Below, piece by piece: positions 1 to 64,000 of a stretch of 64,000 nucleotides of DNA. The stretch's first letter is position 1; each line of letters starts with the position of its first letter. This stretch comes from Candidatus Undinarchaeales archaeon (GTDB taxonomy: Archaea > SpSt-1190 > JASMDC01), in assembly GCA_030753015.1 (NCBI GenBank), contig JASMDC010000014.1, positions 16,440 to 80,439 on the forward strand, given 5' to 3'. A program made the position numbers and the translations under genes. The notes beneath the pieces were generated by a model. The model was not told where the DNA came from and ran no database searches. It saw nothing but the letters and a program-made list of their open reading frames with translations.

Positions 1-705
1 ACCGATCTTCTCGCCCTCCCACTCCTGAGTGCCCATCTCCATGACGATCCCTGCATCATCCCAGTGGACCAGGTCGTCCGAGTAGGCCACGTGCATGGAA
101 AGGTCGGTGTTCGGTCGGTGCATCATGGCATACCGCCCGTTGACCTTCTCGGGGAAGAGGAAGGCGTCCTTGTTGCGCACGCCTTCGAAGCCCTCGATAT
201 CCACAGGCCCCTTCTTGTCGAAGGTGTGGAAGTCCTTGGTCGTGGCCAGACAGATGTGATAGTGGAACCCGTCCTCCGGATCGTCCCTGTGCTTGAGACC
301 CGTGTAGAGCACGGCGTACTCGTCGGACCCGGGTATCAGGGTCGCTCTCGGGTCCTCCACACCGATGTAGTCGAAGTCGCTGTCGGGCAGCATCACAGGA
401 GCCTCCGAGCGCTCGAGCACGGTGTGCCCGTCGGATGCCACAACGACACGCTCGAACCTCGAGCGGGAGTAATCGTTCCATCGGTCGAGATGTTCGGGTT
501 CGGGGACATGGTCATTAAGGTCGGCATCTCCATCGAAGAGCTTGCCCGGTGCGCCCTGGTCGCGCACGAGCAGGAGATACCCATCGTCCCACTTGACCGC
601 CGCAGCGTTGAAAACAACACCGGAGCGGAAGGGATCGTCCTCCACAGGCTCCAAGAACGGATTATGTTCATCCCTCTCTAAGAGGGAGTCCTCGACCGAT
701 ACCAT
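1..705 (-). CDS. GH130 family beta-mannoside phosphorylase/hydrolase (3' end outside window)
   Basis: Reading frame open from an ATG at 705 to the window edge, giving about 235 N-terminal residues. The family signature VEDPRAT, the preceding DFDYIG and the later NKDAFLFPE and MMHRPN segments are typical of the five-bladed propeller of GH130 enzymes, which phosphorolyse or hydrolyse beta-linked mannosides. No signal peptide, so cytoplasmic. A GTG two codons upstream (711) is an alternative start; a TATA-like element at 741-747 fits a near-leaderless mRNA from either. It is divergent from a GH2 enzyme, and the pair probably acts on the same beta-mannoside pool. The exact substrate cannot be read from a partial sequence. 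Confidence 0.85.
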   Translation of the reverse strand, partial: MVSVEDSLLERDEHNPFLEPVEDDPFRSGVVFNAAAVKWDDGYLLLVRDQGAPGKLFDGDADLNDHVPEPEHLDRWNDYSRSRFERVVVASDGHTVLERSEAPVMLPDSDFDYIGVEDPRATLIPGSDEYAVLYTGLKHRDDPEDGFHYHICLATTKDFHTFDKKGPVDIEGFEGVRNKDAFLFPEKVNGRYAMMHRPNTDLSMHVAYSDDLVHWDDAGIVMEMGTQEWEGEKIG

Positions 706-740
706 GTACACCCCTGTGATTCCCGGCAGGGAAGCCTGCT

Positions 741-747
741 TATATAC
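741..747 (-). promoter_or_regulatory. TATA box of the GH130 gene
   Basis: TATATA-type element on the minus strand about 35 nt before the GH130 start, in the 237 bp divergent region shared with the GH2 gene. Confidence 0.55.
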
Positions 748-872
748 ATTTGCTCGTATGATAACGGATACACTTCATCGACCGACATCGTTCCGAGCGA
801 AGAACTCGATTATCAATGAAGGAAAGTACCACTTCCCCCCTCCCAATACCACCCTGCCGGTTAACCAGAAAG

Positions 873-880
873 CTTTTAAG
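873..880 (+). promoter_or_regulatory. possible TATA box of the GH2 gene
   Basis: CTTTTAAG about 65 nt before the GH2 start. It would give a leader of roughly 40 nt, and an AGGGG purine stretch lies 8 nt before the ATG, so this gene looks leadered. Confidence 0.35.
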
Positions 881-942
881 GGACCTGTCTTGCCGTTTTT
901 CACTGAGACATCGAGCCGCGGTTCGATATTAGGGGACTGTAC

Positions 943-3183
943 ATGGAAGTCGAACGGGACATCGTCGAAGAGACATCCCTTGAAGGGGAGTGGGCCTATC
1001 GCACTGACCGCTTCCATCTCGGCGGGTTGCGTGGGTATGCCCGCGAGGGATTCAATGACGATGGCTGGGACACCATGAAGATCCCCTCGAACTGGTACCG
1101 AGAAGGGCTGGACCACTCCGGGACCGTTTGGTTCCGTCACGGTTTCGACATGCCCGAACGTGAGGACGGTGCCCGCTATCATCTCGTGTTCAAAAGCGTC
1201 GACTACAAGGCCGATGTGACCCTCAACGGCGAGAAACTCGGTTCCCACGAGGGCTACTTCGACGAGTTCTCCTATGACGTCACCGACGTGATTAAGGACG
1301 AGAACTCTCTGGCCGTGCGCGTGGACTCACCAAAAGAGCCGTTCTTCTCCTACATAACCGGCAAGAAGTACATCAAGGGCGTGCTGGACCAGTGGGACTG
1401 CCGGCCCGGCGGGCTCGATCCCTTCAGGGGTCGGGACGCCAACACCGGCGGCATCTGGCGCGACGTGACCATCAAGCGTACGGGCGACTATGTCCTCGGC
1501 GACGTCAAGCTCACCCCGACGATCCGGGAAAGTGGCGCCGACATGTCGGTCACGGTCCCCATCAAGGCCTACCGGGACGGGGAGACGACCGTCCGTGTAC
1601 GCCTCACCCCCAAGAACTTCGAGGGCGAATCGTACGAGATCGAACAGACCGTCGATGTCAAGGAGGGCGAGAACGAGGCCAGGTTCGACATGTCCATGAA
1701 CGGGGCCAAGAAATGGTGGACCTGGGACATGGGCGACCCAAACCTCTACAACTATGAGGTGGCCGTCGTCGACGGCGGGCGAGTATCCGACCGTGATACG
1801 GGCAATATCGGCGTACGTGAGTTCGAACAGCGCGAGGACGGCGGATGGTACCTTAACGGTAAGCCCCTCTTCGTGCGCGGTACCAACTACATCTCGACAC
1901 AATGGATGAGCGAGGGCCCGTCCTTCTACGATCGCGACTTCGAGCTCCTCAGGAAGGCCAACATGAACGGCGTGCGTGTTCACGCCCACATCGAGGACGA
2001 CTCGTTCTACGACCGATGCGACGAGAACGGCATCCTCGTGTGGCAGGACTTCATCCTCCAATGGAACTATGACCCCAAGCTCCAGGACAGGGCCGTAGGT
2101 ATGATGCGCAAGATGGTCAGGAATCTGTACAACCATCCGTCCGTGATGGTGTACGCCTGTCACAACGAGCCCATCTCCGTCGACAACATCGGGGACATGC
2201 TCGGATTCGTCTGGGAATCTTTGGGTTTCGGCCGTAAGACCGACAGCCCCGAGGAGGAGCAGCATCGACGGAACACGCTCATGGGTGCCCTGGACGGACG
2301 ACACTGGCTGGTTCAGAAGGGTGTCGAGGAGTTCGATGAGGCCCTTCGTTCGGCTGCTGTTGAAGAGGATCCCACGCGGCTCGTAAAGGTCTCGTCCCCA
2401 ACGACCGAGCACAAGTACTTCGGCTGGTACACGGGCGACTATCACCAGTTCCGTGAGGACGCGGCCAATGCCGAGCCCATCATCAGCGAGTTCGGTGCCC
2501 AGGGTCTCCCGGACATGGAGACCATGCGCCGGATATTCTCAGAGAAGGAGATGGAGCCCACCAACTGGAACTACGCCAGGTCTTGGATGCCCAAGGACTT
2601 CCAACCGCTCCAGACCCACATGATCGCCGGTATCGAAAAGGGTGAATCCATAGAGGAGTTCGTCGCTAACTCGCAGGATTACCAGGCGCGCGTGAACAAG
2701 TTCGCCATCGAGAACTATCGCCGCCACAAGCACGAGCCCGTGACCGCGCTCTTCCAGTTCATGTTCGTTGACTGTTGGGAGGATGCCATCACCTGGTCGC
2801 TCGTCGACTACGACCGGCGCCCGAAGCAGGCGTTCGAAGCCGTGGCCACCGCCTACCAGCCCGTGCTCGTCTCTGCCGATCAGGAGCATGAAAAGGTCAG
2901 GCTCGGGGATCGCATCGAGGTGCCCCTCTGGGTGACGAACGACCTCTACAAGGCGTACAGCGGCGCGTCACTGCGCGCGACGCTCGTTGACGCAGAAGGG
3001 AACGTTGTCAAGGAGCAGGAGTCCGTCATCGATGTCGATGAGAGCTCATCCAATGCTTTCGGTTCCCTGAAGTGGACGCCCGAGGCCGCCGGGGACTACA
3101 AACTAAGGCTTGAACTCGAAAAAGAGGGCGAGGTCCTGTCCCGCAACGAGTACGACTACGCGGTCAAAGAGCCAACTGCTTAG
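943..3183 (+). CDS. GH2 family beta-mannosidase/beta-galactosidase-like glycoside hydrolase
   Basis: 746 residues with the three core GH2 parts: N-terminal sugar-binding jelly roll (about 10-180, with IPSNWYREG and VTLNGEKLGSHEGYF), immunoglobulin-like domain (about 185-290) and TIM barrel (about 290-620). The acid/base glutamate is E409 in ACHNEP and the nucleophile is E516 in ISEFGAQG. A further beta domain occupies about 640-746. There is no signal peptide, so it acts inside the cell. It is longer than a minimal GH2 enzyme but within the family range. The GH130 neighbour favours beta-mannosidase over beta-galactosidase, but this is inferred from context only. Confidence 0.87.
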   Translation: MEVERDIVEETSLEGEWAYRTDRFHLGGLRGYAREGFNDDGWDTMKIPSNWYREGLDHSGTVWFRHGFDMPEREDGARYHLVFKSVDYKADVTLNGEKLGSHEGYFDEFSYDVTDVIKDENSLAVRVDSPKEPFFSYITGKKYIKGVLDQWDCRPGGLDPFRGRDANTGGIWRDVTIKRTGDYVLGDVKLTPTIRESGADMSVTVPIKAYRDGETTVRVRLTPKNFEGESYEIEQTVDVKEGENEARFDMSMNGAKKWWTWDMGDPNLYNYEVAVVDGGRVSDRDTGNIGVREFEQREDGGWYLNGKPLFVRGTNYISTQWMSEGPSFYDRDFELLRKANMNGVRVHAHIEDDSFYDRCDENGILVWQDFILQWNYDPKLQDRAVGMMRKMVRNLYNHPSVMVYACHNEPISVDNIGDMLGFVWESLGFGRKTDSPEEEQHRRNTLMGALDGRHWLVQKGVEEFDEALRSAAVEEDPTRLVKVSSPTTEHKYFGWYTGDYHQFREDAANAEPIISEFGAQGLPDMETMRRIFSEKEMEPTNWNYARSWMPKDFQPLQTHMIAGIEKGESIEEFVANSQDYQARVNKFAIENYRRHKHEPVTALFQFMFVDCWEDAITWSLVDYDRRPKQAFEAVATAYQPVLVSADQEHEKVRLGDRIEVPLWVTNDLYKAYSGASLRATLVDAEGNVVKEQESVIDVDESSSNAFGSLKWTPEAAGDYKLRLELEKEGEVLSRNEYDYAVKEPTA

Positions 3184-3190
3184 GACGCTG

Positions 3191-3736
3191 TCACGTCCGT
3201 GACATGGCTTTCTTCTTGTTCAGTGCGGCGTCGAAGGTCGATGAAAGGAGGTCCTGGTTTATGGCAGCACTACCGTCCGGCTTCAGCTCGATGAGCCCCA
3301 TCTTGTAGAGCACGGCCACGACGTACCCGCACTTCTCCTGGTCCATGCCCAGCGCCTCGGAGAGCTCCACGAGCGTCGACCGACCGAAATGACCGAAATA
3401 GGCGAACACGATCTTCTGGATAGAAGGCTGTCGCTCCGGGTTCTTGACGGTCGACATGATATGCTGGACCGCCCCCCGGATATCCTTGGAGTAGTTCTCC
3501 TTCCACTCTTCCGGGAAGAGCTCCTTGTACAGTTTCATCCCCTTGTCGGTGAGAGTATAGAAGTTATCATCCTTGATGACGACGCCCTCGTTCCGAAGGA
3601 CGCTCAGCGCTCGAGAAACAGATGCATAGCCGCTCTCCCTGCGGTTCGGAGCGTACTCCTCGACTATGTCGCCGACGATCTTGCGGGATATTCCGAGGCT
3701 CCTGATGACGTGACGTTGAACCGTTCCAAGCCGCAT
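3191..3736 (-). CDS. predicted winged-helix transcriptional regulator
   Basis: 181 residues from an ATG at 3736, chosen because AGGTGG lies four bases before it; an ATG six codons upstream has no such site. The N-terminal half (about 5-75) reads as a winged helix: helix-rich segment, SVSRALSVLRNEGVV as recognition helix and wing, then a FYTLTDKG hairpin. A second helix-turn-helix-like segment (STLVELSEALGMDQEKCGYVVAVL) is near residue 125. It is convergent with the GH2 gene, 7 bp away. Its target is unknown; the glycoside genes are an obvious guess. The overlapping palindrome near its promoter may mean autoregulation. Confidence 0.6.
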   Translation of the reverse strand: MRLGTVQRHVIRSLGISRKIVGDIVEEYAPNRRESGYASVSRALSVLRNEGVVIKDDNFYTLTDKGMKLYKELFPEEWKENYSKDIRGAVQHIMSTVKNPERQPSIQKIVFAYFGHFGRSTLVELSEALGMDQEKCGYVVAVLYKMGLIELKPDGSAAINQDLLSSTFDAALNKKKAMSRT

Positions 3737-3745
3737 GGTACCACC

Positions 3746-3753
3746 TGTTAACA
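3746..3753. promoter_or_regulatory. palindrome TGTTAACA, possible operator
   Basis: Perfect 8-bp palindrome just upstream of the winged-helix gene start. The half-site TGTTA recurs a few bases further upstream next to a TATA-like ATAAC. Only position and symmetry support it. Confidence 0.25.
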
Positions 3754-3915
3754 ATGTGTTATAGTGCCGTTACAGAAACGTTATGTTATTTGAATTTAAA
3801 GCTCAGACGACACCTTTTCCTTCACCCCCCAAGGTGAGGCGGCCACCCCCCAGGTACGCACCTTGATGAGCGGGAACACAATCCGGTGAGACATCCCGGG
3901 ACGGAGGTTGGGAAC

Positions 3916-4380
3916 ATGAAGACCGAGCAGTTATTAGAGTCCATCAAGAAAGCGTTCAGCGAAAGTGAATTCACCATGGCAGAGCTTCTAGATGCCATGT
4001 TCGACGAGTCAGACAAACCGCGTTCTAACACGAGCGAGTACCGTGCGATCATGCACGCGCTGCTCGCGATCGAGAAGTACGGTGGTATCAAGTCCCGCAA
4101 GATCGGGTCCATCAAGCACTATTCGCTCCCAGAGTACAAGCGGCCCAGCGAGCGCCCCAAGCGCAACCACGCTGATGAATACATGCGTATCCGCGAGATG
4201 GTCATCGAAGGCCTCCGGACAGGAAAGATCCCCATGTTCGGTGCCAATAAGGACGATCTCAGGGCGCTGCGCTACATCCAGGACAACATCGTCGAGCTAG
4301 TGCAGCGGGTGAACGCTCCGTACCAGCGTATCCAAGTCAGGCGGACGCCCCTGTACCTCGAGCTCAATCCCGTGATGTGA
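3916..4380 (+). CDS. uncharacterised protein with N-terminal helix-turn-helix-like region
   Basis: 154 residues from the ATG at 3916, which has a good GGAGGT ribosome binding site; ten codons of open frame upstream are probably not translated. Residues 1-75 (EQLLESIKKAFSESEFTMAE and MHALLAIEKYGGIKSRKIGS) resemble a small winged helix in which a conditional helix is followed by a basic wing. The C-terminal half is a mixed helix/strand region with no motif I recognise. No membrane segment. It faces the neighbouring winged-helix gene across a 180 bp divergent region. DNA binding is inferred from the pattern only. Confidence 0.5.
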   Translation: MKTEQLLESIKKAFSESEFTMAELLDAMFDESDKPRSNTSEYRAIMHALLAIEKYGGIKSRKIGSIKHYSLPEYKRPSERPKRNHADEYMRIREMVIEGLRTGKIPMFGANKDDLRALRYIQDNIVELVQRVNAPYQRIQVRRTPLYLELNPVM

Positions 4381-4396
4381 AGGGGTACACCCCCTT
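4380..4396 (+). terminator. small hairpin at gene end
   Basis: AAGGGG and CCCCTT flank a 5-nt loop directly after the stop codon at 4380. There is no T-run after it, so termination is only a possibility. Confidence 0.25.
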
Positions 4397-4476
4397 CCTC
4401 GCGAGACCCCGTGAGAACCATTATAAACTAGCAGGCTTGCGACCGGTCCCTGTACTCGATATACCGGTCGTAAGCC

Positions 4477-5262
4477 ATGGTCGATCCTTCGCTACTCCTC
4501 ATTCGCGGCATCGCCGGCGCTGCCATGGTGCTCACCGTGACCGCGCTCGCCGAGCGTGCAGGCCCACGTGTGGCAGGGGTCCTCATGGCCTTCCCCACCA
4601 TGACGGCCATCAACCTTCATTTCATCGGGCTCTCTCACGATGCGACCTTTGCTGCGGAGAGCGCGACATGGAACCCCGTCGGGCTCACGGCCGACGTGTT
4701 CTTCGTTCTAGCATACGTCGCTTGTTGCCGACTCGCAACGGGGAACTCACGAAGGACAGAAGTGGCGATCGCGCTCATCGGAGCGCTTGCCGTACTGGTC
4801 ACCTCCGTGTGGACGCTCGAGGCGATCGCTCCTGCTGCATTCATGGGCCGGCTTGCCGTCCTCGCATTCGCCATCGGTGTCCTTGCATTTCTCACACGCG
4901 ACATCCCCGATAAGTCCACGACCTTGGTAGGCAGGGGTGCACTCGTCCCTCGCGCGCTCTTCGCAGGACTCGTCGTGGCGGGTGTCACACTGGCGGCCGA
5001 TATGCTGGGCCCTGCCTGGGGCGGGCTCCTCTCCGCGTTCCCCGGCACTATCCTTCCGGTGCTCGTCCTCCTCCATCTGGCCCATGGCCACGAGGTCACG
5101 GATTCCGTCGTGAAGCACTCCTGGTCAGGATTCTCATCCACAGGCGTGTACGCGTTCATGATAGCGAACCTCTACCCGGTATGGGGCGTGTGGGCCGGGA
5201 CGGCCACCTCTCTAGTAGGTGCCACCCTTGTAGCACTGGTCCTGAACCTCATCCGCAAGTGA
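4477..5262 (+). CDS. polytopic membrane protein with internal duplication
   Basis: 261 residues, about eight hydrophobic segments, no large soluble domain. Two halves repeat: GPRVAGVLMAFPTM near residue 30 and GPAWGGLLSAFPGT near residue 185 are clearly related, so the protein arose by duplication. The AFP-type motif and size recall the GlpM/DUF3147 group, but I could not confirm this. A TATA element at 4421-4428 implies a leader of about 25 nt. It is followed after 38 bp by the Cys-repeat protein gene, which has its own promoter. Function unknown; transport is plausible from the duplicated fold. Confidence 0.6.
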   Translation: MVDPSLLLIRGIAGAAMVLTVTALAERAGPRVAGVLMAFPTMTAINLHFIGLSHDATFAAESATWNPVGLTADVFFVLAYVACCRLATGNSRRTEVAIALIGALAVLVTSVWTLEAIAPAAFMGRLAVLAFAIGVLAFLTRDIPDKSTTLVGRGALVPRALFAGLVVAGVTLAADMLGPAWGGLLSAFPGTILPVLVLLHLAHGHEVTDSVVKHSWSGFSSTGVYAFMIANLYPVWGVWAGTATSLVGATLVALVLNLIRK

Positions 5263-5264
5263 GG

Positions 5265-5274
5265 TATTTTTAAA
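5265..5274 (+). promoter_or_regulatory. TATA box deciding the start of the Cys-repeat gene
   Basis: TATTTTTAAA lies only about 10 nt before the ATG at 5280 but about 30 nt before the in-frame GTG at 5301. With the spacing seen elsewhere in the window, the ATG would be upstream of the transcription start. Confidence 0.6.
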
Positions 5275-5300
5275 CCATAATGGTCCTTTCAGAGGGCACC

Positions 5301-6284
5301 GTGGCAGGGGAGAAGAAGGATTCGACGGACGAGGAAATCGAACTGAAGTCCAAGGATTCCAAGAAGGAACCAGGGGACAAGGAGTCGACCTCTAAGACTG
5401 AGGATTCGTCCAAGAAGACCGATAAAGAGGAAAAGGAGGCCACTCCTGAGGAAGAGGAGAAGGGCCAGGAAGAAGAAGAGGTGCCAAAGAAGAAGAAGGC
5501 TCGGAAGAAGAAGAAGGCTCCGAAGAAGGAGAAGGAACCCGTCGAAGCCCCGCCTAAGAAAGAAGAGGAAGAGGCCGTCGTCGAGTTGCCGATCGGGCGC
5601 ATCATCTTCTACATAATCATCACGGTCCTTGCTGTATCCCTCATCCTCAAGGCATCCCCCCAGCTACGAACGGTCAGGTGCGACTATCTGGCTGACGACC
5701 CGGAGATGTGTTTACTCGATTCAGCTCTCGTGCTCGAGGACATCTCGCTCTGCAAGTCGATCACGGACAAGGACGTGATCAATCAGTGCTACCGTACGCT
5801 TTCCTTCATCAAACAGGACATCGAGCCATGCAAACTGCTCGAAGAGACATCGGAACGGGATGCATGTGTCGCGAACGTGGCACTGACGCTAAAGGACGTG
5901 AGCTTGTGCGCCGAGTCGGTCAACGTATCAGAGCAGGACCGCTGTACGACCAACGTCGCCATGGAGAAGAAGGACCCGACACTCTGTTCAGGTGTGAAGG
6001 ACCTGGGGCTCAGGACCACGTGCGAGGCAACTGTCTCTCAGAACCTGGACCTCTGTGAGCTCATCATAACAGGCCAGCGCGACTTCTGCATGCGCCACAT
6101 AGCAACACGGACGGTCCAGCCAAAGCTGTGCCAGCGCATCAACGATAACTGGTACCGTGACATGTGCTATGGGTTCCTTGCCGTCGAGATGGCTGATCGC
6201 ACCGTATGTGAGAGCATCATCTCCGCCTCGTACAAGGAGCGCTGCCTGGCGGCGTTCAACCAGGACGTGCTGACTCCGCCCTGA
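5301..6284 (+). CDS. membrane-anchored Cys-repeat protein with Lys/Glu-rich cytoplasmic tail
   Basis: 327 residues from GTG 5301 (ATG 5280 would add seven). The first 95 residues are almost only K, E, S and P, with KKKARKKKKAPKKEK basic runs. One membrane segment follows (RIIFYIIITVLAVSLIL). The remaining 220 residues are about eight imperfect repeats of roughly 25-30 residues with two cysteines each, pattern D-x3-C near the start and RDxC-x5-A near the end, e.g. DVSLCAESV and RDFCMRHIA. The repeats should be outside the cell, disulfide-bonded, with the charged tail inside. The same repeat recurs in the exported protein at 44.2-45.1 kb. Function unknown. Confidence 0.65.
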   Translation: MAGEKKDSTDEEIELKSKDSKKEPGDKESTSKTEDSSKKTDKEEKEATPEEEEKGQEEEEVPKKKKARKKKKAPKKEKEPVEAPPKKEEEEAVVELPIGRIIFYIIITVLAVSLILKASPQLRTVRCDYLADDPEMCLLDSALVLEDISLCKSITDKDVINQCYRTLSFIKQDIEPCKLLEETSERDACVANVALTLKDVSLCAESVNVSEQDRCTTNVAMEKKDPTLCSGVKDLGLRTTCEATVSQNLDLCELIITGQRDFCMRHIATRTVQPKLCQRINDNWYRDMCYGFLAVEMADRTVCESIISASYKERCLAAFNQDVLTPP

Positions 6285-6310
6285 GCGCGCTCATCCTTCA
6301 CGAGGATGGG

Positions 6311-6318
6311 TTTTTATG
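6311..6318 (+). promoter_or_regulatory. TATA box of the AlaX-type gene
   Basis: TTTTTATG centred 27 nt before ATG 6342. It excludes the upstream in-frame ATG at 6306, which would precede the TATA box. Confidence 0.65.
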
Positions 6319-6341
6319 TCTTCCAGCTCAAGCGCCGTCCT

Positions 6342-7565
6342 ATGGCCGCCCAGAGGCTCTATGAGGACGATCCCTTCGGCGATAGCTTCACAGCACATGT
6401 CGTCGCTCTAGGAAAGGAAGGTGTAGTGCTCGATCGGACGCTCTTCCACCCCCAGGGAGGCGGACAGCCGGGTGACACCGGTACGCTCGTCTGGAAGGAC
6501 GGAGAGACGACCGTTGTCGACGCCCAGGAATCGGGTGATGACGTCATCCATGTCCTTGGACCCGACACTACTCCACCACCCGAGGGCACAGAGGTCACAG
6601 GCCGCATCGACATGGTCAGGAGAAGGGCCCTCATGCGTGCGCACACGGGCGAACATGTGCTCTTCCGTGCCATCGACAAGGTCACCAAGGGTGAGGCTGC
6701 GGTCAGCAAGATCGCGCTGGAGGAGGATGGTGGGAAGCTCTTCGTAGAGGGACATGACCTCGACTGGCCTGTCATTGCACAATCCCTGTTACAGGCGAAC
6801 GACGCCGTGCTCAGTGACATAGCCGTTCATACCGAACTGTTACCCAAGGAGAAGGTCCTTGGCCAGCATCCCGATGCCCGCATCAAGGTCGAGCGCATAA
6901 AGGGCGATGTCGCCCGCGTTGTCGTTGTCGACGGTTTCGACGCAGCTGCGTGCTCCGGAACCCATCTCAGGTCGACGGGAGAGATCGGCGCCATCGCCAT
7001 CACGGGCAGGAACCGGACAGGCGGCAGTACCATTCTAAGCTTCCTCACAGGCGAGCGTGCCCGATCACACCTCATCGAGGCGACATGTCGGGTCGGTGAG
7101 CTCAGTGAACTGCTCAGTGCGGACCTCGAGCGTTTGAGGCCTACGATCGAGAACCTCATCACCGAGAAGGAGGCGCTCTGGTCACGCTACAAGAGCGCGT
7201 CCAGCCATCTGGCACGGCTCAAGCTCGAACATATGGAGCCCGTGGAGATGTCAGGTCTGAAGCTCTACTGCGAGGTCCTTCCCCTCAAGCGTGAGGAGGT
7301 CATCAAGACCGTGAACCGTCTTATCGCGGGTCAGAGAACGGTCGCCCTCCTCGCCAGCGATGATGAGAAGCCCTTCCTCGCTTTCGGATCCTCGGACGAC
7401 GCTGGCGTCGACGTCTCCCCGGTCCTTCGCCAGGCCTGCTCGCTCCTTGGGGGCGGAGGTGGTGGGAAGCCGACGTTCGCCAGCGGTGGGGGCAAGTCCA
7501 GCGAACACCTCGACGATGCCATGGAGCTTGCGCGCAGCCTGATCGAGGAACAGGCATCCTCTTAG
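6342..7565 (+). CDS. alaX: AlaX-type alanyl-tRNA editing protein with DHHA1 domain
   Basis: 407 residues from ATG 6342. The protein hydrolyses mischarged Ser- or Gly-tRNA(Ala) in trans. An N-terminal beta-barrel segment (FHPQGGGQPGDTG) is followed by the editing core with zinc ligands in HTGEH (about residue 94) and CSGTH (about residue 206). The C-terminal third has the glycine-rich DHHA1 motif (LLGGGGGGKP, FASGGGKSSE) that binds the tRNA elbow. This is the long AlaX-L architecture, equal to AlaRS without its aminoacylation half. Monocistronic, leaderless, cytoplasmic. Confidence 0.9.
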   Translation: MAAQRLYEDDPFGDSFTAHVVALGKEGVVLDRTLFHPQGGGQPGDTGTLVWKDGETTVVDAQESGDDVIHVLGPDTTPPPEGTEVTGRIDMVRRRALMRAHTGEHVLFRAIDKVTKGEAAVSKIALEEDGGKLFVEGHDLDWPVIAQSLLQANDAVLSDIAVHTELLPKEKVLGQHPDARIKVERIKGDVARVVVVDGFDAAACSGTHLRSTGEIGAIAITGRNRTGGSTILSFLTGERARSHLIEATCRVGELSELLSADLERLRPTIENLITEKEALWSRYKSASSHLARLKLEHMEPVEMSGLKLYCEVLPLKREEVIKTVNRLIAGQRTVALLASDDEKPFLAFGSSDDAGVDVSPVLRQACSLLGGGGGGKPTFASGGGKSSEHLDDAMELARSLIEEQASS

Positions 7566-7635
7566 GTCACGACGCGACCATCAGAATCCTCGAAGGTGCG
7601 CTCGAAACTGCACGGTTGGGGCAAAAGGAGAGTCT

Positions 7636-7650
7636 CGACGCGTTGCGTCG
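7636..7650 (+). terminator. 6-bp hairpin in the alaX-glycogen synthase gap
   Basis: CGACGC and GCGTCG flank a GTT loop in the 139 bp gap. No T-run follows. The rest of the gap shows only the next gene's TATA box. Confidence 0.25.
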
Positions 7651-7674
7651 TCTTCGGGCAGCCATGAGCCAAGC

Positions 7675-7682
7675 TATTTAAT
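7675..7682 (+). promoter_or_regulatory. TATA box of the glycogen synthase gene
   Basis: TATTTAAT centred 27 nt before ATG 7705. It rules out the in-frame GTG at 7684. Confidence 0.65.
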
Positions 7683-7704
7683 TGTGTGGCCTGCACGCGC
7701 GCCC

Positions 7705-9579
7705 ATGACGGAGGCCAAACAATCCATCGATGCTGTCATTGAGGTATCGTTCGAGGGGGGCCACAAGGTAGGGGGCATCTATACGGTGCTCCTTTCCAAG
7801 TCCGAACAGATGCGACGTAATTGGGGCGATAATTACTTCCTCATCGGATTCTACTGGCCCGACGATGCACGGACCGAGCTCGTACCCGAGGAACCACCTC
7901 CAGAGGTCGTTCCCGCTCTCAAGCGTCTTGCTGACAGGGGTATCATATGCCATTGGGGGCGCTGGGTCAGGGGTAGCAATGTGCGCCTCATCCTCGTGGA
8001 GGCCGGGGATTACATCATGAATGACGTACCGTCGGAGAACGGTGCCGATAAGCGTATCAACATCCTCAAGTGGGACCTCTGGAAGAAGTATGGCGTTGAC
8101 TCCATGATGATGGGTCATGACTTCAACGAGCCCATCGGGTGGTCCACTGCATGCGGCGAGGTCATCGAAGAGCTCACTCAGTCTCCGTTGCTCAAGGGTA
8201 AGCGGGTCGTCGCACAGTTCCACGAGTGGCTCGCAGGAGGCGCCCTCCTTCATCTTCACAAGAAGAAATCACCAGTGGGCCTCGTGTTCACGACCCACGC
8301 TACTATCCTTGGTCGATCCATCGCCTCGTCCGGCCGGGACCTCTTCCGCATGGTGTTCGAAGGGTCCAAGAAGGGCTCTGTCGTCGATCCCCATGAGGCG
8401 TACAACTACAAGTGTGAGGGAAAACACTTGATGGAGGTGGCCTGTGCCAAGAACGCTGATGCGTTCACGACGGTCAGCAAGACTACCGCCAAGGAGGCTC
8501 AGTTCATCCTTGGCCAGAAGGTGGACGCTGTCCTGCCCAACGCTCTCGACTTCTCCACGTTCGGGTCCGCTCAGAAGCTCTCGGTGAGCCATGCCAAGAA
8601 CAGGAAGAAGGTGAAGCGGTTCCTCCGATCGTACTTCGCTCCCTTCTACGACATAAACCTCCTGGGATGCCTCATCTTCTATACATGCGGACGGTACGAG
8701 TTCAGCAACAAGGGCATGGATATCTTCATCGATGCGCTCGGTGAGCTGAACAAGCGTCTGAAGAAACAGAAGGACACGAATGAGGTCTATGCCTTCGTCT
8801 GGGTCCCTTCCGGAATAGCCGGGATGAAGGACTGGGTGCTCCGCACAAAGGTCATGCTCGACCGCATAGAGGAGCTGGTGGACGAGGAGCTGGAGAACGT
8901 CCGGTTCGAGCTCATCGACTCCATCACGTCCCAGGACATGAAGGCCTTGAAAAAAGGTACCAAGGTCTCCGACAGGTTCGTGGCCGATGTCACCGGTCTC
9001 GTGGGCCAGTTCAAGAGAGAAGGTGCGCCCCCCCACTGCGCCTTCAACCTCATGTACGATGAGAACCACGATATGGTCATAAACCATCTCAAGCGTGCAG
9101 GGCTCAACAACGGTCAGAAGGACAAGGTCCGCGTGATCCACTACCCCTCCTACCTGACCAAATCGGACCAGGTGCTCGGGCTCTCCTATTACGAGGCCCT
9201 CAATGCAGGTGACATGGGCGTGTTCCCGTCCCGTTACGAGCCGTGGGGGTACACACCCGCCGAGGCCGCAGCACAGATGGCGCTCTCGGTGACCACTGAT
9301 CAGGCCGGTTTCGGCCAGTTCGTGCTGGAGAACACCAAGGGCAAGAAGGGCAACGGCATCCAAGTGCTCGCCATGGAGGGCAAGAAGCGCTCCGACGTCG
9401 TCACTCAGCTAGCGGACTTCATGGAGGAGGTCGCACTCATGGACAAGGGCGACCTCATCGAGCTCAAGCTCAATGGCCGCGACATCGCCGAGCTGTCCGA
9501 CTGGCGGCGGCAGATCGAGAACTATATCACCGCTTATGGGCTTGCACTAAAGGGCTCGATCAAGAGGGTCAAATCCTGA
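7705..9579 (+). CDS. GT3 (eukaryote-type) glycogen synthase-like glycosyltransferase
   Basis: 624 residues. The N-terminus (IDAVIEVSFEGGHKVGGIYT) matches the start of fungal/animal glycogen synthases, where the conserved Lys-Val-Gly-Gly-Ile-Tyr-Thr contacts the nucleotide sugar. The C-terminal Rossmann half carries SRYEPWGYTPAE (the glutamate is E512), the family hallmark, followed by TTDQAGFG. This is the GT3 family, not the GT5 GlgA type of bacteria and many archaea. It should extend alpha-1,4-glucan from UDP-glucose. The Arg-rich regulatory region of eukaryotic enzymes is not evident. No branching or debranching enzyme lies nearby. Leaderless start at 7705. Confidence 0.85.
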   Translation: MTEAKQSIDAVIEVSFEGGHKVGGIYTVLLSKSEQMRRNWGDNYFLIGFYWPDDARTELVPEEPPPEVVPALKRLADRGIICHWGRWVRGSNVRLILVEAGDYIMNDVPSENGADKRINILKWDLWKKYGVDSMMMGHDFNEPIGWSTACGEVIEELTQSPLLKGKRVVAQFHEWLAGGALLHLHKKKSPVGLVFTTHATILGRSIASSGRDLFRMVFEGSKKGSVVDPHEAYNYKCEGKHLMEVACAKNADAFTTVSKTTAKEAQFILGQKVDAVLPNALDFSTFGSAQKLSVSHAKNRKKVKRFLRSYFAPFYDINLLGCLIFYTCGRYEFSNKGMDIFIDALGELNKRLKKQKDTNEVYAFVWVPSGIAGMKDWVLRTKVMLDRIEELVDEELENVRFELIDSITSQDMKALKKGTKVSDRFVADVTGLVGQFKREGAPPHCAFNLMYDENHDMVINHLKRAGLNNGQKDKVRVIHYPSYLTKSDQVLGLSYYEALNAGDMGVFPSRYEPWGYTPAEAAAQMALSVTTDQAGFGQFVLENTKGKKGNGIQVLAMEGKKRSDVVTQLADFMEEVALMDKGDLIELKLNGRDIAELSDWRRQIENYITAYGLALKGSIKRVKS

Positions 9580-9674
9580 GCGCTGACGGATCGACCCGCA
9601 AGAAGCGGGTCAAGGAGCGTAAGCCGACCGAGAAGCTCGTCCCCAAGGATATACCCGAGGACGAAGGCTCTTGC

Positions 9675-11246
9675 ATGAGCGTGCGGCGCGCGGTGTTCAT
9701 CGCGCTCTTCACCACGGGCGCTGCCGCGATGATCTATGAGATAGTGCTCCTGCGGGAACTGGCCATCGTGCTGGGCGCCACCGAGACGGCTGCGGGCATC
9801 ATCCTCTCCACCTTCATGGCGGGACTTGCCATCGGTAGCAAAGCGTTCGGTGGTTACTCGGAGCGTGTCGAGGACCCTACCGGCCTGTTCATCCGTATGG
9901 AGCTCGCGATCGCTGCCTGCGCCTTCTACCTCTTACCCATTGCACGGATGCTCCCGCAGGTCCATGACTGGACGGTCGAGCTGTTCATCGCAGTGATGGC
10001 CTTATTGCCGCCCACCATCCTCATGGGCGGTGAGCTGCCCGTGGCGGGACGATTGCTCGCCCAGGAGGACCGTCGGCGTGGCGAGGAGGAGCGGACGGGA
10101 GAATATATCGGCTACGCCTACTCGGCCGATACGCTTGGAGGTATCGTCGGCGCCGCTGCCACGGGACTGGTCCTCATCCCCTATCTCGGCGCCATCAAGA
10201 CTATGTTGCTGGGCGCGATGCTCAATGTGCTCTCCGGTGCTGTCCTTGCTGTGCGTCGGACGCTCCCCCGAGGGGAAGTGCCCGTTATGGCCGCACTCCC
10301 TCTCGCCATCCTGCTCATCGTGGGCCTGCAGGCGATGGATATAACCAGCATCGAGCTTCAGCTCGTCAATCGCATCTACGAGTACCGTGTCATCTATACC
10401 GAGCAGACCGTTTACCAGCGCATCGATATTATCAACCACACCGATTTCGGAAAGTCCCTCTTCCTCAACGGGCAGCTCCAGATGACCGTCGAGGACGAGC
10501 CCATGTACCATGAGAACCTAATACATCCGGCCATGGTGGCCCATCCGTTGCCACGGCGTGTGCTCATCATCGGCGGAGGCGACGGGGGCGCGCTCAGGGA
10601 GGTGCTCAAGCACGGTCCCGAGGAGGTCACCCTCGTCGAGCTCGACGAGCGAGTGGTGAGCGTCGCGCGTGATCTCCTCCCCGAGGTGAACCAGGGCGCT
10701 TTCGATGATCCCAGGGTCACCCTTGAGTTCAACGACGGGCGTTACGTGCTCAAGTCGGCGGTCGAAGCTGGAAGAACGTGGGACGTGATCATATGCGACC
10801 TCTCCGATCCTACGACCGGACCGGTGGCCATGCTCTACACCCGTGAGTTCTACCAGCTGGTGAAATCGGCGCTGGACGATGGCGGTGTGTTCATCACCCA
10901 GGCGACCTCGCCCTATTGGTATCCCGATGCATACGCGTCCATCACCCGCACGCTGGCCGACTCGTTCACAGTGGTCCATCCCATGGTAACATGGGTACCC
11001 ACCTTCGGGATGTGGGGGTACGTGGTTGCTTCGAACGGTCCTGATCCTGCGACCATGTCCACCGAAGAGATCATTTCGCGACTCCGGGAACGTGACATCA
11101 CTACAACTCATTACACAGCGCGCGCACATGCACGCCTCTTCATCCTCCCGGGATCGGTCGAGACGGCCCTTGCGAATCCCAAGGTACCTGTATCAACCGA
11201 CGACAATCCCTTCGTTCTCTATGCCATGCAAGAGGAGGACGATTAA
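9675..11246 (+). CDS. membrane-bound spermidine synthase-like (aminopropyltransferase-type) protein
   Basis: 523 residues. Residues 1-235 contain about seven membrane segments with the transporter-like motif MAGLAIGSKAFGGY. Residues 240-500 form a spermidine synthase/SAM-methyltransferase fold: LIIGGGDGGALREVLKH glycine loop, VELDERVV acidic end of strand 2, FNDGRYVL and CDLSDPTTGP (the catalytic-aspartate region). Fusions of this kind are common in prokaryotes but their substrate is mostly unknown, so polyamine synthesis is not assured. The 95 bp gap before the ATG stays open in frame and would read as a Lys/Arg-rich tail, but no ATG, GTG or TTG opens it. Confidence 0.8.
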   Translation: MSVRRAVFIALFTTGAAAMIYEIVLLRELAIVLGATETAAGIILSTFMAGLAIGSKAFGGYSERVEDPTGLFIRMELAIAACAFYLLPIARMLPQVHDWTVELFIAVMALLPPTILMGGELPVAGRLLAQEDRRRGEEERTGEYIGYAYSADTLGGIVGAAATGLVLIPYLGAIKTMLLGAMLNVLSGAVLAVRRTLPRGEVPVMAALPLAILLIVGLQAMDITSIELQLVNRIYEYRVIYTEQTVYQRIDIINHTDFGKSLFLNGQLQMTVEDEPMYHENLIHPAMVAHPLPRRVLIIGGGDGGALREVLKHGPEEVTLVELDERVVSVARDLLPEVNQGAFDDPRVTLEFNDGRYVLKSAVEAGRTWDVIICDLSDPTTGPVAMLYTREFYQLVKSALDDGGVFITQATSPYWYPDAYASITRTLADSFTVVHPMVTWVPTFGMWGYVVASNGPDPATMSTEEIISRLRERDITTTHYTARAHARLFILPGSVETALANPKVPVSTDDNPFVLYAMQEEDD

Positions 11247-11313
11247 CGCTCATTATTCGATCCCGGGGCCCTTCCGGTCGTGGTACGGACGCCCAATACG
11301 ATCAGTACAATAG

Positions 11314-11322
11314 GTTTTTAAG
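11314..11322 (+). promoter_or_regulatory. TATA box of the pilin-like operon
   Basis: GTTTTTAAG about 29 nt before ATG 11348; the only promoter seen for the three overlapping pilin-like genes. Confidence 0.6.
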
Positions 11323-11347
11323 CCACACCACCATAGGCTCTAACAGG

Positions 11348-11839
11348 ATGAGTGGGCACCTTATGCGTAGGAATCTCACCCTCGGCGATGGAGGTCAGTT
11401 CTCTCTTGAGTTCCTGCTCGCCCTCTCGGTCGGTGTCGTCATCCTCGGGTTCGCCGCGTTCCTCAACACCTACAACTGGCGCAACACGCGTACCAATCTC
11501 GACATCCGCGCGACCGAGTCCTTTGTCGACACGGTCGCTGCCAGGGTGTTCGAGGCCAAGGCCATGGGCAGTAACGCGTCGGTCCTTTCCATCCCCATGA
11601 GGGCGCCGGTTGCGGGCATTCGTATAACCAAGCGCGAGACCAATGATCCGGACATGACGGTGCTCAGGTTCCTCATAGAGGACCAGGAACGGTTCCCCTC
11701 CGGTGCGTTCATCGACAAGACCCTACTGTTGAACCCCGACCTCGTGCTTCCGGATAACACCACTCTGTTCAACCAGAACGACATCATACTTGTATGGAGC
11801 GACAGGCAGGGCCGTATTCGTGTGGGTGATTCGCGATGA
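11348..11839 (+). CDS. class III signal peptide pilin-like protein
   Basis: 163 residues. The N-terminus reads GGQFSLEFLLALSVGVVIL: glycine before Gln, then the Q-x-S-x-E-F motif and a hydrophobic helix. This is the class III archaeal prepilin signature, cut before Gln by an EppA-type peptidase so that the hydrophobic helix stays as assembly core. The remaining 130 residues are a small beta-rich ectodomain without cysteines. First gene of three coupled genes; its stop overlaps the next start as ATGA. No assembly ATPase or TadC-like platform gene is in the window. Confidence 0.75.
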   Translation: MSGHLMRRNLTLGDGGQFSLEFLLALSVGVVILGFAAFLNTYNWRNTRTNLDIRATESFVDTVAARVFEAKAMGSNASVLSIPMRAPVAGIRITKRETNDPDMTVLRFLIEDQERFPSGAFIDKTLLLNPDLVLPDNTTLFNQNDIILVWSDRQGRIRVGDSR

Positions 11840-12645
11840 GGACCTCACGCAGGGGATCTGCGACTCAAGAGCTCCTCTTCATGGTCACGGTGTACATAAT
11901 CGCTGTCGGATCCCTGGGCTCCTTCATGTCCATGCAGCACCGGCAATACTCCGCCCATGCTGACTATGAGAGCGCTGCCGTCACTGGCCGGCAGCTTAAA
12001 ACGGCCATTGACCGTCTCTCGAGCCACAACGGCACGGTGAAGATGCACATACCGTGCAATCCGAACGAGACCGTCTCGATAGAGTCGGTCACTACGGGTA
12101 AGTTCATCATGATGATCGGTGAAGAGGAGATCACACGCTCCGTGCTCAGGGTCCACCCATCACCGAACAGCACCATCGACTTCCAGCAACATTTCGCCCT
12201 CATCAGGTTCGACCTTTCCAATGATATGGCCGCGCGTATGAAGGAAGTGACGTGCGCCATGGGGTTCCAGCCCAATCCGAATCCCCCTGGCGGTGGTGGC
12301 TGTACACAGTTCTTGGACAAGCTCTTGCATATCTTCCTTGAGGGTGAGCTCTACCGCTCCATCTACATATGTGAGGAACTGCACTGCAAGGCCGCAACGA
12401 CACTCACCATCCACGTCACTTCGGATGATAACGACGTGCTCAGGAACGACTTCAACAAGATCAAGTCCATCCTCGAGATGGAGGGCAAGGAGCTCCGCAT
12501 CACCGTGACGAACAAGCGCAACCAGGATATCATCCTGTCGAGCAATAAAGGCAGTCTTCAGGACATGTCGCTATCACCTACGACCTGCACGACGGCGAGG
12601 TTCCAGACCCTGTGCGTCAGCTCCTACGACGGGAGATGCCCATGA
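11836..12645 (+). CDS. pilin-like exported protein with ATQE-type N-terminus
   Basis: 269 residues. The N-terminus (RRGSATQELLFMVTVYIIAVGS) has the basic stretch, the small residue before a polar pair and Glu at position +5 relative to a hydrophobic helix, as in prepilins, but lacks the exact Q-x-S-x-E order. The ectodomain is about 230 residues with cysteines at CNPNE, TCAMG, GGGCTQ, YICEELHC and near the end, so disulfides are likely. It overlaps its neighbours by 4 bp at both ends, implying translational coupling. Probably another subunit of the same filament or surface complex; no known family recognised. Confidence 0.65.
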   Translation: MRTSRRGSATQELLFMVTVYIIAVGSLGSFMSMQHRQYSAHADYESAAVTGRQLKTAIDRLSSHNGTVKMHIPCNPNETVSIESVTTGKFIMMIGEEEITRSVLRVHPSPNSTIDFQQHFALIRFDLSNDMAARMKEVTCAMGFQPNPNPPGGGGCTQFLDKLLHIFLEGELYRSIYICEELHCKAATTLTIHVTSDDNDVLRNDFNKIKSILEMEGKELRITVTNKRNQDIILSSNKGSLQDMSLSPTTCTTARFQTLCVSSYDGRCP

Positions 12646-13226
12646 TGCGGCGCAGGCTCGCTCTTGCCCGACGTGGGCAGGTCTTCGCCATGGATGGTCT
12701 GCTGGCGATAGTTATCATCCTGCTCCTCGTATCACTCATCCGCTCGGCCCGCACTCGTCTTGCCACCGAACGCTCCGAGTGGGCGGCCCGGTTCCAGCTG
12801 GAGAAGAACGCCAACGACCTCATCGACGCCCTGGTGCGAGAACCGGGTCAGCTCTTGAGCGGCGCTGTATGGGAATGCGTTCCACCGACATGTGCGGTCT
12901 CCACGATCAGACGCCCGGGTCTTGCCTACATCGATCCGGTCCGTAACCTTGAGAGACCATCAGTGCTCGATCAGCGCAAGGTCAATGCCTTCTTCACGGA
13001 CCATGTCACCGACTCTGAGGAGCTCATCAAGGACTTCGCACCTTATGTCCATATACAACTCGCACCGAACCGTGGAGCTGGTGGCCTCACCATCGAGATC
13101 GGGGACACTAACCGCACGACCAATCCCCGACTCGAGAAGGTGAGCATCACACGGGTAGTTGTAGTGCTCGAACCCGGGAGCGGTTCGCGGCGCACGGAGT
13201 TCCTGACGCTCACGTTGGCCCAGTGA
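12642..13226 (+). CDS. pilin-like exported protein, third gene of the cluster
   Basis: 194 residues. The start at 12642 overlaps the previous stop (ATGA) and has GGGAG seven bases before it; upstream in-frame ATGs lie inside the preceding gene. The N-terminus RRGQVFAMDGLLAIVIILLL again has Gly-Gln after basic residues followed by a hydrophobic helix, so it should be processed like the first gene. The ectodomain of about 155 residues has two cysteines in VWECVPPTCAVS. Three different pilin-like subunits in one operon suggest a minor-pilin or pseudopilin complex. The next gene is convergent and 1 bp away. Confidence 0.65.
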   Translation: MMRRRLALARRGQVFAMDGLLAIVIILLLVSLIRSARTRLATERSEWAARFQLEKNANDLIDALVREPGQLLSGAVWECVPPTCAVSTIRRPGLAYIDPVRNLERPSVLDQRKVNAFFTDHVTDSEELIKDFAPYVHIQLAPNRGAGGLTIEIGDTNRTTNPRLEKVSITRVVVVLEPGSGSRRTEFLTLTLAQ

Positions 13227-13227
13227 T

Positions 13228-13725
13228 TCAACCGCGCCGTGTCTTGACAAGGGCAACCTGGAAGCCAATGAATGCCAAGATTAGCACACCGATGAACACT
13301 GTCATCGATTCCTGCACGAACTTGAGCTTGAAACCCATATACACGAAGGTCAGCCCCCCGATCGCGAAACAGGATCCTGAGACCACCTCGAGCATCCGGC
13401 CGAGCTTCTCCTGTTCTCGCATCCCCCTGTAATAGGTCGCGAAGAGGTAGCATACTGCCGCGAGGAAGAAGAACTGTGACGACCAGTAGTAGGAGGTGAC
13501 AAGTTGGCCCAGAGTGTCGCGGGCCTTGTCGGCACCCTCGGAGAGCACGATGTACTCTGCCTTATAGGATACCATATTGACGCGGAATAGGATCGTGACC
13601 ATGAAGAACCCGACAACGAGGCATACTGAGAAGGTGAGCCGCTCGATCGAGCGAAGCCGGTCCTCCAAAGCGACCAGCATCTCGAGGATCTTGTCCTGCC
13701 GCTCGTCCGACGTCTTCCCAGGCAT
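13228..13725 (-). CDS. small four-helix membrane protein
   Basis: 165 residues from ATG 13725. A short soluble helix (KILEMLVALEDRLRSIERL) is followed by four hydrophobic segments: FSVCLVVGFFMVTILF, SSQFFFLAAVCYLFA, FAIGGLTFVYMGF and FIGVLILAFIGFQVAL, with a basic C-terminus. No family recognised. It shares the TATA element at 13748-13755 with the divergent membrane regulator, 52 bp away, so the two are probably expressed together, and its C-terminus abuts the pilin-like operon. Longer in-frame starts upstream lie beyond the promoter and inside the neighbouring gene. Confidence 0.6.
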   Translation of the reverse strand: MPGKTSDERQDKILEMLVALEDRLRSIERLTFSVCLVVGFFMVTILFRVNMVSYKAEYIVLSEGADKARDTLGQLVTSYYWSSQFFFLAAVCYLFATYYRGMREQEKLGRMLEVVSGSCFAIGGLTFVYMGFKLKFVQESMTVFIGVLILAFIGFQVALVKTRRG

Positions 13726-13747
13726 GGCCTTGGCAGGTCCAACAAGC

Positions 13748-13755
13748 TTTATATT
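13748..13755. promoter_or_regulatory. TATA element shared by two divergent leaderless genes
   Basis: TTTATATT with TATA centre at 13751.5, exactly midway between the start codons at 13725 (minus) and 13778 (plus). Each gene is about 26 nt from the centre, the spacing expected for leaderless archaeal genes. No second TATA box fits in the 52 bp gap. Confidence 0.6.
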
Positions 13756-13777
13756 GATTCGCGGCATGCTCTCGACC

Positions 13778-14608
13778 ATGGGGTATCGGCGTATTCTGTT
13801 GGTCGCGGCGACCGTGCTCCTTCTTCTCGCTTCTGCCGCATGCGAGGTCACTGACGTGACGCTCACCTGTTCGATAGAGGGCGATACTTCTCGATGCGTA
13901 CTCACGGGAGGGCGGACGCTCGAGCCCCACTTCGGTATCTTGCAGCGTGCACAGGAGCACTCCTTTGAGGGTGAAGACCTTCGATACACCGTTGATAACA
14001 TCTTCCCCCTGGAGGGGCACGCGCTCCTGGTCGATATATTCGAACCTACCTGTATCCTGCGTGACCTTTCGATCACTTATGACCTCGGCTCTTACGAGGT
14101 GGTCATCGACAACAGCTCGATACGCTCTCTCCCCCTCCCCCCGGATCTGAGGGTCCTCGAAGGCAAGGTCGAGCTCAAACGGACCATCCATGACGGTACG
14201 CTCACTATCGTGGTCCCCCTTCGGCGACGACAGGGCCGTGTGCTCTCGTCCTTGTTCGATATCTTTCTCGCGCTATATGCTGCAGCAATTATCATCATCA
14301 TACTGGTCTTCTCCAGGTCCATCGAGAAGCAGCGTGAAAAAGAGACAACTCCGCGCACGACCCGCGAGGACTTCTCATATCTTCTTGCGATGCTTACCAA
14401 GGACGAGGAGATGGTGCTCGATACACTGCTTGGGAGCGAGGGTATGACACAGCGTGAGGTGAGACGCACGACCGGCTTCTCCGCACCCAAGTTGACCCGC
14501 ATCCTCGCAGGGCTCGAGGGACGCAGCATCATCCGTCGAGAACCCGTCGGAAGGACCAAGAAGGTCTACCTATCCGGCGAGGTGAAGTACCAGAAACGAG
14601 GGATGTAG
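13778..14608 (+). CDS. membrane-spanning winged-helix (MarR-like) regulator with exported sensor domain
   Basis: 276 residues from ATG 13778; ATG 13766 is too close to the TATA box. Order: signal peptide (RRILLVAATVLLLLASAACE), ectodomain to about residue 165 with four cysteines, one membrane helix (LYAAAIIIIILVFS), then a cytoplasmic winged helix (EEMVLDTLLGSEGMTQREV, recognition helix FSAPKLTRILAGLEGRSII, wing PVGRTKKVYL). A one-protein receptor that would sense outside and bind DNA inside, resembling DUF7343-type archaeal proteins. Its position beside the pilin-like operon suggests it regulates surface structures; that is inference. Confidence 0.7.
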   Translation: MGYRRILLVAATVLLLLASAACEVTDVTLTCSIEGDTSRCVLTGGRTLEPHFGILQRAQEHSFEGEDLRYTVDNIFPLEGHALLVDIFEPTCILRDLSITYDLGSYEVVIDNSSIRSLPLPPDLRVLEGKVELKRTIHDGTLTIVVPLRRRQGRVLSSLFDIFLALYAAAIIIIILVFSRSIEKQREKETTPRTTREDFSYLLAMLTKDEEMVLDTLLGSEGMTQREVRRTTGFSAPKLTRILAGLEGRSIIRREPVGRTKKVYLSGEVKYQKRGM

Positions 14609-14666
14609 TGTAAATTTGGGTTATTGAGCCCGAGGGGTTCTAGCCCTGTGGTGCCTGCTCCTGTTG

Positions 14667-15683
14667 CTATTGAGGAGCATACCCTTGCTCTGGCGCCTGT
14701 TTCCGATCTGGTTCCGACGGCCCTACGCCGTCCGCTTTATTCCCGACCTCTCCGGCCGCGACATCGGCGATGAGGTTCTTGAAGCTGTCCTCGGATTTCG
14801 TTGCGGTCTTCATTTCCGCCCCTTCATTGAGCCCGGACGTGTACTTGTACTCGCCGCTGTACGCGATGCAGTTCTTGCAGCAGTAGTTCGTACCGTCGTT
14901 GATGAAGCAAACCGAACACACCTTCGACTTGCACTGTGGGCACTCGAAGAGATCTTCCTTCTCCTCGTTGCACACAGCACATATATCGGCCTTCTTCCTC
15001 TTGATGATCCCCATCTTGTAGAGAACGATGACGATAGCCAGAACGATAACGATAAAACCGATCGCGAACTGGGTCTGTGATGGATACCATGGGGGGGTCA
15101 TCGTTTCGATCATCTCGGACGTGAGCCCGTAGTGAGCCTCCACGCGGATGAGAAGAATAGCAAGGGCGCTTTCTTCGACGGCGAGCACGACCTGGTTATC
15201 TCCGACCTGGAGAGAACAGTCACCTCCAGTGACGTTGAAAACGTGCCAGTCCTCATCAAGGACAACACATTCATCGTGGGTGATCATTCCGCAATGCATC
15301 TCGATAATGCCCATGTCACAGCAGGACGCGGGATCCGTGTGATCGGTGCAGAATGAGACCTTTATCGATGTGCTGTCAAGCACGCCCTTTTCCCTGTCCG
15401 CTTCGACCGTGGTCCATATCTTGAGCCCGTCCACCTTCACGATCTCGGGAGTGCTCATGGTCAGGACTATCGGTGCTGAGCCATCCGCAGGGATGAACGC
15501 GGCAGCTTCCTTCGAATTGGCACTGCATATAGGTACGGATCCGGGCTGAGAGGGACATCGCATCAGGTTATCGATGAGATTATCGACCCCTCTAGCCACG
15601 ACGTAGTCTGCGGCACCCAGCGCTATCGAGAGAAGTAGTACTGCGACAATTACCCGCACTCCAGACCTTTCTCTCGATTTCAT
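14667..15683 (-). CDS. two-pass membrane protein with Cys-rich ectodomain and cytoplasmic zinc-finger domain
   Basis: 338 residues from ATG 15683, which has GGTGA eight bases upstream; GTG 15695 is an alternative. Segment 1 (VRVIVAVLLLSIALGAADYVV) is a signal anchor. An ectodomain of about 185 residues has many cysteines (SFCTDHTDPASCCDMG, MHCGMITHDEC). Segment 2 (FAIGFIVIVLAIVIVLYKM) leads to a cytoplasmic cluster CAVCNEEKEDLFECPQCKSK and CSVCFINDGTNYCCKNC, eight cysteines or more that fit two zinc sites in a treble-clef or RING/B-box-like finger. A flexible polar tail ends the protein. Function unknown; it looks like a receptor or adaptor. Confidence 0.65.
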   Translation of the reverse strand: MKSRERSGVRVIVAVLLLSIALGAADYVVARGVDNLIDNLMRCPSQPGSVPICSANSKEAAAFIPADGSAPIVLTMSTPEIVKVDGLKIWTTVEADREKGVLDSTSIKVSFCTDHTDPASCCDMGIIEMHCGMITHDECVVLDEDWHVFNVTGGDCSLQVGDNQVVLAVEESALAILLIRVEAHYGLTSEMIETMTPPWYPSQTQFAIGFIVIVLAIVIVLYKMGIIKRKKADICAVCNEEKEDLFECPQCKSKVCSVCFINDGTNYCCKNCIAYSGEYKYTSGLNEGAEMKTATKSEDSFKNLIADVAAGEVGNKADGVGPSEPDRKQAPEQGYAPQ

Positions 15684-15740
15684 CAGGTCACTCACCGCGT
15701 GCGCTGCCGCTGCGCTCTGCCAAATCAGAACGCTTTCTGT

Positions 15741-15748
15741 TTTATAAA
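15741..15748 (-). promoter_or_regulatory. TATA box (palindromic TTTATAAA)
   Basis: Serves the zinc-finger membrane protein. Distance of about 60 nt to the ATG implies a leader of roughly 30 nt, consistent with the GGTGA site. Confidence 0.5.
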
Positions 15749-15795
15749 ACTGAGCCGGGAGCGGACTATTCTCATTCTATAGGTCAGATCACAGA

Positions 15796-16449
15796 TCAGA
15801 CATCCCCGGTGCTCATCCTAGGTTCAGGTCCTACCCACGCCACCCGTTCCACCCACGTCACCCACATGAGGAAGAGCACGAGTATGAGCCCCTCCCGCCA
15901 GAGGAAGGTATGCCATAGGTCGAACCACTCGGTCCCCCACCGGTGCACGATCCATGCAAGAGAGGAGAGCCGGACGATGTTCACCAGATAGATAACGGGG
16001 TATCCGATAGCGATCCCAAGGAGCCTACGGTGCAAGCTGGTCCCGGGAAGGGCGAACACCAGGGCGGTGAATGCCATGATCGACCGCCATCCAGTGCATG
16101 CTTCCACGATCTCGATGTACGTAACCAGGGGTTCTGCGGGGACGTGGAGGAGTATGCCCGCGGTGCAGGGCCCACACATGGTGATGTTCCCTCCGGCCAT
16201 GCAGAAGTCCGTGCATCCCTGAACGAGCGTGGTCTCGCCACCGACGACCCGGGCGACGAACGCTGTGTGGGAAGCGACCACTCGCTGGAGCGGTAGCAGG
16301 CCCACACCCGTGTCCAGTAGAAGGTAGAACGGGAGCGATAACGCGATGAACCGTAGCATGAAGAAGAGCACAAGGAGAAGCCGTCGGTCCGTATCCGTCG
16401 CCGGTTTGCCACCGAGACGCTCGAACGGCCTCACGAGCGGGTTCTCCAT
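15796..16449 (-). CDS. archaeosortase/exosortase family transpeptidase
   Basis: 217 residues from ATG 16449, 27 nt after a TATA box at 16471-16480. About six membrane segments carry the exosortase triad: Cys118 in EACTGWRS, Arg160 in NIVRLSS and His180 in WHTFLW. Such enzymes cut C-terminal sorting tripartite tails of exported proteins and attach them to lipid. Unusually, the loop at residues 79-95 has four cysteines (CTDFC, CGPC). No protein in the window has an obvious PGF-CTERM-like tail, so substrates must be elsewhere or use an unknown signal. Confidence 0.82.
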   Translation of the reverse strand: MENPLVRPFERLGGKPATDTDRRLLLVLFFMLRFIALSLPFYLLLDTGVGLLPLQRVVASHTAFVARVVGGETTLVQGCTDFCMAGGNITMCGPCTAGILLHVPAEPLVTYIEIVEACTGWRSIMAFTALVFALPGTSLHRRLLGIAIGYPVIYLVNIVRLSSLAWIVHRWGTEWFDLWHTFLWREGLILVLFLMWVTWVERVAWVGPEPRMSTGDV

Positions 16450-16509
16450 TGTTGACAGTGTGTCGGAGAATACATAAAAGCATGATGGCGCGGGGCCGCC
16501 CTCGATAAC

Positions 16510-16518
16510 CTTAATAGG
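16510..16518 (+). promoter_or_regulatory. TATA box of rtcB
   Basis: CTTAATAGG centred 27 nt before ATG 16541. Confidence 0.5.
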
Positions 16519-16540
16519 TTTAGGTGGCAGGTGTCGCACC

Positions 16541-17977
16541 ATGGCCTGGGATGGTGCCCTTGAGCAGGTTTCTGACGTTATATGGGAGATCCCCAGCGAC
16601 CATGACATGAGGGTGCCGGTCCGTGTGTACGGGAGCAAGAGGATCGTCACCACCATGCGACGGGACAAGACCTTTGAGCAGGCGACGAACGTGGCCAAGC
16701 TACCAGGGATCATCTCCCGGTCATTCGTCATGCCCGACGGCCATCAGGGTTATGGATTCCCTATAGGCGGGGTCGCCGCCTTCTCGCTCGAGGACGGCGT
16801 GGTCTCGCCCGGCGGCGTGGGATACGACATCAACTGTGGTGTCCGTCTCCTGACAACGCCGTTGACCGGTGAAGAGATCCGACCTCGAATCAAGGAGCTC
16901 CTTCCGACGCTCTTCAGGAACATCCCCTCCGGAGTTGGTAGCAAGGGCCGGTTGCGCGTTGGCGGACGTCAACTCGAGGAGGTCATGGAGCAGGGTGCAC
17001 GCTGGGCCGTGGACAACGGTTACGGTACAACGGCCGACCTTGAGCACATGGAGGAGAGCGGATGCATCGCGGGCGCTGATCCGAGCAGGATCGATGTACG
17101 GGCCCGGAAGCGCGGGGTACCCCAGTTGGGGACGCTGGGTGCCGGTAACCACTTCCTTGAGGTGCAGGAGGTTGCGGAAGTGTACGACGAGCATGCTGCC
17201 AAGGCCTTCGGCGTGGAGGAGGGGCAAGCGATGGTCATGCTCCATTGCGGCTCCCGCGGATTCGGCCACCAGGTGTGCAGTGACTATGTGAAGATAATGC
17301 TCGCTGCGTCGCGAGCATATGGGATCACGCTCCCCGACAAAGAGCTGGCTTGCGCTCCACTTGGAAGCCGTGAGGCCGATAACTATCTGGCCGCGATGTT
17401 CTGTGCTGTCAACTATGCGTTCTGCAACAGGCAGGTCATGACGCACTGGGTGAGGGAGAGCTTCAAGCAGGTGCTCGGAGGAGATCCTGATCTGCGCCTT
17501 GTGTACGACGTGTGTCACAATATCGCCAAGCTGGAAGAGCACGATGTGGATGGCAAGCGGTCAATGGTGTGCGTTCACAGGAAGGGTGCGACCCGAGCCT
17601 TCGGTCCAGGACGTAGTGAGGTCCCTGCCGACTATCGGGACGTGGGTCAGCCGGTGATCATTCCTGGTGACATGGGCACGGAGTCCTATCTCCTCGCAGG
17701 CACGGAAAAAGCCATGAGTGAATGCTTCGGTTCCACCTGCCACGGAGCGGGTAGGGTAATGAGTCGCCACCAGGCAGTTCGCGAGTTCGGAGGGAATGCG
17801 CTGAAACAAGAACTGTCCGACAGGGGTATCGCTGTAATGGCCACGAATCCGAAGATCCTTGCCGAGGAGGCCCCGGGCGCCTACAAGAACGTGTCGGCCG
17901 TGGTCGACTCAGTCCAAGTTGCAGGTCTGGCCCGTAAGGTTGCTCGTATGGTACCACTGGCCGTCGCGAAGGGATAA
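16541..17977 (+). CDS. rtcB: RNA-splicing ligase RtcB
   Basis: 478 residues, the usual archaeal length without an intein. It joins 2',3'-cyclic phosphate and 5'-OH RNA ends using GTP and Mn2+, chiefly tRNA exon halves. Seen: FVMPDGHQGYGFPIGG, GGVGYDINCG with metal ligands D96 and C99, HCGSRGFGHQV, VCHNIAKLEEH, PGDMGTESYLLAG and CHGAGRVMSR with the guanylylated histidine at H401. The tRNA-Leu in this window carries an intron that would need this ligase. The stop overlaps the next gene's start by one base (TAATG), so the HAD phosphatase is cotranscribed. Confidence 0.95.
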   Translation: MAWDGALEQVSDVIWEIPSDHDMRVPVRVYGSKRIVTTMRRDKTFEQATNVAKLPGIISRSFVMPDGHQGYGFPIGGVAAFSLEDGVVSPGGVGYDINCGVRLLTTPLTGEEIRPRIKELLPTLFRNIPSGVGSKGRLRVGGRQLEEVMEQGARWAVDNGYGTTADLEHMEESGCIAGADPSRIDVRARKRGVPQLGTLGAGNHFLEVQEVAEVYDEHAAKAFGVEEGQAMVMLHCGSRGFGHQVCSDYVKIMLAASRAYGITLPDKELACAPLGSREADNYLAAMFCAVNYAFCNRQVMTHWVRESFKQVLGGDPDLRLVYDVCHNIAKLEEHDVDGKRSMVCVHRKGATRAFGPGRSEVPADYRDVGQPVIIPGDMGTESYLLAGTEKAMSECFGSTCHGAGRVMSRHQAVREFGGNALKQELSDRGIAVMATNPKILAEEAPGAYKNVSAVVDSVQVAGLARKVARMVPLAVAKG

Positions 17978-18765
17978 TGGCCATGGCACCCATTACCGGC
18001 CTCATCGTGGACATCGACGGTGTTGTCTACCGCGGCAGCACACCGTTGCCTGGCGCCATTGACGCGATCAACGCGCTCTCGGAACGGCTCAAGGTCCTTT
18101 TCCTTACCAACAACTCGACACGTTCACGGGCCCAGTACCGTGAGAGGCTCTCATCCATGGGCATTGACATGGAGCGCTGTTCTGTACTCAACTCGTCACG
18201 GGCAACAGCACTGCACCTTTCCCGCTCCGGTATACACAGTACCCTAGTCATCGGGGAGAGTGGTCTTGTGGACGAGCTCGTGCTCGAGGGGATCCAGATC
18301 GTTGACCGCAATGCAGAGGCCGTTGTCGTCGGTCTTGACCGATCGTTCTCCTACGAGAAGATGGCAGCAGGCCTCAGGGAGGTCCTGGGAGGTGCCACGT
18401 TCGTGGCAACGAATCCGGATCCCACAATCCCTGATGAGGAAGGCCTCCTCCCCGGCAACGGGGCCCAGGTCGCTGCCCTACAGCGTGCGTCCGGCGTGGA
18501 GCCGCTGGTTGTGGGAAAACCCGAGCACATCATCATGGACATCGCCCTGGACGAATTGGGTACATCTCCCGAGCACATCCTCACGATCGGTGATAGGTTG
18601 GACACCGACATACTCGCAGGTATACGTGCAGGCACCAAGACATGTCTGGTGCTCACGGGTGCCACGGGGAGGGACGATCTGAAAGAGACGGACATCCGCC
18701 CCGACCACGTCCTTGAGAGCATCGCTGACCTACCTGCGCTCCTCGACTCCCTCGAACGCCAGTGA
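17977..18765 (+). CDS. HAD superfamily IIA phosphatase (NagD/phosphoglycolate phosphatase-like)
   Basis: 262 residues. Motif I is IVDIDGVVYRG (nucleophile D12, general acid D14), motif II LTNNSTRS, substrate-cap segment GKPEHIIM with Lys of motif III, and motif IV IGDRLDTDILAG. The C2-type cap between motifs II and III marks subclass IIA, which covers sugar-phosphate, nucleotide and 4-nitrophenyl phosphatases; the physiological substrate cannot be told. The start overlaps the rtcB stop; ATG 17983 is an equally good start. Cytoplasmic. Confidence 0.87.
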   Translation: MAMAPITGLIVDIDGVVYRGSTPLPGAIDAINALSERLKVLFLTNNSTRSRAQYRERLSSMGIDMERCSVLNSSRATALHLSRSGIHSTLVIGESGLVDELVLEGIQIVDRNAEAVVVGLDRSFSYEKMAAGLREVLGGATFVATNPDPTIPDEEGLLPGNGAQVAALQRASGVEPLVVGKPEHIIMDIALDELGTSPEHILTIGDRLDTDILAGIRAGTKTCLVLTGATGRDDLKETDIRPDHVLESIADLPALLDSLERQ

Positions 18766-18850
18766 CACGGCGTTAGCGTAAAACCTTTAAGGCTGCGGCG
18801 AGATACAAAGTGGTGGTGGCGTCGTGACCTGGCGCGGCGTGCCTCCATGT

Positions 18851-18896
18851 GAGCCGTTCATGTAACTCCCGGCGCACAGAGTGAACCTACGGGCTC
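18851..18896 (+). promoter_or_regulatory. possible structured 5' leader of the PAS/GAF gene
   Basis: A TATA-like CTTTAAGG at about 18785 implies a leader near 120 nt, long for this window. It can fold as GAGCC with GGCTC and, inside, GTTCA with TGAAC, interrupted by a 5-nt bulge. The rest of the 166 bp gap shows only a GGGGGG stretch before the start. Confidence 0.3.
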
Positions 18897-18931
18897 CGTG
18901 AGACACAAGTCAGGGAAAATGGGGGGTCACG

Positions 18932-20737
18932 ATGGCAAAGGGTTCAACGAAAAAGGAACGGAACGTAAAGAAGGGTCTTTCTGAGGAGGAGTCACGCTAC
19001 CGCGGACTGTTCGAGTATTCGCCCATATCCCTATGGGAGGAAGACTTCACGGCCCTTAAGAGCTTCTTCGATGACCTTCAGAAAAAGGGTGTCAAGGATT
19101 TCCGGAAGTACTTCGAGGGCCATCCCGAGGCGGTGGAAAAGTGCGCAGGCATCGTCAATGTCATCGATGTCAACAAGCGTACTCTCGACCTCTATAAGGC
19201 CAAGAGCAAGAAAGAACTGCTCTTGGGGCTCCCGAAGGTATTCGGTGAGGAGTCATTCCCTGTCTTCAGGGAAGAGATCATCGCGCTCGCTGAGGGAAAG
19301 ACCACGTTCGAGAGCGAGGCGGTCAACAAGACCCTGAAGGGGGACCGCATCGGCATCCGTCTGAGCCTTGCCGTGGCACCCGGATATGAAGGAACGCTCT
19401 TCAAGGTCTTCGTTTCCATTCTCGATATCACCAAGCGTAAGCGAGCTGAGGCGGCGCTCAACAGGAGGCTCAAGGTGGAGGAGACCATCACGGGGGTTTC
19501 GTCACGGTTCGTCAACGTGACCGACATGGACACCGCCATCACGGCCACGCTCGCTGACATGGGGACACTTTCCGGCGCCAGCCGCTCTTATCTGTTCAAG
19601 TTACGCGACGAGCAGCGCATGATGGACAACACCCATGAATGGTGCAGCAAGGGAGTAGAGTCCCAGAAGGAGAATCTGCAAGGTCTCCCTTCGGACATGT
19701 TGCCCTGGTGGATGTCAAAGCTCATGAAGCAAGAGCTCATCCACATCACTGACGTCTCGGAGCTGCCCAAGGAAGCCGCTGCCGAGCGAGAGATCCTCGA
19801 GGAGCAGGACATCAAGTCCCTCCTGGTGCTCCCGGTGTTGGTCGGGGGCGAGCTTTCTGGATTCCTTGGCTTCGACAACGTCGAGGATATCGGGGAATGG
19901 AGCGAAGAGAACGTTACCCTCCTCAGGGTTGGGGCCGAGATCATCGGTAACGCCCTGGAGCGGCAACGGAGCGAGGAGGCTCTGAGGGAGAGCGAACAGC
20001 GCATCCGGCTCCTGTTCGACTGCGCGCCGGTGGGGATCCTCACATCTGACAAGACCGGCACCATCCTTGCTGTTAATCCAGCCATCCTCAAGATCCTCGG
20101 TTCGCCCTCGGCGGAGGCCACGAAAGCGATCAACCTCCTTACCTTCCCCCCGCTGGTCGACGCGGGTGTGTCTGCGGATTTCCGCCAATGCCTGGACACT
20201 GGCGAGATCACGGTCTCAGAGCACCCGTATACGACCGCTTGGGGGAAGAAGATCCACCTACGGTACCACCTCTCGCCGATCAAGGATGAGGATGGCACCG
20301 TCGCCCGTGTGCTCGCCGTCGTCGAGGACTTCACCGCGCTGAAGGAAGCCCAGGACGCGCTCCGGACGAGCGAGGAGCTCTTCCGAGCGATCTTCGATCG
20401 CTCTGCGGTGGGTATCGCCCGCATGCACCTTGATGGTCGGATCTTCGAGACCAATCTTGCGCTCCAGCGCTTCTTCGGCTATTCTGGTGACGAACTACGT
20501 GGTAAGCTCGTGTTCGACCTCTCGCACCCGGAGGACATGCTCAAGGACTACGCCCTCCTCAAAGAGATGGTCGATGGGAAACGCGACCACTACCAGATCG
20601 AGAAGCGGTTCTTCAAGAAGAACGGCTCTGAGGTCAGGGGGAACCTCAACGCATCCATGATGCACGATCCCACCGGTAAGCCGGAGTTCATCGTGGCAGT
20701 GGTCGAGGACATCACTGAGCGCAAGAACGCGAAATAA
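18932..20737 (+). CDS. PAS-GAF-PAS-PAS sensor protein without an output domain
   Basis: 601 residues, soluble, with a Lys-rich N-terminus. Domains in order: PAS (about 22-170, ending VFVSILDITKRKRAEAAL), GAF (about 185-345, with LLVLPVLVGGELSGFLGFDN), PAS (about 350-475, ending VVEDFTALKEAQDAL) and PAS (about 478-598, ending VVEDITERKNAK). In sensor kinases the last phrase is normally followed by a HisKA or PAS-linked kinase; here the stop comes two residues later and the next gene is unrelated. It may be a stand-alone sensory adaptor or a truncated kinase. No frameshifted kinase remnant was found downstream. Confidence 0.8.
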   Translation: MAKGSTKKERNVKKGLSEEESRYRGLFEYSPISLWEEDFTALKSFFDDLQKKGVKDFRKYFEGHPEAVEKCAGIVNVIDVNKRTLDLYKAKSKKELLLGLPKVFGEESFPVFREEIIALAEGKTTFESEAVNKTLKGDRIGIRLSLAVAPGYEGTLFKVFVSILDITKRKRAEAALNRRLKVEETITGVSSRFVNVTDMDTAITATLADMGTLSGASRSYLFKLRDEQRMMDNTHEWCSKGVESQKENLQGLPSDMLPWWMSKLMKQELIHITDVSELPKEAAAEREILEEQDIKSLLVLPVLVGGELSGFLGFDNVEDIGEWSEENVTLLRVGAEIIGNALERQRSEEALRESEQRIRLLFDCAPVGILTSDKTGTILAVNPAILKILGSPSAEATKAINLLTFPPLVDAGVSADFRQCLDTGEITVSEHPYTTAWGKKIHLRYHLSPIKDEDGTVARVLAVVEDFTALKEAQDALRTSEELFRAIFDRSAVGIARMHLDGRIFETNLALQRFFGYSGDELRGKLVFDLSHPEDMLKDYALLKEMVDGKRDHYQIEKRFFKKNGSEVRGNLNASMMHDPTGKPEFIVAVVEDITERKNAK

Positions 20738-20764
20738 AGCGGGGAGTACGAAAGCTCAAGTCTA

Positions 20765-20774
20765 CATTTATAAA
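20765..20774 (+). promoter_or_regulatory. TATA box (ATTTATAAAC region)
   Basis: Centred about 27 nt before ATG 20798. Confidence 0.6.
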
Positions 20775-20797
20775 CCGGGGATCGGGCAATCGCCGGC

Positions 20798-22522
20798 ATG
20801 TCGCAGGCAGGGTATCGTTTCGTTGAGATAGATCCCGAGAAGCTCGACTTCTGGGAGGAGCGTCTTGACCTAGATCCTGCTTTCACAGAGATGCTATCCC
20901 ACTACACTGCAGGAAAGGAGAGCTCTGCGCGCTTCACGGTCGCCTACGATACCGCGACCCTGGATGTCCAGGGTTACGGCCTCTCACTAGAGACCGAAGA
21001 CAGCTCGGTGAACCTATTCAAGCCCGTGAGCGCGGCCACTTCTGAAGGGACCGTCATCGAAGAGGACGGAGACCGGCTCGTCGCTTCTCACGAGGAGCGG
21101 ACCGTCACACCGCTCGCAGCGGTCGACATGGACGGACGCAGTCTGCTCATCTACTCTGACATCGATCTCGAGAAGGAACTCGGTGCGTTCCAGTACGAGC
21201 GGAAGGAGGCTCACCGTCTCGGGGATATGCTCGTCGGCGAGGACTCGGGATTCCTTACGGACATGTACGACTTCTTCGGTGTTTCTGCCGATGCCGAGGC
21301 GTTCGGTTTTGAGCCTGCAGAGACGAGCAAGCTATCACAGCTCAAGGAGTACATGGATGTAATCGGTGAGGAGCCGGAGTATGCCGCGCTCCAAGTTGGT
21401 AAGATCATGCGTCGCATGGGTCAAGGGCTCGTTCAAGGTTCGCTCGTCGGTGTCGCCATGAGCATGGGTGCCGTATACGGTGTCGTAGGCTTCTTGGCAG
21501 CGACCCAACAGCTCGGACGGGACCAGATGGAGGCCGTCGCCGATGGCCTGGTCGGTAAATACGTCGATGATGCGGTCAATTCTGAGAACCCTCGTGAATC
21601 GCTCAAGTCGCCCTATCTTGTCAAGAGCCTCTTCTGCGCTGCCAGCGGGGCCGCCACCTATCTCATGCAACCTCAGTTCCTTGCCGGAATGGCCAATCCC
21701 GCTATCCCGCTCGCAGGACTATTCCTCGCCCAGCAGGCGACCGATGCGCTCGAGGACTCGCTCAACGATAAGATTGGTTTCGCCGTACGTGAGGAGCTGA
21801 TCAAGAACTCCGAGAAGATGAAGGCCAAGGGCCATGACAAGCACTTCTATCAGCTCAAAGGGACCGAGGACATGGTCACCAAGTATGCTCGCATCGTCCC
21901 CTTCCTCGGTTCTGCTATCGCCACAGGTGCTCTCTTCGCGGCTGGTGGTGCGGTCTCCCCCCTCGCCTTCACGCTGGCGTCGATAGGCATCCCGATGTGG
22001 GCCGGAGGCAACATGGTCTGGTACGCTTACCGTTCCAAACCCGATGTGATGATGGAAGTGGACGCCGACGAGTACCTCGTCCTCCAGGACGGATATGCTC
22101 TCGACTCGGGCTGGGAAATGAGGTTCGAGCGTCTCGAGGGCGATGAGGCCGTATCCTACAATCTTGAGAGCCCAAAGGTCTACCACGGGAAGGACGGGAA
22201 GCTCAACATCCCGGTCGACCTGGGTGACGAGGAATGGGGCGTTCAGCTCAAATACGGCGGCGATGGGACGATGCCCGAGTACACGGAGGAGCGATCATTC
22301 ATCAACAAGATGCCCGGATTCGTGCAGAAGATGGCGTTCTTCAAGGAGAAGGAGAGCTGGGACATAGGGGAGGGCGACCTCCGCATAGGTCGCTACAGCA
22401 CCGATGCCTACGACATGGTCAAGGTCGATGATCACACCTATGCTTTCGGTACGAAAGCGTACATCGACCACCTGGAAGGTTCGCTCGTGAAAGAAGGTCC
22501 TGAGGACGCGTACGACATCTAG
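20798..22522 (+). CDS. large unrecognised membrane-associated protein
   Basis: 574 residues, leaderless start. Acidic soluble N-terminal part (1-205), hydrophobic blocks at about 215-245 (LVQGSLVGVAMSMGAVYGVV), 285-310 and 370-410 (FLGSAIATGALFAAGGAV), then a beta-rich C-terminal part (about 425-574) with many acidic residues and charged hairpins. No signal peptide, no catalytic motif recognised. It is followed by tRNA-iMet on the other strand and then by another unrecognised protein with a similar soluble/hydrophobic mix, but I see no clear sequence similarity between the two. Confidence 0.5.
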   Translation: MSQAGYRFVEIDPEKLDFWEERLDLDPAFTEMLSHYTAGKESSARFTVAYDTATLDVQGYGLSLETEDSSVNLFKPVSAATSEGTVIEEDGDRLVASHEERTVTPLAAVDMDGRSLLIYSDIDLEKELGAFQYERKEAHRLGDMLVGEDSGFLTDMYDFFGVSADAEAFGFEPAETSKLSQLKEYMDVIGEEPEYAALQVGKIMRRMGQGLVQGSLVGVAMSMGAVYGVVGFLAATQQLGRDQMEAVADGLVGKYVDDAVNSENPRESLKSPYLVKSLFCAASGAATYLMQPQFLAGMANPAIPLAGLFLAQQATDALEDSLNDKIGFAVREELIKNSEKMKAKGHDKHFYQLKGTEDMVTKYARIVPFLGSAIATGALFAAGGAVSPLAFTLASIGIPMWAGGNMVWYAYRSKPDVMMEVDADEYLVLQDGYALDSGWEMRFERLEGDEAVSYNLESPKVYHGKDGKLNIPVDLGDEEWGVQLKYGGDGTMPEYTEERSFINKMPGFVQKMAFFKEKESWDIGEGDLRIGRYSTDAYDMVKVDDHTYAFGTKAYIDHLEGSLVKEGPEDAYDI

Positions 22523-22556
22523 GTGATCATTCCTCTACCTGATCAAGTAGGTTAGG

Positions 22557-22631
22557 TAGCGGGGGATGGATTTGAACCATCGATCTTCGGGTTATGAGCC
22601 CGACGGGCACTCCAGGCTACCCTACCCCGCT
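22557..22631 (-). tRNA. initiator tRNA-Met (CAT)
   Basis: 75 nt. Acceptor AGCGGGG pairs with CCCCGCT and A1-U72 is the archaeal initiator mark. Anticodon stem TCGGG/CCCGA closes CTCATAA, giving anticodon CAT with three consecutive G:C pairs, again initiator-specific. T arm is GATGG-TTCAAAT-CCATC. No intron. The 3' end reads ACC then T, so the CCA is not fully encoded. A TATA box lies at 22661-22668. Confidence 0.95.
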
Positions 22632-22660
22632 ATGGGATGAGCAAAAGAGGGCCGATAGTG

Positions 22661-22668
22661 TTTAAATA
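22661..22668 (-). promoter_or_regulatory. TATA box of tRNA-iMet
   Basis: TATTTAAA on the minus strand, centred 33 nt before the tRNA 5' end, giving a short precursor leader. Confidence 0.6.
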
Positions 22669-22691
22669 GGTATCGTTGGCGGCGTCCTTGA

Positions 22692-24341
22692 CTAAACGAC
22701 AAGGGCGTTCTTGGTGATGTCCTCGAACTTGGCCTGCCACGCGGACACCTTCTCGGCGTCAGTGATCGTGCCCTCCTCCTTGAGCATGGAGGTGAGGTAC
22801 ACGAACTCCAGGGTGTCGCGCAGTAGCTGCTCGGCCTTGCGACCACGCTCGATCGTATTGGAGTCGCTCTGGTCCGCGAGCGCAGCGATGGCATATCCCG
22901 CGATATCGGAGGTCAACTTGTGGTAGTCCGCATCCGTTCCCTTCTCGGGTGCGAGACAGAAGTCGAACTTGGCCCAGTCCCCTTCCTCGATCGTACCGTC
23001 AGCGGTTATCTCCTCGACCACCTTGCCGTAGTCCGCCAGGGCGTTATTGATCCTGCGTGAGAGATCGTACTGACCGGACGTACCGAGCTTCATCTCCAAG
23101 AGGGTGCTGTATTTGTTGGCAGCCTTCTCGTTGATGCTCTGGTACTCGTTCCTGATGATGGTGTCTGCGAACCCGTCCGCTGCGACAACAAGGTCCTCAC
23201 AATGCTCACGTTCCGATGTATGGATGTACTCCTTGAGCCGTTCCCGGTCGTCACCTTTTGCGGGATTGGCCCTGAGCACGCTGATGAGGAGAGAATACTC
23301 GTCGAGAGTGGAAGAGATGGTCGAGTGCATGTCACCGCGGAACTCCGGATCGTTCAGCAGGCCGTGGACCAATCCGTTCATGGCCTCGGACCCGAGGATA
23401 TCATTGGCGAGGTTCCTTCCAGCCTTCGCGGCGACGTACTTGATCCGTGAGCTGCCGAGGATGTCCTTTCCACGTTCGGTCTCAACACCCTTAGCATGCA
23501 CGAATACCTCCTTGTCAACGATGTTGTCGGAGTCTACCGCGGCATAATTGAGCGCCTTATCTGCGATCTCCTTGTACGGGACTGCGGTCTCGAGGAGGTT
23601 GGAATCGAAAATCTCGTGATTGCCCGCCCAGGCCTTTGCAATGAACTGTGACGTCTCCTGACCGATGAACCTTGACGTCGCACCTGACACCTGGTCACTA
23701 ACGGTCTGCACCGTGGTGTCGATGACGTATTCGGCCATGTCGTTCGCGTAGCTGTCCAACTGCTCCTCGGGGACCTCTTTGGCCCGGCGGAGCTCGTGTC
23801 GGAACTGGTCGACGAGCTCTTGGCGATGGGTCTCGGCCTCGGTGCGCGCGGTGTTCGTTGCGTCCTTGACATAGTCCACCTGGTACTTGGCATCGAACTC
23901 CTTGACCACTTGCTTTGCTATGAGAGCATGTACGTCCCGATACTCACCATAATGGATATTGAACAGGCGTTGGATGCTCCCCATGACGAAGGGGTACGAG
24001 AGCCCAGCAGTGACGGTACATGTTGCCAACGCCCATGGCGCCGGTGATAGTGGACCGCCACCGAGCATGAACCACAGGGCTCCGTTCTTGAACGCTGACT
24101 CCACGTACTTGGCCGGCTCGGCCTTCACGCCGTAGAACTCCGATTTGAAAGCACTCTTCAGTTCATCCATGGTATTGCCGTTGGCGTTGGATGCATTAGT
24201 GAGGCCATCGGACACGTAATCGTGGCACTTGGAGAATCCGTCAAGGGTGCTGTCACCCATCTGCCATGCCTTTCGCTCAGCAAGGTCGTAGGCGTTCTGA
24301 CCGGCTATAGCGATCCTGTCGATATACTCCCCAACAGTCAC
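22692..24341 (-). CDS. large unrecognised helical protein with a central hydrophobic segment
   Basis: 549 residues from GTG 24341, chosen because the TATA element at 24368-24375 lies 30 nt before it; TTG 24347 and TTG 24362 are alternatives, and the ATG at 24357 is out of frame. Residues 85-125 are hydrophobic (ALWFMLGGGPLSPAPWALAT) and may cross the membrane twice. The rest is polar helix with acidic stretches and no catalytic motif recognised. Divergent from a PfkB kinase with which it shares the TATA element. Function unknown. Confidence 0.5.
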   Translation of the reverse strand: MTVGEYIDRIAIAGQNAYDLAERKAWQMGDSTLDGFSKCHDYVSDGLTNASNANGNTMDELKSAFKSEFYGVKAEPAKYVESAFKNGALWFMLGGGPLSPAPWALATCTVTAGLSYPFVMGSIQRLFNIHYGEYRDVHALIAKQVVKEFDAKYQVDYVKDATNTARTEAETHRQELVDQFRHELRRAKEVPEEQLDSYANDMAEYVIDTTVQTVSDQVSGATSRFIGQETSQFIAKAWAGNHEIFDSNLLETAVPYKEIADKALNYAAVDSDNIVDKEVFVHAKGVETERGKDILGSSRIKYVAAKAGRNLANDILGSEAMNGLVHGLLNDPEFRGDMHSTISSTLDEYSLLISVLRANPAKGDDRERLKEYIHTSEREHCEDLVVAADGFADTIIRNEYQSINEKAANKYSTLLEMKLGTSGQYDLSRRINNALADYGKVVEEITADGTIEEGDWAKFDFCLAPEKGTDADYHKLTSDIAGYAIAALADQSDSNTIERGRKAEQLLRDTLEFVYLTSMLKEEGTITDAEKVSAWQAKFEDITKNALVV

Positions 24342-24367
24342 TGTCAAGGGACGGCATGGCAAGCTCC

Positions 24368-24375
24368 TTATATAC
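24368..24375. promoter_or_regulatory. TATA element shared by two divergent genes
   Basis: TTATATAC with TATATA centred at 24371.5, between GTG 24341 (minus) and ATG 24400 (plus), 28-30 nt from each. The intergenic gap is 58 bp. Confidence 0.55.
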
Positions 24376-24399
24376 TTTTCTTAGGTTGGATGGGAGCAA

Positions 24400-25266
24400 A
24401 TGAACGTCCAGTGCCTGTGCCTCGGGTCCGCGAATATCGATATGGTGGCCTCTGTCACACGGAATCCGCGCACGGACGAGAAAGTGAAGATCCAGGACAT
24501 CTCCCAGTACTATGGCGGGAGCGCTGCAAACACGGCCACGTGCCTGGCGCGCCTGGGTGTCCGTACTGCTATGGTGGCCCGAGTGGGGAAAGACCATAAC
24601 GGTGACCTCATCATCACACGGCTCGAGCACGAGGGCGTGATAACTGACCATGTCATCCGTTCGAAAGGAAAGAGCGGGTACACGTTCATCGGTCTCGAGC
24701 CCGGAGGTATGCGCGTCATCTATGATTTCAAGGGTACGAACGCCCTCCTCGATCCCAGGGACGTACCACCCATCGCGGCAGATGTCCCCGTGGTGTTCGT
24801 TGCCGGTATCGACGAGCGCGGCATCGCTTTTGCGAAGGACGCGTTCCAGCGTGCACGCTATTCCATCTTCGCGCCATCAGGGTACATGATCAAAGAAGGT
24901 ATCGAGCCGCTCCTCGAGATCTCCGACCTCCTTATACTGAACGAGTACGAATGGGAGCTGGTACAGAAGGTGTCCCCCGGGTTCACCGGCGATGTCGTCA
25001 TCACCAAAGGAGCCGAAGGCGCCCTCGCCATCATCGATGGTGAGGAGGTGCAGGTCCCCGCGTTCAGTGTGGAACCTGTTGACACAACAGGAGCGGGCGA
25101 CGCATTCTGTGGCGGATTCATCTACGGCTTTATACAGGACCTCTCTACTGCCGAGCGACTTCGCTTGGGGTGTGCGACCGCCGCGATGAACACACGTGGC
25201 TATGGAGCACGGGGCGGGATGCCTATCCTTGAGGACCTTGAGAAGTTCCTGGAGGAGAACCGTTGA
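24400..25266 (+). CDS. PfkB family (ribokinase-like) sugar or nucleoside kinase
   Basis: 288 residues. N-terminal PfkB signature region YYGGSAANTATCLARLG (about 38-55) binds substrate; C-terminal signature DTTGAGDAFCGGF holds the catalytic base D234 and anion hole. LILNEYEWE lies in the substrate-lid region. Family members phosphorylate ribose, fructose, adenosine or similar; residues do not settle which. Its stop overlaps the RNase HII start (TTGA), so the two are cotranscribed. Confidence 0.88.
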   Translation: MNVQCLCLGSANIDMVASVTRNPRTDEKVKIQDISQYYGGSAANTATCLARLGVRTAMVARVGKDHNGDLIITRLEHEGVITDHVIRSKGKSGYTFIGLEPGGMRVIYDFKGTNALLDPRDVPPIAADVPVVFVAGIDERGIAFAKDAFQRARYSIFAPSGYMIKEGIEPLLEISDLLILNEYEWELVQKVSPGFTGDVVITKGAEGALAIIDGEEVQVPAFSVEPVDTTGAGDAFCGGFIYGFIQDLSTAERLRLGCATAAMNTRGYGARGGMPILEDLEKFLEENR

Positions 25267-25907
25267 GCGCCCGCATCATGGGTATCGACGAGGCCGGGCG
25301 TGGACCCGTTATCGGTCCGCTCGTCATCTGTGGTTTTGTGTACGACGAGAGCGTCGACCTCCGAGCACTGGGCGCAAAGGACTCCAAACAACTATCACCC
25401 ACACGACGTGAGAAGTTAGCAGTAGGCCTTTTGGAGGTCGCTACTGACCATCGTCTATCGGTCATCACTGCCATAGACATAGACCAGAGGGACTGTTCCC
25501 TCAACGACCTCGAGATCAACCATATGGCGCGACTCATTGATGAACTGGCTCCGGACACTGTGTACGTCGACGCTATCCAAAGCGACTGTGCCGCGTTCCG
25601 GGACAAGCTCATGTCCCGTCTCTCGCATAAGTGTACTATCATCGCAGAGAACAAGGCGGACGTGAAGTTCCCGGTGGTATCGGCAGCTTCGATCCTCGCC
25701 AAGGTCGAGCGCGATGCTGCGGTCGGGCGTCTGCGTAAGGAATACGGTGACATCGGTTCAGGGTATCCGTCCGATCCGACGACAAGACAGTGGTTGCGGG
25801 ATTGGTACAGCTCACACGGCAGTTTCCCTCCCGTCGTCAGGCACACGTGGGCGACTATCAAAGAACTTCTCTCCGCTCGCAACCAACGATCACTGGACGA
25901 CTTCTGA
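25263..25907 (+). CDS. rnhB: ribonuclease HII
   Basis: 214 residues from TTG 25263 overlapping the kinase stop; an in-frame ATG at 25278 gives a plausible shorter start beginning MGIDEAGRGP. Active-site acids D9 and E10 lie in GIDEAGRGPVIGPLV, a third in YVDAIQSD, and the DEDD set continues beyond IAENKADVKFPVVSAASILAK. It removes RNA from RNA-DNA hybrids, single ribonucleotides and Okazaki primers. Typical archaeal length. Confidence 0.93.
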   Translation: MSARIMGIDEAGRGPVIGPLVICGFVYDESVDLRALGAKDSKQLSPTRREKLAVGLLEVATDHRLSVITAIDIDQRDCSLNDLEINHMARLIDELAPDTVYVDAIQSDCAAFRDKLMSRLSHKCTIIAENKADVKFPVVSAASILAKVERDAAVGRLRKEYGDIGSGYPSDPTTRQWLRDWYSSHGSFPPVVRHTWATIKELLSARNQRSLDDF

Positions 25908-25964
25908 ACGGGGCAAAACGCTCGTTGGGCACCCTAGACGGGAACCCCGGGCACCGTCCCCATG

Positions 25965-25974
25965 CTTTTATATG
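25965..25974 (+). promoter_or_regulatory. TATA box of the zinc-finger/GCS2 pair
   Basis: CTTTTATATG centred 29 nt before ATG 25999. Confidence 0.6.
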
Positions 25975-25998
25975 TCTTTGGGGAAAGGCCCTGATTAG

Positions 25999-26178
25999 AT
26001 GCCCACTAAGACGTGCACAACGTGTGGCAAATCCATCGACCTTTCGAAGAAGAAGGAGCAGCATGCTTCCGTTCGTCTGGAGTACTTCCATCCGAACGGA
26101 AAGGACTTCGAACTAAAACGCACGTACTTCTGCTCGCAGGAATGTTTTGCTAAGAAGGTCAAGGGGGCCAAGAAGTGA
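25999..26178 (+). CDS. 59-residue zinc-finger protein
   Basis: Short basic protein with CTTCGKS near the N-terminus (C6, C9) and YFCSQECFAKK near the end (C48, C52). The CxxC plus FCSxxC pattern is that of TRASH/MYM/FCS-type treble-clef fingers, also seen in ribosomal protein L24e, but the spacing and remaining residues do not match L24e well. Its stop overlaps the following GTG start by 4 bp, so it is translated together with the GCS2-like ligase. A metal-sensing or accessory role for the ligase is possible but unproved. Confidence 0.65.
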   Translation: MPTKTCTTCGKSIDLSKKKEQHASVRLEYFHPNGKDFELKRTYFCSQECFAKKVKGAKK

Positions 26179-27440
26179 ATCCCAAGGAGAAAGAATCAGA
26201 GGAACACGAGCCCGAGGTGCACGCATACGATAACATCCGTCGTGTAGGTGGTGAACTTGAATCGTTCATCGTCGAGAAACGCGACGGTGAGTACGTACCG
26301 GCCCCTATTACAGATAAGATCTTCACTGACGGTCCCTTGATCGATATCGAGAACGTGGGTACACTCGCCCGCGAGTTCCACCGGGACATGATCGAGTTCA
26401 ATCCGGATCCCTGCATCTCGCTCCACGAACACTACGCGCGCCTCAAGACCATGTTCTGGGAGGCCGAGCTCATGGTCAAGAAAGTGAGGCCGAACGCAGA
26501 ACTTGTAGGTCTCGCCCTTAACCAGATCAAGCCAGATCCCGCCCTCGACACCACCATCGATGACGGCGAATATTCGCGCAAGTATGTCTACCCTTCGTCC
26601 CGCTACTACTCGTTCATCGACTACTATAAACAACTGGGTGACAAGGCCGTCCGCGAGTTCCTCTCCATGGGACTTGTTGTGTCCTACCAAGCGGAGTTCT
26701 CCGTACTTAAAGAGGAGCTGGCTCATCTCTACCACTTGAGGCGGAATTTGGTCCCTCTCATGGTCGCCATTTGTAGCAATTCACCGACCCTAAACTACCC
26801 CGATCTCGTGCTCGACGGCCGGATAACGCTCTATCGCCGTAACTTCTCCCACGGCCATCAGCACATCGGGATCCCGACCTACATCCCTGAGGACTTCGAC
26901 GACTATCTCGGCACCCTGGAGGGTCAGCCGCTCATCTTCGACGCAAAGGACGCCCGGGCAAAGCTCTCAGTAGACTATCGATGGGTCCGACTCAACGTCC
27001 CCACATCGGTCATCGTCGAACCACGGGAGATCGACAGTCAACCTTCTATCCTTGAGGACATGGCACCCCAGGCCGCCCAGTTCGGTCTCATCGAGGAGAA
27101 TCGCGACAATCCGTTAATCGACAGTGTGATGAAGGCCACGCCCGAAATGCTTGAGAAGAGCCTGACCTCGGCCGCCAAGAGCGGACTTGAGGGCGAGTTC
27201 TTCACATCAACGGGAAGCCGACCCATGTACGATATATGGGCCGAGCTGCTCGAGATAGCCGCTGTGAACCTGGAGGAGCGCGGATTTGGTGAGCAGATGT
27301 TCCTCAAGCCCTTCGAGCGCCGTATCAAACAGGTGAAGACGCCCGCCCAGGTTTTCATTGAGATGACACAGAAACGGGGTCTTACGAAGGCCATCGACCG
27401 CTTCGTGGAGTGCATGAAGACGGATAAGCCCCTCATCTAA
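26175..27440 (+). CDS. GCS2-type glutamate-cysteine ligase/carboxylate-amine ligase-like protein
   Basis: 421 residues from GTG 26175 (GTGA overlap with the zinc-finger gene). Family features: VGGELESFIVEKRDG at the start (metal-binding Glu), IEFNPDPC near residue 75, LRRNLVPLMVAICSNSP, IPEDFDDYLGTL and the C-terminal arginine-containing VEPREIDSQPS. These enzymes couple ATP to amide formation between glutamate and an amine such as cysteine. Cytoplasmic. No second thiol-biosynthesis gene lies in the window, so the product cannot be stated. Confidence 0.62.
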   Translation: MNPKEKESEEHEPEVHAYDNIRRVGGELESFIVEKRDGEYVPAPITDKIFTDGPLIDIENVGTLAREFHRDMIEFNPDPCISLHEHYARLKTMFWEAELMVKKVRPNAELVGLALNQIKPDPALDTTIDDGEYSRKYVYPSSRYYSFIDYYKQLGDKAVREFLSMGLVVSYQAEFSVLKEELAHLYHLRRNLVPLMVAICSNSPTLNYPDLVLDGRITLYRRNFSHGHQHIGIPTYIPEDFDDYLGTLEGQPLIFDAKDARAKLSVDYRWVRLNVPTSVIVEPREIDSQPSILEDMAPQAAQFGLIEENRDNPLIDSVMKATPEMLEKSLTSAAKSGLEGEFFTSTGSRPMYDIWAELLEIAAVNLEERGFGEQMFLKPFERRIKQVKTPAQVFIEMTQKRGLTKAIDRFVECMKTDKPLI

Positions 27441-27623
27441 CTGTGGCTAATCCCCATGTAAGTAAATAGGGAAGGCCGCCCAGCAAAAGCCGACCTTCCC
27501 CCGGTGGCAGGTCACGGACCGAGATGGCCCGTTTTGGGTGGTCGAATAAATTACTTCCTCCCCCCCTAACCACACTATAAAATAGAATAGTACATTTGGC
27601 GTATAAATTGCTAACGCCTCACA

Positions 27624-27670
27624 AGTATCCCTTTTTCCAAATCAGTATCCCTAAGTCATTAATAGGGATA
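27624..27670. promoter_or_regulatory. direct and inverted TATCCCT repeats, possible operator
   Basis: AGTATCCCT occurs at 27624-27632 and again at 27644-27652, exactly 20 bp (two helical turns) apart. TATCCCTA 27646-27653 is then perfectly inverted as TAGGGATA 27663-27670 with a 9-bp spacer. The arrangement suggests binding of a dimeric regulator upstream of the beta-CASP gene. Confidence 0.4.
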
Positions 27671-27757
27671 ATTCCGCTTCGAATATCGCAGCCACTTTCT
27701 CCGGGCATGGCCGTAGTCCCCTATAAACAGTGATAATGGATCGGTCTCCCCCATCTG

Positions 27758-27766
27758 CTTATAAAA
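27758..27766 (+). promoter_or_regulatory. TATA box of the beta-CASP gene
   Basis: CTTATAAAA centred 27 nt before ATG 27789. Confidence 0.65.
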
Positions 27767-27788
27767 AGACGGTCAATAGTGCCCCATC

Positions 27789-29117
27789 ATGACGGATGAT
27801 GGCATGTCGGTTAGGTTCCATGGCTCCGGTCTCGAGGTGGGTCGCAGCGCCATCAGCGTCAGTGTCCCCGGTACGCGTTTGCTCCTCGACTGTGGGCTCA
27901 AGCTCGTTCCAGAAGGTGAGGAGCATCCTCTTGCGCTCGATGAGCTCACGGGAGAGCTGGACGCCGTGCTCGTCTCCCATGCCCACCTCGACCATGTCGG
28001 CTATCTATCTGACTTTGTTGCGGCAGGCTATCACAATCCCATCTACATGACCGAACAGACTGCGCGGCTGACCCGACTGTTGCTCGAGGACTCGGCCAAG
28101 GTCAGGGAGATCCTGGGACACCACTCTCCAGATCCGGGCCCTGCGCTCGACCTGATCCAGCACGTACGGCTGGAGGAGGAGGTCCGACTTCCCGGAGGCA
28201 CTACCTTCTCCGCTCATCAGGCCGGTCATATCCCTGGTGCGGCTGGCCTCCTTGTACGGGGCAGGGGCAGGTCCATCTTCTACACAGGTGACATTTGTAC
28301 ACGTAAGCTCCACACCATCCCACCAGCAGAGCTACCACAGGGGCCCGTGGATTGCCTCATTCTCGAGTCCACGTACGGTGGGCTCAGTGATGTCCTCCCG
28401 ACGATCGAAACACGTGACAGGGCGTTCATGGAGATGATCGGGACGGCTCTCGAACGTCGTGGTACGGTCCTTGTACCGTCCTTCGCGGTGGGACGGTCAC
28501 AGGAGGTCATGCTCACCCTCCATGAACACAAGAAAGAGCTTCTGCACCACGGCAATGTCAGGGTCGTACCGTGCGGCGGCATGCTCTTCGGAGCCACCAA
28601 GGTCTACGACAAGGAGGCGAAAAGGCCTATCGGACTAGACACTAAGAATGGCCCGCTGTCACCCATCCATATCCCCAAGAACCGCCGGATCGAGAAGGTC
28701 GCATCCGGCGAGTTCCCGACGATAGTCATCGCTACTGCCGGCATGCTTACCGGCGGCAGCTCACCCCGATACCTGCGACATCTTGCCGGTGATAGCCGGA
28801 ACCTCATCCTCATCGTAGGATATCAGGCGGAAGGGACTCCCGGCAGAGAGCTGTTGGATGGTTCACGTCGGATAATGATAGACGGACAGCAAGTGGACAT
28901 CAAGGCCGAGGTCGGATTCGTGAGCTTCTCGTCCCACACCTACCACGAGCAGTCCCTATCCCTGGTTCAGGATCTCTCTCCCGGGACCGTGCTCTGTAAT
29001 CATGGAGAGCCATTGAAATGCGCTGAACTCGCCAGCGCGGTGGAGGAGCGGCTCGGGATCAAGGCCTCGGCGCCACCGAACGGTACGATGATCAGGGTGG
29101 CTGCACGTCCGACATAA
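27789..29117 (+). CDS. MBL-fold beta-CASP ribonuclease (archaeal CPSF2-like)
   Basis: 442 residues. Metallo-beta-lactamase motif 2 SHAHLDHVGYL, motif 3 HQAGHIPGA, ESTYGG, then beta-CASP motif A/B segments (IATAGMLTGGSSPRYL) and motif C SSHTYHEQS near the end. Such enzymes are zinc-dependent RNA endo/exonucleases in archaeal 3'-end formation and decay. The N-terminal KH domains of aCPSF1 are absent, so it belongs to the short aCPSF2-like class. Cytoplasmic, leaderless, convergent with the CetZ operon end. Confidence 0.87.
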   Translation: MTDDGMSVRFHGSGLEVGRSAISVSVPGTRLLLDCGLKLVPEGEEHPLALDELTGELDAVLVSHAHLDHVGYLSDFVAAGYHNPIYMTEQTARLTRLLLEDSAKVREILGHHSPDPGPALDLIQHVRLEEEVRLPGGTTFSAHQAGHIPGAAGLLVRGRGRSIFYTGDICTRKLHTIPPAELPQGPVDCLILESTYGGLSDVLPTIETRDRAFMEMIGTALERRGTVLVPSFAVGRSQEVMLTLHEHKKELLHHGNVRVVPCGGMLFGATKVYDKEAKRPIGLDTKNGPLSPIHIPKNRRIEKVASGEFPTIVIATAGMLTGGSSPRYLRHLAGDSRNLILIVGYQAEGTPGRELLDGSRRIMIDGQQVDIKAEVGFVSFSSHTYHEQSLSLVQDLSPGTVLCNHGEPLKCAELASAVEERLGIKASAPPNGTMIRVAARPT

Positions 29118-29157
29118 GGCCTTCGAGAACATGCTCAGGATAGTAACTTGTCCCGAC

Positions 29158-30156
29158 CTACAGCTCGGAGTACTCCTCTTGACGACGGCGGATGATGATG
29201 TAGCGCATATAGAGCAACACCACGACGCCCGTGATGAGGATTATCGAGATGAGCAGGACCTGGACGAGGTTCTCGAAGTCAAGCTTCGCGATGTTATACT
29301 CCACGTGAGCGTCCCAGTAGATGTATATCATCTCCTGGGCCGAGTCGTGCTGTCCGATGACCGAATAGGAGCGACGCGCGCTCTCAAGGGCGCTCTTCCC
29401 CTGGGCGTAGCGGATCATCTTGAGATACGACACTGAACCCGCGTAGTCCTGGATAATCTGCTTCCCTTCAGCGCTCTTCTCCAGGGCATTGGTCGTATGG
29501 GCCGTACAATCCTCTACGGCCTCTTTGTGGCGGGTGGCATACTCCTCTGCTCTGGCCGATTTGCACGTGCGTGCCCATGAAGAGACCCGATCGAGCACTT
29601 CGGCCTGACGACACACGTTCGGCTCACCTTCCACGATGGCGTCGAACACGGAGAGCGCGACGAAGCAGATGTCCTCGTAGGTATCGTCCACGTTCGTGAG
29701 GACCTCGGTGACCTCCTCATGCTCGAAAGAGGCCACGGTGAGGTTCTGCCGGTCCTCGGCGAGTGCCTCGATATTGTCGGTTATGGTACTGAAGCTCTCG
29801 ATAGATTGGGCCTGCTCGTATGCCATGGATGATGCTGTGACCGCCCAGTACGTATCTCGTGTGTGATTGATGAAGTCATAGGTGGACGAGAGGAAGGTGG
29901 CCCCGAAGGTACCGTCCTTGCCGGAAGGGAGAGTCTGCGAATCGCAGAGGTAGGAGAGGTCCCGGGCGAAGTGGCACACCGATGAGGCCGTTGGGATGTC
30001 GGTTATGAACGTATCCCGGTGGCCACGCGAGATTATCTCCGAGTAGAGATCGATGAGCTGGCGACACGGTCGCGGCTCCGCCAATACCGGCATCAGCATA
30101 ACGAGCAGTACTACTGTCGCAATGACCAGTAAGCGGGTCGTTCCATTCGACCTCAC
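29158..30156 (-). CDS. exported single-pass membrane protein, last gene of the CetZ operon
   Basis: 332 residues. Signal peptide (LLVIATVVLLVMLMPVLAEP), helical ectodomain with seven cysteines (PCRQL, SVCHFA, YLCDS, EDICFVA, NVCRQ, RTCKS, EDCTA), one C-terminal membrane helix (LVQVLLISIILITGVVVLLY) and a short basic cytoplasmic tail RRRQEEYSEL. The ectodomain reads as a long alpha-helical bundle. It overlaps the preceding gene by 4 bp. No family recognised. Its topology is the same as that of the protein encoded just upstream. Confidence 0.6.
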   Translation of the reverse strand: MRSNGTTRLLVIATVVLLVMLMPVLAEPRPCRQLIDLYSEIISRGHRDTFITDIPTASSVCHFARDLSYLCDSQTLPSGKDGTFGATFLSSTYDFINHTRDTYWAVTASSMAYEQAQSIESFSTITDNIEALAEDRQNLTVASFEHEEVTEVLTNVDDTYEDICFVALSVFDAIVEGEPNVCRQAEVLDRVSSWARTCKSARAEEYATRHKEAVEDCTAHTTNALEKSAEGKQIIQDYAGSVSYLKMIRYAQGKSALESARRSYSVIGQHDSAQEMIYIYWDAHVEYNIAKLDFENLVQVLLISIILITGVVVLLYMRYIIIRRRQEEYSEL

Positions 30157-33032
30157 AGCTCAAGCACCTTCTGCGTCTTGATCCGATAACGCACGTACAT
30201 ACCTGTGATGATGACGGTGACCATGAACGCGAATGCCACGACGACATTGACCAGTGTCGACCAGAGCATGGCCAGGTCCTCGCGTTCGCTCTCGATGATG
30301 ATGAGCTCGTTCCGCACACGTTCCGCGTCCTCCGTGAGATTCAGGTACTCACTTCCTAAGTCCCCTACAATCTCCCTGTACTCTTTGATGACCCTGTCGT
30401 ACTTCTCCAGCGCGCGAGGGGGGAGGATACGGTCGCCCAATGCCTCCTGTCTGAGACCTTGGACATTCTCATACTTCGTCGAGACCTCGTCGAGCTTGTC
30501 GATGATATTACAGCGCAGGTTCACCCGGCTGAAGAACACGTTGGCCATGGCACCGTTGTGGCGCAGACGCTCAGAACGTGTCGTGGGTTTCAGGCAGTAG
30601 TACCTTCCGACATCCTCGAACGTTTTCAGGAGGGTGGCATTGGCCTTCTCGCAGATCGGCCGCGCCTCCTCGATATCGATGCACAACACTTCGAGGTTGC
30701 GCTCGGTCGAACGCAAGATGGAGAGAGCGCGGACCGACGTGAGATTATGGCTCCGCTTCATTTCGTTGAGGGTTAGGACGTTCGTCGAGAACACCGAGAA
30801 GGAAGATACGAGGGAGGCGGCTTTCGCCGACATGACCGGATCTTTCTTCGACCAGTCATCGCAGTGGACCAGGAAATCGCGCAGAGCCTTCTTCTCCTCT
30901 GGGAACCGTTTATCGATGAGCTTGATGTCGTCCCGGGCCTTCCGACAGCTCGGTGGGATGATCTCGAACTCCATGGGTCTCTCATCGGCGGCCCGGTCAT
31001 CGTTCAGGGCATCGATGACAAGGCCGATCGTGTAGTCCCCTCTCGGATCGGAGAAGTCGAACCCAAGGCCTATTGGCAGCGTAAGGCGGCCCCCCTTGTC
31101 GATCTCGAACACGGGCGAGGGTACCTCTACTGCTTTGGCATGACGCACACACGCCTCCCCGGCCCCAACGGGGCAGGACCGGGCAACGACACTGAACGTT
31201 ATGTTCCGGAGAGGGGTGAACCCGCCAACCTCTGCCAGGGTGAGGCTCGTGTTACCAGTGATCGACGGCGGGCGTTCCTTGTAGAGCGTGAGCTTGTCCG
31301 GCATCTCGATCATGAGCTGTGGGTGGGGGATCGTGAAGGAGAATGGGACCGTCCGGTCACCACGGTCAGGTATGGTAATGCGCAGCCCGCAGGTGTACTT
31401 ATCTGGCGGGAGGTAATGGGGTACGTTCACCTCGAGGTCGAAGTCACCGGTCTCTTTTGCCGATACACCGATAGTCCCCTTAGCGACAGTGATGAATGTA
31501 TTATTGAAATCACAGTCCACGATCTCGCCAGTAATCCCCTCAGCACAACCTCCATCGACCTCGATGATGGTTATGTTCTGTGACCGGAAATCCCCGCAAG
31601 GGAGCTCACGCATGTCCACATTCTCTGCCTTGAGGAGATAGTCAAAGCGTGGTACTTTGAGGAACAGGACTGTCTCTTTCTTTGCTTGTTCGGTCTTCGT
31701 GCGTGGATATGTCGCTGCTAGCCGGCCCGTGTACTCCCCCGCATTGATGTACTTGGGGACCATGATATTCAGGGTACCGCTTATCCGGTCACCAGGGGAG
31801 AGGTTGTCGGTCTTTTCAGCTTCGAACTCGAATGTGAAGTCCTTGATATTGCCCGTTATGTCCAACTTGAGGTCACGAACGCAGCCGGAGGTGGATGGTA
31901 CGTACAGCTCGATGGGCTGCTTGAGCTCCCCCTTGCAGGGTGCGTCGAGCCCGATCGACCGGGGGCTCAGACGGAGCTCTGGAGGTCGGACTGACACAGC
32001 TGCGGGGACCTGTAGCATTTCATCCCCGAAGCGGAGGTTGATCTTGTAATCATCCTGCTTCTCATCCTCGTCCTCCAGGAGCGTGAGGTTGCCCAGAGTG
32101 AAGTCGACAGTTACCTTACCGCACTTGGGGAGCGTGTAGCTCTTCGAAGTGAAGATGAACGGATGGTCGTCCATGTTCACGTCAACTTCGAGCGGCAGAT
32201 CGAACACGCAGCAGCGGTCCTCGATGGTTATGGTCCGTTCCTCGTTACCACAAGCGTTCTCGAATGAGAATGTATCAGGGCTTACTCGTACGTCCAGCGC
32301 TGGCACGAACCGAATGTTCAGGTCCACGACGATCTCAAGGGCGTTCGAACCCTCGATCCGAAGGGGTGTCGAATAGGTCGTCCATGGTGTGAGCACCTGT
32401 ACTGTCTTCATGTTGAGCGTGATGTATTGGACCTGTCCCGATCTGACCTCACTGAAGCTCAACTGGTTCCCGAAGCGATCACCAAGGCTGATCTCCAGAG
32501 GACAATCCCCGTCCTCGTTACACATGTATGATGAGTCCAATTGTGCCACAACGTTGTACGCGTCGAGCTTACCCTGATTGGTCAGGGAAAGACTGTCCGT
32601 AACCTTGACGGCCCCGGAAGAGCGACATGGGATCTCGATGTCCTTTGCGTACTCTATCGGAACGGTGCGGAGGTTGGCACGCGCTTTCGCTACGTTGAAG
32701 GAGACGTATGTGGACTTCGGGCTACCGGTCAGGTTGTAAGCCTCGATCTTTAGCTTGTAGCTGCCTGTGCTCAGCTTCCCGATCATTATCTCGTGGCTTG
32801 TGGACCAGGAAGCATCGGTCCCGAGGACACGACCCCGGTCGTCCTTGACCTGTGCCTGGGAGTTCTGATTGGTCGAGATCGTGATCGTGAGAAGGTCTGC
32901 ATCGGTCGCATAATCATAGGGTTCCTTCGATGCGATGACCTGAGCGGAACTCGTGAACCTGAAGTCATCCGCCACGGCGGACAAGCAGAGGAGGATCGAC
33001 AGAGCGAGTAGTATGCGCTGGTAGCGAGCCAT
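30153..33032 (-). CDS. large exported beta-sandwich protein with C-terminal membrane anchor (CetZ operon)
   Basis: 959 residues. Signal peptide (RILLALSILLCLSAV), then about 700 residues of repeated beta-sandwich domains of roughly 110 residues, each with a similar close (e.g. VSVRPPELRLSPRSIGLD, FVPALDVRVSPDTFSF) and paired cysteines (ENACGNEERT, EDRCCVF), like NEW3/CARDB-type adhesin modules. Residues about 700-920 are helical and coiled-coil-prone. One membrane helix (LVNVVVAFAFMVTVIITGMY) and the tail RIKTQKVLEL end the protein. The start codon directly follows the upstream stop. Probably a surface stalk or scaffold. Confidence 0.62.
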   Translation of the reverse strand: MARYQRILLALSILLCLSAVADDFRFTSSAQVIASKEPYDYATDADLLTITISTNQNSQAQVKDDRGRVLGTDASWSTSHEIMIGKLSTGSYKLKIEAYNLTGSPKSTYVSFNVAKARANLRTVPIEYAKDIEIPCRSSGAVKVTDSLSLTNQGKLDAYNVVAQLDSSYMCNEDGDCPLEISLGDRFGNQLSFSEVRSGQVQYITLNMKTVQVLTPWTTYSTPLRIEGSNALEIVVDLNIRFVPALDVRVSPDTFSFENACGNEERTITIEDRCCVFDLPLEVDVNMDDHPFIFTSKSYTLPKCGKVTVDFTLGNLTLLEDEDEKQDDYKINLRFGDEMLQVPAAVSVRPPELRLSPRSIGLDAPCKGELKQPIELYVPSTSGCVRDLKLDITGNIKDFTFEFEAEKTDNLSPGDRISGTLNIMVPKYINAGEYTGRLAATYPRTKTEQAKKETVLFLKVPRFDYLLKAENVDMRELPCGDFRSQNITIIEVDGGCAEGITGEIVDCDFNNTFITVAKGTIGVSAKETGDFDLEVNVPHYLPPDKYTCGLRITIPDRGDRTVPFSFTIPHPQLMIEMPDKLTLYKERPPSITGNTSLTLAEVGGFTPLRNITFSVVARSCPVGAGEACVRHAKAVEVPSPVFEIDKGGRLTLPIGLGFDFSDPRGDYTIGLVIDALNDDRAADERPMEFEIIPPSCRKARDDIKLIDKRFPEEKKALRDFLVHCDDWSKKDPVMSAKAASLVSSFSVFSTNVLTLNEMKRSHNLTSVRALSILRSTERNLEVLCIDIEEARPICEKANATLLKTFEDVGRYYCLKPTTRSERLRHNGAMANVFFSRVNLRCNIIDKLDEVSTKYENVQGLRQEALGDRILPPRALEKYDRVIKEYREIVGDLGSEYLNLTEDAERVRNELIIIESEREDLAMLWSTLVNVVVAFAFMVTVIITGMYVRYRIKTQKVLEL

Positions 33033-33959
33033 TCAACCACGCCCCAGGAGCAGGAGCACCGCACCAGCGATGGCCAGTATCACCGACACCCCCAAGGCAC
33101 CTAGGGCCACCGACCGGGGCTGGACGATGTTAGTGGAGCTTGTGAACGTTTTCCAGAACTCCACTTGTGCACGATACTTCCGATCGTAGGCGATTATGAT
33201 AACGATCACCAGGAAGCATCCAACGAGCGCTGCCGGGGCTATCCGCGTCGTTACGAGCCCGGGAATGCGTGTGCTCTCATCCTCCAACAACATCTTAGAC
33301 TTCTTGAGTTCCTCCTTGAAGCTCTCAAGAGGGGCCTCGGGCCCGAGCCCGGTAACTCCCATTTCCTTGATGTTCTTCTGTGATGCTTCTCCGGCCTCGA
33401 CGACACGCGACTCGTACAATGAGGGGTAGTCAAGAAGGAACTTGCGCTCGGGTTCAGTCAAGGCTGCGAGCTCTTCCGACGTCGGGACCGTGCCAATGCG
33501 CAGGTCCGCTGTATACCGGGAGAGCCTTAGGGCACGACTGGCGGTCATTACCGATTCATGTACGCATGAGGGCCGGTCACATATCGTTGCCCAGGATATC
33601 TCCATCCAATCGGTGATTAGCGTGTCGACACGGGCTCCTGACTCGGACACCGCACGCGTCACCTCTGAAATGAAGCCCGACATGACATGCTTGAAGGATT
33701 CCGGTGTGCAACCAGTAACTCCGCTGAGCGCCTGTTCTCCAGTCTCGCATATGGAGAGGTTAGCAAGGACCGGATCATCAACATATCCTTCGATGAACTT
33801 CGCGTCCATTTTTCCACGGACAGGTCTGATGAGATCGATACAATCCTTGGGAGCACCTTTATCCGGTTCGCAAGCAGGTGGTTCGCCCTCGAACACGAAC
33901 TGTGTACATCCACTGATGAGTACGAATGAGAGCAGGAGAACTGCGTACTTACTCTTCAT
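33033..33959 (-). CDS. exported lipobox protein with two C-terminal membrane helices (CetZ operon)
   Basis: 308 residues from ATG 33959, chosen because it opens a clean signal peptide MKSKYAVLLLSFVLISGC with a lipobox (LISGC, Cys18); longer starts lie inside the upstream gene. The ectodomain (about 20-215) is helical with further cysteines. Two hydrophobic helices follow (ALVGCFLVIVIIIAYDRKYR and ALGALGVSVILAIAGAVLLL). It overlaps the upstream stop by 11 bp. If lipidated it would be fixed to the membrane at both ends. No family recognised. Confidence 0.6.
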   Translation of the reverse strand: MKSKYAVLLLSFVLISGCTQFVFEGEPPACEPDKGAPKDCIDLIRPVRGKMDAKFIEGYVDDPVLANLSICETGEQALSGVTGCTPESFKHVMSGFISEVTRAVSESGARVDTLITDWMEISWATICDRPSCVHESVMTASRALRLSRYTADLRIGTVPTSEELAALTEPERKFLLDYPSLYESRVVEAGEASQKNIKEMGVTGLGPEAPLESFKEELKKSKMLLEDESTRIPGLVTTRIAPAALVGCFLVIVIIIAYDRKYRAQVEFWKTFTSSTNIVQPRSVALGALGVSVILAIAGAVLLLLGRG

Positions 33960-35886
33960 CGTCCTCACCCTCCCAATAGTCATCATCGTCGGCCTCAGTA
34001 TCATCAACCTCGGCCTTCGCCTGTACGGCCTCGCTCGCCCCCTTGTTCGGCTCCTTGCTTCTCTTTGGGACGGGAGCTCCCCTTACAATGGCGAGTCCAA
34101 GAAGAGCGCCAAGCAGACCACCGAGCCCGAAACCGAAGAGGATACCGGGAACGCCACCGACCGCGGCGTTCGTCTTGGCGTTCTTCGCCCGCTCGATCTC
34201 GACGACGGCACGCTGTCCAAGGAGGTCCTCTCGTTCATGGAGCGACTCCACGGAAACCGCGGCCATAGCAAGACTATCGAGCGCTACCGTCTCGATGCTC
34301 AATGAAGAGGAACTGCTCCCGCACCGGCCATCAGTGCAAGTGACGTTGATGTAAACTACACAGGCGCCTCCGGTGGAGGAGTAAACTACGGTCCCGTTGA
34401 CGTCCGCGCGGGCGGGTACGGTCCATCCCTCGTTGGCCGCTGTAAGGCCTTCTATCTTAAGGCCCGTAGCACAGCCTGCATTATCCGTGACCTTGAGGAG
34501 GCGTTCAAGGTCGGCCGGCACCGTCCCAGAGAGCTTGATCGAGAAGGGGTACCGTGATGCCATCCCGGTGAAGGTGCGCTGTGACGTGGTACCAATATCC
34601 AGGCTCTGGACAAGTGGAGCTCGAACGAGGAACTCGGCGCATCCCTCGCCGGAGAGCCCCTTGATAACGGCACAAATAGCATGGAGACCTGCAGCGTCCG
34701 GGACGAGACCGAGGTCTTTGAGTGCATATGGTTTCCCAGATACGACCTGGAACACCTTGGAGGATGAGGCAAGGGTCTCACTGCTGGTAACGGTGATATT
34801 CAGAGGGAGGACGATGTCAGGAACGCCGGTGACCGTGACGGACGTCTCGACCGTGTCCCCGGGGAACACCTCGAGGCGATCGTGTGAGAAATATATGTGG
34901 AATGCTCCCGAGCCCAGCTGTGTGATGGGAGCACGGACCAGTGTCTCCACGGTCTCGTTGCGCTCGAACGAGTAGGTGACGTGTAGCATATCGGTGCCAT
35001 TGAACAGCGGGCGGAGCGTGAGAGCGACGGTCGTTCCCGCGACAGGCTTCATCACAAGGAGCTCGGTCCGCTCCCCGTCCTTCCAGCTTCCGAGCACCTC
35101 GAAGGCCTCTGTGTTCACGGAGACGGTGAGGATGCGATCGGTGCGCTGTTCATTAGTGAAGACCACTGTGGCGTTGAAGGTCTCGTTCCCCTGGAGGACC
35201 GTTGCAGTGGTCGTGAGTTCGGCCGTCGGCAGCACGGCGGGCACATCGACCTCAGGGCCTGTGACTTTCCCCTTGACCATGGCTTCGATCACGCACGTAT
35301 CCAAGGTCACATCGCCCTCTCCAGTGGCCGTGAGCGTGATGGTGGTGGACCCTCCGCCAATGGCGCGGAAGGAAGCGAGCTTCACGATGCCCTGAATCAT
35401 GCTGGTGACGTTCTGAGCGTACTCGAGAGTAAGCACCGAGTCATCGAAATCCGCGGATACGTTCGCATCGGTAGCAAAGGCCCATGCGCTCACATCAAGG
35501 TTATCGCCGAGGTCCAGTGTGACAGATGCATCGGGACAGAGCAGACCCACAGGTTCTCGAGGCTTGATCTCGACCGTGGCCCACGTCCGAACGGTACCGG
35601 ATGTGCGGTTGACGAGGGTGAGGTTGAGCTGTGGATTCTCTACAACAAGGCCATATGGCGGTGCCGTCACATTGACGATCACCTCGAAATTGGACCCTGC
35701 AGGTGGGAATGACACGGTCGCGTAGGATGCGGCGGACGCGGGATCCACATCTACGACAATACCTTCGGTCGCTGTGACAGGCGGAAATGTACAGCTCTCG
35801 GACGAGCCCTCCCGAAGTGGGCCTAGCGAATCGCACGTCTTGAGTGCGAACGCTGGCGATATCATTAGTGTAAAGAGGAGCACCAA
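33949..35886 (-). CDS. exported beta-rich protein with membrane anchor and acidic tail (CetZ operon)
   Basis: 645 residues from GTG 35886. Exported N-terminus VLLFTLMISPAFA; about 530 residues of beta-sandwich ectodomain with several cysteines and N-glycosylation sequons (NVTAPP, NLTLVNRT, NETFNAT); a short helix; a glycine-rich membrane segment (GILFGFGLGGLLGALLGLAI); then about 45 cytoplasmic residues ending in a strongly acidic run (DDDDYWEGEDDEE). The GTG start leaves no positive charge before the hydrophobic core. The frame continues 12 codons upstream and would supply SPRSIRLIG, but only ATA or ATT could start there. Confidence 0.62.
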   Translation of the reverse strand: MVLLFTLMISPAFALKTCDSLGPLREGSSESCTFPPVTATEGIVVDVDPASAASYATVSFPPAGSNFEVIVNVTAPPYGLVVENPQLNLTLVNRTSGTVRTWATVEIKPREPVGLLCPDASVTLDLGDNLDVSAWAFATDANVSADFDDSVLTLEYAQNVTSMIQGIVKLASFRAIGGGSTTITLTATGEGDVTLDTCVIEAMVKGKVTGPEVDVPAVLPTAELTTTATVLQGNETFNATVVFTNEQRTDRILTVSVNTEAFEVLGSWKDGERTELLVMKPVAGTTVALTLRPLFNGTDMLHVTYSFERNETVETLVRAPITQLGSGAFHIYFSHDRLEVFPGDTVETSVTVTGVPDIVLPLNITVTSSETLASSSKVFQVVSGKPYALKDLGLVPDAAGLHAICAVIKGLSGEGCAEFLVRAPLVQSLDIGTTSQRTFTGMASRYPFSIKLSGTVPADLERLLKVTDNAGCATGLKIEGLTAANEGWTVPARADVNGTVVYSSTGGACVVYINVTCTDGRCGSSSSSLSIETVALDSLAMAAVSVESLHEREDLLGQRAVVEIERAKNAKTNAAVGGVPGILFGFGLGGLLGALLGLAIVRGAPVPKRSKEPNKGASEAVQAKAEVDDTEADDDDYWEGEDDEE

Positions 35887-35922
35887 TCCAATTAGACGTA
35901 TGGATCTAGGAGAAGCTATCGC

Positions 35923-37206
35923 CTACCCCCCTGAGAAGAACTCCATCTCAGTAACGTTATCAAAGAGCGCCTGTGCTTCATCCGGTGAAGTCTTGCTCGC
36001 TTCACGGAGGGTCTTGCGGGCCCAAGCGTTCCCCTTGACCTCGAGCTCCTTCAATCGCCCCACGTCCTGCGGTCTGTAGGTGAAGGACGTTGTGACGGAG
36101 ATCTCGGGATTGTCGGTCGGGACCACACCATGATGGAGCTCCTTACGAGTGAGGCGGCCCTCTTGGTCCTTGGTGATGGTCTCGAAGTATATCTTGTTCA
36201 GGTACTTCTTGTTCACCTTGAACACCATGGCGGCAGAGACAGGGAGCGTCTCTTCCAGCCCGGTCATGAGCTGTTTCGACCAGCACTTCATGGCCTCATC
36301 CGCGACCTGCTGAGTCTTGTCCTTTGATAAGAAGGGGAGCATCGTCTCCGAGAAGCTCAGGAACATCTGGCTACGTCCGATCGAGGCGATACCGGGCTTG
36401 CCCGGCATATAGGCAAGAGCTCGGATGTAGTCCGCAATGTCGAATGCGGGCAGGTTGAGCTTGCCCGTTGAGTCCTGGATGGACACGATGAGGTCGAGCA
36501 CGAGGTTCTTAAGGGAGTCGACCACCATCTCGTTGAACACAGGTATCTTCTCGATGAAGGCGCCATGACCACGCTCGAGAACGACCTGGTTATCGACGAC
36601 GATGAGCCCGTCGACGAGGTCGAGCATCTTGGTAATGTTCCACACGGCGTTCCAGGCACGCATGTAGCCTTCGCTCTCCTCGGCAGGGAGCACTGCGACA
36701 GCGATGATGGGCGTGTTCGGGTAGATAAGCTTGAGGAACTCTGCGATCTTGGGTGCAGTACCGGAACCCGTACCACCGCCAGCACCGAACGCCATGAGGA
36801 TGACCGGAGGCCCGTTCTCACCCATCTTGAGGTGTAGGAAACGGCGGAACTCGGGCAGGAACTCGTTCTGGTGTTCCTCGAGAAGGATGTGGCCCTTCCA
36901 AGGTGTAGCGCCCATCCCGCCCTTCACGCGACCTTCGAAGTCGGTCTGGTCGGTCTTTCCTAGGGCAGGAGCCACGCACGATCCGTCGATCCCGATACCC
37001 ACGACGGGATCGAGCTTGAAGGCCTTGCGCAGGTTAGGGCAAGCGCGGTAGTAATCGGTGAACCCTGATGTGATGCACACAGGAGTGATGAACACCGACG
37101 GGTCCTGTTTGAAGAAGTCAAGGAATGTCTTCTCACCCTTCAGGTTCATATACAGCTGGTCGAGTATCTTCATCCCGCACTGACCAAGTCCCACTGCACC
37201 GTACAT
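35923..37206 (-). CDS. CetZ/tubulin-superfamily GTPase
   Basis: 427 residues. T1 loop GLGQCG (6-11) is closer to tubulin (GQCGNQ) and CetZ (GQAGG) than to FtsZ. The tubulin signature GAGGGTGSG is at 141-149. The catalytic T7 loop LPAFDIADY keeps both acidic residues (D256, D259), so polymerisation-coupled GTP hydrolysis should be intact. No FtsZ-type C-terminal tail peptide. CetZ proteins control archaeal cell shape and surface structures. It is leaderless (palindromic TATA at 37228-37237) and heads an operon whose next four genes all encode exported, membrane-anchored proteins, so the filament probably works at the membrane with them. Confidence 0.88.
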   Translation of the reverse strand: MYGAVGLGQCGMKILDQLYMNLKGEKTFLDFFKQDPSVFITPVCITSGFTDYYRACPNLRKAFKLDPVVGIGIDGSCVAPALGKTDQTDFEGRVKGGMGATPWKGHILLEEHQNEFLPEFRRFLHLKMGENGPPVILMAFGAGGGTGSGTAPKIAEFLKLIYPNTPIIAVAVLPAEESEGYMRAWNAVWNITKMLDLVDGLIVVDNQVVLERGHGAFIEKIPVFNEMVVDSLKNLVLDLIVSIQDSTGKLNLPAFDIADYIRALAYMPGKPGIASIGRSQMFLSFSETMLPFLSKDKTQQVADEAMKCWSKQLMTGLEETLPVSAAMVFKVNKKYLNKIYFETITKDQEGRLTRKELHHGVVPTDNPEISVTTSFTYRPQDVGRLKELEVKGNAWARKTLREASKTSPDEAQALFDNVTEMEFFSGG

Positions 37207-37227
37207 ATCTGATATATCGGGAGGGGA

Positions 37228-37237
37228 TTAATATTAA
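37228..37237. promoter_or_regulatory. palindromic TATA region between cetZ-like and ubiquitin-like genes
   Basis: TTAATATTAA centred at 37232.5, 26 nt before the GTPase start on the minus strand. On the plus strand the same AT block (extended by ATAGG) would give a leader of about 20 nt for the ubiquitin-like protein. One control region probably serves both. Confidence 0.55.
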
Positions 37238-37282
37238 ATAGGTATTCGTGCCATTCCGTGACGGATCCGGGGGCCGTGACCT

Positions 37283-39145
37283 ATGACAGGAATGTACTAT
37301 ATCCGTCTTGCTACCATTGATGAGGTCTTTCAGGTCCACCCCTTCGATCCCAACGATCCGGGACAACCCCTGCTCGAGAACTTCACACGCATCGTCGGTA
37401 GCGTCTACCACCTCTCGCGTATCTACAGGCTCAAGTCCATCGGTCTATACGTCCATTATGTATTGGAGCGGGCCAAGACCTGGGTCACCGAGGAGGAGGG
37501 CGACTACGTGCTCAACGTCGAGGTGCCCACTACCTGGACCTATCCCAGTACCGTGGAGCTGCTCTCCGAGATGGCTGCGAGCAAGTATCGCGATAACAGG
37601 ATGAAGCTCACAAAGCGGGCAGAGATGGGTATCAATCCCTTCCTCAACCAGGCCGTTTCCAGCATACAACGTATGCAGGTCTCCGAGCTACAAGGGCTCG
37701 TTGATATCCCGGATAACGTAGCACGGGCCTATATCGCCAAGCTTCGGGGTGAGCAGCAGACCCTCCTTCGTAATCTTGTTATCGGCAAGCTCCTCGCGGC
37801 GGGGAAGCTCTACGCTACAACCCAGCAGGCAGATGCCCAGCACACCGTCTGCGTCCGATGTGGGAACGTCCTTGACCTGCAGCGAAACCGCTGCCCGAAG
37901 TGTTTCTCCGCCCACCAGGGCGTGAAGTTCCAGGTCTATGTGACCGCATGGCAGGATGGCGAACCGGGAAAAGATTTCCTTGTGTTCCCGATCGAACCTC
38001 TGAAATCGATCCTCCCCAATCCCACATCCCCTCTTTTCGAGCAGACAATGCTCAAGGAGCTCGTGCTCCAGCATTTCAAGATTAGCGGGGACAGCGAGGG
38101 CTTCGTGCTCATGGACCTGGACCGCTCGCAGGAAGGGACATGGGAGCGCACTAATCTCCTACTTCACGGTCGGAGGCTAGCGCTTGTGCCCTCTGATCGC
38201 GCCCCGGACATCGACGATTCCGAGATCTACGCCCAGCTCCGTTTCTCTGATGTGTGCGCCGACTTCATCCAGCTACGGGTGACTCTCCCCGGGAACAGAG
38301 GGACCGTGGCCCACTCGGTAAGCCCGGAGACGCGCCTCGGGGACGTCGCCGATGCGGTGGTCAATAAAGCGGGGCTCAAGCTGGCGGACACCATCCTTGT
38401 TCGTGGGGGGCATCCCCTTGACCGGGAGGGGACCGTGGGCCAGGTAGGGCTCGTCAGCGGGGAAGAGGTCACCGTACAGGCCGTAGCACAGATGGCCGTG
38501 TTCATCCCAGAGATCGGGGGTACGAAACGATTCGGTGTCCCCGGGCGGATCACTGCTGCCCAGGCCATCGACCTCCTCAAGACACGATGCAATCTGACAG
38601 GTGATTACGTGCTCTCACAGGGTTCGGTATTCCTTAATCCAGATCACATTATCGATCCTGCTGCGCTCAGCAAGGGTGCGGGATTGCGTCTCAACCAACT
38701 CATCACCGTTGGTATCCAGCTCGCGGGGAACGTTCATACCATCAGTGTCTCGGCCGAGTCGACGGTCGGCGACCTGCTCAGCAATCTCAAGGTGCGCGTC
38801 GGTGTGAACGGAGTGCTCGTTGCCCAGCTCAAGGGTGCGGTCGTCCCTAGCACCACACTAATTGGTGAGCTCGATCTCAAGAAGGGACAGAACCTCGCGG
38901 CCGTGGAACGTCAGGTCAAGATGATCAACCTAACCATCTCACCGATCGAGGGAGGGAAGGACACCAAGGTATCCATAGCTGAGGACCAGACAGTCTCCTC
39001 GCTCAAAGTCCAGCTCCGTACGATGCTCGGTCTCCCCGATAGCTCACGCATGGACCTCGTTTTCGGGGAGAAGGTGCTCAAGGACGATGCATCCCTGATG
39101 GAGTCCGGTGTCGGGGAAGGCGCGAACCTCTTCCTCATGGGATAA
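37283..39145 (+). CDS. zinc-ribbon protein with four tandem ubiquitin-like (beta-grasp) domains
   Basis: 620 residues, no signal peptide or membrane helix. Residues 1-185 are an unrecognised helical domain. A zinc ribbon follows (C190, C193, C204, C207). After an alpha/beta linker (210-325) come four repeats of about 70-75 residues: 328-402, 404-476, 477-545 and 546-620. The last is unmistakably ubiquitin-like: hairpin, VSSLKVQLRTMLGLPDSSRM helix, then DLVFGEKVLKDDASLMESGV, matching ubiquitin LIFAGKQLEDGRTLSDYNI in order and spacing. It ends LFLMG, a single glycine, not Gly-Gly. ATG 37292 is an alternative start. Divergent from the GTPase operon, 76 bp away. Confidence 0.75.
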   Translation: MTGMYYIRLATIDEVFQVHPFDPNDPGQPLLENFTRIVGSVYHLSRIYRLKSIGLYVHYVLERAKTWVTEEEGDYVLNVEVPTTWTYPSTVELLSEMAASKYRDNRMKLTKRAEMGINPFLNQAVSSIQRMQVSELQGLVDIPDNVARAYIAKLRGEQQTLLRNLVIGKLLAAGKLYATTQQADAQHTVCVRCGNVLDLQRNRCPKCFSAHQGVKFQVYVTAWQDGEPGKDFLVFPIEPLKSILPNPTSPLFEQTMLKELVLQHFKISGDSEGFVLMDLDRSQEGTWERTNLLLHGRRLALVPSDRAPDIDDSEIYAQLRFSDVCADFIQLRVTLPGNRGTVAHSVSPETRLGDVADAVVNKAGLKLADTILVRGGHPLDREGTVGQVGLVSGEEVTVQAVAQMAVFIPEIGGTKRFGVPGRITAAQAIDLLKTRCNLTGDYVLSQGSVFLNPDHIIDPAALSKGAGLRLNQLITVGIQLAGNVHTISVSAESTVGDLLSNLKVRVGVNGVLVAQLKGAVVPSTTLIGELDLKKGQNLAAVERQVKMINLTISPIEGGKDTKVSIAEDQTVSSLKVQLRTMLGLPDSSRMDLVFGEKVLKDDASLMESGVGEGANLFLMG

Positions 39146-39189
39146 ACGAAGATATTTATGCGATGGGCGGCATTAGTTTAGTTGGGGCA

Positions 39190-39330
39190 ATGGGAGAACA
39201 TGAAAAAACCTACGGGTCGTACGTCATGAAGCTCCTTTTCCGGAGGAAGTACGAGGACTACGAGGTCTTCCTCAAACGGAACAAGAAGGAGAAGAAGTTC
39301 TGGACCGAGAAGGACATCTTCGAAGAGTGA
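39190..39330 (+). CDS. 46-residue charged protein
   Basis: Short ORF beginning MGEHEKTYGSY and ending TEKDIFEE, rich in K, R, E and aromatic residues (LLFRRKYEDYEVFLKRNKK), likely one or two amphipathic helices. GTTGGGG precedes the ATG. A TATA element at 39151-39158 puts the transcription start about 10 nt upstream and excludes the in-frame ATG at 39163. It follows the ubiquitin-like gene by 44 bp. Function unknown. Confidence 0.5.
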   Translation: MGEHEKTYGSYVMKLLFRRKYEDYEVFLKRNKKEKKFWTEKDIFEE

Positions 39331-39394
39331 GCCCTACAAACGTATCACTTGTTCCCGAACGTTAATACAGCGTTATAGCTGGCGCTGCCCTCCG

Positions 39395-39402
39395 TTTTAT
39401 AA
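39395..39402 (+). promoter_or_regulatory. TATA box of the DUF1611 gene
   Basis: Palindromic TTTTATAA; the roughly 20-nt leader contains AGGGGG ten bases before the ATG, so this gene combines a TATA box with a Shine-Dalgarno site. Confidence 0.5.
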
Positions 39403-39445
39403 TGCTTTCCCCCCTCCACTCCCTAATCACAAGGGGGCCACTATC

Positions 39446-40519
39446 ATGCAATACAAAGACCAGATTCCTGCTATCGTGATCTCTGAAGGCGGCTTCGGAG
39501 ACGGTCTGGGCAAGAGCGCCAACGGTCTCGCCCGCTTCTCGCGTAAGTACGCCCTCATGGGCATCGTCGACAGCAGACATGTAGGAAAGACCGCAGACCA
39601 GGTTCTCGAGGCGGCCAAGCCGATCCCTATCTTCGGTTCGATGGAGGAGGCCTATGAGAAGGCCGAACAAAAGCCACAGTGCATCATCATGGGGCTGGCT
39701 ACCTACGATGGGATGTTCCCCCAGGAGTTAAGATCAATCTTCATCAAGGCCATGGAGATGGGCATGGACGTGGTCAACGGTCTCCACGAGTTCCTTACCG
39801 AGGACGAGGAGTTCATCCGGGTCATGGAACGGACCGGGAGGGATATCTGGGACATCCGCAAACCGCCGAAGAAGCGCGAGATGAGAGTGCTCAACGGCGA
39901 GATCTACAAGAAGAAGACGCCGGTTGTGCTCCTCCTTGGTACCGATGGCGGTGTCGGAAAGCGCACGACCCAGATGTTCATGTTCGAAAAGCTCGAGGAC
40001 CTCGGGATTTCTGTCCGCCTCGTAACAACGGGCCAGACCGGCGCCATGCAAGGGGCCCGGCACCGCGTGGCCGTGGACGCTCTCCCGGCCGAGTTCATCT
40101 CGGGGGCCGTTGAGCGAAAGGTTGTCGATGCGTGTGAGCACGGTGACATCGTCATCGTGGGAGGTCAGGGGGCCCTGGATCATCCTGCTTACATCACAAC
40201 GGCTTATATCATCCGTGGTTCGAATCCCGATGCGATCATCCTCCAAGTGCCGCCAGCACGCAAGACCCGGGCCGGTTTCTCCCAGTTTGAGCTCCCACCC
40301 GTGAAGGAGGCCATGTCCCTCATCGAGCACTTCGCCGGGACCAAGATCGTGGCCATATCCATCAACCATGAAGGTATGAGCCGTGAGGAAGTCGACGCAA
40401 TCGTGAAGGAGTACGAGGAGACCTTTGGTATCCCCACGTTCGATCCGATCTGGCACGGTGTCGATAAGGCCGTGGACACGATTGTCGGACTGTTCCCGGA
40501 GCTCACTCCTAATAAATGA
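39446..40519 (+). CDS. DUF1611 family protein (DgcN-like)
   Basis: 357 residues. N-terminal Rossmann-like half (IVISEGGFGDGLGKSANGL, IVDSRHVGKTADQVLEAAKP) and a C-terminal P-loop half with GTDGGVGKRTT (165-175), then VTTGQTGAMQG and GGQGALDHPAY. This is the two-domain layout of DUF1611; a bacterial member (DgcN) takes part in D-glutamate catabolism, but other roles are likely across archaea. No DgcA-like dehydrogenase or racemase is beside it. Cytoplasmic. Confident on family, not on reaction. Confidence 0.8.
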   Translation: MQYKDQIPAIVISEGGFGDGLGKSANGLARFSRKYALMGIVDSRHVGKTADQVLEAAKPIPIFGSMEEAYEKAEQKPQCIIMGLATYDGMFPQELRSIFIKAMEMGMDVVNGLHEFLTEDEEFIRVMERTGRDIWDIRKPPKKREMRVLNGEIYKKKTPVVLLLGTDGGVGKRTTQMFMFEKLEDLGISVRLVTTGQTGAMQGARHRVAVDALPAEFISGAVERKVVDACEHGDIVIVGGQGALDHPAYITTAYIIRGSNPDAIILQVPPARKTRAGFSQFELPPVKEAMSLIEHFAGTKIVAISINHEGMSREEVDAIVKEYEETFGIPTFDPIWHGVDKAVDTIVGLFPELTPNK

Positions 40520-40602
40520 CGAAGGAGGCGCCCGTGAGTGGCCACCAACAGTATTAGCAGTCTTTGCCAGTTCATCACGAGCGGACGGTCCCGCGGAGCT
40601 TG

Positions 40603-41508
40603 ATGAGAATGGGAACGCCGTTGTTCTCGGTCATCATCCCGTCCATGGACAATAGCGATACTCTGGAAAAAGTACTTGGAGCGCTCGTACGCTCTACGTT
40701 CAAGGACTTCGAGATCATCATCGTTCACGAGGGGGTACTTGAACCACATCTGCTTGCTGACCATAAGGGCATCCCCATCACGGTCCTTAGGACCGACGGT
40801 CGATTGGGAGCCGGTCATGCAAGGAACATCGGGGCGAAGAAAGCGCAAGGCGAGGTCCTGCTCTTCCTCGATGCCGACGTGAAAGTCACTCCTGACACGC
40901 TCCAGATGATAAAGGACGACCTTGAGAACAAGGACATCTCGGCCGTCCAGACGGTGTACTCGAAGGATTGTCCTGTGGACAACTTCGCATCACAGTATCG
41001 GAACATCTACGAGCGCTATATGTTTGACAGGATCGATGAGAAGTACATTCAGGCCGCAAGCACTCACTGCTTCGCTGTCCGCAAGGACCAGTTCATCGCG
41101 TTCGATGATGATCTCTTGACGGCAGAGGACGATGTGTGGGGATTCAGGTTGTATAAAAAAGGCCTGAGGATCCTATTGGATAAAGGTATCGAAGTAATCC
41201 ATCTTAGGAAGTTCACGTTGTCGAGCATGCTCAAACGGAGCCTCATGATCTCCCGGTACAAGGCGATATCGGTCAAGCACTACAGGGAACAGGTCCAGAT
41301 GGCTCCGAAAGCATCTCATCATCACTGGGGTAAGCTCCTCGGGGTCGTACTCTCTCCAGTGCCGCCTCTCTTTTGGATAGTCAATATCGGTTTCTTCGGT
41401 CTCGTATATCGGGAGAAAGGTCTCGGATTCCTGATGAACACGGTCATCTTTCACGAACTGAACTTCTTGATGTTCCTATGCGGTATCATCTGGGGATTGA
41501 TATGTTAG
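40603..41508 (+). CDS. GT2 family glycosyltransferase with C-terminal membrane segment
   Basis: 301 residues from ATG 40603 (GGAG four bases upstream). GT-A fold: FSVIIPSMDNSDTL, GAGHARNIGAKKAQGEVLLF and the DAD metal motif in FLDADVKV near residue 87; TAEDDVWGFRLYKKG carries the catalytic-base region. A hydrophobic C-terminus (LLGVVLSPVPPLFWIVNIGFF and MNTVIFHELNFLMFLCGIIW) anchors it to the inner membrane face, as in dolichol-phosphate sugar synthases. It overlaps the radical-SAM gene by 7 bp, so both are translated from one mRNA. Confidence 0.82.
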   Translation: MRMGTPLFSVIIPSMDNSDTLEKVLGALVRSTFKDFEIIIVHEGVLEPHLLADHKGIPITVLRTDGRLGAGHARNIGAKKAQGEVLLFLDADVKVTPDTLQMIKDDLENKDISAVQTVYSKDCPVDNFASQYRNIYERYMFDRIDEKYIQAASTHCFAVRKDQFIAFDDDLLTAEDDVWGFRLYKKGLRILLDKGIEVIHLRKFTLSSMLKRSLMISRYKAISVKHYREQVQMAPKASHHHWGKLLGVVLSPVPPLFWIVNIGFFGLVYREKGLGFLMNTVIFHELNFLMFLCGIIWGLIC

Positions 41509-42560
41509 GCAAGATCGTGTCGAAAAGGGATGCTCTTCCGGAGTACGTCACTCTCTTCGTCACGAACAAATGCAATTGTAGATGCACACACTGCTTCCTT
41601 TGGAAGGAGCTCAACGATACCGAGGGCGAGCTCAACCTGGATGAGATCGAGCTTTTGTCCAAGAGCATGGGGCGCTTCGCCGTCCTCTCGCTGACCGGTG
41701 GGGAACCCCTCCTGAAAAAGGACCTGCTCGACGTCATCAGGACGTTCCACCGAAACAACAGGATGCGGTACCTCGTGATCCCCACCAACGGAACGGTCCC
41801 GGCACGCGAGCTTGTCGAGAGGGTGCTTGAGGATTGTCCCGGGCTCAGGATCAGGGTGTTCGTGAGCATTGACGATATCGGTGAACGTCACGACCTGATC
41901 AGAGGGCACGAGGGCGTTTTCGACAAGGCTGTAAAGACGTTCAAGGAGCTGCGCTCGATCGGGAACGAGCGACTGGAGCTCGGCACGATAACGACCTACT
42001 CGAGATTGAACGAGGACAGGATATTCACCATCCTCGAATGGTTGAGAGAGAACCTACGACCCGACATCACGAACTTCCCGCTCGTACGCGGTGATGTCTC
42101 GAATCCTACGATCACTGATATCGACATCGCCATCTACGAGAGACTGATGGAAGACGTGTTCCGGAGGACAAGCGGTAATCTTGTCGAGAGTGCCAAGGAG
42201 GTGATGACCCAGCTCACGATCCAGACGGTGAGGGAGAACAGGTACATCACACCGTGCTACGCAGGCAGTATCAACGCCGTCATCCGTGCCAACGGGGACG
42301 TCTACCCTTGTGAGCTCCTGGACCTGAGGATGGGTAATCTTCGGGAGAACGATATGGACTTTAGGAAGTTATGGTCGTCAAAGAAGGCAATCAGTGTCAG
42401 GGAGCGGATAACGAGCATGAAGTGCTTCTGCACACATGGATGCAACATGCTACCGAACGTGCTTTTCAATCCACGATACCATCCCCGGGTCATCTGTGTG
42501 TACCTCAGGAACCTGTTCTCGGGTAGCGATAGCGACGCTCCGGTCGATACGGACCGGTAG
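41502..42560 (+). CDS. radical SAM/SPASM domain protein
   Basis: 352 residues from ATG 41502, overlapping the GT2 stop. The 4Fe-4S motif CNCRCTHC region supplies C-x3-C-x2-C near residue 25; LSLTGGEPLLKKDLLD is the SAM-binding GGE motif. The C-terminal half has the SPASM cysteines (PCYAG, VYPCELLDLRMGNL, MKCFCTHGCN) for auxiliary clusters. SPASM enzymes modify peptides, cofactors or proteins. No precursor peptide is visible nearby, and coupling to a membrane glycosyltransferase is unusual. Cytoplasmic. Confidence 0.85.
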   Translation: MLGKIVSKRDALPEYVTLFVTNKCNCRCTHCFLWKELNDTEGELNLDEIELLSKSMGRFAVLSLTGGEPLLKKDLLDVIRTFHRNNRMRYLVIPTNGTVPARELVERVLEDCPGLRIRVFVSIDDIGERHDLIRGHEGVFDKAVKTFKELRSIGNERLELGTITTYSRLNEDRIFTILEWLRENLRPDITNFPLVRGDVSNPTITDIDIAIYERLMEDVFRRTSGNLVESAKEVMTQLTIQTVRENRYITPCYAGSINAVIRANGDVYPCELLDLRMGNLRENDMDFRKLWSSKKAISVRERITSMKCFCTHGCNMLPNVLFNPRYHPRVICVYLRNLFSGSDSDAPVDTDR

Positions 42561-42571
42561 TCAATATGGGC

Positions 42572-44062
42572 CTAATGTTTAGCCCAGTCCCCGCTACGGC
42601 GCACGGCGTCCTGCCATCGGTCGTATAGTGCGTCCCGGTCGATGTCCTTCGGACTAAAAGTCTCGTCGGCCTGCCATAGCGAACGGATCTCGTCAAGACC
42701 GTCCCATACGTCAACTGCCAGTCCGGCAAGGAATGCCGCCCCAAGAGCGGTCGTCTCGAGCACGCGCGGTCGCACGACGTCGACACCGAGGATGTCGGCC
42801 TGGAACTGCATCAGGAAGTCGTTGCGGGCCATGCCCCCATCCACGGTGAGATGCTTGGTTGGAGTTCCCGTGTCCCGCTCCATCGCTCCGACCAGGTCCC
42901 GGGCCTGGAACGCGACGGACTCGAGCGCAGCACGCACTATGTTGGCGCGTCCGGTGTCCCGCGTGATTCCGATGAGCAGACCACGGGCGTACTGGTCCCA
43001 GTGGGGTGCGCCCAGTCCGACGAAGGCCGGGACGAGGTAGAGCTCAGAGTGCTCTACGCTCTCCGCCATGGTGGCGGTCTCCTTGGCATGGTCGATCATG
43101 TTCACGCCATCGCGTAGCCACTGTACAACGGCCCCCGCGATGAACACGCTCCCCTCGAGTGCGTAGTTGGCCTTTCCTTCCTCGAGGCTGTAGGCCACGG
43201 TCGTGAGCAGACGGTTGTTGGAGGGAACTGCCTTGCGTCCGGTGTTTAGCAGAAGGAAGCAGCCAGTGCCATATGTGTTCTTCATCTCGCCTTCTTCGAA
43301 GCAGCACTGCCCGAACAAGGCACCCTGTTGATCGCCAACGACACCGCAGAGGGGTACTTCTGCCCCCACGATGGCGGGATCGGTATAACCGTAAACTTCG
43401 CTGGACGGCCGCGCCTCAGGGAGCAAGGCCATGGGGATATCGAGGATCTTGCAGAGCTCCTCGTCCCAGGCGAGCTTGTGGATGTTAAAGAGCATGGTTC
43501 TCGAGGCGTTCGTGTAGTCCGTCTTGTGGACCTTCCCTCCGCTCAGTCGCCAGAGGAGGTATGTGTCCACTGTACCGAAGAGGAGGTCGCCACGTTCGGC
43601 CCGTTCCCGTGCACCGGGAACGCTGTCCAGGATCCACTTGACCTTGGTGGCCGAGAAGTACGAGTCGGGGATGAGGCCGGTCCTTTGTGTGAACAGTTCT
43701 CCGTGACCGTCCGCGACCAGCTTGTCCACGATGCCCGAAGTGCGCCGGCACTGCCACACGATAGCGTTGTGCACAGGCTTTCCGGTCTTCCGGTCCCAAA
43801 CGATGGTGGTCTCCCGCTGATTGGTGATGCCGATACCGGCGATCGAGCTCAGGGAGATCTTTCCCCTGTCGAGCGCTTCTCGCAGGGAGGCGCGCTGGGC
43901 AATGAAGATGTCCTCGGGTCGGTGCTCCACCCATCCGGGCTTCGGGTACACCTGTTCGAACTCCAACTGGCCGGACGCGACCTCACGCCCCTCTGCGTTC
44001 CAGATCACCGCCCTAGCGCTGGTCGTCCCTTCATCGAGCGCGATAACATACTTCTTCGTCAT
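42572..44062 (-). CDS. glpK: glycerol kinase
   Basis: 496 residues from ATG 44062 with GAGGTGG directly before it. FGGY-family kinase: ALDEGTTSARAVIW phosphate-binding loop at the N-terminus, GITNQRETT, GLIPDSYFSATKVKWIL, GVVGDQQGALFGQ, the TYGTGCFLLLNTG second loop and VDGGMARNDFLMQFQADIL. ATP-dependent formation of glycerol 3-phosphate. No glycerol facilitator or G3P dehydrogenase lies next to it. In archaea G3P is mainly catabolic, since lipids use G1P, so glycerol scavenging is likely. Length and motifs are close to bacterial GlpK, so transfer is possible. Confidence 0.94.
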   Translation of the reverse strand: MTKKYVIALDEGTTSARAVIWNAEGREVASGQLEFEQVYPKPGWVEHRPEDIFIAQRASLREALDRGKISLSSIAGIGITNQRETTIVWDRKTGKPVHNAIVWQCRRTSGIVDKLVADGHGELFTQRTGLIPDSYFSATKVKWILDSVPGARERAERGDLLFGTVDTYLLWRLSGGKVHKTDYTNASRTMLFNIHKLAWDEELCKILDIPMALLPEARPSSEVYGYTDPAIVGAEVPLCGVVGDQQGALFGQCCFEEGEMKNTYGTGCFLLLNTGRKAVPSNNRLLTTVAYSLEEGKANYALEGSVFIAGAVVQWLRDGVNMIDHAKETATMAESVEHSELYLVPAFVGLGAPHWDQYARGLLIGITRDTGRANIVRAALESVAFQARDLVGAMERDTGTPTKHLTVDGGMARNDFLMQFQADILGVDVVRPRVLETTALGAAFLAGLAVDVWDGLDEIRSLWQADETFSPKDIDRDALYDRWQDAVRRSGDWAKH

Positions 44063-44177
44063 GGTCCACCTCACCCCTTACGACAGAAACGACCGATGTC
44101 GTCTGCATCGTCCCGCGCCATCGAGCACAACACCAACGGTTAAAAAGCTCACGGCGGGCCGCCCGCTCGGGACGAAC

Positions 44178-44187
44178 AAATAAATAG
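44178..44187 (+). promoter_or_regulatory. TATA box of the exported Cys-repeat gene
   Basis: AATAAATAGG centred 27 nt before ATG 44209; decides this start over an upstream in-frame TTG-type codon. Confidence 0.55.
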
Positions 44188-44208
44188 GTGTAATGGGTGT
44201 TACTCCAT

Positions 44209-45078
44209 ATGGAGGGTACCTCTCGCACGTCCATCGCCCTCCTAGTAATATGGCTTCTATGTCTGCTCCTGGCCGCCTCCGCTGCACAAGCGGACGCGTG
44301 GGACTGCAGTTCACTCCCCAAGGGAACGTCTCATGGGCTCTGTATCTTCCAGCGGGCCGCTGCCGATAACGATTCAAGCGCGTGCGCGGGCATCGTGAAC
44401 GACACCCTCCGAGAGACCTGCCTTCTCCACACGGGACCGGGACAGCCAGGTGGGGAAGCGGTCTGCAAGGACATCGTCCAGGACCAAGGACGAGATAGGT
44501 GTTACTGGGCACGGGCCCTCGGCCAGGGTGAAAGTAGGTTGTGCGAGAGTATCAGTAATCATTTTACCCGCGACGCTTGTCGCACCCAGGTGGGCTCACA
44601 GATGGCCGATGTCGACCTATGCATGAAGGTAGTCGACACGGGTTGGCGCGCTCATTGCCTATTCAACGTCTTCGGCTCCGGACGTCCCCGCTCCACCCGA
44701 CACACTGACGACGTAGAACTGGTCTCCGAAGCCTTCGTACATGGCGACATCGTGGCATGTGGCGGTACCAAAGAGCCTCAGCTCGGGGCGTTCTGTCGGA
44801 TCGCTCTCATCGTACGGTCCGGTGACGTGACCCCCTGTAGGACCGTTCCCTCCGAATCCTGGCGGGACATCTGCGTGGAGCTCATGGCGCTGCGCGGTGT
44901 CCCGGACGAGGCGTGCGCCAGCATCACGGACGCGTACCACCGCGATATCTGCTATACGAACGGACCGATGTCCCTCAGCGATGTGACACGATGCAACATG
45001 ATCCGTGACGCTGCACTCAGGTCGACATGCAATTCTGTCCGTACGAACTGGGTCCCCGCACTGGCACCTGACCGTTAG
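44209..45078 (+). CDS. exported Cys-repeat protein
   Basis: 289 residues. Signal peptide (SIALLVIWLLCLLLAASAAQA), then about ten two-cysteine repeats of 22-30 residues such as SSACAGIVNDTLRETCLL, SRLCESISNHFTRDACRT, VDLCMKVVDTGWRAHCLF and DEACASITDAYHRDICYT. The unit C-x-x-I-x6-RD-x-C is the same as in the membrane-anchored protein at 5.3-6.3 kb, but here there is no cytoplasmic tail or anchor, so it is secreted or surface-bound by other means. Tail-to-tail overlap of 4 bp with the next gene. Function unknown. Confidence 0.65.
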   Translation: MEGTSRTSIALLVIWLLCLLLAASAAQADAWDCSSLPKGTSHGLCIFQRAAADNDSSACAGIVNDTLRETCLLHTGPGQPGGEAVCKDIVQDQGRDRCYWARALGQGESRLCESISNHFTRDACRTQVGSQMADVDLCMKVVDTGWRAHCLFNVFGSGRPRSTRHTDDVELVSEAFVHGDIVACGGTKEPQLGAFCRIALIVRSGDVTPCRTVPSESWRDICVELMALRGVPDEACASITDAYHRDICYTNGPMSLSDVTRCNMIRDAALRSTCNSVRTNWVPALAPDR

Positions 45079-46685
45079 AATTGCCGGGCGATTACAGCCG
45101 GATAGCACATGCGCGCGTCCCCTGTGCAGCGTACGTGCTGGTCCGTTATATACTCGACCGACCACTCCGCGTCCAACCGTGGGGCCACTGGTAGCAGCGA
45201 AGGTGAGAGAAGGTCCACACGGGCCTGATGGACCGCGGGCACGTCCTCCGACATGAACGGGATGTGAAGAGCGTACCGCGCATCAGGGGGTGCGTCCACG
45301 TAGCCTGCTGCGGCCACGAACACGACCACTGCGGCAAAAGCCGCGAGATATGCCCGCACCGCCTCGCGACGTTCCATCCGGAGGAGGAGCGCCAGCCCCC
45401 GGCCCACAGCGAGCCCTAGCGGCGGGAGAGCGATGAACAGGAGCGATGTCTTGGGGGGGGCCCAGTTCTCGTTGAGGCCGAGGAACGTGAGCATGAGCAG
45501 GGTCCATGTCAGTAGGACGGGCCCAATTTCGTCCTTCCCACGCAGTACAAGACCAGCGGCCGCCAAGGGCGCAGCGACCAGTCCGAGTGTCCGGACCACG
45601 AGGAGAGGTAGGTAGAGGAACGATGGGAAAGGATAGCCCGGCGTCCGGACCACGACAGCATAGAAGGGGGCGTTGAGCATACCGTACATGCAGAAGGAGA
45701 AAGGACCAAGGACATGGCGATACTGAGGAGGGCATTCATCCGCAGGGAGGGGACTGGTGTGTGCTTCGTGCACCAGGATCCGACCGAAGTTGAGCTGGTG
45801 GCCGAGCAACACGGGCGCGACGACAAGAGCGGCGCCCGTGCAGAAAGCGAGGAAGCGGGGTCCCCGTAGACCCGCCCCCCTCACGAGGTGGACAAGAACG
45901 GGAACGGTCAGGAGAACCGCTTCCTTCCGGTAGAAGTAGCAACTGCCGAGCGCAAGTCCAACAAGGAGCCACTGGCGTGGCGAGCGAGCCTTGACGATTA
46001 GGTGTAGGAGGGCACATCCACCGAAGAGCGCGAGGAATGCGGTGATGAACGAAGCGAAGTTGAGCACCGTCCCGTTGAGCGAAAGGACCAGTGCGGCCAC
46101 AAGGGAGGGGACAGGACTACTGGTAAGTGCACGTCCCGCGGAGTAGGTCAGCAGGAGGATGAGCCCGAGCACGGTCCCCATCACGAGGGGCTCGTTCGCA
46201 GGTCCCAGCAATGTGAGCATTGTATGCTTGTAGAGCGTAGCCCCGAGCGGGCGCATGCCGAAATGGAACGCTCCCGCACCCGTTACAAGGGGCAAGGTGT
46301 CGCCAGCGGCCTCGAGCTCCACAGGGACCGCCACGATGTTCCAGATAATGATGGCACTGGCGGCGGCGACTGCGAGCGCGTCGAAACGGTCGCTCTTCGA
46401 TACCTGTACGCGACCACCAGTGAGAAGAGCACAGGCCACTGTGATGGCCACAGCGACCGCCATCAGGAGCATGAGGCTAACTGGAAGGTACCCTACAAGG
46501 AAGAGTAGATAGGCACCAAGGGGTACCACGAGAATCCCCATGGTGAGTGAAAGAGCGCACCATTCGAGGACCTTCCCGCGCCAGCGAGCCGCTCGGAGCA
46601 GCGATGCCCCGGGGAGCGCGAGCACGGGGAGCAGGAGGAAGACCCGGAACAGGCTTACAACGGTCCACACCACGATAGAGCCCAC
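45075..46685 (-). CDS. polytopic membrane protein, probable GT-C-type glycosyltransferase
   Basis: 536 residues from GTG 46685, which has GGAGG six bases before it inside the flavodoxin stop region and starts 1 bp after that stop. About 11-12 membrane helices; the first large loop (ELEAAGDTLPLVTGAGAFHF) precedes a region like the acidic loop of GT-C enzymes, and the C-terminal 80 residues form an external soluble domain with two cysteines (VRCTGDARMCYP). The layout resembles PMT/ArnT-like transferases, but no firm DxD motif is seen. Cotranscribed with the flavodoxin. Confidence 0.5.
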   Translation of the reverse strand: MGSIVVWTVVSLFRVFLLLPVLALPGASLLRAARWRGKVLEWCALSLTMGILVVPLGAYLLFLVGYLPVSLMLLMAVAVAITVACALLTGGRVQVSKSDRFDALAVAAASAIIIWNIVAVPVELEAAGDTLPLVTGAGAFHFGMRPLGATLYKHTMLTLLGPANEPLVMGTVLGLILLLTYSAGRALTSSPVPSLVAALVLSLNGTVLNFASFITAFLALFGGCALLHLIVKARSPRQWLLVGLALGSCYFYRKEAVLLTVPVLVHLVRGAGLRGPRFLAFCTGAALVVAPVLLGHQLNFGRILVHEAHTSPLPADECPPQYRHVLGPFSFCMYGMLNAPFYAVVVRTPGYPFPSFLYLPLLVVRTLGLVAAPLAAAGLVLRGKDEIGPVLLTWTLLMLTFLGLNENWAPPKTSLLFIALPPLGLAVGRGLALLLRMERREAVRAYLAAFAAVVVFVAAAGYVDAPPDARYALHIPFMSEDVPAVHQARVDLLSPSLLPVAPRLDAEWSVEYITDQHVRCTGDARMCYPAVIARQF

Positions 46686-46686
46686 C

Positions 46687-47148
46687 TCATTCCTCCGAGC
46701 CCTTGCTCAATCGCAAGCCCAGAGCACGTCCAAGGTCCCGGAGCCGTGCTTCATCCTTCGTCCCCGGTTGCCCCTTGACGAGCACTCCGGGACAGATCCT
46801 CACGAGCCCGACAGATGTGCTCAGTCTTTCCAACACCTTGACGACCTTCCCACCACCTCCGTGAGTACCGAACGCCACGAAAGGCTTACCATCGACGCGA
46901 GTGTCGCGGTATACCCGGTCGAAGAAGCACTTCACCTCTCCTGAGACATAGGAAAAGAAATCAGGGCTCCCCAAGGCGATCCCGTCCATCCTGTCAAGGA
47001 TATCCGGATCGAACATATCAGCAGGAACGGTCTCGACGCTCACACCTTCCACACCGAACGCACCCTGGGCGACGAGCTCGGCGGCCCGCCGGGTGTTCCC
47101 CGAGCTCGAATGGTAGAGCACAAGGATGCGGCGACCGGGGGTCGACAT
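46687..47148 (-). CDS. flavodoxin-like FMN protein
   Basis: 153 residues from ATG 47148, 27 nt after a TATA box. The FMN phosphate loop HSSSGNTRRAAELV follows strand 1; GIALGSPDFFSYVSGEVKCF and FGTHGGGGKV are the other flavin-contact loops. Short-chain flavodoxin or WrbA-like electron carrier, cytoplasmic. The C-terminus overlaps the ribosome binding site of the following membrane protein gene. Divergent from a cupin gene with a separate promoter. Confidence 0.83.
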   Translation of the reverse strand: MSTPGRRILVLYHSSSGNTRRAAELVAQGAFGVEGVSVETVPADMFDPDILDRMDGIALGSPDFFSYVSGEVKCFFDRVYRDTRVDGKPFVAFGTHGGGGKVVKVLERLSTSVGLVRICPGVLVKGQPGTKDEARLRDLGRALGLRLSKGSEE

Positions 47149-47170
47149 GGGGAACAGTGGCGCGGTGAAG

Positions 47171-47180
47171 CTTTTTATGT
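47171..47180 (-). promoter_or_regulatory. TATA box of the flavodoxin gene
   Basis: Minus-strand ACATAAAAAG centred 27 nt before ATG 47148; rules out longer in-frame starts. Confidence 0.6.
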
Positions 47181-47210
47181 CCTCCGTGACCGGTCTCCGA
47201 CCCAAACACA

Positions 47211-47220
47211 TACTTTTAAG
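47211..47220 (+). promoter_or_regulatory. TATA box of the cupin gene
   Basis: TACTTTTAAG centred 27 nt before ATG 47243. The in-frame ATG at 47228 is only 12 nt away and would lie upstream of the transcription start. Confidence 0.6.
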
Positions 47221-47242
47221 CACGGACATGCCCACGGCCTAC

Positions 47243-47590
47243 ATGTTCATCGCCAAGGCCGAGGACGTTGACGAGCGCCCCGTGGAGATGGAGGGTGCCC
47301 GGGACATCACCATCCGATGGCTCATCGATCCAAAAGTGGGTGCAGAGAACTTTGCCATGCGCCTCTTCCGTCTTGAGAAGGACGGCTACACCCCATACCA
47401 CCAGCATGACTGGGAGCATGAGGTCTTCGTGCTCCGGGGCGATGGTATCGTTCGGACCGAGGAGGGCGACCACAAGCTCGGCCCACGAAGCGTGATCTTC
47501 ATGCCTGGCGGTAAGTGGCACCAGTTCCTCAACTCCGGTCCCGAGGAGTTCGAGTTCCTCTGCCTCATACCCAACTCGGGCGTGAAATAG
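47243..47590 (+). CDS. small cupin-domain protein
   Basis: 115 residues. Cupin motif 1 is YTPYHQHDWEHEVFVLRGDG (metal ligands His, His, Glu/His) and motif 2 is GPRSVIFMPGGKWHQFLN with the last ligand His. The single beta-barrel is metal-binding; members include isomerases, dioxygenases and storage proteins, so activity cannot be predicted. Cytoplasmic and leaderless. It faces the flavodoxin gene, but each has its own TATA box. Confidence 0.82.
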   Translation: MFIAKAEDVDERPVEMEGARDITIRWLIDPKVGAENFAMRLFRLEKDGYTPYHQHDWEHEVFVLRGDGIVRTEEGDHKLGPRSVIFMPGGKWHQFLNSGPEEFEFLCLIPNSGVK

Positions 47591-47681
47591 GGACCTGTTC
47601 GGGCGGGCTTTTGAGCTCGCGGAGATCAGGGATCCAAAAAAAGATTGATTCTGGAGCGTCCAGAACGCGTCACAGAGCTAT

Positions 47682-47727
47682 TAAGGTATAATAGGGTATA
47701 TGAATGTATAAAGCATACACATATAAA
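47682..47727 (+). promoter_or_regulatory. AT-rich block with several TATA-like words
   Basis: TATTAAGG, GTATAATAG, GTATATGAA, GTATAAAGC and CATATAAAG follow one another upstream of the 38-residue zinc-finger gene. The last is at a suitable distance for a leadered transcript. Confidence 0.4.
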
Positions 47728-47764
47728 GAAGGGGACGCACACTCCTTTTTACCAGGTGATTAGT

Positions 47765-47881
47765 GTGAGCATACCCGAGCAGCAAAAGCGCAAGTGCGGA
47801 GAGTGCGAGTTCTGGAAGGACGATGTCTGTGTGGCCTACTCCTGTGTAGAGGCTGGCGAGCAGACTCAGAGCCTCTTCTAG
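47765..47881 (+). CDS. 38-residue zinc-finger miniprotein
   Basis: Starts at GTG 47765 with AGGTGA before it. Sequence SIPEQQKRKCGECEFWKDDV then CVAYSC: cysteines at 11, 14, 22 and 27 could bind one zinc ion. The open frame continues upstream for 40 codons, but through the promoter-like AT block, so the short form is preferred. Similar mini zinc fingers are common in archaea and mostly unstudied. Confidence 0.5.
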   Translation: MSIPEQQKRKCGECEFWKDDVCVAYSCVEAGEQTQSLF

Positions 47882-48002
47882 ACTGAATTAACCAACACCT
47901 GCCCGAATTCTTCCGTAGTTGGAGACATCGCAATCGAAGAGTCCATCGATTATCGAGACCACTGATAGGATTGTTGTCATCCCGGAGAGCATTGTGGGTG
48001 CT

Positions 48003-49412
48003 CTAGAGGTCGTCGAACCCTGCACCGCCACCAGCCGAGATGTCAGACAACGATTCTGGCTCGGCGGCTGGCCGGGGAGCAGGTTCCGGAGGCGAACCTT
48101 GAGCGAGCTCAGGTTCGTCCCTCGGTTCAGGCGAGGGTTCTGGCTTATCTGCAGCAGGTTCCACCTTGGGGAGAGGCTTGTGATGCTTCCGCTCGCGTTT
48201 CTTTGGCTTCGTCTTCACTGTCGCACTCCTGCCAATAGTGACCACGTATCGATCCACGGTCACGGTATGCTGGACGGTAGACACGATACCCGCGGCAAGG
48301 AGGGCCGAGAAGATCCCGGTGGAAAGGAACGACGTCAGGGGTCGGACGAGGCTCTGGGTGAACATCGTCGTCGTGAAGACGATGAACGCGGTGATGTAGG
48401 GGAGGTAGTCTAGCATGGTGACGACCATGCCCATGGTGTCCTTCAACTGCTTCGTACCGTCCTCCATCTGCTGGCGCACCTGGGGAGAGGTCTTCACGAC
48501 CTCGTCCACGAGGTCATCGACAGTAAGCGTGCTCCAGTCCTTTCTTGTGTCCACACCATAGCTGTTCAGGATCTGGCCCATACTGGTGTCGGTCTGGTCC
48601 TCCACCTGATCCTCGGTGACGCCCGATGGGAGCTGGCGACGCACCATCCCACGAACGCAAGGACGGAGCTGATCGGAACCTTTACAACCCAATTGGCCCT
48701 CGACGCTCCCCGATACCTGTTTCTTGGCCATCTGCTGGGTAGCACCCTCAAGGATGTCATTCATGCACAGTTCGGTGTCATCATGTGTGCATTTGAACTC
48801 GCCTTCGAAGCCCACATTGGAGAACAAGTTCCCCAGGAGCTGGTCGCGCATGTCGGCCTGGTCGCGCACGACGACATTGTACGCGACAAGGGCAAGGGCC
48901 AGTGCTACGATGAACATGAATCCTGCCGCCCCTGCTGACGATACCTCGCCGCCGGAGAACTGGATGAGCGCTGAGAACTTCTTCCAGGAGGCGTAGGCGG
49001 AATAAATGCACGCTAAGAGGATGGCCGCAGAGACCGTCTGCGTACCGGACGAGGAGCCCAGCCTCATCATCATAGCCCCGATGATGCCCAATGACACCAT
49101 CAGCCCTCCGGCCAGTGGTATCGGACAGAGCACTGCGGATACCGCGATGAGAGAAATGACCAGTGCAGCATAAAGGCACAGAATGATGACAAGGGCCAGA
49201 TTTCCCCTGATGAGGCCGAAGAAACCGCCACCACTCTCGCCATCGTCATCCCCACCACCGAGGTTGGTCGGGAGCACGAGCGTCATGAGGTCCGCTTTGC
49301 TCGGGAGGTCCATGGTCCCGAGCTTGGCAAAGAGGAGAACGCTTGCCGTGAGCACCACCAAGAAACTGAGAAGCGGGACAATAAAGTCGCTCATCGGATT
49401 GCTGTCGCCCAT
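48003..49412 (-). CDS. polytopic membrane protein with Cys-containing loop and Pro-rich tail
   Basis: 469 residues from ATG 49412 (TATA about 28 nt upstream). About five hydrophobic helices in the first 190 residues (e.g. VIILCLYAALVISLIAVSAV), then a helical, probably external domain (195-330) with four cysteines (KCTHDDTELC, GCKGSDQLRPC), two to three more helices, and a C-terminal tail of about 85 residues, first basic (KTKPKKRERKHHK) then Pro/Glu-rich. The tail resembles a disordered cytoplasmic linker. No family assigned. Confidence 0.55.
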   Translation of the reverse strand: MGDSNPMSDFIVPLLSFLVVLTASVLLFAKLGTMDLPSKADLMTLVLPTNLGGGDDDGESGGGFFGLIRGNLALVIILCLYAALVISLIAVSAVLCPIPLAGGLMVSLGIIGAMMMRLGSSSGTQTVSAAILLACIYSAYASWKKFSALIQFSGGEVSSAGAAGFMFIVALALALVAYNVVVRDQADMRDQLLGNLFSNVGFEGEFKCTHDDTELCMNDILEGATQQMAKKQVSGSVEGQLGCKGSDQLRPCVRGMVRRQLPSGVTEDQVEDQTDTSMGQILNSYGVDTRKDWSTLTVDDLVDEVVKTSPQVRQQMEDGTKQLKDTMGMVVTMLDYLPYITAFIVFTTTMFTQSLVRPLTSFLSTGIFSALLAAGIVSTVQHTVTVDRYVVTIGRSATVKTKPKKRERKHHKPLPKVEPAADKPEPSPEPRDEPELAQGSPPEPAPRPAAEPESLSDISAGGGAGFDDL

Positions 49413-49436
49413 GACATGACTGGGGCGCGATAACAC

Positions 49437-49446
49437 ATATAAAGGC
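49437..49446 (-). promoter_or_regulatory. TATA box of the Pro-tail membrane protein
   Basis: Minus-strand CTTTATATGT about 28 nt before ATG 49412. Confidence 0.6.
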
Positions 49447-49472
49447 TCGCTGCTGGCGTCCCGGGACCAATC

Positions 49473-49482
49473 CTTTTAAATA
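49473..49482 (+). promoter_or_regulatory. TATA box of the asparaginase gene
   Basis: CTTTTAAATA centred 27 nt before ATG 49504. Confidence 0.6.
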
Positions 49483-49503
49483 GCGAACCTCTCTCCGCAG
49501 GCC

Positions 49504-50511
49504 ATGAAGCGCATCGCCCTGCTCTCGGCGGGAGGAACCCTCGGTGCCGTAAGAGAGGACGGGACCGAGACCCTGATCCCGGGACATGACAGCCCCGACC
49601 TACTAGACAAGGTACCGGAGTTGGTACGCATCGCCGATATTGTCCCCAGGGTGCTCTTCAACCACGACTCATCCAACCTCCAGCCACACCACTGGGTGCA
49701 GGTTGCCGAAGCGGTACATCGTGCCTTCACCGAGGATGATGTGGACGGTGTAGTGGTCACGCATGGTACCGACACCATGGCCTATACAGCTGCAGCCCTC
49801 TCGCTCATGGTCCGCCACCTCCCGGGGCCAGTCGTGCTCACAGGCTCACAGCTCCCATTCTCAGAAGTCGGCTCGGACGGGCGACGCAACCTTCTCGATG
49901 CCTTTCGCGTAGCCACCGAGGCGGACCTTGGAGAAGTCGTTCTGGTGTTCAATGGCAAGATCATCCGGGGATCACGGTCGAAGAAGATGCGCGCCTTGGC
50001 CTACGATGCTTTCGAGAGCGTGGGAATGCCGTTGGTTGGCACGGTTGAGGCAGATATTGTCCTTTCCCCGCATGCCCGACCGCGTATCGCAGGGACTCCC
50101 GTGCTCGATACACGCTTGGCCGATGATGTCTGCTTGGTCAAGCTATTCCCTGGCTTCCATCCATCCCTGCTCCCCACCATCGCGGACAGTCACCACGGCA
50201 TCGTGCTCGAGGGATTCGGTGCGGGGAACGTCCCCACTGACGAACTGAGCCTGGTCCCTACCATCAAGAAAGTGGTCGGATCGGGATGCCACGTGGTGCT
50301 CACCACCCAGTGCGTGTTCGGTGCTGCGTGGTCGGACGTGTACAAGACGGGGCTTCTGGCGCTCGAGTCGGGGGCCATCCCGGCCTACGACATGAACTCC
50401 GAGGCCGCACTAGTAAAGCTCATGTGGGTCCTCGGCCATACGACTGAACCTGAGAAGGTCAGGTCAATGATGCACACGGACTATGCCGGAGAGATAACCG
50501 CGAGGTCGTGA
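49504..50511 (+). CDS. L-asparaginase (type I, cytoplasmic)
   Basis: 335 residues. Nucleophile Thr12 in LLSAGGTLGAV, second catalytic motif VVTHGTDTMAYTA with T86, T89 and D90, and GSQLPFSEVGSDGRRN with the lysine-region loop. The C-terminal half (IVLEGFGAGNVPT, VVLTTQCVFG) completes the active site in the dimer. No signal peptide. It lacks the N-terminal extension expected of GatD, the archaeal tRNA amidotransferase subunit, and no gatE lies near it, so free asparagine hydrolysis is preferred. Confidence 0.88.
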   Translation: MKRIALLSAGGTLGAVREDGTETLIPGHDSPDLLDKVPELVRIADIVPRVLFNHDSSNLQPHHWVQVAEAVHRAFTEDDVDGVVVTHGTDTMAYTAAALSLMVRHLPGPVVLTGSQLPFSEVGSDGRRNLLDAFRVATEADLGEVVLVFNGKIIRGSRSKKMRALAYDAFESVGMPLVGTVEADIVLSPHARPRIAGTPVLDTRLADDVCLVKLFPGFHPSLLPTIADSHHGIVLEGFGAGNVPTDELSLVPTIKKVVGSGCHVVLTTQCVFGAAWSDVYKTGLLALESGAIPAYDMNSEAALVKLMWVLGHTTEPEKVRSMMHTDYAGEITARS

Positions 50512-50515
50512 ACCC

Positions 50516-50914
50516 TCACTCTTCCTTCTCGTCGTCTTCGTTCTCTTCGTCGCTATTCTCGTCCTCTTCCCCATCATCCTTTTCGTCGGCCTCATCCTCG
50601 TCATCTTCGATGACCTCGATCTCGATCACGTCGGGTGACGCCACTCCAAATTGTACCAAGTGTTCTCGCGTGATCCCGCAGAACAGGCTTATCGTGGTCG
50701 CTGTGGCCAGGACGATGCCCTCGTTCACGACCGTTTCGAGCAGGAGCGCAATGGTGAATGAGAATACGGGCACAATAACGAGGCTCATGCCCAGGCCCAT
50801 CGCTAGCGCCTCCACATTGTCCATGCGGCCGTAAACACGTCGGGAGAAGAGGTACCCGGGCGTGAAGAACACGTATATGGCCACGAACGCTAGATAGGCG
50901 TAGCGAAGCACCAT
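50516..50914 (-). CDS. DUF1616-like small membrane protein with acidic tail
   Basis: 132 residues. Two hydrophobic helices: YAYLAFVAIYVFFTPGYLFS, with the PGY motif typical of the DUF1616 N-terminus, and LGMSLVIVPVFSFTIALLLE. A third short hydrophobic stretch follows. The last 40 residues are nearly all D and E (DDEDEADEKDDGEEDENSDE). It uses the TATA element at 50937-50944, shared with the divergent glycosyltransferase gene. Function unknown; DUF1616 proteins often accompany surface polysaccharide genes. Confidence 0.6.
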   Translation of the reverse strand: MVLRYAYLAFVAIYVFFTPGYLFSRRVYGRMDNVEALAMGLGMSLVIVPVFSFTIALLLETVVNEGIVLATATTISLFCGITREHLVQFGVASPDVIEIEVIEDDEDEADEKDDGEEDENSDEENEDDEKEE

Positions 50915-50936
50915 CGGGGGAGCCAGTGCCGTTTAC

Positions 50937-50944
50937 TTATATAA
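50937..50944. promoter_or_regulatory. perfectly palindromic TATA element shared by two divergent genes
   Basis: TTATATAA centred at 50940.5, exactly midway between ATG 50914 (minus) and ATG 50967 (plus), 26.5 nt from each. The gap is 52 bp, leaving no space for separate promoters. Confidence 0.65.
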
Positions 50945-50966
50945 ACCTACTTGCCCATGCCGTCGC

Positions 50967-52664
50967 ATGGGGCTGGATGGGCTGCCACTGGCGTGCGCAG
51001 CACTGAACCTGGCTCTCGTCATCCTATTAGCCGTGCGCCATCGTAAGCAGCTGCTCGCCCCCCTGCATCGTGGAAGGCCCGAGATAAGGATGGCCCTTGT
51101 CGCCATCACCATCGTAGCCATTCTCCTCCGCGCCACGGTGCCGTACAAGCACGTGGAGGCATTCGATAGCGAGCTGATGTTCGTGGAACTGGGTCGCGGA
51201 GTTCTCCTCGAACGCGTCGATGCCTACTGTATCCTTGGGAGTCTGGGTGATTGCGAGGTACTTCGCCGCTATTCCCTCCCCGTCTATCCGCTCGTGGTGT
51301 CCGTCTCACATGGCATTCTGGGTGTGGACGAGGAGCTACCGGTATGGCTTTCTGTTGTCGCGGGTACCCTGACGGTCCCGGTGTTGTTCCTGCTGGTGTC
51401 CATGCTCATTGGCCAGGAGGCCGGGCTCATTGCGGCACTAGCGCTCGCCTTCCTTCCTATGCATATCGTATACTCCACGACAATCCACTCCGAGGCGGTG
51501 TCCGTCCTGTTCGAGGCCATAGCGGCCCTCGCCCTGGTTAATGCATGGCGTGCTCGTACGCGCTCGAGCTCGCTGTTCGCCGGTGCGACCATCGCACTCT
51601 TTTTCCAGATCAGGCTGGACAACGTCATTGTCCTGCCGTTCCTCGCAGCATTGGTGCTCCTGGCGAAAAGCGGACGCTTCCGCACGATCGCACTCTTCGT
51701 CCCATTCCTGCTCGCGGTCCCCTCGTGGTCACAGTACGCGGACTACACCCGCTACTCGTGGTCACAGGAAGGCGAGGAACCGGCAGGCACGATCGACCTA
51801 TCTCCTGAATTCCTCATGTCAAGGACGCCCTACATCCGCATGCTCTTCTCCGGTGTGTACATCCCAGCGGGGACCGCGCTTCTCGTCCTGCTCGGCATCG
51901 CGGCCCTCGCTCGCCAGGACCGTCGCCTCGCATTCATCGTACTGGCATGGTTCTTACTTCGACTGGGCATCTTCATAGTCCATGGCGATCCGCTCTTCCA
52001 GCCCAGGTCCGTACTCGCCTTCTCACTAGCGCTCTGCACTCTCGCCGGCGCCGGCGGAGGCGCTCTCGCAAGCCAGGGGGCGCTGCCCATGGTGTCGGCG
52101 GTCCTCCTTATCGCTCTCGGGTCCCTCCCTACCATCGCCCTCGCCTCGCAACTGCAACCCGCTGAACTCCTCGTCGGTCGGCTCTGGGCCGCGGTAGGAC
52201 TCCCCGTCATCATCGCACTGTCCACTGCCGGGCGCACAGGCCCGTGGCGTCGCGTCCTCGTCGCCTCTACTCTGGCCCTCCTTGTCTGTGGCGGTGTACT
52301 GTACACTACCGACGCAGCAGCGGTCACGTCCGTCTCGCCCGACCGGTACACGTTCGAGCGGGATTTCTTCATCTTAGCGAGGACCGTGGTCGGGGAGGAC
52401 TGCACCGTAGCGTCCTTCGTACCATTCTATGCGGGAAGACGCATGGACCGTCCCGTTGTGTCAGTGGAGGATCCTGAGCTGCTGGAGGGGCTGGTCGGTT
52501 CGGACGCATGCGTCGTGTACGTCGAGATGTCCAAGTCCCGTGTCCCCTGGGTGACCAAGCGGTTCCAGCTTGGACCGAAGCATACTCTGGACATGCCTAG
52601 AGACGCTGTGTCCCGGGTACGCTACTCAATGTACGTGACACGTATCGAGGGGGTCGCACCGTGA
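50967..52664 (+). CDS. GT39-like membrane glycosyltransferase
   Basis: 565 residues with about 11-12 membrane helices and a C-terminal external domain of about 110 residues. The first external loop has the acidic motif HVEAFDSELMFVELG, the position of the catalytic Asp in GT-C/PMT-type enzymes, followed by ERVDAYCILGSLGDC. Uses a lipid-linked sugar to glycosylate exported protein or lipid, on the outer membrane face. The stop overlaps the next, related gene by 4 bp (GTGA), so the two act together. Confidence 0.7.
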   Translation: MGLDGLPLACAALNLALVILLAVRHRKQLLAPLHRGRPEIRMALVAITIVAILLRATVPYKHVEAFDSELMFVELGRGVLLERVDAYCILGSLGDCEVLRRYSLPVYPLVVSVSHGILGVDEELPVWLSVVAGTLTVPVLFLLVSMLIGQEAGLIAALALAFLPMHIVYSTTIHSEAVSVLFEAIAALALVNAWRARTRSSSLFAGATIALFFQIRLDNVIVLPFLAALVLLAKSGRFRTIALFVPFLLAVPSWSQYADYTRYSWSQEGEEPAGTIDLSPEFLMSRTPYIRMLFSGVYIPAGTALLVLLGIAALARQDRRLAFIVLAWFLLRLGIFIVHGDPLFQPRSVLAFSLALCTLAGAGGGALASQGALPMVSAVLLIALGSLPTIALASQLQPAELLVGRLWAAVGLPVIIALSTAGRTGPWRRVLVASTLALLVCGGVLYTTDAAAVTSVSPDRYTFERDFFILARTVVGEDCTVASFVPFYAGRRMDRPVVSVEDPELLEGLVGSDACVVYVEMSKSRVPWVTKRFQLGPKHTLDMPRDAVSRVRYSMYVTRIEGVAP

Positions 52665-54739
52665 GGTGGGCGGTCCTCCTCCTGGTCATAGCCCTTGCAG
52701 TCTCGCAGACGGATTGGGATGACTCCGGTACCTTGATCACGGACCCGACCGGCGATGCCTCCGCCAGGGGACCGGACCTCTCGGGCCTGCGTACGCGTAT
52801 CGAGGGTGGACGCCTCTTGGTCCGCATTGAGGCCACCGGACCGTTCCACCAAGCGAACGTCATCGAGCTCGTGCTCAATACCGATGGGGACGAGGGGCGT
52901 GAGTACTCGATCAACGTAGCCCCCGACGGCACCATCCGCCTCTTTGACGAGGAACCCCTCCTCAAGGAGCTCGATGCCATCGGGACAGAAGCACATCTCG
53001 ATGGATCGGACGTACTTGAAGTGAGCATATCCCTCGAGGCCATCGGTAATCCCTTGTCCGTAGTAGTTGGTGTCGTCGCCTATGAGGTCGCAGGCGCTTC
53101 CGGACCGTCGGATAGACTGTTTCCGGATGTCTGGCAGTTCACACCGAGCCCTGCACCGCCTCCGGACGGGACGGCCCGCACTCTTGCCGGGCTCCGGCAG
53201 GAGGCGCTCACCATCCTTCTGTTCGCCGGTCTTGTGCTATCCCTCGTCAGACTACGCCGTCCGATGGCAAGCACGTTCGCCCACGTAGAGAGGCCGATCA
53301 TTGCGGCGTTGTGGGCCGTGTGCGCTCTCGCTCTTCTGATCCGCGTCGCACCATGGATCGGTCCGTTCACACCGCGCGTGTTCATGGACGAGTGGGGCTA
53401 CAGCGAGGGAGCACGCTTCATTCTCGTCGAAGGCAAGCACGACCTGTGCACCATGGGCAGGCTGGGCGAGTGTTACCGAACGGCACCGTCCCCACTCCCT
53501 GTCGGGTGGCCCGTGCTCATAGCCCTTTCCGATTCCCTGGTGGGCGGAGGGTCCGGCCCATCGTTGTCCTTGGTAGCAGCGCTCATATCCCTTCCGTTCC
53601 TCTTCCTCGCTGGACTTCTGGCAGGCCTCCCCCCAATCCACGCGCTCGTGCCCCCCACGCTCTTGGCCCTCCTCCCCCTGCATGTCCGCTATGCTACGAC
53701 GACCTCCTATGAGCCGGTATCCATACTGCTCCTCACCATCGCTATGTGCGGTGCGCTCGTCCATGGCCGGTGGCGACGTCACATGGCACTGTCGTCAGCC
53801 TGCTTCGCTATGGCACTTGCGCTGGCGGTGTCCCCTGCGGCTGCCATGGCTCTCCCGGCCATCGCAATCGCAGCCCGCCCACGCCTTCGCGACCTCGTGC
53901 TCGTTGGGCTCGTTCTTGGGACCGCCATTATCCCGTCATACCTCTCCCACGAGCTTTCCTGGTCAGGCTCATCTCTGGGAGAGATGTTCGTAACGACCGG
54001 AGAGGACGTGCTCAGGTCCCTGTGGTTCTGGTGGGGGACCGGCCACCACACACCGTTGGTGACGCTCCTCGCACTTAGCGGGGCGATAGCCCTCGCAAGG
54101 CAGGACCGGCATACAGCACTTGCGTTCCTGGCCTGGTTCCTCGTAACCGCTACGGCCTTCACGCTCCATCGCATCCCCCTCACAGACTGCAATCAGGACC
54201 GCCACATGCTCCTCGCCTACCCCCCGCTGCTCGTCCTCGCAGGCGCCGGCGTATGGTGGGCCTCCGAGCGCACGAAGGCCCGACCGCATTGGTTGCTGGT
54301 CGTGCTCGTGGTCGCTTCGCTCCCGCTCCTTCCCGAGGTGTTCTCGACACCGGGATGCCCCTACGGTCCGCTCCAGGAGGCGAGCTTCGCGCCGGTGGCC
54401 GCCGCTGCCATCCCGGACGACTGCTACGTCCTTACCGCATCCCCCTTCTTCGTGAACAACGCATGGGGGAGGCGGGCGATGGCGCTCCAGTACGAGCATG
54501 CCGCTCAGGTGATGGTGGCCAGGGGCGATTGCGTATTCCTCTATGAGAACGTGTTCTGCCGGGAGCTATCGAACCTCCCTACGACCGGAAGAACGCTCCC
54601 CGCCACATGTCGCAGATACCATGAGAATTTCCGATTGGTCCCTGTGCGGGACAGCCGCCTGTATAAAGATCCCACGTCCCAGGCCCGCATCACGCTCTAT
54701 AAGGTACGGCCCCGTGGTTCTATCTCGGCCACGGTGTAG
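52661..54739 (+). CDS. GT39-like membrane glycosyltransferase fused to an N-terminal exported beta domain
   Basis: 692 residues from GTG 52661. A signal peptide (RWAVLLLVIALAVSQ) leads to a beta-sandwich of about 145 residues (TDPTGDASARGPDLSGLRTR, LLVRIEATGPFHQANVIELV) that resembles the CBM9/DOMON-like sugar- or heme-binding fold. Membrane helices begin near residue 180; the acidic first loop is FMDEWGYSEGARF, followed by CTMGRLGECYRT as in the preceding gene. The external C-terminus has several cysteines. The two genes look like diverged duplicates, only this one with the extra domain. Its 3' end overlaps the convergent gene by 43 bp. Confidence 0.68.
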   Translation: MRWAVLLLVIALAVSQTDWDDSGTLITDPTGDASARGPDLSGLRTRIEGGRLLVRIEATGPFHQANVIELVLNTDGDEGREYSINVAPDGTIRLFDEEPLLKELDAIGTEAHLDGSDVLEVSISLEAIGNPLSVVVGVVAYEVAGASGPSDRLFPDVWQFTPSPAPPPDGTARTLAGLRQEALTILLFAGLVLSLVRLRRPMASTFAHVERPIIAALWAVCALALLIRVAPWIGPFTPRVFMDEWGYSEGARFILVEGKHDLCTMGRLGECYRTAPSPLPVGWPVLIALSDSLVGGGSGPSLSLVAALISLPFLFLAGLLAGLPPIHALVPPTLLALLPLHVRYATTTSYEPVSILLLTIAMCGALVHGRWRRHMALSSACFAMALALAVSPAAAMALPAIAIAARPRLRDLVLVGLVLGTAIIPSYLSHELSWSGSSLGEMFVTTGEDVLRSLWFWWGTGHHTPLVTLLALSGAIALARQDRHTALAFLAWFLVTATAFTLHRIPLTDCNQDRHMLLAYPPLLVLAGAGVWWASERTKARPHWLLVVLVVASLPLLPEVFSTPGCPYGPLQEASFAPVAAAAIPDDCYVLTASPFFVNNAWGRRAMALQYEHAAQVMVARGDCVFLYENVFCRELSNLPTTGRTLPATCRRYHENFRLVPVRDSRLYKDPTSQARITLYKVRPRGSISATV

Positions 54740-55239
54740 CCCGAATCGAAGGCGAGCACGGCCCAGGCACCTTGCCAGGGGAGCAGAGCCCATATAGCGG
54801 CGCCGACCGCGGTGAGCTTCAGGAAAGGACGTAGCTTGAGCACCCAGCCCCGCTTCATACCACGTCCAGATGACTCAGCTGCCTCGTCACCCACCTCATC
54901 CATCGTGGCTGCTACGGCGAGCACCAGGAGTGTAATGACCGCAGGTGGCGCGACCCCCCAGAGGAGTACACCGGCGACGAGCGCTCCGAGCCCCGTCCAA
55001 TGCGCGGGACAGTCGACCTTCCCTGTCAACATGCTCCCTGCAAGGATTGCTAGCACCACTGTGGAAAAGGAAGGCCGCACTGACATGAGAACGGCAAGGA
55101 TTAGTCCGCTACCGGCCCCGGCCACCATCCCCCACGAGGCCTCCGTCCGCGAAGGATTGCGGTCCGCCACCTTCATGAGGTGTCCTGCGATAAAGAAGAG
55201 CCCGAGTTCGAGGAGAGGATCATTGAGAGGAAGGGGCAT
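54697..55239 (-). CDS. small polytopic membrane protein
   Basis: 180 residues from ATG 55239, 27 nt after a TATA box; GTG 55245 is less likely. About five hydrophobic segments (LLELGLFFIAGHLMKVAD, WGMVAGAGSGLILAVLMSV, FSTVVLAILAGSMLTGKVDC, TGLGALVAGVLLWGVAPPAV, LTAVGAAIWALLPW) and no motif recognised. The last 14 codons overlap antisense the end of the GT39 fusion gene. Function unknown. Confidence 0.55.
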   Translation of the reverse strand: MPLPLNDPLLELGLFFIAGHLMKVADRNPSRTEASWGMVAGAGSGLILAVLMSVRPSFSTVVLAILAGSMLTGKVDCPAHWTGLGALVAGVLLWGVAPPAVITLLVLAVAATMDEVGDEAAESSGRGMKRGWVLKLRPFLKLTAVGAAIWALLPWQGAWAVLAFDSGYTVAEIEPRGRTL

Positions 55240-55260
55240 CGGCACGAGAACCCCCCTATT

Positions 55261-55270
55261 CCTTTAAAAC
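55261..55270 (-). promoter_or_regulatory. TATA box
   Basis: Minus-strand GTTTTAAAGG centred 27 nt before ATG 55239. Confidence 0.55.
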
Positions 55271-55375
55271 ATCCTCCCTTAGAGCGATGTTGTGGGCATT
55301 TGACAGCCTACAATCCTTTGTCGACTACCAGACGGGAGGACTGATCCGGACGACCAGTGCGCCGCCCCCGTGAAG

Positions 55376-55384
55376 CTTATATAG
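55376..55384 (+). promoter_or_regulatory. TATA box of the NHL gene
   Basis: CTTATATAG centred 27 nt before ATG 55406. Confidence 0.6.
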
Positions 55385-55405
55385 ATTTGGCGCGGAGGAG
55401 CAGTC

Positions 55406-56587
55406 ATGCCTCGGATCACGCGAGTCTCTCTCGTGATCACGATGTGGCTCGCGTTGACCTTGGTGCATGCTGCTTCATACGGATCTCAGATAGGGGAGAC
55501 GGGACGGGCGGGGAAAGGCAGGGACCTTCTCCAAAGTCCTACCGGGATTCATGCCTCCGACTTCGACCTCTATGTCGCGGACACCGGCAACCACCGTATT
55601 GTACTCTATGACTTGGACGGTAAATATCTCGGGCAGATCGGCGGTAAAGGCGGTTACAGGGATATAAATGGGAACGGAGAGGAGGACGCTTTCGAGAGTG
55701 GCTCTGGAACGGATAATGAGCACTTTACCAATCCCCGTGGAGTGTACGCCACTACCGATGCAATCTACGTCGCGGACACGGGAAACAACAGGATCATGGT
55801 CTATGACATGGACCAGAACTTCAAGTTCCAGATCGGGAACCTGACCGCGGGCATCGAGATGAACGAGTTCAACGGCCCCTCGGACGTTTTCGCCGACTCC
55901 AGCTCCATCTACGTGGTGGACATAAACAACCACCGAGTGAACATATTCGACCTGCAGGGAAAGTACGTCAAACAGGTAGGGGTCACAGGGACCGCTTCAG
56001 ATAGCGACAACACGCTCAATATGCCCTCAGGGGTGGGCTTGGGCGACTTCCTGTACATAGCCGACTCGAAGAACCACCGCGTCACCTATTATGATGAAAT
56101 GCTGGAGTACGTCGGCCAGATAGGAAAGAACGAACCCGGTACCGGCGACCTTGCTCTGCACTCTCCACGCGGCGTGTTCATTGACGACGACCGTATTTAC
56201 GTGGCCGATACCCGTAACAACCGGATCGGCATCTTCTTCATGAGCGGTGACCTGGACGAGCACATCGGTGGCTCGGCGGCCTCAGAAGAGTCGCGCCTCA
56301 AGGCGCCATCTGACGTTACGGTGACCAGCTCACGTGTCTATGTGGTGGACTCAGGCAACCATCGGGTGGTCATATTCAACCAGAGCACGACAGTCTCCTA
56401 TTTCACGTTCTTCATCATCCTGCTACTCATAGCCGGTGCTATCGGCGGCACGATCTATAAGTTCCAGAACGAGCTTGAAGAGCTCATCTTCCCTGACCAT
56501 GACCTTGGCGCTAAGTACGGCCCAACTGCGGACGTGATTGAGGAAAGCGAGGAGATGCGTCAGCAGATGTGGGATGCTCAGGAGTAA
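55406..56587 (+). CDS. exported NHL-repeat beta-propeller with membrane anchor
   Basis: 393 residues. Signal peptide (ITRVSLVITMWLALTLVHAA), then six NHL blades, each with a YVAD/VVD-TGNHRI-type core: LYVADTGNHRIVLYD, IYVADTGNNRIMVYD, IYVVDINNHRVNIFD, LYIADSKNHRVTYYD, IYVADTRNNRIGIFF and VYVVDSGNHRVVIFN, a closed six-bladed propeller outside the cell. A membrane helix (TFFIILLLIAGAIGGTIY) and an acidic cytoplasmic tail of about 40 residues follow. Probably binds a partner or carbohydrate at the surface. Confidence 0.82.
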   Translation: MPRITRVSLVITMWLALTLVHAASYGSQIGETGRAGKGRDLLQSPTGIHASDFDLYVADTGNHRIVLYDLDGKYLGQIGGKGGYRDINGNGEEDAFESGSGTDNEHFTNPRGVYATTDAIYVADTGNNRIMVYDMDQNFKFQIGNLTAGIEMNEFNGPSDVFADSSSIYVVDINNHRVNIFDLQGKYVKQVGVTGTASDSDNTLNMPSGVGLGDFLYIADSKNHRVTYYDEMLEYVGQIGKNEPGTGDLALHSPRGVFIDDDRIYVADTRNNRIGIFFMSGDLDEHIGGSAASEESRLKAPSDVTVTSSRVYVVDSGNHRVVIFNQSTTVSYFTFFIILLLIAGAIGGTIYKFQNELEELIFPDHDLGAKYGPTADVIEESEEMRQQMWDAQE

Positions 56588-56596
56588 CGGGGAACG

Positions 56597-58171
56597 CTAC
56601 ACTTTCTTGCACACGAGCTTTGCGGGCTCGTTGAGCATCACGGGACCGTCCTCAGTGATGACGACGTCGATCTCCTTGCGGAACCCTCCCCAGCCCTCGA
56701 TGTAGATACCGGGCTCGACGGTGACGACCTCACCGGCCTCAAAGGCTTTTGTGGCCCGGCTGCTCACGCCGTTGCCGAGGTCGTGGACGGTGAATCCGAG
56801 CGCGTGACCGGTACCGTGACGGAAATCAGCGTATCCGGCCTTCTTGAGCACGCCCCGGGCGGCCCTGTCGGCCTCGTACCCACGGGACCCGACGTTGAGT
56901 TCGTCCACGGCAGCATAGATCGCCTTGTCCATGGCCTCGTCCATAGCGAGGACATCATCGGTGGGTTTCTCGCCCATATACACCATGTAGGTGATGTCGG
57001 AGCACATCCCCGAGGGGAGCTGGCATCCTAGATCGATGAGTATGACGTCGCCCTTCTTGGCATCCCGATCAGTGGGGATGAGGTGGTGGATGTTGGCTGC
57101 GTTCTCTCCAATGGCCACAAGAGGCGTGAACGATGGATCGAGCCCGCGCTTCTCCCACTCTTCCATTACACGATCGTATATCTCCTTCTCAGTGGTCCCC
57201 ACATCGATGGTGTCGATGACCTGCTCAACGACATCCTTCGTTATATCGACGGCCTTCCGGATATCGGCGATCTCCTCCGAGGTCTTGGCCTTGCGAACGT
57301 CGAAGAATAGCCCGTCAGCCGAGCTGAGGTTACCGGAGCTGGCCTTCTCGAGAAGCTCGTAGTTACCCTGCGTGATCTCGGGATTGTAGAGCACCTTGCT
57401 GCTCCCGTCTAGCTCGTTCTCGAGAACGGACTTGAACTGTACCGAGTCATCGTACGTGAGCACTCGGTCGAACGTCCCGGTGCTAATGTTCGAAACATCC
57501 GCTGACGAGACGAGGGCGACCTTCTCCCCATCGGATTTGACTATGACTGCGGATCGCTCGTCATCTGCGCGACCGAGCGTGTATGTCGTGATGATATCGG
57601 CTGCTTGACCGATACCGGAAAGCATGACGAGCACATCAGCCCCGGCCTTCTTCACACCGGCCGCCAGCTGGTCAAGTCGCGTCGAACGGGTGGCATCGCT
57701 TGCCGTTATTGTCTTCTCCCTGGCTTTGACGTACCCGACAGAATCCCACATACCGTCCGCTCCTTTGAAATCAGCGGAGCTCGTGAGACCGGTGATGTCC
57801 TCGTAGGAGCTGTGTGAGAGGTAATCGGTGCGTGAATCGTCGGAGGAGGCATCGATGACAACGGGTCCTGCGGCACTATCGAGCGCTTTACCGATGTAAC
57901 CGTTGAACTCACTGTAGGAGTTCCATGCCTTGACCTCGTCGAACACGCCTGTCTGCTCCACCGCGCCTGCTTCCGCATGGCTGACGAACGCGACAGCGTC
58001 CCCCTGGGCTGGGATGTAGAACGCGGCAGGCCACGAGTTCGAGACCTCTGCGACCTTCTCGGCGTAGGGATCGGAACCTTCCTCGGTGTACACGAAGTAG
58101 CCTCCGAGGTCGTTGGTCTGGAGATAGGACTGGATCTCGTCGACCGTGTCACGCGAAAGATGTAGTTCCAT
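56597..58171 (-). CDS. M24 family metallopeptidase (Xaa-Pro aminopeptidase/dipeptidase-like)
   Basis: 524 residues. The C-terminal pita-bread domain (about 300-520) has the five metal ligands D380, D392, H456, E486 and E500 in LIDLG, CSDITY, HGTGHALGF, VEPGIY and FRKEID. About 300 residues precede it, enough for two creatinase-type N-terminal domains rather than one, as in long aminopeptidase P. The D-to-D spacing has one residue more than usual. It would release N-terminal residues before proline. No signal peptide, so cytoplasmic. Convergent with the NHL gene. Confidence 0.85.
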   Translation of the reverse strand: MELHLSRDTVDEIQSYLQTNDLGGYFVYTEEGSDPYAEKVAEVSNSWPAAFYIPAQGDAVAFVSHAEAGAVEQTGVFDEVKAWNSYSEFNGYIGKALDSAAGPVVIDASSDDSRTDYLSHSSYEDITGLTSSADFKGADGMWDSVGYVKAREKTITASDATRSTRLDQLAAGVKKAGADVLVMLSGIGQAADIITTYTLGRADDERSAVIVKSDGEKVALVSSADVSNISTGTFDRVLTYDDSVQFKSVLENELDGSSKVLYNPEITQGNYELLEKASSGNLSSADGLFFDVRKAKTSEEIADIRKAVDITKDVVEQVIDTIDVGTTEKEIYDRVMEEWEKRGLDPSFTPLVAIGENAANIHHLIPTDRDAKKGDVILIDLGCQLPSGMCSDITYMVYMGEKPTDDVLAMDEAMDKAIYAAVDELNVGSRGYEADRAARGVLKKAGYADFRHGTGHALGFTVHDLGNGVSSRATKAFEAGEVVTVEPGIYIEGWGGFRKEIDVVITEDGPVMLNEPAKLVCKKV

Positions 58172-58249
58172 AGCTCTGTCCCAGGACGCATTTTAGCAGG
58201 CAAGGTTGCTTATATACTTTGTTACTCTGGAGGGGGGACAACCTCCCGG

Positions 58250-59617
58250 TCAATCTTCTTCGAACGATTTCATCATTAGGCTTGGGGTCACTAGGCTCGT
58301 GAAGATGACCATCCCGATGATTGCACCATAGAGGTCGGGACCGATGAGCCCGGAGTCCACAGCAAGGGTCGCGACGATCGATGCGATCTCTCCCCGCGGG
58401 ATCATCCCCATGGACGTGCGGGTGCACACACGCGCTGGCAGTCCAGCAAGACCTGCACCCATCAAGGTGCCGATGACCTTGCTGAGGGTCGCTGCAAGCA
58501 CGATGACGAAGAAGAGCGTCAGGGGAATGGATGTCATCTCGTTGACGTTCACCGACATACCGAGCGTGACAAAGAAGATCGGGGAGAGGATGTTGAACAT
58601 CGGTTCGAGGTACTCCTTGATACGCGTGATGCCCTTGCTCTCGGTTGTGGCAAGACCGGTAAGGAATGCAACGATGGCAGGTGAGAGCCCGAACAGCACC
58701 TCGCCCACGATGGCGCCAACGAAGCCAAGACCGAGAGCGAACCGGGCACCCAGGTCCTCAGCACCGATGTGGATTGATAGGTTGGTGAGATAGGGAATGA
58801 GCTTCAGGCACACAAGGGTGTACACCACACCGAACCCTATGGCCAATAAGGAAGCTTGGGCGATGCTCCCTGCCGACACGGCACCTCCGGAGACGATGAT
58901 GCTAGCAACGACCGTGAGGACCACAAGTGCGAGTACGTCATCGACCACGGCAGCGCCCAGGATCGTCGCTGCCTCCAGCGTCGTGCTCTTCCGCATCTCT
59001 TGGAGGATGCTCGCTGGGATGGAGGCCGAGGTGGGGGTGAAGGCCGCTCCCATGATGAGCGCTATCTGGAGCTTTTTCTGGGGCTCCTGGCCATCGGGGG
59101 CTATGACATACCAGTAGATGGCGAATCCAACGAGGAACGAGAATATAGCGTTAACGAACGCAGTGAGGAATGCGGCCTTGCCCTGGCTGCGAAGGGTGTT
59201 GATGTTCGCGTGCAGTCCCACCCCGAACAGGAGCAGGAACACTGCCAGCAGCTGGAAGAACTTGATGAACGTGAGGACCTCCCCCACGGGTGTCACCAGC
59301 CCGAGGAACGAGGGGCCTATGAGGATGCCGGCCATCATGAAGCCGATGACGGTCGGGGTACCGAAGAGCTTGCGTGAGACCTCTCCACCGATCTCGGCTG
59401 CGAGAAGGATGATACCCAGTACGACGAGCGGCTCGTTCGCCACATGGCGTAACTTCTCTGCTATCCCACCCTGGCTCGCACTATGTTCGCCCTCTCCGAC
59501 TTCAGGTGCGTGGGTCACGTTCGGGGCATCCGCTCCCGCTCCGGGGACCATGGCGAAGGCACTGACCAGCACCACAACGAGCGCCATGAGAAGCACATGG
59601 CGCGAGGCCGGAGGCAT
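58250..59617 (-). CDS. CPA2 family Na+/H+ antiporter (Kef/NapA-like)
   Basis: 455 residues from ATG 59617, about 25 nt after a TTTTTAAAG TATA box; ATG 59638 would overlap that box. An N-terminal hydrophobic segment and a polar loop precede about 12 membrane helices. GTPTVIGFMMAGILIGP is the family start; GAAVVDDVLALVVL holds the two adjacent aspartates of electrogenic Na+/H+ exchange. No C-terminal TrkA/RCK regulatory domain. Helps set internal Na+ and pH. Confidence 0.87.
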   Translation of the reverse strand: MPPASRHVLLMALVVVLVSAFAMVPGAGADAPNVTHAPEVGEGEHSASQGGIAEKLRHVANEPLVVLGIILLAAEIGGEVSRKLFGTPTVIGFMMAGILIGPSFLGLVTPVGEVLTFIKFFQLLAVFLLLFGVGLHANINTLRSQGKAAFLTAFVNAIFSFLVGFAIYWYVIAPDGQEPQKKLQIALIMGAAFTPTSASIPASILQEMRKSTTLEAATILGAAVVDDVLALVVLTVVASIIVSGGAVSAGSIAQASLLAIGFGVVYTLVCLKLIPYLTNLSIHIGAEDLGARFALGLGFVGAIVGEVLFGLSPAIVAFLTGLATTESKGITRIKEYLEPMFNILSPIFFVTLGMSVNVNEMTSIPLTLFFVIVLAATLSKVIGTLMGAGLAGLPARVCTRTSMGMIPRGEIASIVATLAVDSGLIGPDLYGAIIGMVIFTSLVTPSLMMKSFEED

Positions 59618-59710
59618 ACCACTCAAACGGAAGGACATTCTTTAAAAAGAAACAGCTGAACGAAAGATTTATAACTGCGGAGTGACACTATATTTGCAGC
59701 GTGGTCCATA

Positions 59711-59956
59711 ATGGAGTACAGTTCGCAGGACGCGGTCAGTCATCTTGAGGATGCCTTGACCCCCGGTTATTTGAAGGCGCGCCGCTCCCGGCAGCAGGGA
59801 TTGCTCTGGTCGATGCGGGGAGCCGTCCGAGGCGCTAGCGGCTATGCTCTGATCTGGGCCAAGTTCTTCGTGCTCTTCTCGCTCTTCTGGGCCAAGAGCT
59901 ACGTCGAACGTGCCATCGACGCCGAACTGAGCAGAACGGAGATCGCTGGCGACTAG
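59711..59956 (+). CDS. 81-residue single-pass membrane protein
   Basis: Charged N-terminal half (HLEDALTPGYLKARRSRQQG) followed by one hydrophobic helix (YALIWAKFFVLFSLFWAKSY) and a polar tail. No signal cleavage site; likely an N-in membrane anchor. TATA-like elements at 59664-59672 and near 59687 precede it. It lies 30 bp before the B12-type radical SAM gene and may be cotranscribed with it. Unrecognised. Confidence 0.5.
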   Translation: MEYSSQDAVSHLEDALTPGYLKARRSRQQGLLWSMRGAVRGASGYALIWAKFFVLFSLFWAKSYVERAIDAELSRTEIAGD

Positions 59957-59986
59957 GCCGTTCGCGGGCCGACAGGTACTGGCCCA

Positions 59987-61642
59987 ATGTCCAACGCTAT
60001 CCTCATCCATCCGCCCGCCACGTTCGATTTTCGGACGCGCCCGTTCTTTTCGGGTCCTGCCGGCCGTACACAACCCTACACCCACCAGTTCACTATGCTA
60101 CCTGTCGGACTGGTGTCCCTGGCCAACCTCCTCCACAGCGAGGGTATCGACGCCCGTGTAGTGAACCTCGGATCCCTTATGATCGAGGACCCGGGCCTGG
60201 ATGCCGAGCGCTACATACATGACCTCGAAGCTGACGTGTACGGGATTTCCCTCCACTGGATAGTACACGCCCACGGTGCCCTTGAGACGGCACGGCTCCT
60301 CAAGAAGCACCACCCTGACGCACGGATCGTTATGGGAGGCATCAGCGCTTCCGAGTTCTGGGAGAACGTACTCGACGAGCACCCCTATGTCGATGCGGTC
60401 GTTGTAGGGCCGGCCGAGGCCGCCATGGTACAGCTGGCCCGCGGACGACCGCTCGCGAAGGTCCCCGGCATCGCCCATCGAAAGGACGGTAGGCTGGTAA
60501 GGAACGAATCCGCCAAACCTCCAAAGGACATCGACGACCTTGATTACGCGACATTGGACCTTGTAGAGGGACGTGGATTCCTTGACTTCGATCCTGAAAT
60601 AGGTCTCAAGTACTGGTGCATCCCGACCATGCGCGGCTGCGTCTACCGGTGCTCGACCTGTGGTGGCTCATACGAGCCGTTCTGCCGGCAGTTCTCCGTA
60701 CAGCGACCCCTCCTCCGGAGCCCGGAGCGCATCGTCGACGACCTCAGTCGTCTGGCTGATACTGATATCAACGGTGTGTTCCTGTTCCATGACGTTCGCA
60801 TGGGAGGGAAGAAGTACTGGAAGCGCCTCGCGGAGCTCATTCGAAAGGAGCGGCCCGAGTTAGACCGCATCACCATGGAAATATTCTCTCCGGCATCACG
60901 CGAGTTCCTCCTCACCTGGTCAAAGCTACAAAGGGTTGGATTCACCATCTCTCCCGAGACGGCTGACGAGGACGTTCGTCGTGCCCAAGGACGACGTTAT
61001 AGTAACTCTGCGCTCGAGGCCACCCTGCGCACATGCGAGAGCCTCCATATCTACACGGGCGTGTACTACACCGTCGGATTGGGGCGCCAGACACGCACTA
61101 CTCTTGCATCCACTTGGTCCTCGTGGGAACGGCTGATAGGCCTCAACCGTGGGGACCGTATGTACGTAAAGCCGGACTTCGGGGTCCAGCTCATCGTCGA
61201 TCCAGGCTCGCCCGCTTTCCTCGATCCGTCCACGTATGGTTACACTCTGACGGCCCACACACTGGAGGACCACAGGACACTGCTCCTCGATCCCAGCTGG
61301 AAGTCGTGGTTCGGTTACCGCACCGACCATTTTGATTCGGAGGACCTTGCCGAGCTCGCTCTCGCCTCAGAACGCAGAATGACCATCGCCTATCGCAACG
61401 CCGGCGTGTTCAGTGAATGGGACGCGGAGGAACGTCTCCAGCGAACAGAGGACGAGTCCCTCCTCCTTGTCGAGCTCGACCGTATTGCAGAAAGACCGGA
61501 AGGGGATCAGGACCATTTGCTCCACGCTCTCGTCGATGAGGTCGGTGGACATGACCTTTCCGGCGTCACGGACGCATGGCGTCGCAGGATGCGCATGGGA
61601 CGGTTCGGCCGTCGTCTTGCCCGCGCGATGGGATTTAAATAG
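59987..61642 (+). CDS. B12-binding-type radical SAM protein
   Basis: 551 residues. Residues 1-150 form a cobalamin-binding-like Rossmann domain (LPVGLVSLANLLHSEGIDAR, ADVYGISLHWIVHA, VMGGISASEFWENVL) but the DxHxxG cobalamin ligand is not evident. The radical SAM core has MRGCVYRCSTCGGS with C-x3-C-x2-C near residue 220, then FLFHDVRMGGKKYW and FTISPETADEDVRRAQG. The C-terminal 150 residues are helical. Such enzymes methylate or rearrange unactivated carbons or process lipids. Cytoplasmic. Confidence 0.8.
   Translation: MSNAILIHPPATFDFRTRPFFSGPAGRTQPYTHQFTMLPVGLVSLANLLHSEGIDARVVNLGSLMIEDPGLDAERYIHDLEADVYGISLHWIVHAHGALETARLLKKHHPDARIVMGGISASEFWENVLDEHPYVDAVVVGPAEAAMVQLARGRPLAKVPGIAHRKDGRLVRNESAKPPKDIDDLDYATLDLVEGRGFLDFDPEIGLKYWCIPTMRGCVYRCSTCGGSYEPFCRQFSVQRPLLRSPERIVDDLSRLADTDINGVFLFHDVRMGGKKYWKRLAELIRKERPELDRITMEIFSPASREFLLTWSKLQRVGFTISPETADEDVRRAQGRRYSNSALEATLRTCESLHIYTGVYYTVGLGRQTRTTLASTWSSWERLIGLNRGDRMYVKPDFGVQLIVDPGSPAFLDPSTYGYTLTAHTLEDHRTLLLDPSWKSWFGYRTDHFDSEDLAELALASERRMTIAYRNAGVFSEWDAEERLQRTEDESLLLVELDRIAERPEGDQDHLLHALVDEVGGHDLSGVTDAWRRRMRMGRFGRRLARAMGFK
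61633..61640 (+). promoter_or_regulatory. TATA box inside the end of the preceding gene
   Basis: Palindromic ATTTAAAT centred 29 nt before ATG 61666; it overlaps the last codons of the radical SAM gene, so the TPR gene has its own promoter despite the 23 bp gap. Confidence 0.55.
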
Positions 61643-61665
61643 TTTCATCAGGTGGCCGAATCCAA

Positions 61666-63006
61666 ATGAGTCCAGAGCCCTCTCCTGGGACCGAAGCCTT
61701 GCGGCGGGCCGAGGGTCTCCTGGACAAGCGCGACCTCGAAGGAGCGCTCGAGGTGGTCAACCAGGCCCTCCGTTCCGATGAGCAACTCGGGGAGGCATGG
61801 GTGCTAGCGGGGCTTATCAACCGTCGTCTAGGACAGTTCAATGAAGCGCTCAGATGCCTCACTGCGGCAAAGAACATCCTCCCCGGTGATGGCGAGGTCC
61901 TGCTCAACATCGGACTCACACTCGAAAGGAACGGGGACCTAACCGCTGCTACAGCCGCGTTTGAGGACGCGGTACGTGCCCTCGAGTCATTATGCGATCT
62001 AAAGCCCAAGGACGAGTTCCTGCTCAACGACCGGGGCGTGGCCCTCAGGAGGCTAGACTCAGTAAGGAAGCGTGCAGGCCTCGTGACAGCGACCGACTCA
62101 GACGTGCTATCCCGGGCAAAAGAGTGCTTCCAGAAAGCCTGCGATCTGAACAGGGGTTACGCGGAGGCATGGAACAACCTCGGTCTGGTCACGCTCGAGC
62201 TCAGGCGCTCCTATGCCGAACCATGGACCGAGTCTTCGGTCAGCGAGGCCGTTGCCCATTTCAAGAAGGCGATCTCCTGCGATTCGTCCCTCAAGGAACC
62301 GTGGAACAACCTCGGCGAGGTGTACGAGAAGCTCGGTGAGCTCGGGGAGGCCGAACATTACCTCCGCTGGGCCGTGTGGATGGATCCCAAGGACGAGTGC
62401 GCATGGAACAACCTCGGCCTGCTCTATAAACGTATGGAGATGCGGGAGAAAGCTCGAGGATGCTTTATCGCCGCCACGAACCTAAATCAAGAGTACGCTG
62501 AGGCCCTTGACAATCTAGGTTCGTTGTTCTTCGAGGACGGACACCTCCAGCAAGCACGGGAGATGCTCACGCGGGCCATCAAAGCGGATAGGACCCTCGC
62601 TGAGGCATGGACGAGTCTTGGTGCGGTCTATGGCAAGCTTGGCGACCTCGACCAGGCCACCGCCTGCCTTCAGAACGCCCTGAAGCTCACCAATGACCGG
62701 GATCCGTCCGCCTGGAACGACCTCGGCATCACGTTATTGCGGCAGAACAAGCATAATGAAGCGCTCTCATGCTTCTCAAAGGCATTGGCCCTCGATGAGA
62801 GCGATGCCGAGCTATGGAACAACATCGGAGAGGTGTACATGGTCGTTGGCCTGTTCGACAAGGCTGCTGACCATTTCGATAAAGCATGCCTTCTGAAAGG
62901 AAAGAACCCGATCTACTGGCGTAACGCTGCCAAGGCCGCCGAGGCACAGGGACGGACCGACCAGGCAAGGATGCACCTCGACCACGCTCGGTCTCTTGAA
63001 GGGTAG
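61666..63006 (+). CDS. TPR-repeat protein
   Basis: 446 residues made almost wholly of about eleven tetratricopeptide repeats, with the hallmark W-x-x-L-G in many helix A segments (EAWVLAGLINRRLG, EAWNNLGLVTLE, EPWNNLGEVYEKLG, CAWNNLGLLYKR, EAWTSLGAVYGKLG, SAWNDLGITLLR, ELWNNIGEVYMVVG). One repeat around residues 120-150 is irregular and longer. No signal peptide or membrane helix, so a cytoplasmic scaffold for protein contacts. Partner unknown. Confidence 0.85.
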   Translation: MSPEPSPGTEALRRAEGLLDKRDLEGALEVVNQALRSDEQLGEAWVLAGLINRRLGQFNEALRCLTAAKNILPGDGEVLLNIGLTLERNGDLTAATAAFEDAVRALESLCDLKPKDEFLLNDRGVALRRLDSVRKRAGLVTATDSDVLSRAKECFQKACDLNRGYAEAWNNLGLVTLELRRSYAEPWTESSVSEAVAHFKKAISCDSSLKEPWNNLGEVYEKLGELGEAEHYLRWAVWMDPKDECAWNNLGLLYKRMEMREKARGCFIAATNLNQEYAEALDNLGSLFFEDGHLQQAREMLTRAIKADRTLAEAWTSLGAVYGKLGDLDQATACLQNALKLTNDRDPSAWNDLGITLLRQNKHNEALSCFSKALALDESDAELWNNIGEVYMVVGLFDKAADHFDKACLLKGKNPIYWRNAAKAAEAQGRTDQARMHLDHARSLEG

Positions 63007-63046
63007 TCGAAGCCAGCTAGCGCCCGGGCTCACCGTTCTTGTAGAG

Positions 63047-63153
63047 TGCGGGGGAAGGGACATCCGGAGGCCTATCAACCTCATTCGAACCCTTGAAGGC
63101 GCTGAGCCAACAGATCTTGAGTCTGCCGCGTTTGGCCGCTCCGCCACCCCCGC
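63047..63153 (-). tRNA. tRNA-Leu (CAA) with a 23-nt T-loop intron
   Basis: Acceptor GCGGGGG pairs CCCCCGC, D arm GCG/CGC, anticodon stem GCAGA/TCTGT around CTCAAGA (anticodon CAA), a long variable arm as in class II tRNAs, and T stem AAGGG/CCCTT. The T loop is interrupted after TTCGAA; removing 63061-63083 restores TTCGAAT. Mature length 84 nt; no encoded CCA. No TATA box is visible upstream, so it may be cotranscribed with the Pro/Gly-rich protein gene. Confidence 0.9.
63061..63083 (-). other. tRNA intron at position 59/60 with bulge-helix-bulge motif
   Basis: The precursor folds as a textbook BHB: outer helix AAGGG/CCCTT, 4-bp central helix TTCG/CGGA, inner helix GAGG/CCTC, and 3-nt bulges AAT and TGT on opposite strands. 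Cleavage after the second base of each bulge removes exactly 23 nt and restores a normal T loop. Confidence 0.85.
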
Positions 63154-63168
63154 AGGGGAGTATCAGGA

Positions 63169-63190
63169 GGGCTAGCCCGAAGGCTAGCCC
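63169..63190 (-). terminator. 9-bp hairpin with cUUCGg loop between protein gene and tRNA-Leu
   Basis: On the minus strand GGGCTAGCC-TTCG-GGCTAGCCC, a perfect 9-bp stem capped by an extra-stable UUCG tetraloop, covering the stop codon of the Pro/Gly-rich protein gene and ending 15 nt before the tRNA. Could be a terminator, a stability element or a processing guide. Confidence 0.5.
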
Positions 63191-64000
63191 ATCTTACTGA
63201 GTTCTTCTTGGAGCTTCTTGATCGAACCCTCGAGTTCGCTCATAGCCTCGCTCTTCTTCCGCTCAGATGGCTTCGGGACACGTGCTCCGCTCCTCTTTTC
63301 CTCAAGGCTCTCAGGCCTCATGAAGTTCTTCTGGACCTCCTTGATGACCTTCTGGAGTCCCTCGACATTGCCATACCAGATGGCGATCGCCTGGTTCTCC
63401 AACTGGTTGAGTGTCTTGAGGGTCATAAGGACATCGTCCAGGTTCTGCACATGGTCCATGAGCGAGTAGATGCTCTTAGAAACCTCACCATATCGGTCGA
63501 CGCGGATGAACAGCGGGACCGAGCTAGGCAACGGTACACTCTCTGCGGGGCCAGCTGCTGAGGGCCTTGCCGCAGGGGGCGGCGCTCTCGGTGCAGCGGC
63601 TGCAGGAGGTGGTGCTGCAGGTGGAAGTGCCGCGGGCGGAGGTGCTGCCGGCATCCCGCCAGGAGGTGGAGGCATCCCACCAGGAGGTGGAGGCATCCCA
63701 CCAGGAGGTGGAGGCATCCCACCAGGAGGTGGAGGCATCCCACCAGGAGGCGGAGGCATACCGGGAGGTGGCATACCGCCAGGGGGAGGGCCACCGGGTG
63801 GAGGGGGCATACCCGGGACTCCGCCGGGGGGCATCATGCCGGGTTTAGGAGGCATACCACCGGGAGGTGGACCACCGGGAGGCATTCCAGGGGGAGGGCC
63901 GCCGGGAGGCATTCCGGGAGGAGCCATGCCGGGTTTGGGCGGCATTCCGGGAGGGCCCATGCCGGGTTTGGGCGGCATTCCGGGAGGGCCCATGCCGGGT
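63184..64000 (-). CDS. Pro/Gly/Met-rich repeat protein with conserved-looking C-terminal domain (5' end outside window)
   Basis: At least 271 residues, open to the window edge. The visible N-terminal part (about 115 residues) is tandem GMPPKPG, GMPPGGPPP and GGMPPPP units; an Ala/Pro stretch follows. The last 115 residues form a folded-looking domain (VPLFIRVDRYGEVSKSIYSL, NLDDVLMTLKTLNQLENQAI) then a basic segment and a coiled-coil-prone end (SELEGSIKKLQEELSKMG). The repeats should be disordered and sticky, as in phase-separating or envelope-linking proteins. Function unknown. tRNA-Leu lies 31 bp downstream of the stop. Confidence 0.6.
   Translation of the reverse strand, partial: PGMGPPGMPPKPGMGPPGMPPKPGMAPPGMPPGGPPPGMPPGGPPPGGMPPKPGMMPPGGVPGMPPPPGGPPPGGMPPPGMPPPPGGMPPPPGGMPPPPGGMPPPPGGMPPPPGGMPAAPPPAALPPAAPPPAAAAPRAPPPAARPSAAGPAESVPLPSSVPLFIRVDRYGEVSKSIYSLMDHVQNLDDVLMTLKTLNQLENQAIAIWYGNVEGLQKVIKEVQKNFMRPESLEEKRSGARVPKPSERKKSEAMSELEGSIKKLQEELSKMG
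63661..63765. repeat. 21-bp coding tandem repeat, five units
   Basis: Five consecutive 21-bp units (consensus AGGAGGTGGAGGCATCCCAC plus C), the first four nearly identical and the last diverged, encoding GGMPPPP on the minus strand. Confidence 0.9.
63928..64000. repeat. 33-bp coding tandem repeat running past the window end
   Basis: Two identical 33-bp units at 63928-63960 and 63961-63993 and the beginning of a third, encoding MGPPGMPPKPG on the minus strand. The copy number outside the window is unknown. Confidence 0.9.

Follow-up and report, generated by a model that had tools for sequence, protein, structure and literature searches.

A divergent tubulin-like GTPase gene in an archaeal operon with genes for four exported, membrane-anchored proteins

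The DNA analysed here, which we refer to as the window, is a stretch of 64,000 nucleotides from a Candidatus Undinarchaeales archaeon and forms part of an 80 kb contig of a 3.85 Mb genome (98.9% complete, 5% contamination). Its minus strand carries five tightly coupled open reading frames, which encode a tubulin-superfamily GTPase followed by four exported, membrane-anchored proteins. Coordinates and junctions were as described in an earlier note on this DNA, with a 36 bp gap between the genes for the GTPase and a 645-aa protein, an 11 bp overlap between the latter and a lipobox gene, direct abutment (0 bp) of the lipobox gene and the gene for a 959-aa protein, and a 4 bp overlap between this gene and that for a 332-aa protein. 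The features are as follows, whereby clade G1 and the beta and helical families are described further on.

37228-37240, minus strand: TATA-like element TATTTAATATTAA, about 29 nt before the GTPase ATG, read from the sequence
35923-37206, minus strand: tubulin-superfamily GTPase, 427 aa, taken to be a divergent member of clade G1 (PF00091, tree, AlphaFold2 model)
36760-36780, minus strand: T4 signature loop GGGTGSG of the GTPase, residues 143-149
36430-36441, minus strand: T7 catalytic loop D-I-A-D of the GTPase, with D256 and D259
33949-35886, minus strand: exported 645-aa protein with a signal-like N-terminus, one C-terminal transmembrane segment (574-594) and an acidic tail
33033-33959, minus strand: lipobox protein, 308 aa by translation, starting at the ATG at 33959, with transmembrane segments 234-262 and 278-297
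30153-33032, minus strand: exported 959-aa protein with beta-domains, a helical stretch, a C-terminal transmembrane segment and a short basic tail
30765-31967, minus strand: part of the 959-aa protein that aligns with the beta family, residues 356-756 (hhalign)
29158-30156, minus strand: exported 332-aa protein with a signal-like N-terminus and a C-terminal transmembrane segment, probable counterpart of the helical family

The TATA-like element TATTTAATATTAA is likely the promoter of the five-gene unit. Terminators between the genes had been named earlier as evidence that would speak against a single unit; a scan of the coding strand with rules for the bacterial consensus only gave no terminator-like site within the unit. 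The GC content of the operon (0.56-0.59) resembles that of the window (0.585), thus there is no sign of a recent import. Nine other genomes of the same class in the searched set, all of 0.6-1.1 Mb, did not contain the GTPase of the operon. A role in anti-phage defence was also considered and was dropped, since PADLOC gave no match. The unit is flanked by a divergent gene at 37283-39145 (plus strand) and a convergent gene at 27789-29117 (plus strand). The product of the first, 620 aa long, combines a zinc-ribbon-like stretch with several domains of ubiquitin type (Rad60-SLD, 1e-8; ubiquitin, 3e-8; OTU1_UBXL, 7e-8), which is unusual in an archaeon, and the second encodes a 442-aa beta-CASP nuclease-like protein, for which the nearest profiles, aCPSF1 (271 bits, cut-off 580) and type VII Cas14 (213 bits, cut-off 800), were both below their cut-offs.

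The GTPase matches the Pfam Tubulin profile PF00091 with an E-value of 1.4e-20 (74.8 bits, cut-off 33). It had been noted before that the signature loop and both T7 aspartates are kept; G143, G145, T146, G147 and G149 of the T4 loop (GSGTGAG in two relatives), as well as D256 and D259 of the T7 loop, are invariant in 19 G1 proteins. The protein is predicted to take the tubulin fold: the AlphaFold2 model (pLDDT 81) includes the C-terminal activation domain, and its best fold match in the PDB is CetZ1 (4b46, E 4.9e-20), with CetZ crystal structures ranking ahead of FtsZ. CetZ proteins are also the best solved structures when searched by sequence profile. In a maximum-likelihood tree, the window GTPase and 16 relatives, which include second copies from two genomes, formed a clade, G1, with support values of 100/99 and present in all bootstrap trees, which lies apart from CetZ, FtsZ and a second GTPase of the clusters described below. 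This placement was kept (100/97) after removing nine long or doubtful rows, and forcing the window protein into CetZ cost 21.9 log units (p-AU 0.045). The earlier note had implied that the GTPase is a CetZ, and on these values we do not retain this identity. With a G1 profile from which it had been left out, the window protein scored 148 bits, compared to 105 bits for a CetZ profile, and when the other divergent lineages were omitted from the G1 profile, the score was 94 bits. The window GTPase forms a long branch and is 28% identical to its nearest G1 relative, and its advantage for G1 over CetZ is modest. We take it to be a divergent G1 member, outside both CetZ and FtsZ. An identity as division FtsZ was likewise rejected, as the FtsZ equivalog TIGR00065 gave 41 bits, far under the cut-off of 295, and the protein is separated in the tree from the three ordinary FtsZ proteins encoded in the same genome. 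With these three genes, division is covered.

Single-sequence scans for the GTPase in genome contigs and viral contigs found nothing, and an alignment-based scan of contigs did find relatives. The window genome carries further tubulin-like genes. On contig C75 (2943-5249 and 6411-9826), a tubulin-like gene and a weakly tubulin-like gene of 342 aa stand in tandem, adjoining genes for two exported proteins of 659 and 521 aa with a transmembrane segment near the C-terminus; according to the tree, this locus lies outside the G1 clade. On contig C117 (7854-11698), a third non-FtsZ tubulin-like gene is located beside a gene for a multi-pass membrane protein and is divergent from that for a 457-aa exported single-pass protein. 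Elsewhere, a gene of the CetZ clade according to the tree (L041, 7844-10184) is directly followed by a gene for a 394-aa protein with a signal and a C-terminal transmembrane segment, which is missing at the locus of a relative (L042), and another archaeal genome (G046) contains five tubulin/FtsZ-like genes nearly in tandem (L040, 7592-13158).

The 959-aa protein, labelled a beta-sandwich protein in the earlier note, is a member of a beta family by sequence: a profile of eight other archaeal proteins, from which the window protein was excluded, matched it with an E-value of 1.1e-12, and hhalign aligned residues 356-756 with this family (97% probability, E 7e-11). Its structural model, which is of low confidence (pLDDT 54.5), consists of beta-domains followed by a helical bundle and is in agreement with the label. 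The best matches of this model are Ig-like domains of ciliary central-apparatus proteins, followed by an RTX adhesin and cadherins, and a haloarchaeal relative of the beta family gave a weak match to a HYDIN/VesB Ig model. The ciliary likeness was set aside, given the low-confidence model and the commonness of the Ig-like fold, and it probably reflects this common fold.

The helical family consists of helical, exported single-pass proteins with a C-terminal transmembrane segment and was found in 16 genomes, all within the set that carries the beta family. Helical and beta proteins resemble each other in the C-terminal half (E 8e-5 and 1e-4). The 332-aa protein shares with the helical family its place beside the beta gene, its size and its layout. 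Its match to the helical profile was collinear and weak (E 0.003, and E 2 with a larger model), and hhalign against the helical family gave no match. We consider it the probable counterpart of the helical family, for which the evidence from sequence is marginal. It had been described as Cys-rich, which fits only loosely, as it contains 7 cysteines (2.1%) and the 959-aa protein contains 22.

No relatives of the 645-aa protein were found in the 227 genomes searched, and a homology with either the beta family or the large exported protein of the clusters described below was looked for and not found. The lipoprotein likewise has no convincing relatives in the genomes searched, with a 58-residue match (E 3e-4) as the only hit. 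Hydropathy places two transmembrane segments after its lipobox, LISGC, a layout that is the same as that of a haloarchaeal cluster protein of 337-352 aa, without a significant sequence match. Homology of the lipoprotein with this ~350-aa protein or with the coiled-coil family was looked for and not found. We regard the lipoprotein and the 645-aa protein as extra exported parts of the module in the window, and the exact operon with these two is known from this one genome.

We searched 394 archaeal genomes with a G1 profile that included the window protein. G1 was found in 18 genomes at 280-634 bits; the next matches, of 178 and 175 bits, were second copies in two of these same 18 genomes, and all others scored at most 125 bits. 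The beta family, counted at a score of at least 100 bits with a profile that again included the window protein, was also present in 18 genomes, and 17 genomes were common to both sets. A GTPase that occurs alone in related genomes had been put forward as a refutation of the link with the exported proteins, and this is not what the searched genomes show. The two mismatches were G253, which is 88% complete and has the beta family with G1 not found, and G375, 62% complete, with the reverse. Hypergeometric probabilities of the overlap are about 1e-27 by genome and 3.6e-12 by family, and since they take no account of common descent at deeper levels, and the cut-off scores were chosen once the gaps had been seen, they are indicative. 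In three of the 17 shared genomes (G155, G262 and G332) the main module genes lie on different contigs, yet all are present. The linkage and co-occurrence of G1 with the beta family are conserved in eight families and, in addition, in Halobacteria.

The neighbourhoods differ in content between lineages. In JACRDV01 (L037), genes for the beta protein, the helical protein, a 212-aa protein and G1 follow each other on one strand. In Hydrothermarchaeota (e.g. L104, L107 and L109), the G1 gene is followed by one for a ~455-aa protein with an N-terminal transmembrane segment and a predicted coiled coil, and then by a gene for a second tubulin-like GTPase (T2). These three genes are divergent from the helical and beta genes, beyond which lies a gene for a protein of 800-900 aa that has exported Ig/propeller-type domains and, behind an internal transmembrane segment, one more domain. 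The fullest module is found on haloarchaeal plasmids, in Halobacterium salinarum R1 (PHS2, OE_RS12075 to OE_RS12025), Halobaculum roseum and a Natrinema sp., where G1, T2, a third tubulin-like protein whose N-terminus is Cys-rich and zinc-finger-like, the coiled-coil protein, the large exported protein, the helical protein and the beta protein are encoded on one strand. The helical profile, which held one haloarchaeal row, matched with 1e-28 in R1 and 4e-39 in H. roseum, and the beta profile, which held none, with 1.5e-35 and 8e-37, respectively; the Natrinema genes were assigned from annotated order and tail sequence only. In Halovenus salina most of the set is chromosomal. The coiled-coil family is absent from the window genome (G000) and from G031, and for the second GTPase there were only generic tubulin matches below 40 bits in the former and none in the latter. 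Conservation of gene order, which had been proposed as a check on the operon, and co-occurrence thus extend the link well beyond this genome for the GTPase and the 959-aa protein, and probably for the 332-aa protein; the 645-aa protein and the lipoprotein were so far found only here.

Export signals and membrane anchors had been assigned to all four proteins behind the GTPase, and hydropathy, together with the lipobox, supports this. There are signal-like segments at the N-termini and C-terminal transmembrane segments in the 645-, 959- and 332-aa proteins. The 645-aa protein is enriched in N-glycosylation sequons (12 versus 3.7 in shuffled sequences, with 0/2000 shuffles as high); the enrichment is weak in the 959-aa protein (10 versus 5.5, p 0.04), and there is none in the GTPase in the same comparison. 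The signal-like segments, the C-terminal anchors and the enriched sequons argue that the large domains of the 645- and 959-aa proteins are outside the cell. The short segments behind the anchors were compared by inspection. In Hydrothermarchaeota and Halobacteria, the tails of both beta and helical proteins show W/Y-x-x-D followed by G-x-hydrophobic in most sequences, and in JACRDV01 the last residues of both are EEIFE with one or two more behind it. The W/Y-x-x-D pattern is absent from the window, where the 959-aa and 332-aa proteins end in KVLEL and EYSEL, respectively. We read these tails as a similar handle that beta and helical proteins may present to one cytoplasmic partner, although the likeness could also stem from a common origin of their C-terminal halves.

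On balance, we think it slightly more likely than not that the operon encodes a divergent form of a trans-envelope module conserved in archaea, whose tubulin-like polymer would organise surface proteins via their tails. G1 would probably form GTP-dependent protofilaments under the membrane, where the short cytoplasmic tails of the single-pass proteins would hold the polymer, and the ectodomains, one a rod of beta-domains and the other a bundle of helices, would stand outside in or under the S-layer. The polymer would gather the single-pass proteins through these tails, or be gathered by them, and polymer and ectodomain proteins may organise each other's position into a local surface patch, which, as a guess guided by the architecture, could serve in adhesion, in cell shape or in assembly of the surface. 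The cytoplasmic layer of Hydrothermarchaeota and Halobacteria would be reinforced by T2 and the membrane coiled-coil protein; that the window and JACRDV01 lack these two counts against the module reading. The earlier note had proposed a cytoplasmic filament with a dedicated surface complex, of which the link between the GTPase and exported proteins gained support from synteny and co-occurrence; the CetZ identity that the note implied did not. A stronger version, that of a dedicated machine with a mechanical coupling, via the single-pass proteins, between one or several tubulin-like polymers and an ordered extracellular scaffold, is a possibility that we hold tentatively and would not bet on. 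The module looks accessory rather than part of the division apparatus, because the same genome has three FtsZ genes and most haloarchaeal versions are plasmid-borne.

Several other explanations have to be weighed against this reading. Membrane remodelling has been proposed for FtsZl1 operons, which are rich in transmembrane proteins (Makarova and Koonin, PMC2875224), and in a comparable remodelling or vesicle system the polymer would bend the membrane, with the exported proteins as cargo or outer scaffold. The coiled-coil membrane protein and the two or three tubulins of the larger clusters would suit this, but none of the hallmarks of FtsZl1 (vWA protein, kinases, OmpA) was observed and the Tubulin_2 profile stayed below its cut-off of 27 bits, with 14.7 for the window GTPase and 21.7 for the H. 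salinarum G1, so that we find such a system unlikely. A scaffold coupled to a pilus or to secretion, with G1 positioning the appendage or secretion complex, has its model in Thermococcales, where CetZ genes are found by type IV pilin-like operons and beside pilin regulons (PMC9856176), an arrangement also visible at L039 and L043, and the exported multi-domain proteins do resemble adhesins. However, pilin-type genes, an ATPase or a platform protein were not noticed in the G1 neighbourhoods examined, and this explanation is more doubtful still.

Tubulin relatives are often active at division sites, and single-pass proteins with large ectodomains resemble the layout of a divisome. G1 might on these grounds be a specialised factor for division or for the septum that assists the FtsZ ring, with remodelling of the septal coat left to the exported proteins. 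The patchy occurrence, the plasmid location in haloarchaea and the separate FtsZ genes in the same genome make this very improbable. The explanation to which we give the least credence is that of ordinary surface proteins whose genes, in the window genome, have no more than a promoter in common with an unrelated CetZ-like gene. For two of the four, convincing relatives are indeed lacking in the genomes searched, but the conserved linkage and co-occurrence of G1 and the beta family in eight families and in Halobacteria largely refute chance sharing for the GTPase and the 959-aa protein.

In the connection of archaeal tubulin relatives to the cell envelope, SepF is the known anchor of FtsZ, whereas for most CetZ-like proteins, to our knowledge, no partner in the membrane is known. 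The trans-envelope module that we favour supplies conserved candidate membrane partners with cytoplasmic tails for a tubulin-like protein. The joint inheritance of G1 and surface proteins in distant archaeal groups suggests a machine that links an inner skeleton to an outer coat. The complete set is present in the genetically tractable Halobacterium salinarum R1, on a plasmid, where loss may be tolerated, which makes the idea directly testable.

A description of the pairing of G1 with beta and helical single-pass proteins was not found in the literature, in a search that was thin on subscription journals, and it is apparently an undescribed module of a known superfamily. The nearest precedents are the neighbourhoods of CetZ genes and the membrane systems of FtsZl1. 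Also comparable are the Halo.Tub genes, haloarchaeal tubulin-like genes in quasi-tandem copies by unknown genes (Santana-Molina et al. 2023, PMC9871819), some of which may be G1 or T2 of the haloarchaeal clusters. That paper calls the contexts unrelated and defines no module, and its main text does not mention transmembrane proteins or signal peptides. Like G1, FtsZl1, of the Tubulin_2 type, is a divergent GTPase of the tubulin superfamily encoded in operons together with membrane proteins, and a central place in membrane-remodelling systems has been proposed for it (PMC2875224). G1 differs in its intact T7 loop and in the Tubulin_2 score given above; vWA, kinase, P-loop GTPase and OmpA partners were not noticed beside G1, and no vWA match was obtained among the window and haloarchaeal cluster proteins scanned. 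CetZ, as known from Haloferax volcanii (CetZ1 and CetZ2) and Thermococcales, shares with G1 the tubulin fold, the T4 and T7 motifs and a GQCG-type N-terminus, and some cetZ genes adjoin pilin-like and surface genes (PMC9856176). In contrast to CetZ, G1 is a clade apart and carries an additional segment after the T1 and before the T4 loop (W-x-G-[IM]-S...RGF...GGYGKN); its linkage is to single-pass ectodomain proteins of the beta and helical families, whereas CetZ is linked to pilins or cofactor genes. Read as a polymer coupled to an outer scaffold, the machine would be unlike CetZ, divisome or pilus systems.
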